NCBI GenBank assembly: GCA_023248535.1
Contig: JAHFEJ010000020.1
Location: 1-43,845 of the forward strand
Origin: Nitrospinales bacterium
GTDB taxonomy: Bacteria; Nitrospinota_A; UBA7883; JACRGQ01
Direction of reading: 5' to 3'
Length of the DNA stretch: 43,845 nt
Position numbers and translations under genes: made by a program
In this document: piece after piece, positions 1 through 43,845 of the stretch
How the letters are laid out: each line of letters starts with the position of its first letter
Numbering within the stretch: the stretch's first letter is position 1
Notes under the pieces: model-generated
The model's database searches: none
What the model was told of the DNA's origin: nothing
Seen by the model: the letters and a program-made list of their open reading frames with translations, nothing else

Positions 1-86
1 GAGTCATCCAGCGCAGGGCTTACGGCCTGCGGGATGAGGAGTACCTCCGCCTTAAAATCCTTACCTGCATGCTGGAGGAATTATGA
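1..86 (+). CDS. ISL3-like transposase, C-terminal fragment
   Basis: Reading frame 3 encodes the last 27 residues of a transposase, including the segment QRRAYGLRDEEYLRLKIL, and stops at 84-86. The pattern RRAYGxRDxExxxLKI is typical of the C-terminus of ISL3-type DDE transposases; this is recall of the family, not a search. The N-terminal part and the catalytic residues are outside the window, so activity cannot be judged. Confidence 0.7.
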   Translation, partial: VIQRRAYGLRDEEYLRLKILTCMLEEL

Positions 87-117
87 CGATTCTACCCACT
101 CACTTGGGAGATGATCC
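1..117 (+). mobile_element. Right end of an ISL3-like insertion sequence (copy 1)
   Basis: These bases are the exact reverse complement of 43726-43842, so the same IS end bounds both sides of the window in opposite orientation. The block holds the 3' end of a transposase reading frame (stop TGA at 84-86) and a short non-coding tail. The element ends at 117; read inwards from there the terminus starts GGATCATCTCCC. A GG-starting terminus right after the transposase stop fits the ISL3 family. The identity stops abruptly at 117/118, which fixes the boundary. The rest of the element lies outside the window. Confidence 0.85.
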
Positions 118-513
118 AATTTTATAATCAGAAATTTATATGCATTTTGCTTGGTTTATTTAGCGTCTAACAGAAATATTCCGGCAAACGTATATAGTTG
201 GGCGCATGACGAAACGCGAAGCTGCCTATTTGATATGAATGCAAACAAGGCTGACATAGTTCTTTCCACTGAAAATCCATCATTATGCGATAACTGCAAA
301 ACAAAGCTTTTAAATTCACAATTACCCAAGAATTTACTGAATACTCTGGAATCAGAATTGCCAAATATTAAAAAAGCCCTTTATTTTAGGCTTATAGACT
401 TTGTCAAGGTGCATCCTATATGTGCTTTGCTTATTTCTTCTCTATTTGCAATAGCACTTAACGTTATTGCCAGCTACTTCTACGACTGGATAAAAGACTT
501 CATTTCGAGATAA
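118..513 (+). CDS. Hypothetical protein, 5' end removed by IS insertion
   Basis: An open frame runs from the IS boundary at 118 to a stop at 511-513, giving about 131 residues without a convincing start codon; the first possible start is TTG at 151. Visible features are a CLFD motif, a CDNC pair (possible metal or redox site), and one hydrophobic segment near the C-terminus (VHPICALLISSLFAIALNVI) followed by a short tail. The piece therefore looks like the C-terminal, membrane-anchored part of a longer protein. Base composition is clearly more AT-rich than the flanking genes, which suggests acquired DNA. I do not recognise the family. The fragment is probably non-functional, since the IS removed its 5' end and promoter. 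Confidence 0.5.
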   Translation, partial: NFIIRNLYAFCLVYLASNRNIPANVYSWAHDETRSCLFDMNANKADIVLSTENPSLCDNCKTKLLNSQLPKNLLNTLESELPNIKKALYFRLIDFVKVHPICALLISSLFAIALNVIASYFYDWIKDFISR

Positions 514-544
514 CTCAATGCGACCTATAGGGGTGCGCCTATTC

Positions 545-640
545 TTGGTGGGTATATGCTCTCAGCATGTATTTTTCTCCGCAGGAGAAATCGGTCGGCC
601 CACGGGCCGATGTACAGGCTAAGAGCCTGTACCCACCCGG
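545..640. repeat. REP-like cluster of hairpins upstream of RAYT 1
   Basis: Four short palindromes follow one another: TATGCT-CTC-AGCATG, TTTCTCC-GCA-GGAGAAA, TCGGCC-CAC-GGGCCGA and GTACAGGCT-AAG-AGCCTGTAC, ending in CCCACCCGG. An almost identical element lies in reverse orientation at 23294-23383, and its last hairpin recurs just after the RAYT gene at 1211-1230. A degenerate further unit (AGGCTGTACCTACCCGG) is at 655-672. REP hairpins flanking a RAYT gene are a known arrangement, so this is likely the cognate repeat of that transposase. Confidence 0.75.
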
Positions 641-695
641 ATAATCAAGCTGATAGGCTGTACCTACCCGGAGTGGTCATGTTAGTATTTCACCC

Positions 696-1184
696 ATGAA
701 GAAGCGGGATATTCCTCCGCATCACCTATCCATCTCCCGGCGTAAGTTGCCCCACATGCAAATCGGGAATGTATGGTGCTTTGTTACCTTTAAAACCCAT
801 CAATCCCGGCTTTCCGATGCCGCGCGCAACATCGTGAAAAGTTCGATACTTTACGACCACGGCAAAAGATACTTGCTTGCCATCGCCACCATCTTGCCTG
901 ACCATGCCCACATCCTGATGTGCCCGCTGGAAAAGGATGGTAGATTTTATTCGCTCGCCGCAATCATGCAAGGCATTAAAGGCTCCACGTCGCGGCGCAT
1001 CAACAAACTTAACGGCGATAGTGGCAAAATATGGCAAGCGGAATCTTATGACCGGATAATGCGGGACGAGGCCGAGTGGGAAGAGAAATACAATTACATC
1101 CTTAACAATTCCGTTAAGGCCGAATTGGCTGAAAGGCCGGAAGATTACCGCTGGTTGATTACCATTCCCGACGCGCGCTATTGA
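696..1184 (+). CDS. REP-associated tyrosine transposase (RAYT), copy 1
   Basis: This 162-residue protein belongs to the Y1 (IS200-like) HUH transposase superfamily and resembles single-domain RAYTs. The HUH motif is visible as PDHAHILM near residue 68, followed by the typical C-terminal segment with YNYILNN and VKAEL; the tyrosine in YNY is a candidate nucleophile, which I cannot settle without an alignment. RAYTs cut and mobilise REP hairpins in single-stranded form. REP-like hairpins flank the gene on both sides (545-672 and 1190-1298). The ATG at 696 lacks a Shine-Dalgarno sequence; a TAGTAT hexamer at 683-688 sits 7 bases upstream, so the message may be leaderless. A second, divergent RAYT lies at 39665. 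Confidence 0.85.
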   Translation: MKKRDIPPHHLSISRRKLPHMQIGNVWCFVTFKTHQSRLSDAARNIVKSSILYDHGKRYLLAIATILPDHAHILMCPLEKDGRFYSLAAIMQGIKGSTSRRINKLNGDSGKIWQAESYDRIMRDEAEWEEKYNYILNNSVKAELAERPEDYRWLITIPDARY

Positions 1185-1189
1185 ACTAT

Positions 1190-1298
1190 CTGTCGGCGCA
1201 AGCGCCGATGTACAGGCTAAGAGCCTGTACCCACCCGAAAAATCAGGAAGCCAGTCAGCGGGGCCGGGGTACAGGCAGAACGCCTGTACCCACCCAAA
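1190..1298. repeat. REP-like hairpins downstream of RAYT 1
   Basis: The block contains CGGCGC-AAG-CGCCG, then GTACAGGCT-AAG-AGCCTGTACCCACCC (same as upstream of the RAYT), then a variant GGTACAGGC-AGAAC-GCCTGTACCCACCC at 1267-1296. These are palindromic units of the same family as 545-640 and 23294-23383. Open frames running through the block (for example 1181-1552) have no protein-like character and are not annotated. Confidence 0.7.
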
Positions 1299-1301
1299 TG
1301 A

Positions 1302-1973
1302 TCAGAGGCCGCGGAAGTCGGGACCGCTGCCATGCAAGGCCGCGTTCACCCGGATGTTCTTTTCCGGGCAGACGATATCGCAGGTGCGGCACTGTACGCA
1401 GTTTTCCAATGCCATCGCATGGCTCTTCACGCCGCCCTTTTCCAACACGCTATGCACTTCGGCGGTGCAATCCCCCACGCACGGAGGCGGATTTCCCCCC
1501 GCATCGAACCGGGCGATGCACTTCCGGCAGACCGCCGCGTCGAACTCTTTGATGTGATCGTTCCCCTCGTGATAATGCGTGTGCGCATAAAACACCACAT
1601 CGGGCGTGAGATACAGCGTGTTCTTCGCGTACCCTTCCGGCTCGGGCAAAGGCGCGACCTTGTGCTCCGGTTTCGAGCAGGTGCGGTCTTCGGGCAACCT
1701 CAGATCGCCGCTGCCGCCGCCGCTCATCAGTTTGAGCAGGTTCAGGCCGCCGCTGATGAAGCCGCCCGGCCCCTTGAAGAACGCCTTAACGCCGCCGCTC
1801 ATCATGCACCCCTTGTCCAGCCCCTTCAACGCGACGGGGAGGTACTCGCTGAAAAGCGCCTTATTCTCGTGAAACGCATTGCGGTAGTAGCGGCTTGCTT
1901 TCAGTTCCCGGCCCACCCAGCCGTCGAGCAGCGCTTTTTGGTACGGCGCAAGAGCCGCCTTTGAAGTGTCGTT
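1302..1973 (-). CDS. ETF-quinone oxidoreductase, C-terminal part (after in-frame amber)
   Basis: This frame continues directly from the N-terminal part of ETF-quinone oxidoreductase (1974-3005) after a TAG codon at 1976-1974. It encodes the remaining 223 residues and stops with TGA at 1302. The sequence just after the stop (NDTSKAALAPYQKALLDGW) joins smoothly to the next conserved stretch (VGRELKASRYYRNAFHEN), so no residues look missing. Cysteine pairs CRKC and CVGDC and the ferredoxin-like CVQCRTCDIVCP near the end provide the 4Fe-4S ligands that pass electrons to quinone. The first internal ATG is at 1916. With the amber read as stop, this part would need its own start or readthrough. Confidence 0.75.
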   Translation of the reverse strand, partial: NDTSKAALAPYQKALLDGWVGRELKASRYYRNAFHENKALFSEYLPVALKGLDKGCMMSGGVKAFFKGPGGFISGGLNLLKLMSGGGSGDLRLPEDRTCSKPEHKVAPLPEPEGYAKNTLYLTPDVVFYAHTHYHEGNDHIKEFDAAVCRKCIARFDAGGNPPPCVGDCTAEVHSVLEKGGVKSHAMALENCVQCRTCDIVCPEKNIRVNAALHGSGPDFRGL

Positions 1974-3005
1974 CTATTGCAGTGCGGCAAAGGCCGCATC
2001 GGCGGCGCACATGGCGCTTTCCATCGCTTTGTCCACGCCGGAAAATCCCTTGATGTCCATCGTGCCGGCGGCGTCCCCCACGATCATCGCGCCGTCGACC
2101 GCCAGTTCCTTCGGCATGGCGAACCATCCCGCCTCGGGGATAACCGATGCGCCGTAGCGGGCCAGCTTGCCCCCTTTGATCATCTTCTGCACAAAGGGGT
2201 GTTTTTTCATCGCCTGCAATATCTGAGGCGGCTGAAGGTTCGGATTCGGGCCGTCCAATCCCGCCACCATGCCGATGGCGAGCTTCTTGTCTTTCAGCCC
2301 GTAAATGAAACCGCCGCCGAAGGTGCCGTCCATCAGCGGATAGCCGAGGGTGTGCCACACCTTGCCCGCGAAATCCTGCTCGGTCTCCCACACCTCTTTC
2401 ACGCCGACGGCATACGTTTGGTTGCTCTGCGCCAAACTGAATTTTCCTATCAGGTCGCGCGACAGCACTCCCTTGTCGGCGAATATGGTGATCTTGGCGT
2501 AACAATTGTCCTGTTCGGGATTGCCGGTGTCATCCACCCGCACGCCGGTCACGCGCTGGCCGTTGTAGATAATCTCCAGCCCGGCGAAGCCGTTGTACAG
2601 GTCGACCGCAACGGCGGTATCCTTTGTTTTCTCCAGCAGGCTGTCCGCCATCCATGCGCAGACGTTTGAAAGCGAGAGGATGAGATAGCCGGTTTTGTTC
2701 ATCTCCGGCGGCGAGAACGGCATATCCTTCGCCCGGTTCACGCCCAACAGGGTCATGTGGCTTTCGATACACTTTCCTTCAAAAGGAAAGCCGTTCGTTT
2801 CGTAATCGGGAAACAGTTTTTTCACCGAGCGGGGATTGCTCACGGCGCCGCTCAGGACGTGCGCCCCGAAATTCTTTCCTTTTTCCAGCACGGCGATCCG
2901 CAGCGGCACGCCCGCGGTTTTTGCGGCATCCGCTAAACGGTGCGCGGTGGTGAGGCCGGCGACGCCGCCGCCCACTATCAATACGTCGTATTCAATGCGT
3001 TTCAT
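1974..3005 (-). CDS. ETF-quinone oxidoreductase, N-terminal FAD part (premature amber)
   Basis: The protein takes electrons from electron transfer flavoprotein and reduces membrane quinone. The N-terminus MKRIEYDVLIVGGGVAGL is a dinucleotide-binding motif for FAD, and GAMIVGDAAGTMDIKGFSG is the second FAD motif typical of the FixC/ETF-QO group. The ATG at 3005 is chosen because it lies 8 bases after the etfA stop; an upstream extension to 3083 has no family similarity. The frame ends with TAG at 1976-1974 after ...AFAALQ, although the family continues for over 200 residues and the downstream sequence in the same frame encodes exactly that part. Without the stop the protein would be 567 residues, close to the usual length. 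A nonsense mutation, a sequencing error or readthrough could explain it. Confidence 0.85.
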   Translation of the reverse strand: MKRIEYDVLIVGGGVAGLTTAHRLADAAKTAGVPLRIAVLEKGKNFGAHVLSGAVSNPRSVKKLFPDYETNGFPFEGKCIESHMTLLGVNRAKDMPFSPPEMNKTGYLILSLSNVCAWMADSLLEKTKDTAVAVDLYNGFAGLEIIYNGQRVTGVRVDDTGNPEQDNCYAKITIFADKGVLSRDLIGKFSLAQSNQTYAVGVKEVWETEQDFAGKVWHTLGYPLMDGTFGGGFIYGLKDKKLAIGMVAGLDGPNPNLQPPQILQAMKKHPFVQKMIKGGKLARYGASVIPEAGWFAMPKELAVDGAMIVGDAAGTMDIKGFSGVDKAMESAMCAADAAFAALQ

Positions 3006-3012
3006 ACGGCCC

Positions 3013-4071
3013 TCACAAACTCTTCGCCTTTGCGGCCTTTGCCAGCTCGCGTTTGAGCACCGGCGCCACCTGGAACAAATCACCCACGATACCGTAGTGG
3101 GCGAACTTGAAGATGGGCGCGTCGGCGTCCTTGTTCACGGCGATAATGGTCTTGCTGTTGTTCATACCGACCCGGTGCTGGATGGCGCCGGAAATGCCGA
3201 GCGCGATGTACAGCTCCGGCCGTACCGTCTTGCCGGTCTGCCCCACCTGGTGCGCGTATGGTATCCACCCGGAATCGACGGCGCGGCGGCTTGCGCCCAC
3301 CACGGCGTCATTGAAAACGGAAACGAGATCGCGCACCACGGCGAATCCCTCCGCGCTGCCGACGCCAAAACCGCCGGCGACAATCACTTTGGCGGCGGTG
3401 ATATCGATGGCCTTTGACATGTCGCGGACCGTTTCCACCACTTTCAGGCGGAAGTCAGCGTCATCGAACGACACCGGCACGGTGACGATCTTCCCCGTGC
3501 GGGAGCTGTCCACCGGCAACGGCTGCATCACGCCGATGCGGGTGGTGGCCATCTGCGGATTTTTCCACGGCCCCAGGATGCGCGCCTTGAGGCTCTCGCC
3601 GAAGCTGGGGCGGATGGCGTACAGGATATTATTGAACGTGCCGACCTTGTGCGGATCGGCTTTGCCTTTGTGTTCGTAATCGCCGATGTCCAGCTCGGTG
3701 CAATCGGCGGTGAGGCCGACTTCGAGGCTGGCGGCCACGCGGGGGGCGAGATCGCGCCCGATGGTGGTGGACCCCATCAGTATGATCGGCGGCGGCTCAT
3801 CCATTGATTTGAGGATGGTGAGCACAGCGCGGCGGTATGGCAACGTGGCGTATTCTTTCAGCGCCGGGTCGTCGACCAGATACACAACGTCGGCCCCCAT
3901 GCCGATTATCCGCTGCGCCATCGGCGCGACGTTGTGCCCCAGCAAAAAGCAGTTTACGCCGATGCCCAGTTTTTGCGCCAGTTCGCGGGCGGCTCCCAGC
4001 AGTTCGGGGGTGATCTGCTGCAAGTCGCCTTGCAGCTGTTCCGCCACCACAGTTACGTTGTTCTTAGCCAT
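3013..4071 (-). CDS. etfA: Electron transfer flavoprotein alpha subunit
   Basis: This is the FAD-binding subunit of the electron transfer flavoprotein, which collects electrons from acyl-CoA and similar dehydrogenases. The protein has 352 residues. The signature RPELYIALGISGAIQHRVGM near residue 275, with NNSKTIIAVNKDADAPIF after it, is the classical ETF-alpha FAD-binding segment; the N-terminal half has the nucleotide-binding fold (LMGSTTIGRDLAPRVAA). The ATG at 4071 overlaps the TAA of etfB, indicating translational coupling. Together with etfB upstream and ETF-QO immediately downstream it forms a complete dehydrogenase-to-quinone electron path. Confidence 0.95.
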   Translation of the reverse strand: MAKNNVTVVAEQLQGDLQQITPELLGAARELAQKLGIGVNCFLLGHNVAPMAQRIIGMGADVVYLVDDPALKEYATLPYRRAVLTILKSMDEPPPIILMGSTTIGRDLAPRVAASLEVGLTADCTELDIGDYEHKGKADPHKVGTFNNILYAIRPSFGESLKARILGPWKNPQMATTRIGVMQPLPVDSSRTGKIVTVPVSFDDADFRLKVVETVRDMSKAIDITAAKVIVAGGFGVGSAEGFAVVRDLVSVFNDAVVGASRRAVDSGWIPYAHQVGQTGKTVRPELYIALGISGAIQHRVGMNNSKTIIAVNKDADAPIFKFAHYGIVGDLFQVAPVLKRELAKAAKAKSL

Positions 4072-4903
4072 GAAGCAGGTCCCCCAGATTGCGGCTGTCG
4101 GCGGCGATGGCTTCCAGCAGGCGGGTAACTTCCGTTTCCACCGCCTCGCCTTCGAACACCTTGCAGCTTCCGCCGACCTCTCCCAGCTTCCATGTTTTTC
4201 CCACCACGGTGGGGGAACCGACCAGCCCGGTGCGCGCGGCGTCGGCCTTCACGTCATCGAGGTTGACGGATTTGATGCGCCGCGCCCGCTCTTCGGGGGT
4301 GCGGAGCATCTCTTTCACCTGCGCCACTTCGGTAAAGCGCTTGTGCCCCAGCGGGGTGGCGCTGTTGGCGACCGTTATCAGCAGCGGCATTTCGGTTTGC
4401 ACATTCTGGAAACCCCCTTCAACCACGCGGCGGGCTTTTACCGTTTTGCCCTCGATGGTCAATCCCTCGCAATAGCTGATCTGCGGAAGATCAAGCCGTT
4501 CGGCTATCTGCGGCCCCACCTGCGCGGTGTCGCCGTCGGTCGTCTGGAGGCCGGTGAGAATAACATCCACCTGGCCGATGTACCCCACCACCTTGTGCAA
4601 TGCGTAGGCGGTCGCCAGCGTATCGGAGGCGGCGAGGCGTTTATCGGTGAGGAGGATGCCATAATCAGCCCCGTGTTCAAGCCCTTCCACCAGCACTTCG
4701 ATGGCGGGCGGCGGCCCCATGGTAACGCAGGTGACTTCGGCCCCCACCTTCCGTTTTATCTCGATGGCTTTTTGAAGGGCGTAGCGGTCAAAGTTGTTGA
4801 GCATCCGCTTGGCGCGCGCACGGTCAATGGTGCCGTCCGGATTGACGCCGGCTTTGGAACTGGTGTCGGGCACCTGCTTTATAAAAACAACCACCTTGAG
4901 CAC
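4064..4903 (-). CDS. etfB: Electron transfer flavoprotein beta subunit
   Basis: This is the AMP/ADP-binding partner of etfA. The 279-residue protein starts MLKVVVFIKQVPDTS, the usual ETF-beta opening, and carries VILTGLQTTDGDTAQVGPQIAE, the family signature that contacts the nucleotide and the alpha subunit. The start is GTG at 4903 with a good ribosome site (GGGAGGT) 6 bases upstream. It is the first gene of the leftward etfB-etfA-ETF-QO unit, and its stop overlaps the start of etfA. The C-terminal stretch has a CKVFEGEA segment in an otherwise ordinary linker. Confidence 0.95.
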   Translation of the reverse strand: MLKVVVFIKQVPDTSSKAGVNPDGTIDRARAKRMLNNFDRYALQKAIEIKRKVGAEVTCVTMGPPPAIEVLVEGLEHGADYGILLTDKRLAASDTLATAYALHKVVGYIGQVDVILTGLQTTDGDTAQVGPQIAERLDLPQISYCEGLTIEGKTVKARRVVEGGFQNVQTEMPLLITVANSATPLGHKRFTEVAQVKEMLRTPEERARRIKSVNLDDVKADAARTGLVGSPTVVGKTWKLGEVGGSCKVFEGEAVETEVTRLLEAIAADSRNLGDLLHG

Positions 4904-4961
4904 AACGTACCTCCCTTGCCCGGATGAGTGTATCGGGGATTACCCGTATAGCTTATAGGAA

Positions 4962-4987
4962 GCGGCCGGGGTTTTCCACCCGGCCGC
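4962..4987 (-). terminator. Hairpin after atpE, probable terminator
   Basis: A 9 bp GC-only stem (GCGGCCGGG / CCCGGCCGC) with an 8-base loop lies 20 bases downstream of the atpE stop in the leftward direction. The following bases are only partly T-rich (TTCCTAT), so it is a moderate candidate for the end of the F0 operon or an attenuating hairpin before etfB. Confidence 0.5.
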
Positions 4988-5007
4988 CATTATATTCCGA
5001 AAAACCC

Positions 5008-5343
5008 TTAGTGAATCGGGTTGGCGTACAGAAGAAGAAGGACGACAACGAGCGTATAGATGACCAGCGATTCGATCATCGCCAAGCCGATCAACATGCT
5101 CGGGAACAGCCGCTGGTAGATTCCCGGATTGCGGGCCATCGCCGAAAGCGCGCCGGATATGGCATTGCCCATGCCAATGCCGCCGCCATAAGCCGCCAAG
5201 CCGAGGCCGACAACACAGCCGAGCGCCATGTACGTGAGCGCGCCGGAGGACTGGCCACCGGAGGCCGCTTCTTGCGCAAACGCCGCCGGAGCCGCCGCCA
5301 CGAGGGCAAGCAACGCCAGCACGAAAAGGTTAAGTTTCTTCAT
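5008..5343 (-). CDS. atpE: F0F1 ATP synthase subunit c with N-terminal leader
   Basis: This is the proteolipid that forms the rotor ring of the F0 sector. Its 111 residues comprise a signal-like leader (MKKLNLFVLALLALVAAAPAAFAQ, probable cleavage after AFA) and the two-helix hairpin: helix 1 YMALGCVVGLGLAAYGGGIGMG, polar loop SAMARNPG, helix 2 with the ion-binding glutamate in GLAMIESLVIY. Typical subunit c has 75-90 residues, so the extra length is the leader, which is known in several Deltaproteobacteria-like groups. The helix 1 position that is Gln in sodium-type rings reads Met (GIGM), which favours proton coupling; this is inference. It is the last gene of the leftward atpZ-atpI-atpB-atpE cluster. 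The F1 genes are not here. Confidence 0.93.
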   Translation of the reverse strand: MKKLNLFVLALLALVAAAPAAFAQEAASGGQSSGALTYMALGCVVGLGLAAYGGGIGMGNAISGALSAMARNPGIYQRLFPSMLIGLAMIESLVIYTLVVVLLLLYANPIH

Positions 5344-5406
5344 TAATATAGCTCCCCCAAAAAAATGTGTTGAATCCAGCCTTGACCGAAGTGTGTAACC
5401 TGTTTA

Positions 5407-6072
5407 TCAGTGCTCTTCGGCCAAAGCGCCTTGTAAATAAGACATCGTCAGCAACAAAAACACAACCGTTTGCAAAAGGCCGGTGAATACCATGAACGCC
5501 ATCATGAACATCGGCAGAATCAGCGGCACCAGGAAAAGAAGGATAAGGACGACGAGGTCTTCCCCCTTCACGTTGCCGAACAACCGCATCGATAACGTGA
5601 CGGGCCGGGCCAGGTGCGAAATAAGCTCGATGGGCAGTATAAGCCAGCTCAACCACCAGACCGGTCCCAGAAAATGCTTGAGGTAGGTGAAGAGACCCTG
5701 CTTTTGGATGCCAACCAAGTTGTATACCACGAATACGGTGAGCGCCATCGCAAGGTTGGTATTCACGTTGGAAGTGGGGCTGGTGCAACCGGGAACGAGG
5801 CCGATCATGTTGGCGGTGAAAATGAAGAACGCCAGCGTGCCGAGTAGCGGAAGGAACCGTTTGCCGCCGTGGCCAATGGTCGATTCCATGTTATCCGCAA
5901 GGCCGACAACCACCGCTTCCACCATGTTCTGCCAGCCGGTCGGGATAAGCTTCATGGAAATACGGGCGACGAGGGTCAACAGAACAAACAGCGCCATCAC
6001 CACCCACGTGTAGGCAACGTGCGGATAATGCTCAAGGCCCGGAATGGTCAAATATAAAAATGGTTCGCTCAT
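5407..6072 (-). CDS. atpB: F0F1 ATP synthase subunit a
   Basis: This is the stator channel subunit of F0, 221 residues with five to six membrane segments. Family signatures are visible: NMIGLVPGCTSPTSNVN, PIELISHLARPVTLSMRLFGN with the essential arginine in SMRLFGN, and the C-terminal helix GLLQTVVFLLLTMSYL. The ATG at 6072 overlaps the end of the preceding subunit I gene (stop at 6069) by 4 bases, so the two are translationally coupled. The gap of 63 bases to atpE holds the ribosome site GGGGGAGC for that gene. Confidence 0.95.
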   Translation of the reverse strand: MSEPFLYLTIPGLEHYPHVAYTWVVMALFVLLTLVARISMKLIPTGWQNMVEAVVVGLADNMESTIGHGGKRFLPLLGTLAFFIFTANMIGLVPGCTSPTSNVNTNLAMALTVFVVYNLVGIQKQGLFTYLKHFLGPVWWLSWLILPIELISHLARPVTLSMRLFGNVKGEDLVVLILLFLVPLILPMFMMAFMVFTGLLQTVVFLLLTMSYLQGALAEEH

Positions 6073-6431
6073 ACTTCCCCTTTTTTCAGCACGGGCGCGG
6101 AGACGAATACCGCCGCCACCACCACCGATAAACCCACAAGAAACGCCACCGGCTCTATGCCAAGGCTGATGATCACATATAATTCCGCGGCGAGGATCGC
6201 ATACCGCGCGAGAAAGGAAACAATGCCGGCGTTCCGCCCGTCGGCCGACGACACACCGGGAACCACGATCCGCTTGAGTATCCGCGCGCCCAGGCGGAAA
6301 TTCGCCACCGCCACCAATCCGCCGACCACGACCGCCAAGGCATGCGCCTTCGTATAGAAGACGGCGGCGGCCGCCGCAAGCAGTGCCGTAATAACCAGCG
6401 CTTTAAGGGTTATTATCCGGTCGATTTCCAC
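6069..6431 (-). CDS. ATP synthase subunit I family protein
   Basis: This small membrane protein of 120 residues has four predicted helices: ITLKALVITALLAAAAAVFY, HALAVVVGGLVAVANFRLGA, SFLARYAILAAELYVIISLG and PVAFLVGLSVVVAAVFVS. Its size, hydrophobic layout and place directly before atpB match ATP synthase subunit I, thought to assist assembly of the c-ring; sequence conservation in this family is low, so the call rests mainly on context. It overlaps the 3' end of the upstream atpZ-like gene by 29 bases and overlaps atpB by 4. Confidence 0.75.
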   Translation of the reverse strand: MEIDRIITLKALVITALLAAAAAVFYTKAHALAVVVGGLVAVANFRLGARILKRIVVPGVSSADGRNAGIVSFLARYAILAAELYVIISLGIEPVAFLVGLSVVVAAVFVSAPVLKKGEV

Positions 6432-6654
6432 TCTTCATTCCCCTTGCCACAGTTCTATATATTTCCAAAAACCCGGCCGCCACGCCCAATACCATAAACA
6501 CGATCATCAGCACCGGGCGGGTGCCGAGCCACCGGTCCAGCCAGTATCCCGCGCCGAACCCGATAAAAATGGAGACGACAAGTTGCGTCCCCACGCTCGC
6601 CAAAACAGTCAGTTCGATGTAACTTGGACCGCGTTCCCCGTCATTTTTTTTCAA
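6403..6654 (-). CDS. AtpZ/AtpI family protein
   Basis: An 83-residue protein with two membrane helices (LTVLASVGTQLVVSIFIGFGAGYWLD and VLMIVFMVLGVAAGFLEIYRTV). The pattern GxGxGYWLDxxLGTxPxxxxxFxxLGxxAGF is typical of the AtpZ/AtpI family that precedes F0 genes and may aid Mg2+ supply or ring assembly. It is the first gene of the leftward F0 cluster. Its promoter must lie in 6655-6859, where I see no clear boxes. Confidence 0.85.
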   Translation of the reverse strand: MKKNDGERGPSYIELTVLASVGTQLVVSIFIGFGAGYWLDRWLGTRPVLMIVFMVLGVAAGFLEIYRTVARGMKSGNRPDNNP

Positions 6655-6859
6655 CGCAAATCCGTTCTAAAAATGTCCGGCAATGCTACCAGCATCCCCC
6701 CCCGCTGTCAAACGGATTTGCGGGGTTTTCCGTTCCGTCGTGGCAGTTTTGGCATCCAATGCTAAACGCCCTTAAGCATTTGAAATCCCGTCATAACTCC
6801 GCATCCACCGAGAGTGAGCGATTATCAAATGTTCAAATAACCGATTCATCGCTTCTCTG
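6655..6859. other. Intergenic region upstream of the F0 cluster
   Basis: About 205 bases separate the atpZ-like gene from the 3' end of the lipoprotein gene; both are leftward. It should hold the terminator of one and the promoter of the other. I see a run of C (about 6696-6703) and short imperfect repeats but no hairpin with a T-run and no convincing -35/-10 pair. Confidence 0.3.
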
Positions 6860-8647
6860 TCAGGGACGAACACACTTGGCTACGCCAACGAAATCCTTTC
6901 TGTGGCCAGAAAAGATGCCGCCAATGTAGAGGTAAACCTTCCATGCGTTATCCGCATTGCCCGCGTATGTAGTGGACGCCCAGTAATCCCACCCAAAAGT
7001 AGCTGTGAAGTATGTGGCGTCTACCGCTGGAAAGGGCCTAGTTTCGTCAGCAATGGATTCCAGTTCCCTTACATTCGGAAGCCGCCACTTTAGCCCCGCA
7101 AGGGTGAGTCCTTCGCAGTAGGATATTGCCTCTTCCCAATTGCCGAAAAAATTGCCGAGGTCCTTTTGCCACATTAGGCCGGTTACGTTATCGGTTGTCG
7201 TGCCGTTCCCATTGTCAGTGAAACTTTGCACTGCCGGAGCGCCACGAACACATCGGGCATAGTAGGAGGCCGTTTTGAAACCATAAATAACCTTCCCACT
7301 GTCGAAGGACACGATCCACGCTTGGTCCGTATAGGTCGGTACGGTAGTGGACGACCAGTAGCGCGATGACTGCGTTTCCGGGAAATATGTTGTGTCTATT
7401 GCCGGGATGGTTCCAAAATTTTCAATGCTCATCAACTCTTTTTTAGTCGGTACACGCCAGTCGGAATAACCGCTGAGCGAAAGATCGGCACAGTAAGTCC
7501 CGGCGGTTGCCCAGTCCCGCACGGTGGCATCGTCCCTTTTTTGCCACATAAGGCTGGTGACGTTATCGGTTATCGTGCCGTTGACATTGTCGGTGAATGA
7601 AGGTGGATTTATCAGGTAATCCGAATCGTCGCCAAATACCGTGCTATATTTCGTCGTCTGCCCGGTGTCCGCTATGGGTCTGTGAATCAACACAGCTGTC
7701 GTTGTGGGGGTGACGGATACCTGCGCCGACGCGGCGCTTTCGCCCGATGCGTTCACCGCCGTAACGGTGAAGTAATAGGTAACGCCGTTCGACAACCCGT
7801 TCAGCGTGTAAGAGGTGGCGGTAATGCCGCCCACCTTTATCCCGGCGGTGCCCGCCGTGGTGGAGTAATACAGGTTGTAACTCGTGGCTTCCGTAACGGC
7901 GCTCCAGCTTGCCGTTGCCGCCCCATCCCCGGCGGTGGCCGTTACCCCCGTGGGCGCCGCGGGCGCGACGCTCTGGGGAGTTACCGTGATGGTCACGGTC
8001 ACTGTGATGCTAATGGCGATGGCGTTCGCATCGGTATCCCCCGCCATGGAGGCGTAACCCGCCGTAACGGTGGTTGATGAGTAATTGGCGTTGGCCGTGA
8101 TGTCCGCCGCTATCGCCTGCGCGACGGCGGTCAAGAGGCTGTCGCTCTTGATCGCCACCAGTATCGCCGATACGTCCACCGATGAAATGGCGGTGGAAAC
8201 ATCATGCCCCTCTTCCCCCAGATTGCCGTCTCCTATCTTCTTCGATAGCGCTTTGACGATGGCGGAGGAGGTGGGATCGACCGTTACCGTTTTATCCGCA
8301 TCGGCCTTCTCGACAAACGATTTCAGGCAGACATTCCCCTTGGTGGCTTTAACCGTGTAATTATCGCCTTTAGCAACGCTTGCGCTGTAAGTCCCGTCGC
8401 TTGCAATGGTTGCCGTGCCAACGGCTTTTCCTTTTGTATCGATTACCTTCACGTCGCCGCCCGACATGGGGGAACGAAGAACGCCAGCGCCGCCGGCCGG
8501 CTTTGATGACGGCTTTGCCAACGTCTCTAACACGGAGCCTGAAAGAGCGATCTTGGAAGAGGTGGTTCCGCCGCCGCCTAAAACGAATTTGTCACCGCAG
8601 CCCGCCCCGGCAATCAACAAAAGGGCGGCTAGAAATAAGCCCTTCAT
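6860..8647 (-). CDS. Lipoprotein with fibronectin type III and two DUF1566 domains
   Basis: The product has about 595 residues. The start at 8647 is preferred because it has an AGGAA ribosome site 7 bases upstream and opens directly into a lipoprotein signal (MKGLFLAALLLIAGAGC, lipobox AGAGC); longer frames start at 8668 or 8707. After the Cys come a carboxypeptidase-regulatory-like stretch (GKAVGTATIASDGTYSASV), an Ala/Thr-rich region, a fibronectin type III domain (APAAPTGVTATAGDGAATAS ... YYFTVTAVNASGES), and two copies of DUF1566 (SLMWQKRDD...DWRVPTKKEL...YWSST...ARCVRG and GLMWQKDLG...KWRLPNVREL...YWASTT...KCVRP). DUF1566 proteins are secreted, C-type-lectin-like surface proteins of unclear function. 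An outer-membrane, ligand-binding or adhesive role is inference. Confidence 0.85.
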   Translation of the reverse strand: MKGLFLAALLLIAGAGCGDKFVLGGGGTTSSKIALSGSVLETLAKPSSKPAGGAGVLRSPMSGGDVKVIDTKGKAVGTATIASDGTYSASVAKGDNYTVKATKGNVCLKSFVEKADADKTVTVDPTSSAIVKALSKKIGDGNLGEEGHDVSTAISSVDVSAILVAIKSDSLLTAVAQAIAADITANANYSSTTVTAGYASMAGDTDANAIAISITVTVTITVTPQSVAPAAPTGVTATAGDGAATASWSAVTEATSYNLYYSTTAGTAGIKVGGITATSYTLNGLSNGVTYYFTVTAVNASGESAASAQVSVTPTTTAVLIHRPIADTGQTTKYSTVFGDDSDYLINPPSFTDNVNGTITDNVTSLMWQKRDDATVRDWATAGTYCADLSLSGYSDWRVPTKKELMSIENFGTIPAIDTTYFPETQSSRYWSSTTVPTYTDQAWIVSFDSGKVIYGFKTASYYARCVRGAPAVQSFTDNGNGTTTDNVTGLMWQKDLGNFFGNWEEAISYCEGLTLAGLKWRLPNVRELESIADETRPFPAVDATYFTATFGWDYWASTTYAGNADNAWKVYLYIGGIFSGHRKDFVGVAKCVRP

Positions 8648-8724
8648 GAGCGTTCCTGCCACTTTCATACCTATTATTATGCGCCCGATATGAATATATC
8701 GCCACAATTGATAGATGGGCCTTT

Positions 8725-8818
8725 TGCGTTAGAGGTATTTTCAGAAAGCTCAGCTTTATATGTGCCTGATTTTCTTGCCTGGCCAATTGCAAAAAATGCC
8801 AAAAACCTCTCTAACGCA
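8725..8818. repeat. Inverted repeat between lipoprotein gene and ftsH
   Basis: TGCGTTAGAGGTATTTT at 8725-8741 recurs inverted as AAAAACCTCTCTAACGCA at 8801-8818, with one 2-base indel and about 60 bases between. The arms are too far apart for an ordinary terminator and have no coding potential. They could be the ends of a very small mobile remnant or a long structured leader. Confidence 0.45.
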
Positions 8819-8871
8819 GGAGGCTCAGATAGCCAGACATGCAGCAAAACTTAAACACAGCAATTTTCCGC

Positions 8872-10785
8872 CTAAACCGCGGGGCCAGACACCGGAGCGT
8901 CCTCCGCGGGAGAAGCGGCGTCGGCCGCCGGTGTGATGGACGTGGGAGCCTGCGGCTCATCCGGTTTCTTGCCGTTGCCATTGCCGCTTGGCGGCACGAT
9001 GCCATGCACCAGGAAGTTCATATCCTTGGCGTCGAGGGTTTCCTTCTCCAACAGTTCCTGAGCGATCTTATCCAGGATTTGGCGGTCATCGGTCAATATC
9101 TTTATGGCGGCGGCCATCCCCTCTTTCACGATCCGCTCCACTTCGCTGTCGATCTCCTGCGCGACCTTGTCGCTGTAGTCGGCGGTGTGCCCCACTTCGC
9201 GGCCAAGAAAGATCGGTTCCTCGCGCCTGCCGAAAGCCAGCGGCCCCAGCTTGTCGCTCATGCCCCATTTGCATACCATGCGGCGGGCCAGATCGGTGGC
9301 GCGCTCTATGTCGTTGCCGGCGCCGGTGGTCATTTCGCCGATGACCAGCTCTTCGGCCGCGCGCCCGCCCATCAGGATGGCGATCGTGTTCAAAAGGAAT
9401 GTCCGCGGGAAGGTGTGCTTTTCATCCTCGGGGAGCTGCTGGGTAAGCCCCAGCGCGCGGCCACGCGGAATGATGGTGATCTTGTGGATCGGGTCGGTGC
9501 CCGGCAGCTTCATCGCTACCAGCGCGTGCCCCGCCTCGTGATAGGCGGTGGTCCGCTTTTCCTTGTCGCTGATGACGATGCTGCGGCGCTCCACCCCCAT
9601 CATCACCTTGTCTTTGGCCTCTTCCAGATCGGTCATTTCCACGCTCGCCTTGTCGCGCCGGGCGGCCAGCAACGCCGCTTCGTTCACCAGATTGGCGAGG
9701 TCGGCTCCCGAGAATCCGGGGGTTCCCTTCGCGACCTGCCCCATTTCGACATCGGGCGACAACGGCACTTTGGCGGCGTGGACTTTCAGGATCATCTCGC
9801 GGCCACGCATGTCCGGCACCGGCACCACCACCTGCCGGTCGAAACGGCCGGGGCGGAGAAGCGCGGGATCAAGCACGTCGGGGCGGTTGGTGGCGGCGAT
9901 CATGATGACGCCGTCGTTCCCCTCGAATCCGTCCATCTCGACGAGGAGCTGGTTGAGGGTTTGCTCGCGCTCGTCGTGGCCGCCGCCGAGGCCCGCGCCG
10001 CGGTGACGCCCCACGGCGTCGATCTCATCCACGAAGATGATGCAGGGGGCGTTTTTCTTCCCCTGTTCAAAGAGGTCGCGCACGCGGGACGCGCCCACGC
10101 CGACGAACATCTCCACAAAGTCGGAGCCGGAGATCGAGAAGAACGGCACGTCCGCCTCGCCCGCCACGGCGCGGGCCATCAGCGTCTTGCCGGTTCCCGG
10201 AGGGCCGACGAGGAGCACCCCCTTGGGGAGCTTGCCGCCGAGCTTTTGGAACTTGCCGGGATTTTTGAGGAACTCGATGATCTCGACCAGTTCCTCTTTC
10301 GATTCTTCAACGCCCGCCACGTCCTTGAAGGTGACTTTCTGTTTCCCTTCGTTCAGCAGCTTGGCGCGGCTTTTGCCGAAGCTGAGCGCCTTGGTGCCGC
10401 CCGCCTGCATCTGGCGCATGAAGAATATCCAGATGACGATGAGCAGCAACATCGGGAACCACGAGACGAGGATGTTCATCCACCAGCTCGCCTGTTCGGG
10501 CGGCAGCACGGTGATCTTCACCTTCTGCCCGCGCATCATTTCGAGGAGCTGTGTGTCGTCCGGCGAGAACGTGTCAAACTGCTTGCCGTTCTTGAACTTT
10601 CCTTTTATGGCGTGCCCCTGTATCTTCACCTCTTCCACATCGCCTTTCGTGAGGGCGTCGGTGAATTCGCTATAGATGATCTCGGTGTGCGGCGCGGTGG
10701 CCTGTTTGCTGAAGATATTGAAAAGCGCGATCATGAACAGAAGGACAACCAGCCACAAGGCCAGGTTTTTTTGAAATTGGCTCAC
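8872..10785 (-). CDS. ftsH: ATP-dependent zinc metalloprotease FtsH
   Basis: This is a membrane-anchored AAA+ protease that degrades misassembled membrane proteins and short-lived regulators. In its 637 residues, membrane helix 1 is at about 8-25, a periplasmic loop follows to about 100, helix 2 is at 101-123, Walker A GPPGTGKT at 194-201, Walker B IIFVDEID at 249-256, the second region of homology near 300-316 ([20 protein letters not shown]), and the zinc site HEAGH at 416-420. The tail is Pro/Ala-rich. The start is GTG at 10785 with GAGGT 7 bases upstream. The stop is TAG. It has its own promoter at 10835-10864. Confidence 0.97.
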
Positions 10786-10834
10786 GGTTTTACCTCTATA
10801 TATTAAGCACTGTTATTCGTCATGCCAGACGTTA

Positions 10835-10864
10835 AAAGTAGCATAGCTATCACAAATTGTACAA
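10835..10864 (-). promoter_or_regulatory. ftsH promoter, extended -10 type
   Basis: On the minus strand a -35 TTGTAC (10864-10859) is followed after 18 bases by an extended -10 TGC-TACTTT (TACTTT at 10840-10835). Transcription would begin near 10829, giving a leader of about 43 bases. The dnaN promoter shares the CTATGCTA-N-TTTT core. Confidence 0.55.
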
Positions 10865-10947
10865 GCAATTAGAGCCACAATCCGTCAAGGGGAGCCGGAT
10901 AACCCGAAGCTTTTCAAGGACGCGGGCGGCAGTCCCATTTCAACCCC

Positions 10948-10976
10948 TTGTTTTTAGGGGGTTGATTGATTATCCT
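10948..10976 (+). promoter_or_regulatory. Probable tRNA-Arg promoter
   Basis: TTGTTT (10948-10953) and TATCCT (10971-10976) are spaced by 17 bases, and a start near 10983 would leave about 14 bases before the tRNA. A stem TCAACCCC/GGGGTTGA (10940-10965) overlaps the -35 region, so part of this could instead be a terminator. Confidence 0.4.
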
Positions 10977-10996
10977 CTATCTCTTGCATCTTTGTT

Positions 10997-11073
10997 GACC
11001 TCGTAGCTCAGTTGGATAGAGCATCGGATTCCTAATCCGGGGGCCGTGGGTTCGAATCCCGCCGAGGTCACCA
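10997..11073 (+). tRNA. tRNA-Arg (anticodon CCU), CCA encoded
   Basis: A full cloverleaf is visible: acceptor GACCTCG/CGAGGTC, D-arm GCTCAGTTGGATAGAGC, anticodon arm TCGGA-TTCCTAA-TCCGG with anticodon CCT (decodes AGG), T-arm GTGGGTTCGAATCCCGC, discriminator A and genomic CCA at 11071-11073. It reads rightward and has no other tRNA beside it. The 3' half (from the T-arm through CCA) is repeated twice downstream, at 11256-11272 and 11454-11469. Confidence 0.97.
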
Positions 11074-11272
11074 CTAAAGCCTTATTCCCCTCAACCTCAA
11101 AAATCACTCTCAGGGAAAATTTGCCGAATGGGCGGGATTCGAAGCCGAGTACGCGGCCCGACCGATGAGGGAGGGCAAACAGGCAGGACGCCTGTTTAGC
11201 GGGCGAGTGGGGGCCGATGGAGGGGCAACGTGATGTTGCCCCGAACAGTGGCCGTTCCCGCCGAGGTCACCA
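11074..11272 (+). repeat. tRNA-Arg tail repeat, unit 1
   Basis: After a 57-base spacer (11074-11130) comes GGCGGGATTCGAA (11131-11143), the exact reverse complement of the tRNA T-arm strand at 11051-11063. The unit then carries GCGGCCCGACCGATG, hairpin AAACAGGC-AGGAC-GCCTGTTT (11177-11197), a G-rich linker, hairpin GGGGCAAC-GTGAT-GTTGCCCC (11222-11242), and ends with a copy of the tRNA 3' end TCCCGCCGAGGTCACCA (11256-11272). The tail copy lies 199 bases after the corresponding bases of the tRNA. No protein-like frame is present. The unit reads in the same direction as the tRNA and could be part of its transcript. Confidence 0.8.
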
Positions 11273-11469
11273 TTTAATGCTTAGCTATATCCGACTACAC
11301 CGTCTTGTGGTTGGTCATGTTATTGGGTAGCGGGATTCGAAAGTGAGCCTGCGGCGCGAGCGGTGCACAGCGCAGTCCGCCATGGATGGCGGACTAACAG
11401 GCGAATCGCGCCTCCTCTCGCGGCGGCGTGATGCCGCCGCGAGAGGAGGCATCTCCCGCCGAGGTCACC
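11273..11469 (+). repeat. tRNA-Arg tail repeat, unit 2
   Basis: The layout is the same as unit 1: a 57-base spacer (11273-11329, unrelated to the first spacer), the anti-T-arm segment GCGGGATTCGAA (11330-11341), GCGGCGCGAGCGGTG, hairpin GTCCGCC-ATGGAT-GGCGGAC (11375-11394), an 18 bp perfect stem around the loop GTGAT (11410-11450), and the tRNA 3' end copy TCCCGCCGAGGTCACC (11454-11469). The bases after this copy (GCTAAAGCCT) match those after the tRNA itself (ACTAAAGCCT). The stems differ from unit 1 while layout, loop and ends are kept. Confidence 0.8.
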
Positions 11470-11480
11470 GCTAAAGCCTG

Positions 11481-12596
11481 TTACTTCCTCAGCGGCAGCG
11501 TAAAGAAGAAGGCGCTCCCCTTCCCGGCTTCACTCTCCACGCCGATCACACCGTTGTGCGCCTCCACTATCTTTTTCGCGATGGCAAGGCCGAGGCCGGA
11601 GCTTTTTTCGCCGCCGGTGGGGCGCGCGCTCAGTTTCTGGAATTCGCCGAACAGTTTGTGCTTCTCGTTTTCGTTAATGCCGGGGCCTTCGTCCCGCACC
11701 GTTACCCTTGCCATCGCCCCGTCCTTCACCGTCTCCACGCGCACGGCACTCTTTGCCGGAGAATATTTGACGGCGTTGCTGATCAGGTTGTCCACCACCT
11801 GTCCGATCCGCCCTTTATCCATAAAACAGACAAGCCCCTTTTCGGTATGAACCTCGATCACAATGTTCTTTTTCGCGGAAATGATCCGCGCCATCGCGGC
11901 CCTCTGTTCCACAAGATCGGAGATATCGGCATTCACCAGCCGCAGGTCGAATTTGCCGCTTTCGATCTGCGATATGTCCAGCAAATCGTCCAGGAGAGTC
12001 AGCAGCTCGTTGCTGGCGGCGCTGATGATCCGCAAAAACTCCTTCGAGGTTTCCGCATCCAGCCCCCCCTCCAGCAGAAAATCGCTGAAGCCGCGTATCG
12101 AGCCAAGCGGGTTTCGCAAATCGTGCGCGGCGATACCCAGAAATCTGTTCTTCTGCTCGTTGAGGTTCCGCAGTTCCTCCACCTTCTGTTCAAGGTTTTT
12201 ATGGGATTCATCAAGTTCAAGGGCCATGCGGCGGCGCTCCAACGCGCGGCTCACATCCAGATGCAGCAGGTTGAAGTCGAGCGGCTTCATCAAATAGCCG
12301 TAGGCCCCCATCTTCATGCATTTGATGGCGGTTTCCACCTCGGCGTTGGCCGTTGCCATGATAACCTCGGTGGCGGGATAATTCTTCTTCAATTCCCCCA
12401 GCACGGCGATGCCGTCCATTCCCGGCATGGCTATATCAAGAAGTACAACTTCGGGGGGGCTGGCGGCCGCCTTCCGTAAAGCTTCCGCGCCGTTTGCGGC
12501 GCGCGCCACGGCAAACCCCTTGCTGTGAAGGAAATGCGCCGTTATTTCCAGAACATCCGGTTCGTCATCCACCACCAACAAGCTGTTCACCGGCAT
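11481..12596 (-). CDS. Response regulator-histidine kinase (REC-HisKA-HATPase)
   Basis: A cytoplasmic signalling protein of about 371 residues, with a receiver domain first (LLVVDDEPD; phospho-Asp in [10 protein letters not shown] near residue 54; switch Lys in YLMKPLD), a coiled linker, then HisKA with the phospho-His in [11 protein letters not shown] near residue 158 and a HATPase domain ([31 protein letters not shown]). There is no membrane segment or sensor domain, so the receiver is probably the input from another kinase. The ATG at 12596 is preferred over TTG at 12614 because AAGGGA lies 8 bases upstream. The C-terminus ends 12 bases from the last tRNA tail repeat. No partner gene is adjacent. 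Confidence 0.92.
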
Positions 12597-13057
12597 AGCG
12601 CCATTCCCTTGCAAAAAAGCATAAGCTTAATACTGCATTATTTTGTTTCGTTAAATCCCCGAAAAACATTTTAAGGCAAACGGCAATCCCATGCCCATTT
12701 TTACTTTTCACCGATTGTTCCCGGCATGGCCGCGAGAAATAACCCCCACCAGGACGCCGCGGTTCCCAATCTTCCAGACCTTCTGTTTTTACCTTTCGCT
12801 TTTCCACCGAAACTTTGGTAGAATTAAAAGAGGGTGCGGCTCATGTGAGCTATTTGGGAAAGATGGATTTGACTGTTTGAGCAGGTTGCCGTGGGCTGAA
12901 AAGTTTTACCGCAAGGGGGAAACAGGGCGCAGGTCTGTTTTTCCATCAACCCGCGCCGGAATTTATGGCGAATTCCCGGCCTTCGGCCTTGCCGGACCGC
13001 CCGGCATGAACCGGAACCTTGCGAGCGCGGGATTGAACTGAATTGATGGGAAACCGA
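12597..13057. promoter_or_regulatory. Divergent intergenic region with long leader of the radical SAM gene
   Basis: About 460 bases separate the leftward kinase gene from the rightward radical SAM gene. A TAGAAT -10-like box at 12819-12824, with a weak TTCGCT 18 bases upstream, would give a leader of about 225 bases before 13058. The leader has several short inverted pairs (for example CCGGAATT/AATTCCCGG around 12957-12981) but matches no riboswitch I can recognise. Short open frames here show no protein character. Confidence 0.35.
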
Positions 13058-14824
13058 ATGCCAAAGAAAAAACTGCTTCTCACCGGCGTCTTCAAACCTT
13101 TTGGCGTATCAGACGCGTACGGCGAGGCGCTGTGCACCATGGAACTGCTCAACAACCAGGTGACGCGGGAACAAGGCATCCACTCCCCCCGCCAGAACAA
13201 TCCCAGCTTCGGGCTTTACCTCCTCGCGGAAAATATCCTGACGCCCACGACGGTGCTTGATTTTCCCACGTGGAAAGAATTCACCAAGGAAGTACGGAAC
13301 GGCGACTACACGCATGTGGGCATCTCCTTCATCGTGCCGAACGTGTTGAAAGCGGCACGCATGGCCAATTACGTCCGCAAGCACTCCCCGGCCACCAAGA
13401 TACTGGTCGGCGGACACGGCGCGGCCATTCCCCACCTCAGAAACCATGTCGACTACGACGAGGTCTGCACCGGCGAAGGGGTGCGCTGGCTGCGCACCTA
13501 TTTCAACGAGCCGCATCAGGAACGCGCCATCATCCATCCCGTGACCCCCTCGTCCGTTAAAAAATACATCTACGGCGCCCCCATTTCCGACAAGGGAGCG
13601 ATCATCCTTCCCGGCGTCGGGTGCCAGAACTCCTGCCGGTTCTGCGCCACCGCCCACAAATTTGAAAAACAGTACACCTCGTTCCTGCGCGAGGGGCGCG
13701 ACCTCTTCGATGCCTGCCGGAAATCCGAAGCGGCGACGGAAGCCGGGGATTTCTCGCTCATGGACGAGAACTTCTGCAAAATGCCATCGCGCGCCGCCGC
13801 GCTGCTGGCGGAAATGGAAGCCCACCAAAAAGCCTACACCTTCTCCATCTTTTCCTCCGCCGAAGCCATCACCCGCATGGGGGTCGATTTCCTCGTCCGC
13901 ATGGGCGTGAACTTCGTCTGGATCGGCGTGGAATCGAAGTGGAACGTTTTTGAAAAAACGAAGGGGGTGGATCTGCACGCCCTGATAAAAGACATTCAGG
14001 ACCGCGGCATCACCGTGCTCGCCTCCACCATCCTATTCATGGAGCATCACGACGCGCGCACGATAGAAGAAGACATCGACTGGTCCATCGGCCTCGAATC
14101 GGACCTGCTCCAGTTCATGCAATTCGGCCCCATCCCCGGCACCCGCCTGTATCAGGACTACGAGGTGGAAGGCAAGCTGCTCATGGATATCCCGTATCCC
14201 GAACAGCACGGGCAGGACAGGATATGGTTCCACCATCCCAACTTCACGCTTCAGGATACCTCGCGCATCCTGAAGGAGGCGTTCACGCGGAAATACGAAA
14301 CGCACGGCCCCGGCATACTCAGCATGGCCCACACGGCCGTGCGCGGATACCTGCGCCTGCGGGATGATATCGCCTTCAACGAAAAAAACGGACTGGCCTG
14401 GGATCCGCGGCTTATGCGGTATGTGCCGTCGCCGGAAAGCGGTCCCGACGAATTCCTGCGCCTTCGCCTGGAATCATGGCGGCAGTACGCCTTGCGGTTC
14501 CGCCCGATGTTCTGGAGCTCGGCGGCCTACGCCCCGAACGAAGCGGCGCGCAAAAAAGCCGGGATGGTGGCAAAACTGTACGATGAAGCCTTCGGCAAAA
14601 TGGACGCAATGGACATCGCCAAATCGGCGGCCCTCCGCGTCCTGTCGTGGAAGGAAAACCTCCACCTCCGGATACGCCAAGCAATGGGACTGGGTGACAT
14701 CATGCGCCAGCCGCCCACCGTCCGGCAAGAATACCCCGACCGCCGCGATAGCGTTGCCGCCGGCCCGGACCGCGAAAAGAAAAAGAAACGTACGCACTCC
14801 TCCGCCACCGCCGCCGCCCGCTGA
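13058..14824 (+). CDS. B12-binding-type radical SAM protein, function unknown
   Basis: A 588-residue protein. The N-terminal region (about 1-150) resembles a cobalamin-binding fold (VGISFIVPNVLKAARMANYV, KILVGGHGAAIPHL, VCTGEGVRWL). The radical SAM core follows with CxxxCxxC in GCQNSCRFC near residues 188-196 and later strands (FVWIGVESKWNVFEKTKG, LQFMQFGPIPGTRLY). The layout matches the B12-binding radical SAM methyltransferase/oxidoreductase superfamily, but the substrate cannot be told. A long helical C-terminal extension (from about 390) ends in a Lys/Arg-rich, disordered tail. The ATG at 13058 is preferred (GGGA upstream); ATG at 13046 and TTG at 13043 are alternatives. It stands alone, preceded by a long leader. 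Confidence 0.8.
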   Translation: MPKKKLLLTGVFKPFGVSDAYGEALCTMELLNNQVTREQGIHSPRQNNPSFGLYLLAENILTPTTVLDFPTWKEFTKEVRNGDYTHVGISFIVPNVLKAARMANYVRKHSPATKILVGGHGAAIPHLRNHVDYDEVCTGEGVRWLRTYFNEPHQERAIIHPVTPSSVKKYIYGAPISDKGAIILPGVGCQNSCRFCATAHKFEKQYTSFLREGRDLFDACRKSEAATEAGDFSLMDENFCKMPSRAAALLAEMEAHQKAYTFSIFSSAEAITRMGVDFLVRMGVNFVWIGVESKWNVFEKTKGVDLHALIKDIQDRGITVLASTILFMEHHDARTIEEDIDWSIGLESDLLQFMQFGPIPGTRLYQDYEVEGKLLMDIPYPEQHGQDRIWFHHPNFTLQDTSRILKEAFTRKYETHGPGILSMAHTAVRGYLRLRDDIAFNEKNGLAWDPRLMRYVPSPESGPDEFLRLRLESWRQYALRFRPMFWSSAAYAPNEAARKKAGMVAKLYDEAFGKMDAMDIAKSAALRVLSWKENLHLRIRQAMGLGDIMRQPPTVRQEYPDRRDSVAAGPDREKKKKRTHSSATAAAR

Positions 14825-15016
14825 CACGCCTGGCTAATTATTTTTTCTTAATAGACCGCTACGGATCAAATTGGAAAAAACCGTTCTGTAAGAGAAGTGG
14901 GGGCTGGTTGACGCCGGCGGATTAGGTAGTCTGGAACTGAAGTTCTTTCAAGTTCAGCTTTGGGCTTCGTTTGAAAAGCCTGTTGCGCGGACTGAAAGGC
15001 CGCGGCTTTCTTCTTG

Positions 15017-15130
15017 CCGCTGGCGCGGCAACCACAGGTTGAAACCTGTGGTACCAAAAAAATCGGCCCGATGGGGCAAAGTACATGCCGGGAGCAGGTA
15101 CCCACTCCGGGCAAATACATTTTCGGCGGA
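15017..15130. repeat. REP-like hairpin remnants
   Basis: The 374-base gap 14825-15198 has no gene. It contains CCACAGGTT-GA-AACCTGTGG (15030-15049), AATCGGCCCGATGGGGC, and GTACATGC-CGGGA-GCAGGTACCCACTCCGG, degenerate members of the same REP-like family as at 545-640 and 23294-23383. The AATCGGCCCGATGGG segment recurs inverted near 17656-17672. Confidence 0.5.
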
Positions 15131-15162
15131 GTGTTGAACGCCACGTGTTATTACATATTTGA

Positions 15163-15192
15163 TTGGCTTCGGTTCCGCGCGGCGGATATAAT
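15163..15192 (+). promoter_or_regulatory. Promoter of the stand-alone response regulator
   Basis: TTGGCT (15163-15168) and a perfect TATAAT (15187-15192) are spaced by 18 bases. The expected start point falls on the ATG at 15199, so the transcript would be leaderless if that ATG is used. Confidence 0.6.
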
Positions 15193-15198
15193 GCCGCC

Positions 15199-15606
15199 AT
15201 GAAAAACGGATCCGAAAAAATGAAAATACTCCTTGTGGATGATTCGAAACTGGTTCTCGATCTGTACAATCTCGGATTGAGCGACGAGCTATACGAAAAA
15301 AAAATCGCCATAAACGGCCGTGAAGCGCTGGAGATGTACGAAAACTGGCATCCCGACATGATCGTGCTCGACATCGTCATGCCGGAGGTCACCGGTTTTA
15401 CGGCGCTCAAGCAGATACGCGAACTGGAAAGGACCAACGGCCGCAACACCGCCATCGTGATGGCGACCGCGCTCTCCGACAAGAGCGACATTGTGGACTG
15501 CGCGCGGATCGGCATTCAGGGTTATATTATAAAACCGTTCAAGCATTCCGATATAGCGGCCCGGCTGGAAGGCTATTACGCCGCCTTCAAAAAAAACCAG
15601 AAGTAA
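15199..15606 (+). CDS. Single-domain response regulator
   Basis: This 135-residue protein is a receiver domain only: ILLVDDSK acidic pair, phospho-Asp in MIVLDIVMPEVTG, conserved Thr/Ala in VMATALS, switch Lys in YIIKPFK. There is no output domain, so it acts by protein contact or as a phosphate carrier. It is clearly similar to the regulator at 26195-26575: both share the GL-[NS]-D-x-LY, VDC and GxQGY patterns. Start choice is between ATG 15199 (directly at the expected transcription start) and ATG 15220 (GGA 9 bases upstream); the core domain begins just after the second. No kinase gene is adjacent. Confidence 0.9.
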   Translation: MKNGSEKMKILLVDDSKLVLDLYNLGLSDELYEKKIAINGREALEMYENWHPDMIVLDIVMPEVTGFTALKQIRELERTNGRNTAIVMATALSDKSDIVDCARIGIQGYIIKPFKHSDIAARLEGYYAAFKKNQK

Positions 15607-15679
15607 TAGCGCGCACCGTTCCCGGCATGCGCCGATTATTCATGATTCCGGCATGAAAAAACCGGGATAGAATATGCCG

Positions 15680-16456
15680 ATGAGAGATGTAATGCGCATC
15701 TGCGAACGGCTGGCCCCGCCGGGGCTGGCGGCGGATGGCGACAACGTGGGACTCGTGATTGGCGATCCCGCGGCCCGCTGTTCCGGGGTTGTTACCGCGC
15801 TGGATCTTACCGAAGGGGCGGTTGCCGCGGCCGTGGCGGCGCGAGCCAACCTTATCGTCGTTCATCACCCGCCGATCTATTATCCGCTGAAGCGGATCGA
15901 TCTTTCCACGCCGCAGGGGCGGCTTATCGCCGCCGTGCTTCGCCACGGCATCGCGGTCTACGCCATGCATACCAATCTCGATTTCGCCCCCAAGGGGCTC
16001 AATGATCATGTGGCGCGGCTGGTGGGGCTGAAGAACGTCCGCCCTGCCGCCGGGCCGGGAAAAACGGTGTACCGCATCGGCGCCTTGGGCAAAGGGATGA
16101 CCGCCGCCGCGTTCGCCCGTCAGGTTAAAAAGGCGCTGAACATTTCGTCGGCGCGCCTGTATGGCGGCGGGAAAAAGACGGTCAAGTGCGTGGCGGTCTG
16201 CACCGGATCGGGAGCCGACCTGCTGGCCGACGCGCAGGCGCGCGGGGCCGATCTGTTGCTGACCGGCGAGGTGCGGCACCACAACGCGATGGAATGCGCG
16301 GGGCGGGGGATGTGGATGATCGACGGCGGCCATTTGGGGACGGAGCGGCCAATGGCGGCGCTGGTTGCCGCCCATATTAAAAAGATGATGGCAAAATCGG
16401 GAAAAAGGACTAGAATCACATCCTTGTACATTGAAGAACCATTTAGGGACTATTGA
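15680..16456 (+). CDS. Nif3-like dinuclear metal centre protein
   Basis: This 258-residue protein belongs to the Nif3/YbgI family, hexameric proteins with a two-metal site; the physiological role is not settled. Visible ligand motifs are DNVGLVIGD near the start, VVHHPPIYY, MHTNLDFAPKGLND, and the C-terminal DGGHLGTERP, spread across the fold as in the family. The ATG at 15680 is favoured because TAGAAT at 15668-15673 lies 6 bases upstream; ATG 15674 directly abuts that box. The stop TGA overlaps the region before the next gene (zinc ribbon), suggesting co-transcription. This pair is a common arrangement in bacteria. Confidence 0.88.
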   Translation: MRDVMRICERLAPPGLAADGDNVGLVIGDPAARCSGVVTALDLTEGAVAAAVAARANLIVVHHPPIYYPLKRIDLSTPQGRLIAAVLRHGIAVYAMHTNLDFAPKGLNDHVARLVGLKNVRPAAGPGKTVYRIGALGKGMTAAAFARQVKKALNISSARLYGGGKKTVKCVAVCTGSGADLLADAQARGADLLLTGEVRHHNAMECAGRGMWMIDGGHLGTERPMAALVAAHIKKMMAKSGKRTRITSLYIEEPFRDY

Positions 16457-16464
16457 GGAACGCG

Positions 16465-17178
16465 GTGGAAAAAAATCTGGCACTTCTTATCGATCTGCAA
16501 AAGGCCGACGACGAAATTACCCGCATGGAAGCGGTCATTAACGCTTTCCCGGCCTTGATGAGCCAGCAGGACGCGGCGCTGGGCAAGGACCGGGCCGCCT
16601 ACGAGGAGTACAAAAAGAACCTCGAGGCCGTCAACAAGGCGCGGTTGGGCAAAGAGCGCGAGGTGGAAGAAAAAAAGGCCGCCATCGTAAAATCCCGCAT
16701 GAAGCTCAACGAAGTGAAAACCAACCAGGAATATCACGCCGCCCAGCAGGAAATCAAAAACATGGAAGAGGCCATCGGGCGGCTGGAAGACGAGCAGTTG
16801 GAGATCATGGAGCGGCTTGACGGGGCGAAGGCCGAAGAAAAAGGGTTTAAGGAAAAAGTGGCGGCGGAGGAAAAAGAATTCGCCGCTTTCAAGGCGGTGA
16901 AGGAAAAGGAGCTGGCGGAGGTCAAGGCGAAGGCGGAAGCGGCCCACACCCGGCGGAAGGGCATCGCCGCCGGCGTTGATCCGGCGGTGCTGTCACAGTA
17001 CGACCGGGTATTCAAGGTGCGCGAGCGCAAGGCGGTGGCCGAACTGAAAAACGGTTTCTGTTCCGCCTGTCACCAGATGGTGCTGCCGCAGTTGGCGGTG
17101 GAAGTCCGCACCGGCGCCCGCCTGCACACCTGCCCGCACTGCAACCGGTTCCTTTACGCGCTTCCTGATCCTAAATAA
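16465..17178 (+). CDS. Zinc ribbon coiled-coil protein (C4-type)
   Basis: A 237-residue protein with a long antiparallel coiled coil (about 5-170, rich in Glu, Lys and Ala, such as NMEEAIGRLEDEQLEIMERL) and a C-terminal zinc ribbon (CSACHQM and CPHCNRF, two CxxC pairs). This matches the family of coiled-coil zinc ribbon proteins usually next to Nif3-like genes; the precise role is unknown, with nucleic-acid or RNA-polymerase contact suggested for relatives. The GTG at 16465 is preferred, with GAGGA 5 bases upstream; the frame stays open to 16453. It directly follows the Nif3-like gene and precedes RNase P RNA. Confidence 0.85.
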   Translation: MEKNLALLIDLQKADDEITRMEAVINAFPALMSQQDAALGKDRAAYEEYKKNLEAVNKARLGKEREVEEKKAAIVKSRMKLNEVKTNQEYHAAQQEIKNMEEAIGRLEDEQLEIMERLDGAKAEEKGFKEKVAAEEKEFAAFKAVKEKELAEVKAKAEAAHTRRKGIAAGVDPAVLSQYDRVFKVRERKAVAELKNGFCSACHQMVLPQLAVEVRTGARLHTCPHCNRFLYALPDPK

Positions 17179-17183
17179 TTTTG

Positions 17184-17557
17184 GCGAAGGCGGACAGACG
17201 GCCGCCGCGCCCGGCAACGGGGGCGGAGGAAAGTCCGGACACCATAGAGCAGGGCACTCCTTAACGGGGAGCGGGAGTAATCCCAGGGAAAGTGCCACAG
17301 AAAAGATACCGCCCCTTCATTGGGGTAAGGGTGAAATGGCGAGGTAAGAGCTCACCGGGCCGGCGGCGACGCCGGCCGCATGGAAAACCCTGCCCGGTGC
17401 AAGGCCAAATAGGGGGGCGTTTCTCCGCAAGGAGAAAGGAAGTTGCTCGCTTCCCGCCTCCGGGTTGGCTGCTTGATCCCGCCGGCAACGGCGGGGCTTA
17501 GATAAATGGCCGTCGCCCCTCACGGGGTACAGAATCCGGCTTATAGTCCGCCTTCGC
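17184..17557 (+). ncRNA. rnpB: RNase P RNA, bacterial class A
   Basis: This is the catalytic RNA that trims the 5' leader of pre-tRNAs. Conserved elements appear in order: P1 strand GCGAAGGCGGAC, GAGGAAAGTCCGGACACC (J3/4-P4), AGGGAAAGTGCCACAGAAA, GATACCGCC, GGTAAGGGTGAAATGGCG and GGTAAGAGCTCACCG, the GGCTTAGATAAATGG region, and CAGAATCCGGCTTATAGTCC at the 3' side, closing with GTCCGCCTTCGC, which pairs with the 5' end. A pyrimidine run (TTTCTT) follows as a likely terminator. It lies just after the zinc ribbon gene in the same direction. Confidence 0.95.
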
Positions 17558-17623
17558 TTTCTTAAACTCTCACATGGCAGATGCACAATTCGGGAAGCGC
17601 GGAAGGATTTTTCGATCCGCGCC

Positions 17624-17672
17624 GGCCGTGGCCTATAGGCCATATTGCGTACCACGGCCCATCGGGCCGATT
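17624..17672. repeat. Hairpin cluster after rnpB, REP-like
   Basis: An outer stem GGCCGTGG/CCACGGCC (17624-17631, 17652-17659) encloses GGCC-TATA-GGCC, followed by GGCCCATCGGGCC. The segment CCCATCGGGCCGATTT recurs inverted near 15056. The gap 17558-17726 has no gene. It resembles the dispersed REP-like family but is too degenerate for a firm assignment. Confidence 0.4.
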
Positions 17673-17726
17673 TCTCATATCGCTGGCGCGCCAACGGGCG
17701 GCAAGAGTGCGCCCCTATGAAGGAAC

Positions 17727-19562
17727 TCAGCAGGAGATGGAAAAGCGGCGCAACCAGAGTTCGAACGAAAAAAGGAAAAAAAGCCGCTGCGAGTAATCCC
17801 CCCGTCCCGCCAGATGCGCCGTCACCATCTGTTCCACCGTTTTACGGTCCAGTACATCACGCAAGCGGGCATCGGGGCTACAAAGCGTTTCGCGCAGCAG
17901 GCCGGAAAGCTCTTTCCTGAACCACCCTTCGACCGGCGTTTCAAAACCGATCTTCTTCCGCCGCACAATGGCGGCGGGGAGACGGCGTCCGGCCAGTTGT
18001 TTGAGCAACCGTTTTTGCCGCAACCCCGCCACCTTGTATGCGGGGGGAAGCGATTCGGCGAACGAGGCGAGTTCCAGATCAAGCAACGGTACGCGCACCT
18101 CGAGGCCGTGCGCCATAGCCGCTTTGTCGGTGTATAGCAGCAGGTCGTCCGGCAGCTGCGTCCGGGCGTCCCAATACAGCGCCTGCGATAATGGCTCTTT
18201 TTCCGCCAGTTCGGCGCGGTACGGCGAGAGGTGATCGCGGTACGAACCGGCGGAACCGGTCAGGGTGATCTGCTCCTCTGGCGGAAAAAACCGGCGTGCG
18301 CGGCAGTAGCGCGCTTCATTATCCGGTTCGGCGGCCATCGCCACCGCCTTGCGCCACTTTTCCCCTAAGGGAAGCGTGGCGACCACACGGGGGATGAACG
18401 GCGGCAACCAGGCGACGTTGGCCCGCAACGATTCGGCAAGATGGCGCGCATACCCGCCCCAGAGTTCGTCGGCCCCCTGCCCGGAAAGAACCACCTTGCG
18501 GCTGCGGGCGATCTCTCCGCTCAGCAGGAACAACGGTACGGCGGATGTGGTGGCGGACGGCTCTTCGAGATGCCAGACCAGCCGCTCCATCAGCCCCATA
18601 AAATCGCGCGGCGCCACCGTCACCGCTTCGTGGTCAAGCCCCAGGATGGCGGCGGTTTCCGCCGCGGCCTTCACCTCGTTTTTTTCAAAGTCCCCTTCAA
18701 AACCGACGGTGAAGGCGGTCATTTTCGACGCGGCATGTTCGACGGCGAACGAGGCGACCAGCGCCGAATCGACGCCGCCGCTCAAGAGCACTCCCACCGG
18801 CACATCGGCCGCCAACTGCCGGCGCACCGCGTCGTCCGTGAGCCGTTGCAGCCGCTCCAGCGCATCGGCGGGATCGCCCTCCCACGGTGCGGCGGGGAGT
18901 GGGGCAAAGCGCGTCTCGCGCGCGGCGCCGTTTGGTTCCACGGTCAAGTAATGGCCGGGGCGCAGTTTGGCGATCCCCTCGAAGGGGGTGAGCGGCGCGG
19001 GAAAATAACGCCACTCCAGAGCCGCCGCCAAACCGGTACGTGAAAGGCGGGCCAACCCCTGCTCGGCGGCAAGGATGGCCTTCATCTCGGAGGCGAAATA
19101 GAACGCGCCCCCGGCACGGGCATAATAGAGCGGCTTTACGCCGAAAGGGTCACGCGCCAGATAGAGCAGCCGCTCCGCGCGGTCGTAAATGGCGACCGCG
19201 AAAATGCCGTTGAGTTTTTCAAGACAGCCGGTCCCCCACCTTTTGAAAGCCGCGAGGAACACTTCAGTATCGGATGAAGTCTGAAATTGATAATCGGCGG
19301 CGAGCGCCAGCTTCAGCTCACGGTAATTGTACAGTTCGCCGTTATAGGTGATGACATAGCGGCCGCAACCGGAAACCATCGGCTGAGCGCCGGTGGCCGG
19401 ATCGATGATAGCCAGCCTCCGGTGGCCGAATGCGGCGCAACCTTCGGCCCACATCCCTTCGCCGTCCGGCCCGCGATGCCCCAGCGCCCCGGTCATCCGC
19501 GCAAGACGGCCCCCATCCCCCGCGCGGGGAATAGGGTCAAGAAATCCGGCTATTCCACACAC
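17727..19562 (-). CDS. asnB: Asparagine synthase (glutamine-hydrolysing)
   Basis: This 611-residue enzyme makes asparagine from aspartate, ATP and glutamine. The N-terminus MCGIAGF places the nucleophile at Cys2, so the GTG at 19562 is certain in practice. The class II amidotransferase domain (1 to about 200) contains HRGPDGEG, and the synthetase domain has the PPi loop SGGVDS at 261-266 and GQGADELWGGY further on. The length is typical of the bacterial AsnB family. Paralogues act in cell-envelope or exopolysaccharide pathways; no such genes are adjacent, so plain asparagine synthesis is the default. It is followed upstream by putA in the same direction. Confidence 0.92.
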   Translation of the reverse strand: MCGIAGFLDPIPRAGDGGRLARMTGALGHRGPDGEGMWAEGCAAFGHRRLAIIDPATGAQPMVSGCGRYVITYNGELYNYRELKLALAADYQFQTSSDTEVFLAAFKRWGTGCLEKLNGIFAVAIYDRAERLLYLARDPFGVKPLYYARAGGAFYFASEMKAILAAEQGLARLSRTGLAAALEWRYFPAPLTPFEGIAKLRPGHYLTVEPNGAARETRFAPLPAAPWEGDPADALERLQRLTDDAVRRQLAADVPVGVLLSGGVDSALVASFAVEHAASKMTAFTVGFEGDFEKNEVKAAAETAAILGLDHEAVTVAPRDFMGLMERLVWHLEEPSATTSAVPLFLLSGEIARSRKVVLSGQGADELWGGYARHLAESLRANVAWLPPFIPRVVATLPLGEKWRKAVAMAAEPDNEARYCRARRFFPPEEQITLTGSAGSYRDHLSPYRAELAEKEPLSQALYWDARTQLPDDLLLYTDKAAMAHGLEVRVPLLDLELASFAESLPPAYKVAGLRQKRLLKQLAGRRLPAAIVRRKKIGFETPVEGWFRKELSGLLRETLCSPDARLRDVLDRKTVEQMVTAHLAGRGDYSQRLFFLFSFELWLRRFSISC

Positions 19563-19643
19563 CCGTCATACTCCCCGCTAAAGAACGCCATGACCGATTA
19601 TCGGCGGATACCGCGCCGGGCGCAAGGGGCCGGGAAGGAAAGT

Positions 19644-22619
19644 TCAGCTGGATTCGGGGGTGAAACCGCGGCGCATGCTGTTTTCGGCGATGCTGCGAGG
19701 ATGGCAAAAGTTCAACAAATAGCCGGGACCGCCCGCCTTCGTTCCGCCGCCGCTCATGCCGAACCCGCCAAACGGCTGCCGCCCCACCATCGCGCCGGTT
19801 ATCGCGCGATTGATGTACAGATTTCCCACGCGGAACATACGCTTCGCCAGCGCGATGTTGCGCGGATTGCGCGAGTAGACGCCCCCCGTCAACGCATATT
19901 CGGTGGACATGGCAATTGCGATGGCGGATTCAAAATCCTTTGCCCGCGCAACGGCTACCACCGGGCCGAACAGTTCGTTCTGCATCAAGGGATGCCGGAT
20001 ATCATCCACGGCAAAGACGGCGGGCGGGATGAAATACCCCCCATCAGGAACAACGTTCCCTTCACCGCGATATACCGCCTCGGCCCCCACGCCCGGATTT
20101 TGGATCGCTTCTTTCAACCGGCGGTACGCCACTTCGTCTATCACCGGGCCAAGACGGCATTCGGGCCGGTGGGCGGGGGCCATGATGATGCCGCGGCATG
20201 CATCGGCAAACCGGCGTAGGAATTCGACGTATGTTTTTTCCCCCACAACCACCACGCGGGAACAGGCCGAACATTTTTGCCCCGCGTAGCCGAACACGCT
20301 TTTCATGATGCCGCCGACCGCCTCGTCCATATCGGCGTCGTCGTCCACCACCACCGCGTTCTTGCCTCCCATCTCGCATACCACCCGTTTTAACTGGAGT
20401 TGGCCTGGAACGGTACGCCCCGCTTTTTCCACTATCGCCAGCCCCACTTCGCCGCTGCCGGTGAACGCTATCTGCGCCACCAGCGGATGCCGCACCAGCA
20501 TATCCCCCACCGTTTCCCCCGCACCGGGGATGAACTGTGCCACACCGGAAGGCACGCCCGCCGCGAGCAGACACTGGAAAAACCGGTATGCCGACGCGCA
20601 CGACTTTGACGACGGTTTCAGGATAACGCTGTTGCCGGCGGCCAGCGCGGCCACCGTCATGCCGCACAAAATGGCGACGGGAAAATTCCACGGGCTGATG
20701 ACAAGCGTCGGTCCGCGCCCCTCGTACGTCCACAAGTTCTCCTCGCCGGGTACCGCCCCCATGCAACGCGGCGCTAGTTCCAACAGCGCCTGCCGCGCGT
20801 AGTAGCGGCAGAAATCTATCGCCTCCCCTACATCGGCATCCGCCTCGCGCCACGGTTTCGCCACTTCATACGCTTCCAGCGCCGCCAGTTCGGCGCGACG
20901 CTCTTCCAGCAGGTCGGCGACTTTTCCTATGACCGCCGCCCGTTTCGCAACATCCCGCTCGCGCCACTCCAAAAAGCCCTGCATGGCGGACTGCACCGTA
21001 TCTTCCGCCTCGGCCAGCGTCGGCACGGCAACTGCGCTTACCCGCAATCCGGTTTCTCCGGGAGAGTGGCGATGCATCGTTTCACCGCCGTAACGCTCTT
21101 TACCTCGCACCACCACCGGCACGTTGACGGGCAAATTTTGGCGGCAACGCTCCATAGCTTCCGAAAATTCGCGGCGGACGGCGGCATCGGTGAAATCGGC
21201 GGGAGGAAAATTTTCAAACGGGGATGTGATGTCCCCCTTTATCATCAGCGGACGAAATGGTTTCCCGGCGCCAAATTCCGGCGCGGCCATGAATTCGGCG
21301 GCATCGGCCGCATCGTGATAAGTGAGCCGGATGAAACTGTTGTTGGAGGTGTTTTCCAACAAACGCCGCACCAGATAGCCGATGCCGGGCAACAGCTCGC
21401 CGATGGGGGCGTAAAGCCGCACGCGGTACCCCATGCCGTGCACGGCATCCCGCTCCGGCTCGGCCATGCCGTGAAGCATCTGCACCTCCAACGCCTCCGC
21501 CGGAATGCCGCGCCCCTTTGCCGCCGCGATGGCATGCAGCAGGGAGCGGCGGTTGTGGCTACCGAACGCCGGATGCAGGTGATTGATGTTATCCAGCAAC
21601 ATCCGGCTGAGCTGTTCGTAATTGGCATCGGTATCCTGCTTCGCGGTGAATACGGGGGACGGCAGGCCGCGCTGCTTTGCCACCGTTGTTTCGTAATCCC
21701 AATACGCCCCTTTGACAAGGCGCACGGTAAACGGCGTTCCGCGCCCCTTTGCCAGTATTAGCAACCGCTCCACATCGTGCGCGGCGCCATGCAGATACGC
21801 CTGCACCACGATGCCGATGTGCGGATGGTTTTTCAGTTCGGGCGATGATGCGATCTCCTCGAAGAGGCCGTAGGTGATCTCGTGATAGTCCCACTGCTCC
21901 AGATCGAAATTCACAAAGACATTGCGCTGTTTCGCCAGCAGCAGAAGCGGCAGCACCGTTTTTTTTAGCCGGGCTATCCCCCCTGCCGGGTCGGCGGCGT
22001 CCAGATTCTGGTCCATCGCCGAGATTTTCAGCGAGACGTTCGCCAGCGGTATCGGGCCGAGGTGGTTGAAGGCCAGAATGCGCGGCGGTTTTACGTCCGC
22101 CATCGCGCCGGCAAAACCGGTAATCAACGCCTCATACGCGGCGCGGTATTTTTCGGCCTCGCGCAGGCTCAAGGTAGATTCACCCAGGATGTCGGCGGTG
22201 AAAACAAAACCGTTCCCGGCCTCCTTCTGGAATGCGCGTACCGCCTCTTCGGCCGTACTGGCGATGATGAACCGGTGGGCAAGCTGCTCTACCCCTTTCC
22301 TGATGGCGGCGGAGGCGGGCGCGGCGAAAAGGCCCGATGCGGCGGCCTTCACGGCAAGGTCGGCAACGCCGGGAATATCGTGATGTCCGCCAAGCAGGTA
22401 TTCGCGCACATGATCCGATACCTGTTCCGGCGTTTCCAGCGAGGGGAGCACGTCGACGAACCGGTACAGGTCGGCCTTGAAGAGCGGGTCGGCCATCGCA
22501 AAATCGAGCAGGCGGCCGAACCAGAACGACGGATCGAAAATGCCGGGACGCGCGCCGCTGGCCAGGGCGCTGAACTGGCGGGCCAGATTTTGAATCTCGG
22601 CTTCAACGGCGTCGTTCAT
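19644..22619 (-). CDS. putA: Bifunctional proline dehydrogenase / glutamate semialdehyde dehydrogenase
   Basis: The enzyme oxidises proline to glutamate in two coupled steps. Of its 991 residues, about 1-450 form the FAD-dependent proline dehydrogenase barrel (VSLKISAMDQ, VNFDLEQWDYHE, RLVKGAYWDYE, GSHNRRSL, RLYAPIGELLPGIGYLVRRLLENTSNNSF), and the rest is the NAD-dependent aldehyde dehydrogenase (ISPWNFPVAI, FTGSGEVG, Glu in VCEMGGKN, catalytic Cys in GYAGQKCSACSR, KPSSK). The size is that of minimalist type-A PutA without the N-terminal DNA-binding domain, so it should not regulate its own gene. Electrons go to the quinone pool. The ATG at 22619 begins the conserved region. Confidence 0.95.
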   Translation of the reverse strand: MNDAVEAEIQNLARQFSALASGARPGIFDPSFWFGRLLDFAMADPLFKADLYRFVDVLPSLETPEQVSDHVREYLLGGHHDIPGVADLAVKAAASGLFAAPASAAIRKGVEQLAHRFIIASTAEEAVRAFQKEAGNGFVFTADILGESTLSLREAEKYRAAYEALITGFAGAMADVKPPRILAFNHLGPIPLANVSLKISAMDQNLDAADPAGGIARLKKTVLPLLLLAKQRNVFVNFDLEQWDYHEITYGLFEEIASSPELKNHPHIGIVVQAYLHGAAHDVERLLILAKGRGTPFTVRLVKGAYWDYETTVAKQRGLPSPVFTAKQDTDANYEQLSRMLLDNINHLHPAFGSHNRRSLLHAIAAAKGRGIPAEALEVQMLHGMAEPERDAVHGMGYRVRLYAPIGELLPGIGYLVRRLLENTSNNSFIRLTYHDAADAAEFMAAPEFGAGKPFRPLMIKGDITSPFENFPPADFTDAAVRREFSEAMERCRQNLPVNVPVVVRGKERYGGETMHRHSPGETGLRVSAVAVPTLAEAEDTVQSAMQGFLEWRERDVAKRAAVIGKVADLLEERRAELAALEAYEVAKPWREADADVGEAIDFCRYYARQALLELAPRCMGAVPGEENLWTYEGRGPTLVISPWNFPVAILCGMTVAALAAGNSVILKPSSKSCASAYRFFQCLLAAGVPSGVAQFIPGAGETVGDMLVRHPLVAQIAFTGSGEVGLAIVEKAGRTVPGQLQLKRVVCEMGGKNAVVVDDDADMDEAVGGIMKSVFGYAGQKCSACSRVVVVGEKTYVEFLRRFADACRGIIMAPAHRPECRLGPVIDEVAYRRLKEAIQNPGVGAEAVYRGEGNVVPDGGYFIPPAVFAVDDIRHPLMQNELFGPVVAVARAKDFESAIAIAMSTEYALTGGVYSRNPRNIALAKRMFRVGNLYINRAITGAMVGRQPFGGFGMSGGGTKAGGPGYLLNFCHPRSIAENSMRRGFTPESS

Positions 22620-22721
22620 CGGCTACAGTTTACCGTAACCGGCCCGCTTAATAAATGAGGACGCGATACGCCGCTTCCATATTAAACTCATGTATCGGAA
22701 TCAAAAAAAAGGATGCACCTA

Positions 22722-23261
22722 ATGGCCATCAAGGCGACGATCTTCAGGGTCACGCTTCAGGTTTCGGACATGGACCGGGCTTACTACAGCGGCCACGCGC
22801 TGACCATCGCCCAGCACTCTTCCGAAACGGATGAACGGACAATGGTGCGGCTGCTGGCATTTGCGCTGCATGCCTCGGAAGGATTGAAGTTCACCGAAGG
22901 AGTATCAGCCGGGGAAGACGAACCGGACATCTGGCAAAAAAACCTGACAGGGGATATAGAGGTGTGGATCGATGTCGGCCTCCCCGACGAAAAGAGGATC
23001 AGAAAAGCGTGCAACCGCTCGAAGCAGGTTTTCGTCTATGCCTACGGGGGGCGGACGGTGGAGCCGTGGTGGCAGTCCATCGCCGGAACGCTGGCGCGCC
23101 ATAAAAACCTGAAGGTGATCGAGCTTCCCCACGCGGCCACCCGGGCGTTGGGGGAAATGGCCAAAAAAACGATGGCGCTGCAGTGCACCATTCAGGACGG
23201 GCAGATATGGATGGGCGATTCGGCAAACAACGTCTTCATCGAGCCGCAGATATTGTTGTGA
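22722..23261 (+). CDS. YaeQ family protein
   Basis: A 179-residue protein of the YaeQ family, which has a PD-(D/E)XK nuclease-like fold and unknown cellular role. Recognisable stretches are IKATIFRVTLQVSDMDR at the start, LAFALHASEGLKFTEG, GEDEPDIWQKNLTGDIEVWIDVG and the C-terminal ALQCTIQDGQIWM. The length matches the family. The ATG at 22722 is chosen over 22713 because AAGGA lies about 8 bases upstream. It stands alone, divergent from putA. Confidence 0.9.
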   Translation: MAIKATIFRVTLQVSDMDRAYYSGHALTIAQHSSETDERTMVRLLAFALHASEGLKFTEGVSAGEDEPDIWQKNLTGDIEVWIDVGLPDEKRIRKACNRSKQVFVYAYGGRTVEPWWQSIAGTLARHKNLKVIELPHAATRALGEMAKKTMALQCTIQDGQIWMGDSANNVFIEPQILL

Positions 23262-23293
23262 CGGTCCGCCGGGCCGATGTGCCGGACTTCCGG

Positions 23294-23383
23294 GTAGGTA
23301 CAGGCTCTTAGCCTGTACCCGGCCTGCGGGCCGGCAAGTTTCTCCTGCGGAGAAAAGTACATGCTGAGAGCATGTACCCACCG
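23294..23383. repeat. REP-like hairpin cluster, inverted copy of 545-640
   Basis: GGTACAGGCT-CTT-AGCCTGTACC (23297-23319), GGCC-TGC-GGGCC, TTTCTCC-TGC-GGAGAAA (23339-23355) and GTACATGCT-GAG-AGCATGTAC (23357-23377) line up, as the reverse complement, with the four hairpins at 545-640 in the same order. The two copies are over 22 kb apart. The intact composite order shows that a multi-hairpin unit, not single hairpins, was copied. Confidence 0.75.
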
Positions 23384-23442
23384 AGTTTCCAGATGCGCGC
23401 GAGCGGACGTACACGGGCAAAAATCCGGGATAGAATAACCGG

Positions 23443-24522
23443 ATGGAGCAATGGGATTCCGAACGGATTTTTTTCAGCAGCCGCGAATTTTTCGATCACA
23501 TCCTCCACGCGATTCCGCTGGCCCAAAAAACCATCGATGTTGAAACCTATATCTTTGAACTGGACGGACTGGGCGTCCGTATCGTGGAGGAGCTGCGCCG
23601 CGCGGCCCAGCGGGGCGTGGCGGTGCGCATTATGCTGGATGGCGTTGGCTCGCTTCAGACGGCTGACGATGTGGCTGCCCGCTTCCGCGGCACAACCGCC
23701 GCCGTAAAGATATACCACCCGGTGCGCTGGTGGAGCTTTTTCGCGTTCGCACGCAATCTCAACCGGCGCAACCACCGTAAGATATGGCTGTTCGATTCAC
23801 GCACGGCGTATGCGGGAAGCATGAACATCGCGCAAAACGATTGGACCGATTACGGCATCCGCGTGGAAGGGAAATGGGTGGCGCTGCTGGGGCAGGCCTT
23901 TGAAAAATCCTGGCTGGGACACGCCCGCTGGAAAAAGCTTGCGCGGCCATCCTCGCTATGGCGGCGCGCGCCGTACCAAAAAGGGAAATGGATACGCCTG
24001 AACGATACGCTGCTGAAACGGCGGAGGAATTACAACCTGCTGCTCCGGCAATCAAACACGGCATCGCACCGGATCTGGCTGGCCAGCCCCTACTTCGTGC
24101 CACGGCTGGGCCTGGTTCGCGCGCTTTGCGCGGCCGCGCGGCGCGGTGTGGATGTGCGGATACTGGTGCCCAAAAACGCCGATGTGTTTTTCATGCCGTG
24201 GCTCGCTTCGACATATTTTCTGGTACTGTTGAACGCCGGCGTGAAAATTTTCGAATACCTCCCCGGCTTTTTCCACGCCAAGGTGCAGATGATAGACGAT
24301 TGGGCAAGTGTGGGATCGGCCAACCTGAACTACCGCTCGCTGCTTCACGATCTGGAGGCGGATGTCGTTGTTATTCACCCCGCGAACCGGAGACTGCTGG
24401 AAGCGGAACTGGAACGGAGTCTTGCCGACTCCAGGCCTGTGACGCAGGAATCGGTCAAGGAAACCCCTTGGTTTAAAAAAATCGCCTCCCGGTTGTTTTT
24501 GATTTTTAAGCGCATCCTTTGA
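23443..24522 (+). CDS. Phospholipase D-like / cardiolipin synthase-like protein
   Basis: This 359-residue protein has two HKD motifs: HRKIWLFD with SRTAYAGSMN near residue 112, and HAKVQMID with WASVGSANLN near 280. Two such motifs form one active site in cardiolipin synthases, which join phosphatidylglycerol or related lipids. The N-terminal membrane helices of ClsA are lacking, so it resembles the shorter ClsB/ClsC type. TAGAAT at 23431-23436 is 6 bases before the ATG, without a Shine-Dalgarno, pointing to a leaderless message. A basic, hydrophobic C-terminus (FKKIASRLFLIFKRIL) could bind membrane. Confidence 0.88.
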   Translation: MEQWDSERIFFSSREFFDHILHAIPLAQKTIDVETYIFELDGLGVRIVEELRRAAQRGVAVRIMLDGVGSLQTADDVAARFRGTTAAVKIYHPVRWWSFFAFARNLNRRNHRKIWLFDSRTAYAGSMNIAQNDWTDYGIRVEGKWVALLGQAFEKSWLGHARWKKLARPSSLWRRAPYQKGKWIRLNDTLLKRRRNYNLLLRQSNTASHRIWLASPYFVPRLGLVRALCAAARRGVDVRILVPKNADVFFMPWLASTYFLVLLNAGVKIFEYLPGFFHAKVQMIDDWASVGSANLNYRSLLHDLEADVVVIHPANRRLLEAELERSLADSRPVTQESVKETPWFKKIASRLFLIFKRIL

Positions 24523-24537
24523 GAGGCCACGCAGCAC

Positions 24538-24770
24538 ACTTAATTAGATATAATTATATTAAATTATGTTATCTTGATTAAAATTCTTTATACTTTTAAT
24601 ATAACAGGATAATATATATTTAAATTTATATTTATATTTATTATTTTATTTATATATAATTTATTATTAATATCATATTTTTTAGCTTATATTTATCTTA
24701 ATTTAATATAATTATAGTACTATATTATTTATAATTGATGTTATTATATAAATGTTTTAGTATTTTTAGA
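24538..24770. other. AT-rich island between convergent genes
   Basis: About 230 bases consist almost only of A and T (roughly one tenth G+C counted by eye) in a GC-rich genome, with edges that are sharp on both sides. It lies between the 3' ends of the cardiolipin synthase-like gene and dnaN. I see no reading frame, no DnaA box of the form TTATNCACA, and no tandem unit of constant length, only irregular TAATATA-like runs. Confidence 0.7.
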
Positions 24771-24822
24771 CGTTCCACAAGAGGCACCCGCATAGCCAAA
24801 GGCAAAAATGCGGGGCGGGGGA

Positions 24823-25920
24823 TCAGATGCGCATCGGCATGATGATGGAGAGGTAGTCGTCGTCGTTCGTCGGCTTCACCAGCACCGCGTCCAGTTGCCC
24901 TTCCATCCTGAAGATCACGTTTTCGCTGGTGATATGTCCCAGCGTCTCGATCACGTAGGCGCTGTTAAGACCCACCCGCAGCGGCTCGGCCTTGTATTCC
25001 ACCTCGATCTCCTCGTGCGCTTCGCCCACATCCGAGACCTCGCAGAATATTTCCAGCTTTCCTTTTTTGAAACTGAAGTTCACCAGGCGGGATTTTTCGT
25101 CCGCCACGGTCGCCACGCGCTTGATGGCATGGCGGGCGCGTTCGATGTTGATGACCGCCTCTTTGGTGTTCTTGCGGGGAATGACCTGTTCGTAGTTCGG
25201 GAAAGTCCCTTCCACCTCGCGGGTAAAGAAGATCAGCCCCCCCTTTTTGAAGAAGACGCGGTTATCGGCCCGCACCACCTGCAACGCCCCCTCCTCTTCG
25301 TCCAGCAATTTCACTATTTCCATCACCGCTTTGCGGGCGATGATGACCGAGCTGGTATCTTTCACCGGCAGTTCAACGGCGCGGTTGACGTAGGCAAGGC
25401 GGTGGCCGTCGGTCGCCACCACGCGGATGGCGTTGGAGAACAGCTCCAGATTGATGCCGTTGAGCGTCATGCGGCTTTCGTTCTGGCTGACGGCGTAGAC
25501 GGTCTTTTTGAGCATATCCTTGAACATCTCCGTATCGAGCGAGATGAGCTTTTCCATCGGCAGTTTCGGCTCTTCGGGGAACTCCTCCACATCGATGGTG
25601 GCAAGCTTGAAAGCGGACTTGCCGCAGGTAACCTCGCAGCGGCCGGGGCCGGCGAAGCGGAAGGAAACCTCTTCATCGGGAAGCTGGCGGACGATATCGA
25701 ACAGGCGGCGCCCCTGCAGGGCGACGGCGCCCGGCTCGGTGACGGCGGCGATGTATATGCCTTTGAGACCGATATCGAAATCGGTGGCGAACGCCTCGAC
25801 CCCTTCTTTGGCGGTCTTGAAAAGGACGTGGCTTAAAATCTGGTTTTTGGGGCTGAGAAAACCCTGTACCCTCTGCAGACACCGCAGCAGTTCGCTCTGC
25901 TTAATCCTGAATTCCATCAT
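24823..25920 (-). CDS. dnaN: DNA polymerase III beta sliding clamp
   Basis: This is the ring-shaped clamp that tethers the replicative polymerase to DNA. The 365-residue protein has three similar domains; recognisable stretches are MEFRIKQSELLRCLQRVQGF at the start, VVATDGHRLAYVNR (family signature) near residue 170, and the C-terminal YLSIIMPMRI, the conserved end of the clamp. The first codon may be one of two adjacent ATGs. dnaA, recF and gyrB are not beside it, unlike in many genomes, so it is no evidence for a replication origin here. It is transcribed from the promoter at 25996-26024. Confidence 0.96.
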   Translation of the reverse strand: MMEFRIKQSELLRCLQRVQGFLSPKNQILSHVLFKTAKEGVEAFATDFDIGLKGIYIAAVTEPGAVALQGRRLFDIVRQLPDEEVSFRFAGPGRCEVTCGKSAFKLATIDVEEFPEEPKLPMEKLISLDTEMFKDMLKKTVYAVSQNESRMTLNGINLELFSNAIRVVATDGHRLAYVNRAVELPVKDTSSVIIARKAVMEIVKLLDEEEGALQVVRADNRVFFKKGGLIFFTREVEGTFPNYEQVIPRKNTKEAVINIERARHAIKRVATVADEKSRLVNFSFKKGKLEIFCEVSDVGEAHEEIEVEYKAEPLRVGLNSAYVIETLGHITSENVIFRMEGQLDAVLVKPTNDDDYLSIIMPMRI

Positions 25921-25995
25921 TCGGCACCTTTCACTTAGAGAGTTGTTCGCCCTTGCGTTTCAACTGAATGCGATAATATATATGTAAGCCTATGA

Positions 25996-26024
25996 AAACT
26001 AGCATAGATATGTTTGTATGTCAA
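25996..26024 (-). promoter_or_regulatory. dnaN promoter
   Basis: On the minus strand a perfect -35 TTGACA (26024-26019) is followed after 17 bases by an extended -10 TGC-TAGTTT (TAGTTT at 26001-25996). Transcription would start near 25989, about 70 bases before dnaN. The rest of the gap up to 26194 shows no other feature. Confidence 0.65.
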
Positions 26025-26194
26025 TAACTTGCATTGATTGGCGCAACGCCGTGCCATACTTGTATCCGGGGCGAAGCTTTTGTCGTTATGGACGTGGCGA
26101 AATATCGCTTTTCCATAAAGGGATTCTTCGTCGAAGGCCCGGAATGGCGAAGCCCGCCCGTAGCGGTTCAAAACAGGATTTCAAACAGGCAGGT

Positions 26195-26575
26195 TTATAC
26201 GCGGCTGACGCAGCTTTCTATTTTTTGTGCCAACTGGTCGCATTTTATCGGTTTCACCAGATACCCCTGTACGCCCACCTTCACGCAGTCCATCACGTCG
26301 CCTTTGCCACCCAGCGCGGTTGAAATAATAACCGGCGTGCTGCGTTCGCTCCCCGCCTCGGCGCGGCGTATCTCTTTAAGCGCGGCATAACCGGACATGA
26401 CCGGCATCATGATGTCCAGCAGCACGACATCGGGCCGCCACTGCTTCCATTCCTCCACCGCGTCTTTCCCGTTTTCCACGAATTTGAGGTCGTACAGCGT
26501 GTCGTTTAGCCCCATGCGGAAGAGATTATGCGCATACGGATCGTCATCGGCGATCAACACTTTCAGTTTTTCCAT
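26195..26575 (-). CDS. Single-domain response regulator
   Basis: A 126-residue receiver domain: LIADDDPYA acidic cluster, phospho-Asp in VVLLDIMMPVMSG, Thr in IISTALG, switch Lys in YLVKPIK. It has no output domain. It is a paralogue of the regulator at 15199-15606. It lies downstream of an Hpt gene and a REC-GGDEF gene in the same direction, so it may receive phosphate through the Hpt protein. A TATAAT on the minus strand (26663-26658) about 85 bases upstream may be its promoter. Confidence 0.92.
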   Translation of the reverse strand: MEKLKVLIADDDPYAHNLFRMGLNDTLYDLKFVENGKDAVEEWKQWRPDVVLLDIMMPVMSGYAALKEIRRAEAGSERSTPVIISTALGGKGDVMDCVKVGVQGYLVKPIKCDQLAQKIESCVSRV

Positions 26576-26708
26576 GGTTACCCCGCAAAAAACAAAACTC
26601 TCGCGCGGAACTTCATGCCCGCGCCCGAGGGCAATGCGCCCGCCTTCTCAACTTTTAATTATAATATAAAATCCGGGGAAGCGCGCCTGAAAGACGTGTG
26701 CGGGAAAA

Positions 26709-27017
26709 TCAAACGTAGGTTATATCGATACGGCCCAGGTAATCCGACAGCCGGACAGCCCCGGACTTCACCGCCGCCGCATCCTTCGCTTTCGCGGCGG
26801 TTTCGATGACGGCCCCGATCTCGCTGATTTCGTCGAATCCGTAACCGCCGCCGGAGCCTTTCATGCTGTGCCCCATGATATACACGGCGTTCCAATCCCC
26901 CTTCTCCAGCGCGGCGGCAATCGCCGCCACGTCATCGTGCCGGGTCTGCAAAAATCCCGGTATCAGTTCCTTAAGGTCAGCATCGACCTTTACGGCGATC
27001 CGTTCTTCGTTTCCCAT
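26709..27017 (-). CDS. Histidine phosphotransfer (Hpt) protein
   Basis: A 102-residue helical protein with the Hpt signature GHSMKGSGGGYGF, the His being the likely phosphate acceptor. Flanking stretches (DLKELIPGFLQTRHDDVAAI, LEKGDWNAVYIM) fit the four-helix bundle. Hpt proteins shuttle phosphate between receivers. It lies between a REC-GGDEF gene (24 bases upstream) and a single receiver, which makes a local relay plausible, though no kinase is adjacent. Confidence 0.88.
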   Translation of the reverse strand: MGNEERIAVKVDADLKELIPGFLQTRHDDVAAIAAALEKGDWNAVYIMGHSMKGSGGGYGFDEISEIGAVIETAAKAKDAAAVKSGAVRLSDYLGRIDITYV

Positions 27018-27041
27018 CCCTTATCCCCCGCTTTTCCCGGG

Positions 27042-28031
27042 CTACTCTTCAGCAGCCGCCTTCACGCGGTTGCGCCCCTGGCGCTTCGCCGCATACAACG
27101 CCCGGTCGGCCCGTTCAATCAGCTCTTTCATCTCCTTCGAGCGGTCCGGCACCATGCACGCAACTCCCATGCTCAAGGTCACGTACGGAGCCGCCGAAGA
27201 TTTTTCGTGGGGCAGCCGCAGGGCGCGCACGGCGGCGGCCGCTTCTTCAGCTATTCTCATTCCCCCCTCCAACGGCGTATCGGGCAGGATCAACACAAAT
27301 TCCTCGCCGCCGTAACGGGCCGCGATATCGCCGGGGCGGCGGGCCACCTGGCCGATGACGGCGGCCACCTGCCGGAGGCAGGTGTCCCCCCCCTGGTGCC
27401 CGTAATGGTCGTTGTACAGCTTAAAGTGGTCGATATCGGCCATCACCACCGAAAGCGGCTGGCGGTCGCGCATCGCGCGGCGCCATTCGGCCGAAAAATT
27501 TTCGTCAAAATGCCGCCGGTTCGCCAGGCCGGTAAGCCCGTCCTGCGCCGAAAGGAGGGTGAGTACGCGGTTCGCCTCGCTCAGCTGTTTCAGCGTTTCA
27601 ATCAGCTCCTTTTCGCGCACCTTGCGGCGCTCCATTTCCTGATGCAGCCGCAGCACCGAGCGGACGCGCGCCAGCAGCTCTATCTTCTTCACCGGCTTGG
27701 TGATGTAATCGGTGGCCCCGGCCTCGAACGCTTCGTTGAGGCTCTCCTGTTCCCCCATGGCCGTAACCATGATCACCGGGATGTCGGCCAGATGCGCATC
27801 CGCCTTAATGACCCGGCATGCTTCGATGCCGTTCATTTCGGGCATAACCCCATCCATTAAAATGACCTTGAACGGGATTTTGTGCCGGTGATCCGCCCCA
27901 TTAACGCCGAGAGCCTCGAACGCCTCCTGCGCCGATGCGGCGGTGGTGATATCTTTGTACCCCGCCCCTTTCAGGAAGGTTTTCAACAAGTCACGGCTGT
28001 CTTTTGAATCGTCTACGATCAATATGCCCAT
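27042..28031 (-). CDS. Response regulator with GGDEF domain (diguanylate cyclase)
   Basis: A 329-residue protein with an N-terminal receiver (ILIVDDSKDSRDLL, phospho-Asp in VILMDGVMPEMNG, switch Lys in YITKPVKK), a short coiled linker, and a GGDEF domain from about 160 (DGLTGLANRRHFDE, VVMADIDHFKLYNDHYGH, active-site RYGGEEFVLILP). The intact GGEEF indicates a functional diguanylate cyclase making c-di-GMP, as in PleD/WspR types. I see no obvious RxxD inhibitory site. It heads the leftward REC-GGDEF, Hpt, REC cluster and is divergent from the rpsF operon. Confidence 0.93.
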   Translation of the reverse strand: MGILIVDDSKDSRDLLKTFLKGAGYKDITTAASAQEAFEALGVNGADHRHKIPFKVILMDGVMPEMNGIEACRVIKADAHLADIPVIMVTAMGEQESLNEAFEAGATDYITKPVKKIELLARVRSVLRLHQEMERRKVREKELIETLKQLSEANRVLTLLSAQDGLTGLANRRHFDENFSAEWRRAMRDRQPLSVVMADIDHFKLYNDHYGHQGGDTCLRQVAAVIGQVARRPGDIAARYGGEEFVLILPDTPLEGGMRIAEEAAAAVRALRLPHEKSSAAPYVTLSMGVACMVPDRSKEMKELIERADRALYAAKRQGRNRVKAAAEE

Positions 28032-28271
28032 GTGATCCTTGCCATTCCCCTCTCACGCGCCATCATTCCAGTGTCGCACCAATTATGCAAGAGATTGAGA
28101 GTGAAGGCAAACCGCAATGTCCCGCCATGTTCCGCCTGGAGGCGGCCTCCGGGGGGCCGCGAACGGATTGCAATTTCCGGTAGCCGGTGCTATAGTCACC
28201 CCCTTGCAGAACAAGTAACCCTTGCTCCCGTCCGCCGTGGCGGGGGCTATAATAACCACAAGGAGGAACTT
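28032..28271. promoter_or_regulatory. Divergent region upstream of rpsF operon
   Basis: A perfect TATAAT at 28248-28253 faces rpsF, with its expected start near 28260 and a short leader carrying AGGAGGA (28261-28267). The best -35 candidate (TTGCTC at 28222) is spaced at 20, longer than usual. The open frame reading through this region is an extension of rpsF without similarity. Confidence 0.5.
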
Positions 28272-28628
28272 TTGCCGAAGTACGAAGCCGTCTATATTCT
28301 CGAACCTGAAAAAACCGACGAAGCGGTAGCCCAATATGCCCAGGAGGTGAAAGCCTTCGTGGAAAAAGAGGGCGGCGCCGTCGACCACATAGAACCGTGG
28401 GGAAAAAAGAAGCTGGCCTACCCCGTGGGCAAGTTCAAATACGGCCACTACACGATGATGCACATCACCGGCCCCGGCGAGATCGTCGCAAAGCTGGAAC
28501 GCGCGTTCAAGATCAACGAATCGGTCATCAAGTACCTCACGCTGACCCACCACGAAAAAACGATGCTGCGCCCCACCGTGGAAGCCCCGATGGGATTCAG
28601 CCGTGAAGGCGGCGGCGGACGCTTCTAA
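28272..28628 (+). CDS. rpsF: 30S ribosomal protein S6
   Basis: A 118-residue protein of the small-subunit platform that pairs with S18. MPKYEAVYILEPE, GKKKLAYPVGKFKYGHYTMMHI and FKINESVIKYLTL are family hallmarks. The start is TTG at 28272 with a strong AGGAGGA 5 bases upstream; there is no ATG in a suitable place. The acidic tail typical of some S6 proteins is replaced by a Gly-rich end (FSREGGGGRF). It is the first gene of the rightward operon rpsF-ssb-rpsR-DUF2232-rplI-dnaB. Confidence 0.96.
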   Translation: MPKYEAVYILEPEKTDEAVAQYAQEVKAFVEKEGGAVDHIEPWGKKKLAYPVGKFKYGHYTMMHITGPGEIVAKLERAFKINESVIKYLTLTHHEKTMLRPTVEAPMGFSREGGGGRF

Positions 28629-28648
28629 ACCGCCAGAGGGAGTAAGCC

Positions 28649-29074
28649 ATGGCCAGTTTGAACAAAGTCTTCATGATGGGCAATATCACCCGCGACCCCG
28701 AGCTGCGTTATACGCCCGGCGGCCAAGCGGTCACCACCCTCGGCCTCGCCGTGAACAACAAGTGGGGAAGCGGCGATGATAAGAAGGAAGAAACCCTTTT
28801 CATCGACGTGAACGTGTGGGGCAAAACCGCCGAAAACTGCGTAACCTACCTCAAAAAAGGGGCGGGGGTGTTCGTCGAAGGAAGGCTCCGCTCCCGCTCA
28901 TGGGACGATAAGGAAACCGGCCAGAAACGCTCAAAAATGGAGATCACCGCCACCACCGTGCAGTTCCTCCCGAAAGGCGGAGGCTCCGGCGGCGGAGCGG
29001 CCGGCGGGTCGCGCCCGTCCCCGGAACACGATGTGGGGGAAATGCCCCCGCAGGATGACGATGTCCCGTTTTAA
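28649..29074 (+). CDS. ssb: Single-stranded DNA-binding protein
   Basis: A 141-residue protein: OB-fold of about 105 residues (LNKVFMMGNITRDPELRYTP ... VWGKTAENCVTYLKKGAGVFVEGRL), a Gly/Pro-rich linker, and the acidic tip DDDVPF that recruits partner proteins. Length and tip are typical. The gap to rpsF is 20 bases with GGGAG as ribosome site, so it is in the same operon. Confidence 0.97.
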   Translation: MASLNKVFMMGNITRDPELRYTPGGQAVTTLGLAVNNKWGSGDDKKEETLFIDVNVWGKTAENCVTYLKKGAGVFVEGRLRSRSWDDKETGQKRSKMEITATTVQFLPKGGGSGGGAAGGSRPSPEHDVGEMPPQDDDVPF

Positions 29075-29114
29075 CCGAAAACCAACTTTTTAAATAATAA
29101 GGACAACAAACCGA

Positions 29115-29366
29115 ATGAAACCCAGAAACACGAAACGGAGAAAGAAAAAACTTTACCCGCAGCGCAAGGTCTGCCGGTTCTGCGCCGACAAGGTGACCTT
29201 TATCGACTATAAGGACATCAAAACGCTGAAGGCGCTCACCACCGAGCGCGGCAAGATCATACCGAGCCGCGTTTCGGGCAACTGCGCCAAACACCAGCGG
29301 ACGGTGACCGAGGCGATCAAACGCGCCCGGAACATCGCCCTGCTCCCCTTCACCATGTCGCTGTAA
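29115..29366 (+). CDS. rpsR: 30S ribosomal protein S18
   Basis: An 83-residue protein: a basic N-terminus ([15 protein letters not shown]), then CRFCADK and SGNCAKHQR, which give Cys residues of the zinc-binding form, then ERGKIIPSR and the C-terminal helix [14 protein letters not shown]. It binds next to S6 in the small subunit. The ribosome site is AAGGAC upstream of ATG 29115. Confidence 0.96.
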
Positions 29367-29379
29367 CAGGGAAAACAGA

Positions 29380-30396
29380 ATGATGCCCGCCAGTTCATCA
29401 ACCGCTTCCGGGGGGGCCCCCACGGGCATGTACCTCCGTGGCGGTATATTGAACTGGGTGGCGGCGCCGCTCTTGAGCGCGCTGCTGTTTCTTTCCGCCC
29501 TGTTTGTGCCGGTGCTGGGAAGCCTCTTCAACCCCTTTGCCCCCTTGCCGATCATCTATTACGCATTCACCCACGGCACCCCCGCGGCCGCCGCGGCGGT
29601 GCTGGGCGTGGCGGGTATCATCGGGCTGCTGACGGGATTCAAGGCGGGCGCCCTGTACCTTTTCAGCTACGGGCTGGCGGGACTGATAATGGCGGGCATG
29701 ATCCGCGCCGGCAGAACCTTCACCTCAACGGTGCTTGCCGCCGCCGCGGCCGCCATGACGGTCACGGCGCTGCTGGCGGTGGCCGGAGAGGGGAGCATAG
29801 CCGCGCTCTACGCCGCCACGCTGGCCGGCATGAAGGGGGTCATGGCTGAAACCATAGCCATTTATGAAAAGGCGGGAATGCCGGCCGAGCAGATAACCAT
29901 GCTCAAGGAAAACGGCGACGCCATCATTCTCTGGGTGGTGCGGTCGCTGCCGGGCGCGATGACGGTTATTTATCTTTCGGCGATGTTCATGAATTACGCC
30001 GCATACGCCGCATTGCAGACCCGCTGGTTCTGGCTGCCGGCCGCCGCGCCGCTGGATCTCAACCGCTGGTCGCCGCCGGAACGGACGGTGTTCATCTTCA
30101 TCATCGGCGGCGGGCTGATGCTGGTGCCGGGCGACGCCGCCCGCGCCGCGGGGATCAACCTGCTGATCGTGACCCTGGCCCTTTATTTTATGGCGGGACT
30201 GTGCGTTATGCGGCATTGGTTCGAACGCGGCAGGCTTCCCCGCTTTTTGCGGTGGACCATTTACATTTTAATAGGCCTTCAGCCGTTCATGATCGCGGGA
30301 ACGGCCGGCCTGGGTCTGTTCGACCTGTGGCTCGATTTCAGGAAAATACGCCGTGCGAAAGGCGAAAAGGAGGATACCAATGGAAGTGATACTTAA
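29380..30396 (+). CDS. DUF2232-type membrane protein
   Basis: A 338-residue protein with about eight hydrophobic segments, from LNWVAAPLLSALLFLSALFVP to FLRWTIYILIGLQPFMIAGTAGLGLFDLWLDFR. Position between rpsR and rplI and topology fit the DUF2232 (YybS-like) family, a putative substrate-binding or transporter-like membrane protein of unknown role; sequence alone is weak evidence. Its last 17 bases overlap the start of rplI, whose ribosome site AAGGAGGA lies inside this gene. Start ATG 29380 (or 29383) follows AGGGA. Confidence 0.75.
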   Translation: MMPASSSTASGGAPTGMYLRGGILNWVAAPLLSALLFLSALFVPVLGSLFNPFAPLPIIYYAFTHGTPAAAAAVLGVAGIIGLLTGFKAGALYLFSYGLAGLIMAGMIRAGRTFTSTVLAAAAAAMTVTALLAVAGEGSIAALYAATLAGMKGVMAETIAIYEKAGMPAEQITMLKENGDAIILWVVRSLPGAMTVIYLSAMFMNYAAYAALQTRWFWLPAAAPLDLNRWSPPERTVFIFIIGGGLMLVPGDAARAAGINLLIVTLALYFMAGLCVMRHWFERGRLPRFLRWTIYILIGLQPFMIAGTAGLGLFDLWLDFRKIRRAKGEKEDTNGSDT

Positions 30397-30877
30397 GGAA
30401 GACGTGGAAAAACTCGGCAAGGCCGGCGAAAAGGTGAAGGTGAAGGGGGGCTTCGGCCGCAACTTCCTGCTGCCGCAGGGCCTGGCCATCGAAGCCACCA
30501 AAGGCAACCTGAAGGTGATAGAGCAGCACATGGTGCAGCGCGCCAAGAGGTTGGCGGCGCTGAAGGCCGACGCCGTCCAAATGGCGGAGGAACTCTCGAA
30601 AGTCCGTTTGGTGTTCGTGCGCAAATCGGGCGAAGAGGGAAAACTCTTCGGGTCGGTCACCGTCACCGACATCGCCAAGGAACTGATCGGCCACCGCCAT
30701 TTCCATATCGACAAGCACAAGATACACATCGATATGCCGCTGAAGACCGTGGGCGAACACAAAGTGGAGATCAAAGTCCACCCCGAAGTGACCGCCACCG
30801 TCACCGTGGAAATCCAGGCGGAAGCGGAAGAAAAAGCGCTGAGCGAAGAAGCACCGGTGGAAGGCGCGGCGGAGTAA
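30380..30877 (+). CDS. rplI: 50S ribosomal protein L9
   Basis: A 165-residue protein: N-terminal domain MEVILKEDVEKLGKAGEKVKVKGGFGRNFLLPQGLA (split here only by description; the glycine-rich signature is in this stretch), a central helix, and the C-terminal domain ending VEIKVHPEVTATVTVEIQ. An acidic, Ala/Glu-rich tail of about 20 residues extends past the usual end. The ATG at 30380 has AAGGAGGA upstream; the open frame before it is not used. Confidence 0.95.
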   Translation: MEVILKEDVEKLGKAGEKVKVKGGFGRNFLLPQGLAIEATKGNLKVIEQHMVQRAKRLAALKADAVQMAEELSKVRLVFVRKSGEEGKLFGSVTVTDIAKELIGHRHFHIDKHKIHIDMPLKTVGEHKVEIKVHPEVTATVTVEIQAEAEEKALSEEAPVEGAAE

Positions 30878-30886
30878 TCCCGCGCC

Positions 30887-32278
30887 ATGGCAAGCGAATC
30901 CTTCCCCCGTCCGTTGCCCATGGCCGGACCGGGGAGGGTGCCGCCCCATAATATCGAGGCCGAGCAATCGGTCCTCGGAGGCATTCTGTTCGACAACCAG
31001 GCCATGCCCCGCGCCGTCGAATTCGTACAGAACGGCGAGGATTTCTACAAACCGGCCCACCGGCTGATCTATACCGCCTTCATCGAGCTTTTCAACGCCA
31101 ACGAACCGATAGACCTGATGACCGTCAGCGAAAAGCTGCGCAAGAAAAAACAGCTCGACGACACCGGCGGCCTCGATTACCTGGCCCGCCTGATGGAGCT
31201 GATCCCCACCGCCGCCAACGTCGGCGTGCACGCGCGCATCGTGAAGGAAAAAGCGCTGCTGCGCGGCCTCATCACCACCGCCGCCGAAGTGGTCACCCTC
31301 GGCTACGAGGACACCGAGGAAGTGGATGCGGTGATCGACCGCGCCGAATCGATGATCTTCGAGATCGCCGAGAAGCGCGTCAACAAGGGTTTCCGCGACA
31401 TCAAGACGGTGGTGAACGAATCGATCCAAAACGTCGAAAAGCTGTTCGACCGCAAAGAGCTGATCACCGGCATCCCGACCAGCTTCAAGAAATTCGACGA
31501 AAAGACCGCCGGCCTGCAGCCGGGCGACCTCATCGTCATGGCCGGCCGCCCCTCGATGGGCAAAACCGCCATCTGCATCAACATGGCGGAATACATGGCC
31601 ATCGACCAGGAGAAGAGCGTCGCCTTCTTCTCGCTGGAAATGAGCGCCATGCAGCTGGTGCTGCGCATGATCTCCTCCTTAAGCTCCATCAGCATGCACA
31701 AGATACGCACCGGCTTCCTTTCGCAGAACGACTGGCCCAAGATCACCACCGCGGCAAATCACCTCTACACCTCGAAGGTGCACATCGACGACTCGCCGGC
31801 CCAGACCGTGCTCGACATCCGCTCGAAGGCGCGCCGCCTGAAGGCCGACAAGGGGCTGGACATCATCTTCATCGACTACCTCCAGCTAATGAGCGGACGC
31901 CTCAAATCAGAGAACCGCGTGCAGGAGATCGCCGAGATCACCCGCGGCCTCAAGGGGCTGGCGCGCGAACTCAACATCCCCGTCGTCGCCATCTCGCAGC
32001 TCTCGCGCAAAGTGGAAGAGCGCCCCAACAAGCGGCCGCAACTGGCCGACCTGCGCGAATCCGGCACCATCGAACAGGATGCCGACCTCGTCTGTTTCGT
32101 CTACCGCGAAGAGTACTACTCCCCCGAAAAGGTGGAGGCGCAGGGACGGGCGCAGGTCATCATCGCCAAGCAGCGTAACGGCCCCATCGGCGACGTCCAC
32201 CTGTCGTTCAACAAGGAATGCACCCGCTTCGACAACCCGGCGTTTGAAGAGCCGGATTTTGAAACCTCGCAGGAGTAA
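30887..32278 (+). CDS. dnaB: Replicative DNA helicase DnaB
   Basis: This is the hexameric 5'-3' helicase of the replication fork, 463 residues. The N-terminal domain begins PPHNIEAEQSVLGGILFD and binds primase; the RecA-like domain has Walker A GRPSMGKTA near residue 220, FFSLEMSA, the Walker B-like IIFIDYLQLMSG and the SQLSRKVEERPNKRP...LRESGTIEQDAD segment. There is no intein, which is worth noting since dnaB often carries one. It is the last gene of the rpsF operon, 9 bases after rplI. Confidence 0.97.
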   Translation: MASESFPRPLPMAGPGRVPPHNIEAEQSVLGGILFDNQAMPRAVEFVQNGEDFYKPAHRLIYTAFIELFNANEPIDLMTVSEKLRKKKQLDDTGGLDYLARLMELIPTAANVGVHARIVKEKALLRGLITTAAEVVTLGYEDTEEVDAVIDRAESMIFEIAEKRVNKGFRDIKTVVNESIQNVEKLFDRKELITGIPTSFKKFDEKTAGLQPGDLIVMAGRPSMGKTAICINMAEYMAIDQEKSVAFFSLEMSAMQLVLRMISSLSSISMHKIRTGFLSQNDWPKITTAANHLYTSKVHIDDSPAQTVLDIRSKARRLKADKGLDIIFIDYLQLMSGRLKSENRVQEIAEITRGLKGLARELNIPVVAISQLSRKVEERPNKRPQLADLRESGTIEQDADLVCFVYREEYYSPEKVEAQGRAQVIIAKQRNGPIGDVHLSFNKECTRFDNPAFEEPDFETSQE

Positions 32279-32350
32279 TCCCCCCCCCTCCCCTGAGAGT
32301 GGGCTGATTTTTTCTTTCTGAATCACTCCAATTTTGGCGCGCAACCGGTA

Positions 32351-32356
32351 TAAAAT
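32351..32356 (+). promoter_or_regulatory. -10 box just before alr
   Basis: TAAAAT (within GGTATAAAATAG) ends 7 bases before the alr ATG. No Shine-Dalgarno lies between, so the alr transcript may be leaderless. The -35 region is unclear. Confidence 0.4.
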
Positions 32357-32363
32357 AGCGGCC

Positions 32364-33461
32364 ATGCTCAACGTGCGCATCGATCTGGCTGCTTTCCGGC
32401 ACAACCTCGCAGCAATCAAATCGCTTGCCCCCGGCGCGGCCATCCTCCCCGTCATCAAGGCGGACGGCTACGGCCACGGCATGATCGCGCTGGCGCGGGA
32501 ATCGCTGAAGTTCGGCGCGCCGATGCTTGGCGTGGGCGCGCTGGAAGAAGGGCGCACGCTGCGCCGGGAGAAGATCGCCGCCCCGGCGCTGCTGCTGGAC
32601 GGCATCTTTCCCGAAGAGGCCGCCGACGCGGTGAAATACCGCCTCACGCCGGTGGTCTTTTCGCTGGACGTGGCGAAAGAACTGAACCGCGCCGGAAAAA
32701 AAGCGGGCAAAAAAATCGCCGTCCACCTGAAATTCGACACCGGCATGGGCCGCCTCGGCTTCACCCTGCACCAGGCCATCGAGGCTGTCACCCAGATCGC
32801 CAAAATGAAGAACATCCACGTTGAAGGGGTGATGACCCATTTTGCATCCGCCAGCGACGTGCAATCGCCCCAAACCGACAACCAGCTCCGCCGTTTCGCG
32901 GGGGTGCTGGAGGTGGTGAAAAAAACGGGGCTGAAGCCGCTGTACATCCACGCCGCCAACAGCGCCGCCATCCTCAACTATAAACAGTCGCATTACGGCA
33001 TGGTGCGCCCCGGCATCGCCCTGTACGGCGCGCCCCCCACCGAGTTGAAAGGGTTGGCATTCAAGCCGGTGATGTCCGTCACCAGCCGCCTCATCAGCGT
33101 GAAAGACATCCCGCAGGGGGAAGGGATCGGCTACAACGCCACCTATGTCACGCCGCGCAATAAAAAAGTCGGCGTGGTGCTGGGCGGCTATGCCGACGGC
33201 ATTAACCGCCTTCTTTCCAACCGCGGCCTCTTCCTCGTTCGCGGAAAGCCGGTGCCGATAATCGGCAATGTCTGCATGGATATGGTGATGGTCGATCTAA
33301 GCCGCGTCCCCTCTGCCGCGCCGGGGGATGAAGTGGTCATTCTGGGCGGCGGCGTGCCGGAAACATCGGCGGAGCACTGGGCCGAACTGGCCGGCACAAT
33401 ACCCTACGAAATATTCTGCCGCCTCGGCGTCGGCCCCCGCGCGCAACGCTCTTATAAGTGA
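32364..33461 (+). CDS. alr: Alanine racemase
   Basis: This PLP enzyme makes D-alanine for peptidoglycan. In its 365 residues, the PLP lysine is in LPVIKADGYGHG near residue 35, and the second base, tyrosine, is in EGIGYNATYVTPR in the C-terminal beta domain; other marks are FDTGMGRLGF, GVMTHFASAS, HAANSAAIL, MVRPGIALYG and GNVCMDMVMVDLS. The ATG at 32364 begins directly at the conserved fold; the frame to 32334 is not supported. Its 3' end overlaps that of the convergent oxidoreductase gene by 10 bases. Confidence 0.95.
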   Translation: MLNVRIDLAAFRHNLAAIKSLAPGAAILPVIKADGYGHGMIALARESLKFGAPMLGVGALEEGRTLRREKIAAPALLLDGIFPEEAADAVKYRLTPVVFSLDVAKELNRAGKKAGKKIAVHLKFDTGMGRLGFTLHQAIEAVTQIAKMKNIHVEGVMTHFASASDVQSPQTDNQLRRFAGVLEVVKKTGLKPLYIHAANSAAILNYKQSHYGMVRPGIALYGAPPTELKGLAFKPVMSVTSRLISVKDIPQGEGIGYNATYVTPRNKKVGVVLGGYADGINRLLSNRGLFLVRGKPVPIIGNVCMDMVMVDLSRVPSAAPGDEVVILGGGVPETSAEHWAELAGTIPYEIFCRLGVGPRAQRSYK

Positions 33462-35047
33462 TCTGGCGGCGGGGCGGCGCGCATGATCTTCCCCATCACC
33501 TTCATCATGCCGGTTGATCCCTCGGTGGCGGCCACCGCCATGATCCCCCCCATCATCGCCCCCACAACGCCGGGGCTGAGCGAGTCCGCGCCCGCCAAAT
33601 AAAGGTTTTTGACCGGCGTACGGTTGCTTGACCACGGCCGCGAAGGGCGTTGCGGCACACAGGGAACGCCGTAGAACGCCCCCGCCGGATTCCCCTGGAA
33701 ATATTCCATCGTCAGCGGCGTTGAAACATCGTAATGCGCCACCATCCCCCTGAAACCGGGATAGCGGGCTTCGATCTTCGCCAGCAGCTTCTGCGCCAGC
33801 GCCTCCTTGAACTCATAGTATTCCTTGTCCCGCTTGCGCCAGCCGCGGCCCGCCCACCGCTTCCACTCGCCGTAATCCGCCATCGTCACCACCTCGCCTG
33901 TGTGCGCCGTGGCCTGCGGATCCTTGAGCGACGGAAACGACATAAAATACGCTATCGGCCCCTCAACGCCGGTGGCGGAGAACATCTCCTCGTGATCGTA
34001 CGATTCATAAATCCAGACGTTGCCGCCATCAAAACCGAGTCGCGCGGGGGACTCCTTAAAACAGAGATACAAAACCAGCGCGCTGACTCCGTTGGGAAAG
34101 GCCGCCAGTTCTTCGCGGAAGGGGATCGGCACCGCAGGCGGCAGCAGCGAACAGTAGGTGTTCACCGCCCCCGCGTCCGATATCACCAGCGGCGCGTGGA
34201 ACCGCTTCTCCTTGCCATTGATGGCCGCCACAACGCCGGTGGCGGCGCCGTTCTCCACAATGATCCGCGTCACATTCGCGCCGGTGCGCACGCGCCCCCC
34301 CGCCCGCTCGATCTCCGGGATGATCTCGGCGGCGATCCGTCCCGCCCCCCCAACCGGATACCACGCCCCCTCCAAATAATGCCAGGCAACGCCGCCATGC
34401 ATGCCAAACGCGCTTTGCGAGGGGGGCAGCCCGTAGTCGGGCCATTGCGAGGCAAGCAGCGCCTTCAAACGCGGGTCGCTGAAATGTCTGTCGAGATATT
34501 CCTTCGTGGTGATCCGCGCAAGGCCGCCAAACAGGGCGTAGACGCCGCGGGCGGCAAACTTGACTGGCCCCGGAAGACCGTTCATCATCGACCGGACGCC
34601 GTACCAGAATCCCGCTTTTTTTATATCGCGGAAATAGCGGCGCAGGGCGTCCCGCTCGGCGGGAAATTGCCCCGCGAGGTCATCCAGATACTTTTGCGGA
34701 TCGGCCTGAACGGTGAAGGTGAGATCGGGATAGATAAAGCGCTCCAGCGCCGGCGGCATCCGGCTCCAATCCACACGTCCGCCGGTGAGGAAATCCATCA
34801 CCTTCCGCGGCCCCTCGCCGCGCGCCATCTGCCCCACATAGTGCAGGCCCACATCGAAATGCCAGCGCCCGTGGCGCGTGAACGCGTGGGTCTGCCCCCC
34901 CGCCTGAAAATGCCGCTCCAGCACCAGCACCCGCCGGTTGTTCAGTTTCGCCAGCGTGGCCGCCGCGGCAAGCCCGCCGATGCCGGAGCCGATAACGATA
35001 ACGTCGTACGGATTGTCCCGTTCCGCCTGTTCCCCTTGTTCCGCCAT
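33452..35047 (-). CDS. Phytoene desaturase-like FAD oxidoreductase
   Basis: A 531-residue protein with the N-terminal FAD motif VIVIGSGIGGLAAAATLAKL and the ERHFQAGGQTHAF follow-up typical of the CrtI/retinol saturase family. The C-terminal FAD signature is NLYLAGADSLSPGVVGAMMGG. Family members desaturate or isomerise carotenoids or reduce retinol-like polyenes; which applies here is unknown, and no carotenoid genes are adjacent. It is divergent from ubiE, 120 bases away, so a role with quinone or isoprenoid lipids is possible but is inference. Confidence 0.85.
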   Translation of the reverse strand: MAEQGEQAERDNPYDVIVIGSGIGGLAAAATLAKLNNRRVLVLERHFQAGGQTHAFTRHGRWHFDVGLHYVGQMARGEGPRKVMDFLTGGRVDWSRMPPALERFIYPDLTFTVQADPQKYLDDLAGQFPAERDALRRYFRDIKKAGFWYGVRSMMNGLPGPVKFAARGVYALFGGLARITTKEYLDRHFSDPRLKALLASQWPDYGLPPSQSAFGMHGGVAWHYLEGAWYPVGGAGRIAAEIIPEIERAGGRVRTGANVTRIIVENGAATGVVAAINGKEKRFHAPLVISDAGAVNTYCSLLPPAVPIPFREELAAFPNGVSALVLYLCFKESPARLGFDGGNVWIYESYDHEEMFSATGVEGPIAYFMSFPSLKDPQATAHTGEVVTMADYGEWKRWAGRGWRKRDKEYYEFKEALAQKLLAKIEARYPGFRGMVAHYDVSTPLTMEYFQGNPAGAFYGVPCVPQRPSRPWSSNRTPVKNLYLAGADSLSPGVVGAMMGGIMAVAATEGSTGMMKVMGKIMRAAPPPDHL

Positions 35048-35167
35048 ATGGCTTCATTCTATACGCGCGGGGCGTTCCGGCAAAACCCCCCGGCATCGCC
35101 CATCGCGCGCGGCCGGCGCCTAAAAATCCGCTCCCCTTTGCCGCCGCAAATATGCCATCATGGCGGG

Positions 35168-35866
35168 ATGATTGAAAAAGACGCCGCCAAAATCGGGCGG
35201 ATGTTCAGCGACATCGCCCCGCGCTACGACCTGCTGAACCGCCTCCTGAGCATGGGCATCGACCGGCGTTGGCGCGCCGCCGCGATACGGAAGCTCGCGC
35301 CGCGCGCGGGCGGCGTATACCTCGACGTGGCGACCGGCACGGGCGACGTGGCGATGGAAATTTTCCGCCAAAACCCGGAGGCGAAAGTGGTCGGCATCGA
35401 CTTCGCACACCAGATGCTGGTGATGGGGCTGCCCAAAATAAAAAGCACCGCCATCCGGCTTGGGCGCGGCGACGCGCTGAACCTCCCGTTCCGCGGCGGC
35501 ACCTTCGACGGGGCGACCTGCGCCTACGGCATCCGCAATTTCGCCGATCTCCACAAAGGACTGCGCGAGATCAACCGGGTGCTCAAACCGGGCGGCTCCA
35601 TCGCCATTCTGGAATTCACCACCCCGCCGAACGCGTTCATGCGGGGCCTCTATCTTTTCTATTTCACCCGGCTGCTCCCGTTCATCGGGCGGCTTGTCTC
35701 CGGCCACCCGGAAGCGTACACCTACCTGCCGCTCTCGGTGATGGATTTCCCCGCCGAGACGCGCCTGAAGGAGATTTTTGAAGAATGCGGCTTCGTGGAT
35801 GTAACGGTCGCGCCCCTGACCTTCGGCATCAGCGGCCTGGTGACCGGCAGGAAACCGGTCCGGTGA
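35168..35866 (+). CDS. ubiE: Ubiquinone/menaquinone biosynthesis C-methyltransferase
   Basis: A 232-residue SAM-dependent enzyme that methylates the quinone ring precursor. Marks are MFSDIAPRYDLLNRLLSMGIDRRWR, the SAM motif LDVATGTGDVAMEI, GRGDALNLPF, and YGIRNFADLHKGLREINRVLKPGG, the UbiE/MenG signature. Whether ubiquinone or menaquinone is made cannot be told. The ATG at 35168 follows GGCGGG; a very long open frame upstream (from 33734) is antisense to the neighbouring gene and not used. The stop overlaps the GTG of the next gene (GTGA). Confidence 0.95.
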   Translation: MIEKDAAKIGRMFSDIAPRYDLLNRLLSMGIDRRWRAAAIRKLAPRAGGVYLDVATGTGDVAMEIFRQNPEAKVVGIDFAHQMLVMGLPKIKSTAIRLGRGDALNLPFRGGTFDGATCAYGIRNFADLHKGLREINRVLKPGGSIAILEFTTPPNAFMRGLYLFYFTRLLPFIGRLVSGHPEAYTYLPLSVMDFPAETRLKEIFEECGFVDVTVAPLTFGISGLVTGRKPVR

Positions 35867-36960
35867 AAAAAAGGGTTGGCCCGCTGCTGGCGGTAATCCT
35901 GCTGGCGGCGTGCGGCCACACGCCCCCTTCACCGTCCACCCGCCTGCCCGCATCCCCCCTCCCCGACTTCTCGGCCGTCGCGCGGCAAACGCTGCCGGCG
36001 GTGGTGAACATCTACGCCCTCAAAGAGGAGCCGCGCCCCTCCCTCTCCGAGCTGATCCATGCCAACCTCGGCATGTATGACGCGCTTTCCACCTGGGTCC
36101 GCGGCCGTTACAAAACCCGGTATGTGGAAAGCGATGCCGGCAGCGGCTTTATCATCAACAAGCGCGGCTACATCCTCACCAATTACCATGTCGTCGCGGG
36201 AGCCGACCGGATCATCGTGCGGACCGCCCACGGCGGCGAGCATGAACAGGATGCCCGCCTGCTCGGAAGCGACCCGGCAAGCGACGTGGCGCTCTTGAAA
36301 ATAACGGCCGACTACCGCCATCACGTCCTGCCGCTGGGGAACTCCGACACGCTGGAACCGGGGGAATGGGTTTTCGCCGTCGGCAATCCTTACGGCATCG
36401 GCAAAACATTCACCGTCGGGGTGGTGAGCGCCGTTAAACGCGGCGGCCTTGGCCTTATCGAGATGGAGGATTTCATCCAGACCGACGCGGCCATCGGCCC
36501 CGGCGGCAGCGGCGGGCCGCTGGTCAATATCAACGGCGAGGCGGTGGGCATCAATACCGCCGTCCAGAGCGGCGGGGCAGGCATCGCCTTCGCCGTGCCG
36601 GTCAACATCGCCGCCGCCATCATGGTCCCGCTGGCGGCTGGCAAACAGATACGGCGCGGCACGCTGGGATTGACCGGCGAAGAACTCACCCCCGAAGCGG
36701 CCCGGCATCTCCGCGTCGAGGGGGGCGAGGGGGTGCTGGTGACGGCGATCCTGCGCGGGGGTCCGGCGCACAGCGCCGGCATCCAGCTCAACGACGTGAT
36801 AACCGCTTTCAATGGCGAAAAGATCACCCGCTACGCGCAGTTGAAAAAATCGGTGCTCTCGCTCCCCCCCGGCATGCGGGTGAAGATCACGGTTGTCCGC
36901 GAGCGGAAAATCAACACCGTCAAAGCGGTGCTGGGTGAAATAAAAATTAAAAAATCATGA
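35863..36960 (+). CDS. Trypsin-like serine protease lipoprotein with PDZ domain (DegP/HtrA family)
   Basis: A 365-residue envelope protease. The GTG at 35863 opens a lipoprotein signal (MKKRVGPLLAVILLAAC, lipobox LAAC). The protease domain has the triad: His in TNYHVV (near 109), Asp in SDVALLK (near 142), Ser in GPGGSGGPL (near 216). The usual GNSGGP reads GGSGGP here, but the Ser is kept. One PDZ domain follows (about 270-360; AGIQLNDVITAFNGEKI). The lipid anchor would tether the protease to a membrane, unlike soluble DegP. It overlaps ubiE upstream and glnD downstream by 4 bases each, so the three are translationally coupled. Confidence 0.92.
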   Translation: MKKRVGPLLAVILLAACGHTPPSPSTRLPASPLPDFSAVARQTLPAVVNIYALKEEPRPSLSELIHANLGMYDALSTWVRGRYKTRYVESDAGSGFIINKRGYILTNYHVVAGADRIIVRTAHGGEHEQDARLLGSDPASDVALLKITADYRHHVLPLGNSDTLEPGEWVFAVGNPYGIGKTFTVGVVSAVKRGGLGLIEMEDFIQTDAAIGPGGSGGPLVNINGEAVGINTAVQSGGAGIAFAVPVNIAAAIMVPLAAGKQIRRGTLGLTGEELTPEAARHLRVEGGEGVLVTAILRGGPAHSAGIQLNDVITAFNGEKITRYAQLKKSVLSLPPGMRVKITVVRERKINTVKAVLGEIKIKKS

Positions 36961-39524
36961 CAACCCGCGCCGTATTCAGCGAAAAAATAAAGGGGCTTCG
37001 CGCCGCGCTGGAGGAACGCCATGCCGCGGGCGGCGGCGGATTCGAGGTCTGCCGCGGCTGGGCCGCCTCCGTTGACGGCGTCATCAAGGAGCTTTTCGCC
37101 GAGATGGTCCCGGAAAGCGCCGCCCTCCCCTTCGCCCTCGCGGCGCTCGGCGGCTACGGCCGCGAGGAACTCAACCCCTGGTCGGATATCGACCTCCTCT
37201 TCCTGTACGACAAGGATATCGGCGATGCCGGAGCGGCCCTCCCCGGCGCCATCATCCCGATGATGTGGGATGTCGGTTTCAAGGTGGGGCACGCCACCCG
37301 CACCATCGCCGATTGCCTCCGCATCGCCCAAACCGACCTCATCAGCAAAACCGGCATGCTGGAGGCGCGGTTCCTGCTGGGCGACAAACCCCTGTTCGCC
37401 CGTTTCGAATACCAGTTCGGAAAAAATGTCATGGCCAAACAGTCCGAGCGGTTTGTCCGCGACAAGTGGGTGGAGAGCGAAATACGCCACGGCAAGTGGC
37501 ACAACACCCTCCTGCTCACCGAGCCGGACGTGAAAGAATCCCCCGGCGCGCTGCGCGACTACCACACGGCCCTCTGGGTGGCGGCCGCCCGCTACGGCGT
37601 GCGCGGCATCGAAGAGATCGCCGCCCGCGGGCTGATGGACGCCGAAGAACGGAAATCCGTCACCGAGGCGGTGGATTTCATCCTCCGCCTGCGCAACGAC
37701 ATCCACTTCCTGGCCAAGGGGCCGCACAACCTGCTTGACTACGCCATGCAGCCGCGCGTGGCCAGGCGGCTCGGCTTCACCGGCGATGGCGATGTTCCCG
37801 TCATCCGCATGATGCACGATTACTACCGCGCCGCCGACACGGTGCTCCGCTTCGGCCAGAGTGTGCGGGCGCAGGCGATGCGCTACCGCACCAAGACCCA
37901 GATGTTCTTCCTGAAGCTCCGCCATAAAATGCTCGCCCCGAACATCTTCGCGGGCGAAGACGAAATATTCGTCAAAGACCTCACGGCGTCGGAACTGGCC
38001 GCCAAACCGGAAACGCTGTTCGCCCTCCTGCGCCTGATGGTGGAAAAAGAGCTGCGCCCCTCCCCCGGCCTGCGCCGGATGCTCGACGAGACCGGGCGGC
38101 TCTGGAAACAGGGACGGCCCGATCCGGTAATGCTGGGCGCGGGGTTGCGCGGCATCCTGGAAATGCAGGACCCGGTCAAGGCGCTGGAGCTGATGCGCGA
38201 CTGCAAGGTGCTCACCGCCATCATCCCGGAGTTCCGCGCCATCCGCTACCTGACCCCATTCGATCTCTACCACCGCTTCACGGTGGACGGCCATTCCTTC
38301 CGCGCCATCCTCGAATTCGACAACCTCAAGCTGAACGAGCGCCCCGAGTGCGACCTGCTGCGCGCCCTGTATCTCGCCGAGCCGCGCAAAGACCTGGTAC
38401 GCCTGGCCCTGCTGCTGCACGACCTGGGCAAGGGAACGGGCGGCCACCACGAAGAGCGGATCGATCCCGCCATCCTCCTGCGTATCGGCTACAGCGAAGG
38501 GGAGGCGGCCACCGTGGAACGGCTGGTGCGGCTGCACCTGCTGATGAACAGCGTGGCGCAAAAACGCGATATCCACGAACCGCATACCGTTATCGAATTC
38601 GCCGAACAGGTGGAGGACGAGGAAACCCTCAAGCGCCTCTACATGCTCACCTATGCCGACACTTGCGCGGTCGGCCCCGGCATCTGGAACTCGTGGAAAG
38701 GGGCGCTGCTGAAAGAGCTGTTCACGCTGGGGGCCACCTACTTCGAGGGAAAAGACCCGTTGCAGTGGTTCGCGCCCGGCCGCTTCCTGCCGCCGGAAAA
38801 AATGACCCCCGATGTCATCCGCTTCGTCAAAGGGATGCCGGACAAATACTTCTTCATGCGCTCGCCGGAGGATGTGGAGCGCGACGCCGCCATATTTACC
38901 GCCTTCGTGAAGGGGGACGGCGCGCCGTTGATACAGCACCGCTTCATCTCCGCCGCCGATCCGGGGGAGATCACGCTGGTATCGAAAAACAGGCTGGGGC
39001 TGCTCTACAACGCCCTCGGCACCCTCGCCTCGAAGAACATCGACATCCTTCAGGCGGTCATCCTCACCCATGCCGAGGGGGTGGCCTTCGATTTCTTCCG
39101 CGTCCACGGCCCCAACGGACAGCCGATCGGCGACGAGGCGTTCTGGGGGCGCGTGGATGCGGAAGTCCGCCGTGTGCTCACCGGCGAAAAAACGGTGGAC
39201 GAAATTTTGAAGGGGCGCACCCGCATTCTCGGCGGGCAAAACGCCGTCGCGGTGGATCCGCATGTGCGCGTGCTGAACGACGTGTCGTTCTCCCACACCG
39301 TGCTGGAAACGGTCTCGCGCGACCGCATCGGGCTGCTGTTCGATTCCGCCCGCGCCATCAGCGGCCTGGGGCTGGATATCGTATCGGCCAGCATCGCCGT
39401 GGAGGGGCACAAGGCGCTCAACACCTTCTACGTTTCGGAAGCCGACGGCAAAAAAGTGGCCAACCCCGAACGGATGGAGGAGATAAAAGAAGCGTTGAAA
39501 ACCGCCCTCATCCCCCCCGCGTGA
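36957..39524 (+). CDS. glnD: PII uridylyltransferase / uridylyl-removing enzyme
   Basis: This is the nitrogen-status sensor that uridylylates PII proteins when glutamine is low. In its 855 residues, the nucleotidyltransferase motif GGYGREELNPWSDIDLLFL is at 65-83, the linker helical region follows, the HD domain (LLLHDLGKG) is near 485-493 for the removing activity, and two C-terminal ACT domains start near 675 and 785 (SKNRLGLLYNALGTLA and SRDRIGLLFDSARAIS), which bind glutamine. Length is typical. The ATG at 36957 overlaps the upstream stop (ATGA). No glnB or glnA lies in the window. Confidence 0.96.
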   Translation: MTTRAVFSEKIKGLRAALEERHAAGGGGFEVCRGWAASVDGVIKELFAEMVPESAALPFALAALGGYGREELNPWSDIDLLFLYDKDIGDAGAALPGAIIPMMWDVGFKVGHATRTIADCLRIAQTDLISKTGMLEARFLLGDKPLFARFEYQFGKNVMAKQSERFVRDKWVESEIRHGKWHNTLLLTEPDVKESPGALRDYHTALWVAAARYGVRGIEEIAARGLMDAEERKSVTEAVDFILRLRNDIHFLAKGPHNLLDYAMQPRVARRLGFTGDGDVPVIRMMHDYYRAADTVLRFGQSVRAQAMRYRTKTQMFFLKLRHKMLAPNIFAGEDEIFVKDLTASELAAKPETLFALLRLMVEKELRPSPGLRRMLDETGRLWKQGRPDPVMLGAGLRGILEMQDPVKALELMRDCKVLTAIIPEFRAIRYLTPFDLYHRFTVDGHSFRAILEFDNLKLNERPECDLLRALYLAEPRKDLVRLALLLHDLGKGTGGHHEERIDPAILLRIGYSEGEAATVERLVRLHLLMNSVAQKRDIHEPHTVIEFAEQVEDEETLKRLYMLTYADTCAVGPGIWNSWKGALLKELFTLGATYFEGKDPLQWFAPGRFLPPEKMTPDVIRFVKGMPDKYFFMRSPEDVERDAAIFTAFVKGDGAPLIQHRFISAADPGEITLVSKNRLGLLYNALGTLASKNIDILQAVILTHAEGVAFDFFRVHGPNGQPIGDEAFWGRVDAEVRRVLTGEKTVDEILKGRTRILGGQNAVAVDPHVRVLNDVSFSHTVLETVSRDRIGLLFDSARAISGLGLDIVSASIAVEGHKALNTFYVSEADGKKVANPERMEEIKEALKTALIPPA

Positions 39525-39545
39525 CCTCCGGGCACGATTTTTCCG

Positions 39546-39642
39546 GGTAGGTCACACATTCTTGTGTGACATTGGGCGCAAAGCGCCCAACGACACGTTG
39601 GAAAACGTATGCCACCGGAAAGTGAAATGCGCAATCCACCGG
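39546..39642. repeat. Direct repeat A upstream of RAYT 2
   Basis: GGTAGG, then palindromes GTCACACA-TTCT-TGTGTGAC, TTGGGCGC-AAA-GCGCCCAA and ACGTT-GGAA-AACGT, then CACCGGAAAGTG. The same series follows the gene at 40158-40252 in the same orientation with about ten differences. This copy has lost the complete outer palindrome. It is unrelated to the repeats around RAYT 1. Confidence 0.8.
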
Positions 39643-39664
39643 GGATGGGTATAATTATGTCGTT

Positions 39665-40162
39665 GTGAAAAAATCAGGGATAAGCGCACAGCGCCTTCAT
39701 TTTACACGGAGGCACCTTCCACATTTTCAGATCGGCGGCTCGTGGTATTTCATCACCTTCAGATCCAAGATTGGCATATTGCCCGCCGAAGCGCGCACTC
39801 TTGCCGCCCAAGCCATTATCTTCGGCAATGGTAATAAATACGCCCTTTCAACGGTCACTGTTATGCCAGACCATGTGCATATTCTCTTAAATCCCGCTAA
39901 AAAGGAAAACGGTACATTTCACCCGCTTGGTCAAATCACAAAATCCATAAAAGGCTACTCGGCGCGCACGATCAATAAATTGCTCGGTTCATCGGGATCT
40001 GTGCGGCAAAGAGAATCATTTGACCGGATCGTCCGCAATGAAGAAGAATGGCGGGAAAAATACGAATACATACGCAATAACGCGGTTAAAGCGGGGCTTT
40101 GTGAAAAACCGGAGGATTATCCGTGGTTACTGGACGGGAACGATTTCATAAAAGGATGGTAG
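39665..40162 (+). CDS. REP-associated tyrosine transposase (RAYT), copy 2
   Basis: A 165-residue protein of the Y1/HUH family, similar to the first RAYT in layout (LPHFQIGGSWYFITF, HUH motif PDHVHILLNP, SIKGYSARTINKL, REKYEYIRNNAVKAGL). The start is GTG at 39665; TATAAT at 39650-39655 lies 9 bases upstream with no ribosome site, so leader and ribosome site are minimal or absent. The stop TAG lies inside the downstream direct repeat (40158-40252). The gene plus its two flanking repeats forms a compact unit of about 700 bases that could move or have been duplicated together. Confidence 0.87.
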   Translation: MKKSGISAQRLHFTRRHLPHFQIGGSWYFITFRSKIGILPAEARTLAAQAIIFGNGNKYALSTVTVMPDHVHILLNPAKKENGTFHPLGQITKSIKGYSARTINKLLGSSGSVRQRESFDRIVRNEEEWREKYEYIRNNAVKAGLCEKPEDYPWLLDGNDFIKGW

Positions 40163-40252
40163 GTCACACATTCCTGTGTGACATTGGGCGCAACGCGCCC
40201 AACGACACGTTGGAAAACGTGTCCCACCGGGAAGTGGAATGCGTGTCCTACC
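40158..40252. repeat. Direct repeat B downstream of RAYT 2
   Basis: Same series as 39546-39642: GTCACACA-TTCC-TGTGTGAC, TTGGGCGC-AAC-GCGCCCAA, ACACGTT-GGAA-AACGTGT, CACCGGGAAGTG, closing with GTGTCCTACC. Here the outer arms GGTAGG and CCTACC pair, giving a complete nested palindrome. It overlaps the last 5 bases of the RAYT gene. Confidence 0.8.
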
Positions 40253-40353
40253 AGCCAACAGAAACGCCTAATGCGCGTCCAACGGGTGAATTGTATTCTT
40301 GAAAGCATTTTTATTTTTTCAGGTAGAATTCCACTGATGAAGGCGGAAAAAAT

Positions 40354-40812
40354 ATGAAACCAACGCAAACGGCGATAACGGGGAACGAACAAGGCCTGCC
40401 GGATGGCCCTCTTGCGGCACTCTCGGAATTCTACCGCGCATTTAATGGAAGGAATCTGGATGCGGTGGCGGTCAACTGGGCTGATAGCGGCGACATCGCG
40501 ATGGACAACCCGCTAGGCGGGATAAAACGCGGACGGGAAGAGATCATGGCGGTCTACTCCCGCATCTTTGGCGGCGCGGCCACCGTGTATGTGGAGTTTT
40601 ACGATTACACCATCCACGAGTGCGGCGAAATGTTTTATGCGGTCGGCAGGGAGCGCGGAAGTTTCACCAAGGGGGATGTAAAAATCGACCTGGCGATACG
40701 GACCAGCCGGATATTCCAAAAGATGCGGGGCCGGTGGTATCAGGTGCACCATCACGGCTCCATAGAAACTCCGCAGTTGCTGGAGACATACCAAAAGGCT
40801 GTTGCGGGCTGA
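40354..40812 (+). CDS. SnoaL-like / NTF2-fold protein
   Basis: A 152-residue protein with the pattern of the NTF2-like superfamily: LSEFYRAFNGRNLDAVAVNW, IKRGREEIMAVYSRIFGG, VGRERGSFTKG, WYQVHHHGSIETP. Such proteins are small cone-shaped enzymes or ligand binders; this resembles the stress- or ketosteroid-isomerase-like group with no assigned reaction. The ATG at 40354 has AGGCGG upstream. TAGAAT at 40324-40329 with TTGAAA at 40299 (spacing 19) may be its promoter. An ATG at 40337 opens only a 6-codon frame ending at the true start. Confidence 0.75.
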   Translation: MKPTQTAITGNEQGLPDGPLAALSEFYRAFNGRNLDAVAVNWADSGDIAMDNPLGGIKRGREEIMAVYSRIFGGAATVYVEFYDYTIHECGEMFYAVGRERGSFTKGDVKIDLAIRTSRIFQKMRGRWYQVHHHGSIETPQLLETYQKAVAG

Positions 40813-40877
40813 TCCAAAATACAACAACCGCCCCCGTCCAAAAGCGCGGCAATTTTCTGCCGGGCGCACAAACCCGT

Positions 40878-40907
40878 TTGGCAAAGCTTCATAAATTCGC
40901 CTATAAT
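40878..40907 (+). promoter_or_regulatory. Promoter of the REC-TPR gene
   Basis: TTGGCA (40878-40883) and a perfect TATAAT (40902-40907) are spaced by 18. The start would be near 40914, leaving a leader of about 210 bases. Confidence 0.65.
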
Positions 40908-40913
40908 GATGGG

Positions 40914-41125
40914 ATGGGCTGTTACAGTTTTTTTGACACCACATGTTGAAAAACTTATGACAATGGGGAAGAGATCATTCAACCGCGGCGGGGATTTTGA
41001 AAGGGAGGCCCGGAATGGATTTTCAATCCCGGGGGCGGAAAAAACCGGACAGCGCGTAGCGGTGTTCCGTGTTTTTCACACGGACGAAGTGAAGTGTAAA
41101 TTCCCTTTAAGGGGAAAGGTTGGTT
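40914..41125 (+). promoter_or_regulatory. Long leader of the REC-TPR gene
   Basis: About 210 untranslated bases with hairpins: CCGTGT-TTTTC-ACACGG (about 41068-41084) and CCCTT-TAA-GGGG near the ribosome site (41104-41114). The last hairpin lies just before AAAGG (41115-41119), so it could mask translation. The frame 40906-41133 looks non-coding. No known riboswitch is recognisable. Confidence 0.35.
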
Positions 41126-42235
41126 GTGGCTAATACATTGAGTGAATCAGCGAAACCCGCCATATCCGTGCTGGTGATCGACGATGACCAAACGATGAGA
41201 AACGCCATGTCCAGCATTCTCAGGTCGGAGATCGGCATCCAGGATATAGGGACCGCCGGCAACGGCCTGCAAGGCTGGAAAACGTTGGTGGATAAGCCCT
41301 TTGACCTGGTACTGGTCGATTGGATGATGCCGGTGATGGACGGCTATAACTTTGTGAAAACGGTCAGGCAGGATGCCCGGCGCTACAAAACGAAGATCAT
41401 CATGATCACCTCGAAAAAAGCGGTGAACGATGTTTCCGACGCGATGAACGTCGGCATTACAAGCTATATCATCAAGCCGTTCGACAAAGAGACCTTCGTC
41501 AGGAAGATCCAATTTATCCTGGCCTCGCCGAAGATATCCCCCAAGGAATCGGAGTATGTGGACGAGGCGGATGTATTCCTGGCGTTGGAAGAATATGGCA
41601 AAGCCGTTAACGGCTACTCAAAGGCCCTTGATGTCGTTCCGGCGGATGCCGAGGTGAAATTAAAGTTGGCCTCGACCTTAATGAAAAAATATGAATATGA
41701 CCAAGCCTATGCGGTTTATTCCGAAATGATGAAAGGCGAACTGTCGCATGAGATCTTAAGAGCGTCAAGCTCCGCGATGGTGAAGCTGGGCGACATCGAC
41801 TTCGCCAAGGATATGTTCAAGGAGTCGGCGGAGAAGTACCACGAGGCCGTGACCGCCGACCCTTCCCAAATCGAAGGATATATGGGGCTGGGCGAGGTCG
41901 ACCTGAAGCTGGGCGACACGGAATCCGCCAAGAAACATTTTGAGAAGGCCGATTTGATGCTTCTTGATGTGGGGCAGGATGATATCATGGTGTTGAATAA
42001 CATGGCCATCCGCCACCGCAAGGCCGGGCGCGCCACCGATGCCGTAAGAGTGCTCGAAAACTCCCTTAAGCGGGCCCAAGGAAACCCCTATATCCTTTAC
42101 AACCTGGGCCGCGCCTACATGGACCTGGACCAGCTTGAGCTTGCGGAAGCCTGTTTCAGGGATGCCCTGCGGCTGGATCCCACGCTGGCGGAAGCAAGAA
42201 CGATGTTGCAGGCGATAACCGGAAAAGATGCATGA
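41126..42235 (+). CDS. Response regulator with TPR domain
   Basis: A 369-residue protein: receiver domain (VLVIDDDQTMRNAM, phospho-Asp in LVLVDWMMPVMDGYNF, MITSKK, switch Lys in YIIKPFD) of about 130 residues, then four to five TPR-like helical repeats (ALEEYGKAVNGYSKALDVVP, YMGLGEVDLKLGDTESAKKH, ILYNLGRAYMDLDQLELAEA). The output is therefore protein-protein binding, not DNA binding. The GTG at 41126 is preferred (AAGG 6 bases upstream); TTG at 41120 is possible. A sensor kinase gene follows 84 bases downstream in the same direction and is a natural partner, but it is cut by the IS. Confidence 0.9.
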   Translation: MANTLSESAKPAISVLVIDDDQTMRNAMSSILRSEIGIQDIGTAGNGLQGWKTLVDKPFDLVLVDWMMPVMDGYNFVKTVRQDARRYKTKIIMITSKKAVNDVSDAMNVGITSYIIKPFDKETFVRKIQFILASPKISPKESEYVDEADVFLALEEYGKAVNGYSKALDVVPADAEVKLKLASTLMKKYEYDQAYAVYSEMMKGELSHEILRASSSAMVKLGDIDFAKDMFKESAEKYHEAVTADPSQIEGYMGLGEVDLKLGDTESAKKHFEKADLMLLDVGQDDIMVLNNMAIRHRKAGRATDAVRVLENSLKRAQGNPYILYNLGRAYMDLDQLELAEACFRDALRLDPTLAEARTMLQAITGKDA

Positions 42236-42319
42236 CCAAAGCGGATGAACGGATCACGCCGATTTACGGCGGATATCCGTCCATGAACGCCGGTTAACCG
42301 GGAACAACGGGAGGGGCGA

Positions 42320-43725
42320 ATGCCGGACATAATCGGGAATTTAAGATGCCTGTTCAGGCGCCTGTTCTTCCGCATCAGCCTCGATATTTTCCTCATCATA
42401 ATCATTCCCGCGGTTGTTATCCTTGTTCTGCTTGCGTATAACCTGAGGGAAAACATCAGGGACGTAACGCTTTCCAGGTTCGAGGAAAGGCTGAAGAACA
42501 AGGCGGATTCGGCTTCCGCCAACATTGATTTTATTACGGACGACATTTCGTTCATCGCAAAACATCTGGAGCAGCATTTCTCCGGCTTGGGCGGCGGGAT
42601 AAATAGTATTGCTTACGGCGTTCCGCCGCGGCATTGGTACCGGGCGGCCAAGTTTAAAAATTTCATGGATGACATGGAAACCATGCTCCTCATGGATAAA
42701 GGTTTCCTGAAGGTGCGCGTAATAAACAATTCGGGGCGCGAGATCGTCCGGTTCGACAGGACTCCATCCGGTATCAAGGAAATACCGTTCGAGGAACTGG
42801 AGGATAAGTCCGACCGCGATTATTTCAAAAACGCCATGGCTTATCCCGCCGGGAAGGTTTATAGGCATCCCGTCACGTTGGAAACGGAGCACGGGAAAAT
42901 CATCGTACCCCATACACCTGTGATCCGGCTAAGCCGGAAGATAATGGCGAACGGCGAGGGAATGCTTGGGATTATTGTGTTAACGGTCAGCCCGGATACC
43001 ATCTTCGGCGCTGAAGACCGGAATGGCAGACCGGAAAGCATGATCATAGATGAGACCGGTGCGTACCTCCGCCACCGCGACCATAGTCTGCTGCCGGGAA
43101 GCGCCCCTTCCCGAAATGCCAATATCTTCGATGAAATTCCGCAGTTGAAGATCAATCTCGGCGAGAAAGATTCCAAAACGGTTTTTGATGGAGCGAGTGG
43201 GGAGTACCGGGTATGGAGGAAAGTCTTTTACCGGAAGGATGACAGGGCGCATTTCTGGGTTTTCCTGGAACGGCATCCGGAGTTCTCCATCGTAAGCGGG
43301 TATACGGATATCCTTGTCAAAAGGGGCATACTCCTTGCCTTCGTGGTTTTTATGGGATTTTTGCTGGTGGTGGCGGTCATATTCAGGTCGTTACTTCCCC
43401 TAAAAGGCATTACAGACGCCATAAGGAAGCTGGAGGCGGGGGATCTGGCGGTTCGCGCGCCCGGAACCGGGGTGGAAAACGAAATAGGCGAGATCGCCGG
43501 CGCGTTCAACGCCATGGCCGACAGGCTGAACCGGACGGCGCTTGAACTGCAAAGATCGATGGCACTGAAAAGATCCGTCTCCGGCATATCCCCCGTCGGA
43601 CATGTTATCGCCGACAGCGCGGGAACAATCATCTCCGTCAATCCGGCCTCGGAACATATGTTCGGGTATTTGACCGATGAGATGCAGGGGAAAAACGTAA
43701 CCATGCTCACCCCTCCCTTTAAAGA
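42320..43725 (+). CDS. Membrane sensor histidine kinase, 3' end lost to IS insertion
   Basis: The first 469 residues of a sensor kinase remain. In order: helix 1 (IFLIIIIPAVVILVLLAYNL, about 20-40), an extracytoplasmic dCache-like sensor of about 280 residues (SDRDYFKNA, IIVPHTPVIRLSRKI), helix 2 (GILLAFVVFMGFLLVVAVIF), HAMP (LEAGDLAVRAPG...EIGEIAGAFNAMADRL) and the start of a PAS domain (GHVIADSAGTIISVNPASEHMFGY...MLTPP). The IS begins at 43726, inside the codon after ...FK; the frame then runs 11 residues into IS sequence and stops at 43762. No kinase core remains, so signalling is presumably lost. Start ATG 42320 follows GGGAGGGG. Confidence 0.88.
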
Positions 43726-43845
43726 GGATCATCTCCCAAGTGAGTGGGTAGAATCGTCATAATTCCTCCAGCATGCAGGTAAGGATTTTAAGGCGGAGGT
43801 ACTCCTCATCCCGCAGGCCGTAAGCCCTGCGCTGGATGACTCGAA
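43726..43845 (-). mobile_element. Right end of an ISL3-like insertion sequence (copy 2)
   Basis: This block mirrors bases 1-117. The terminus starts GGATCATCTCCC at 43726 inside the sensor kinase gene, and the transposase frame lies on the minus strand. Because both window ends show the same end of the element, in opposite directions, at least two copies exist in the genome. Confidence 0.85.
43757..43845 (-). CDS. ISL3-like transposase, C-terminal fragment (copy 2)
   Basis: The last 28 residues of the same transposase as at the left edge, with one more codon visible (R before VIQRRAYGLRDEE). It stops with TGA at 43759-43757. No difference from the left copy is seen within the shared 117 bases. 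Confidence 0.7.
   Translation of the reverse strand, partial: RVIQRRAYGLRDEEYLRLKILTCMLEEL

Follow-up and report, generated by a model that had tools for sequence, protein, structure and literature searches.

A two-unit tRNA-linked repeat array behind a tRNA-Arg gene of a Nitrospinales bacterium, from a family of structured units with ends matched to their own tRNA or tmRNA gene

We identified, directly behind a tRNA-Arg gene of a Nitrospinales bacterium, an array of two tandem units that meets the anatomy of the tRNA-linked repeats (TLRs) of Escherichia coli in its place, in the copy of the tRNA 3′ end that forms the tail of each unit, and in its tandem number. The array lies in the stretch of DNA that was analyzed as a whole (43,845 nucleotides, referred to from here on as the window), which is one contig (C47) of a 2.87-Mb genome in 132 contigs, and it belongs to a family of units whose ends are fitted to the gene in front of them. 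The reading that we prefer, to which we give a probability of roughly 0.65, is that of a TLR array carried on read-through RNA and cut free during tRNA processing; transcription, folding, and processing are all inferred.

In agreement with the initial annotation, which was made from the sequence alone, the end of the tRNA gene is found three times at nearly constant spacing: the 16-mer TCCCGCCGAGGTCACC starts at 11057, 11256, and 11454, at distances of 199 and 198 nt, and has no further occurrence in the 43.8-kb window. When an 800-nt region was subjected to 2000 mononucleotide shuffles, a 16-mer was seen even twice in only 1 of the 2000. The copied part comprises the last 16–17 nt of tRNA-Arg(CCT), and the copies are identical to it over 17 and 16 nt. 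They had been taken to run through CCA, which is correct for the second copy and has to be amended for the third, which reads CACCG and lacks the final A. The same order of elements in both units, also claimed at the outset, is borne out by a second repeat family (GCGGGATTCGAA...GAG...GCGGC) at 11132 and 11330, and the two spacers (11074–11130 and 11273–11329) indeed have the same length of 57 nt and unrelated sequences. Likewise, the 9 nt that follow the tRNA, CTAAAGCCT at 11074, recur past the third copy at 11471. What had been missed is that each unit opens with GGCGGGATTCGAA, a reverse-complement copy of the T-loop and the 3′ strand of the T-stem of the tRNA, which pairs with the copied 3′ end. 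The coordinates of these features are collected in Table 1. Elsewhere in the window, at 17186–17559 (+), lies an RNase P RNA of bacterial class A (312 bits).

Table 1. Features of the tRNA-Arg locus and its two repeat units (positions are those of the window)
Feature	Position	Strand	Evidence or remark
tRNA-Arg (anticodon CCT), anchor gene, CCA encoded	10997..11073	+	ARAGORN; Rfam tRNA 69.8 bits
Spacer 1, 57 nt	11074..11130	+	no terminator-like hairpin (most family spacers carry one)
Anti-T arm of unit 1, GGCGGGATTCGAA	11131..11143	+	5′ half of closing stem P1; inverted repeat I2
Unit 1	11132..11270	+	match to covariance model R1, 128.5 bits (R1 training sequence)
Hairpin P3, unit 1	11156..11176	+	GCCC/GGGC
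Hairpin P4, unit 1	11177..11197	+	AAACAGGC-AGGAC-GCCTGTTT, GGA in loop
Hairpin P6, unit 1	11222..11242	+	GGGGCAAC-GTGAT-GTTGCCCC, within P5
Tail copy 1 of tRNA 3′ end, TCCCGCCGAGGTCACCA	11256..11272	+	first bases form 3′ half of P1
Spacer 2, 57 nt	11273..11329	+	no sequence kinship with spacer 1
Anti-T arm of unit 2, GCGGGATTCGAA	11330..11341	+	inverted repeat I3
Unit 2	11330..11468	+	R1 match, 124.3 bits (R1 training sequence)
Hairpin P4, unit 2	11374..11395	+	AGTCCGCC-ATGGAT-GGCGGACT
Long perfect hairpin, 18 bp	11410..11450	+	at P5/P6 position of unit 2; inverted repeat I1
Tail copy 2, TCCCGCCGAGGTCACC	11454..11470	+	final base G, not A
CTAAAGCCT	11471..11479	+	identical to 9 nt after tRNA

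A BLAST search with the region revealed similar units downstream of further tRNAs, both in the same genome and in relatives, and the covariance model R1 was built from an alignment of 22 units. R1 has matches in all 11 examined genomes of the window's family and in none of 13 other Nitrospinota genomes (class and phylum); it also matches a distant genome of another phylum (G090), the three units of which all stand behind tRNA genes. By a fuller scoring, the window's genome holds 22 units and 44 tRNA genes, with 21 units behind 18 of the 44 and 1 behind the tmRNA gene, i.e. 22/22 behind tRNA or tmRNA; a 23rd listed match, which lies on the reverse strand and overlaps unit 2, was left out of the 22. 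By an arithmetic estimate, a site picked at random has a chance of ∼0.001 of lying on the correct strand no more than 150 nt downstream of such a gene. Of the 115 units in all genomes together, 93 have a tRNA gene upstream on the same strand, of many kinds and typically 45–65 nt away; 5 come after a tmRNA, 1 comes after a weak tRNA-like remnant, and another 7 are found at contig ends. For several of the remaining 9, a tRNA remnant, an inserted gene, or a position within a tRNA accounts for the exception. The tmRNA-linked loci come from six genomes of the family (L187, L188, L190, L192, L231, and L240), and in four of them the match to the tmRNA end was read. The window locus carries two units and other loci carry one or two, and the number per genome ranges from 3 to 22. 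Across relatives, the tRNA-Arg(CCT) locus has two units in the window, a remnant in G002, and none in G001. The idea of a tRNA-anchored family, put forward in the initial annotation, is thus upheld by units found with the covariance model behind tRNA 3′ ends in other genomes and by their covarying structure.

How well the ends of a unit fit its own gene was scored for 81 first units, each with its own tRNA and with tRNAs shuffled among units (500 shuffles). The anti-T arm fits the own tRNA with 7.72/9, compared with 5.99 after shuffling (maximum of the 500, 6.30); the corresponding values are 7.43/9 and 5.98 for the tail and 6.17/7 and 4.82 for its acceptor part, and no shuffle came near the observed values. 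Tails are partly diverged in many of the 81 units, and in several units the anti-T arm reaches into the acceptor strand. Units linked to tmRNA carry the complement of the tmRNA T-arm and a copy of the tmRNA 3′ end, and in G090, where the tRNAs have no encoded CCA, the tail copies likewise have none. Further, the anti-T arm holds GAA, complementary to the TTC of the T-loop, and the tail copy is without TTC. We conclude that the core is closed on its 5′ side by the reverse-complement T-arm, and on its 3′ side by a copy of the 3′ end, of the neighboring gene.

Within these ends, the units share a conserved core of five helices, in which P1 closes P2 (with P3 and P4) and P5/P6. Of its 34 pairs, 31 display double-sided changes (28 by RNAalifold with the 22 aligned units). 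In an alignment of 121 distinct matches, standard pairs fill 90.4% of the pair cells, compared with 65.3% after shuffling and 36–43% in slid versions of the fold, and double-sided changes number 970, compared with 290 after shuffling; because this alignment was fitted to R1, the RNAalifold result with 22 units is the fairer one to start from. Among mismatches in P3–P6, G·A far exceeds C·U (161 to 11), which makes the fold specific to the tRNA strand, and on the same ground a purely DNA-cruciform reading is ruled out. G-U pairs are rare in P3–P6 (33/2566), compared with 44/862 (5.1%) in the tRNA stems of the same genomes. In alignment A3, the frequency of G-U pairs in P3–P6 is a quarter of that in tRNA stems, even though compensatory changes are very numerous there. 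Templated correction of the hairpin arms or a role at the DNA level is a possible cause of this rarity. The loop of P4 contains GGA in 81 of 114 cases, compared with only 29 of 104 for P6, and may be a protein-binding site of the CsrA type, which is a hypothesis only, without binding data. A CsrA sponge as the general function is unconvincing, because neither the P6 loops nor the total GGA count (4.8 per unit, barely above the 4.2 of shuffled units) gives support.

Orthologous units behind the same tRNA in species of the genus are 91% identical in the core, 88% in the anti-T arm, and 68% in the tail copy, and the identity around them is 0.48 in the spacer and 0.49 downstream. At larger distance, the units most alike are often those behind different tRNAs of one genome (G006, G009, and G010). 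Because orthologous cores are conserved and units within a genome are often the most alike, sequence comparison supports both inheritance under constraint and copying to new tRNA genes. It shows that selection maintains units at their tRNA loci and that copies have spread to further tRNA and tmRNA genes, where the ends were re-matched to the new gene. No single unit is essential, because units come and go between related species.

Some loci have a different arrangement. At L189:7749–7888 (−) (G010:C104), a unit lies inside a tRNA-Ala(GGC) gene, in the order tRNA-Ala up to C56 of the T-loop, anti-T arm and core, and the remaining tRNA from the tail copy; it could represent the outcome of a deletion or the initial stage left by an insertion. 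A gene for a 520-aa AAA ATPase (Pfam AAA_15/AAA_21) lies between two 98% identical tRNA-Ala units at L065:1199–3429 (G002:C164), and a glyoxalase-fold gene lies between two units behind tRNA-Ser at L195:1854–3233 (G008:C6). At L196:3016–8746 (G010:C98), two units, one of them matched to tRNA-Arg(TCT), adjoin a DUF1016/YhcG nuclease gene, and the neighboring genes resemble a type I restriction system (by eye only). The order at L193:5092–6457 (G006:C5) runs from a phage integrase gene through a weak tRNA-like match (31.8 bits) to a unit; it seems that an integrative element entered a unit-bearing tRNA. Finally, decayed or altered units at L051 and L055 share a similar insertion after the anti-T arm (CAAAAAACCGGACAGCCGC...), which may represent a further family of small repeats that inserts into units.

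Integrases commonly use tRNA 3′ ends, and past integrase insertions at this 3′ end could have left the tandem copies as att-site duplications of a phage or island. A direct repeat of the tRNA 3′ end is what the array shares with such duplications, and elsewhere in the family an integrase gene adjoins the unit behind the tRNA-like remnant in G006, and defense-type genes adjoin units in G010 and lie between two units in G002. However, the neighbors of the array in the window are ftsH and a histidine kinase/response regulator gene, and no integrase or island gene was found near it in the window, so the initial annotation was right to set the array apart from an ordinary att duplication. Further, a conserved, covarying core of 110 nt lies between the copies and recurs behind many different tRNAs, and the inverted copy of the T-arm that the units add is not made by att duplication. 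This explanation is already contradicted, and we leave it hardly any weight. It is also conceivable, and in our judgment quite improbable, that the locus is a folding switch in which the real T-arm is bound by the anti-T arm, and the 5′ acceptor strand of the tRNA by the tail copy, the unit thereby controlling maturation of the upstream tRNA or removing read-through precursors. This exchange of strands is the predicted lowest-energy fold of the tRNA with unit 1, and the anti-T GAA finds its TTC in the T-loop and not in the tail copy. Against it, the tRNA is made and folded first, and fold prediction ignores the order of transcription; a terminator often separates the tRNA from the unit; and many units carry a diverged acceptor part in their tail, so that the exchange is not kept everywhere.

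The main rival, which we consider unlikely on balance and yet the most serious of the alternatives, is that the units are selfish, non-autonomous mobile elements that insert at tRNA 3′ ends and duplicate the end so that the tRNA is spared, without any gain to the host; conservation would then come only from a trans-acting enzyme that needs the fold. The likeness of units behind different tRNAs of one genome fits such an element, as do the variable copy number, the differences in presence between related species, and the occurrence in every genome of just one family. The tail and the trailer form a duplication like that of a target site, the unit within the tRNA-Ala gene of G010 stands after C56, and the scarcity of G-U pairs would suit a fold at the DNA level. 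On the other hand, orthologous cores remain 91% identical while spacers and flanks are at about 48%, so the units have been constrained after their arrival, and no enzyme has been linked to them; one exact unit pattern, sought in viral contigs, was not found there. In addition, TLRs of E. coli are transcribed and processed (PMC8144298).

With regard to the preferred reading, that of a small RNA from read-through tRNA transcripts, the evidence on transcription is indirect. In 62 first units with a spacer of 35–80 nt, a terminator-like hairpin stands between tRNA and unit in 35, compared with 3 of 62 shuffled spacers; by the same test, the window's own spacer has none. The co-transcription with the tRNA that the initial annotation put forward is unproven; because so many spacers hold a terminator, the units are more likely, and indeed probably, transcribed by read-through, although there are no expression data. 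In the proposed mechanism, transcription would continue past the tRNA and its terminator into the unit, the tail copy would keep the anti-T arm from pairing with the real tRNA, and the unit would be freed during tRNA processing as a short RNA of ∼140–200 nt, by analogy with the processing measured for the E. coli repeats RrA, RrB, and RrF. Such a small RNA is our best guess at the function and is unproven. Several points speak against it: terminators precede many units and transcript data are lacking, an ordinary RNA does not need the rarity of G-U pairs in P3–P6, the Rfam RtT model does not match the window units, and units are gained and lost between related species.

TLRs have been known in E. 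coli since 1978, and the K-12 strain has 22 units at 10 loci (Egan and Landy 1978; Rudd 1999; as described in PMC8144298). By definition they follow a tRNA or rRNA gene and repeat 18–19 nt of its end, and they occur as 1–5 units per locus, the tyrT repeat measuring 178 bp and RrB 150 bp; an early claim that the tyrT RNA acts in the stringent response was withdrawn, and TLRs were without a known function before the study of RrA, RrB, and RrF (PMC8144298). These three lie behind E. coli 5S rRNA between two terminators, are transcribed by read-through, and are processed to ∼115 and 173 nt; binding of CsrA and Hfq was measured for them only, and their stem-loops contain GGA (PMC8144298). The 175-bp rtT repeat of Salmonella varies in number (PMC2658671), and Pasteurellaceae have Northern-positive RtT relatives near tRNA genes (PMC4986893). 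The initial annotation mentioned similar elements behind tRNA genes of other Proteobacteria, often misannotated as short proteins, and this is correct, as the E. coli repeats and the “protamine-like protein” tpr annotated inside RttR show. The function of TLRs has remained open since 1978, and the puzzle, known mainly from E. coli, proves to be more widespread. More than 100 units in a phylum far from E. coli, for which a strong covariation model, orthologous loci in several species, and a simple rule are now at hand, make a role as RNA testable, and the same data set makes testable how a unit gains ends fitted to its own tRNA. They also call for caution in annotation pipelines for tRNAs, att sites, and small proteins.

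In kind, the array is therefore not new: its anatomy is that of the E. coli TLR/RtT, whereas its core differs and is not matched by the Rfam RtT model. Both stand directly behind a stable-RNA gene on the same strand with a tail copied from the 3′ end of that gene, the window tails (17 and 16 nt) being slightly shorter than those of E. coli. The E. coli units have another core sequence, belong to another phylum, and include 5S rRNA loci, whereas the window family includes tmRNA loci and 18 of the 44 tRNAs of one genome. With RrA, RrB, and RrF, the window family shares the order of terminator then unit, at many of its loci, and GGA in stem-loops. The sbcD RNA of Burkholderiales (RF01757) has a similar order of hairpins; it scores 28.4 bits on unit 2 only, below its gathering score of 40, and gave no match in 289 relatives, where the controls gave none either. 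At E values up to 10, an Rfam scan of the window returned only the tRNA and chance or sub-threshold matches, and miRNA-type matches on the perfect hairpin at 11410–11450 were rejected.

The closest likeness is to RtT RNA (RF00391; the 178-bp repeats of E. coli tyrT-tyrV), which likewise is closed by a stem between anti-T arm and tail copy, encloses a helix bearing two hairpins, and stands behind a tRNA. RtT is reported to contain a tandem GA motif (PMC7657543), the window family has its excess of G·A, and some of its units begin with GGATGAGAAGC like RtT (L167). The Rfam RtT model finds no match on the window units, either at its gathering score (45 bits) or at E values up to 10, and R1 in turn scores 12 bits or less on RtT; over 50 kb of E. 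coli, unfiltered, the two tyrT units nevertheless rank first, if weakly (12.0 and 10.5 bits; E 0.07 and 0.19). In 289 relatives, RF00391 has one match (G019), and an RtT-like sequence pattern gave mostly chance matches in 385 genomes, with G019 confirmed. In the distant genome G291 (L224), two tandem RtT-like units lie behind tRNA-Ser, with a perfect terminator-like hairpin before each. In the window's own class, though in another family, the RtT model does hit a unit that follows tRNA-Ser (37.5 bits, E 1e-5). That RtT and the window family form one superfamily is likely but not proved. More tentatively, and at somewhat less than even odds, we propose that TLR-type units in several phyla are one ancient superfamily built by one rule, whereby a core RNA lies between an inverted and a direct copy of the 3′ end of a tRNA, tmRNA, or, in E. 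coli, 5S rRNA gene; an unknown copying process would move them between such genes and rewrite both ends for each new one.
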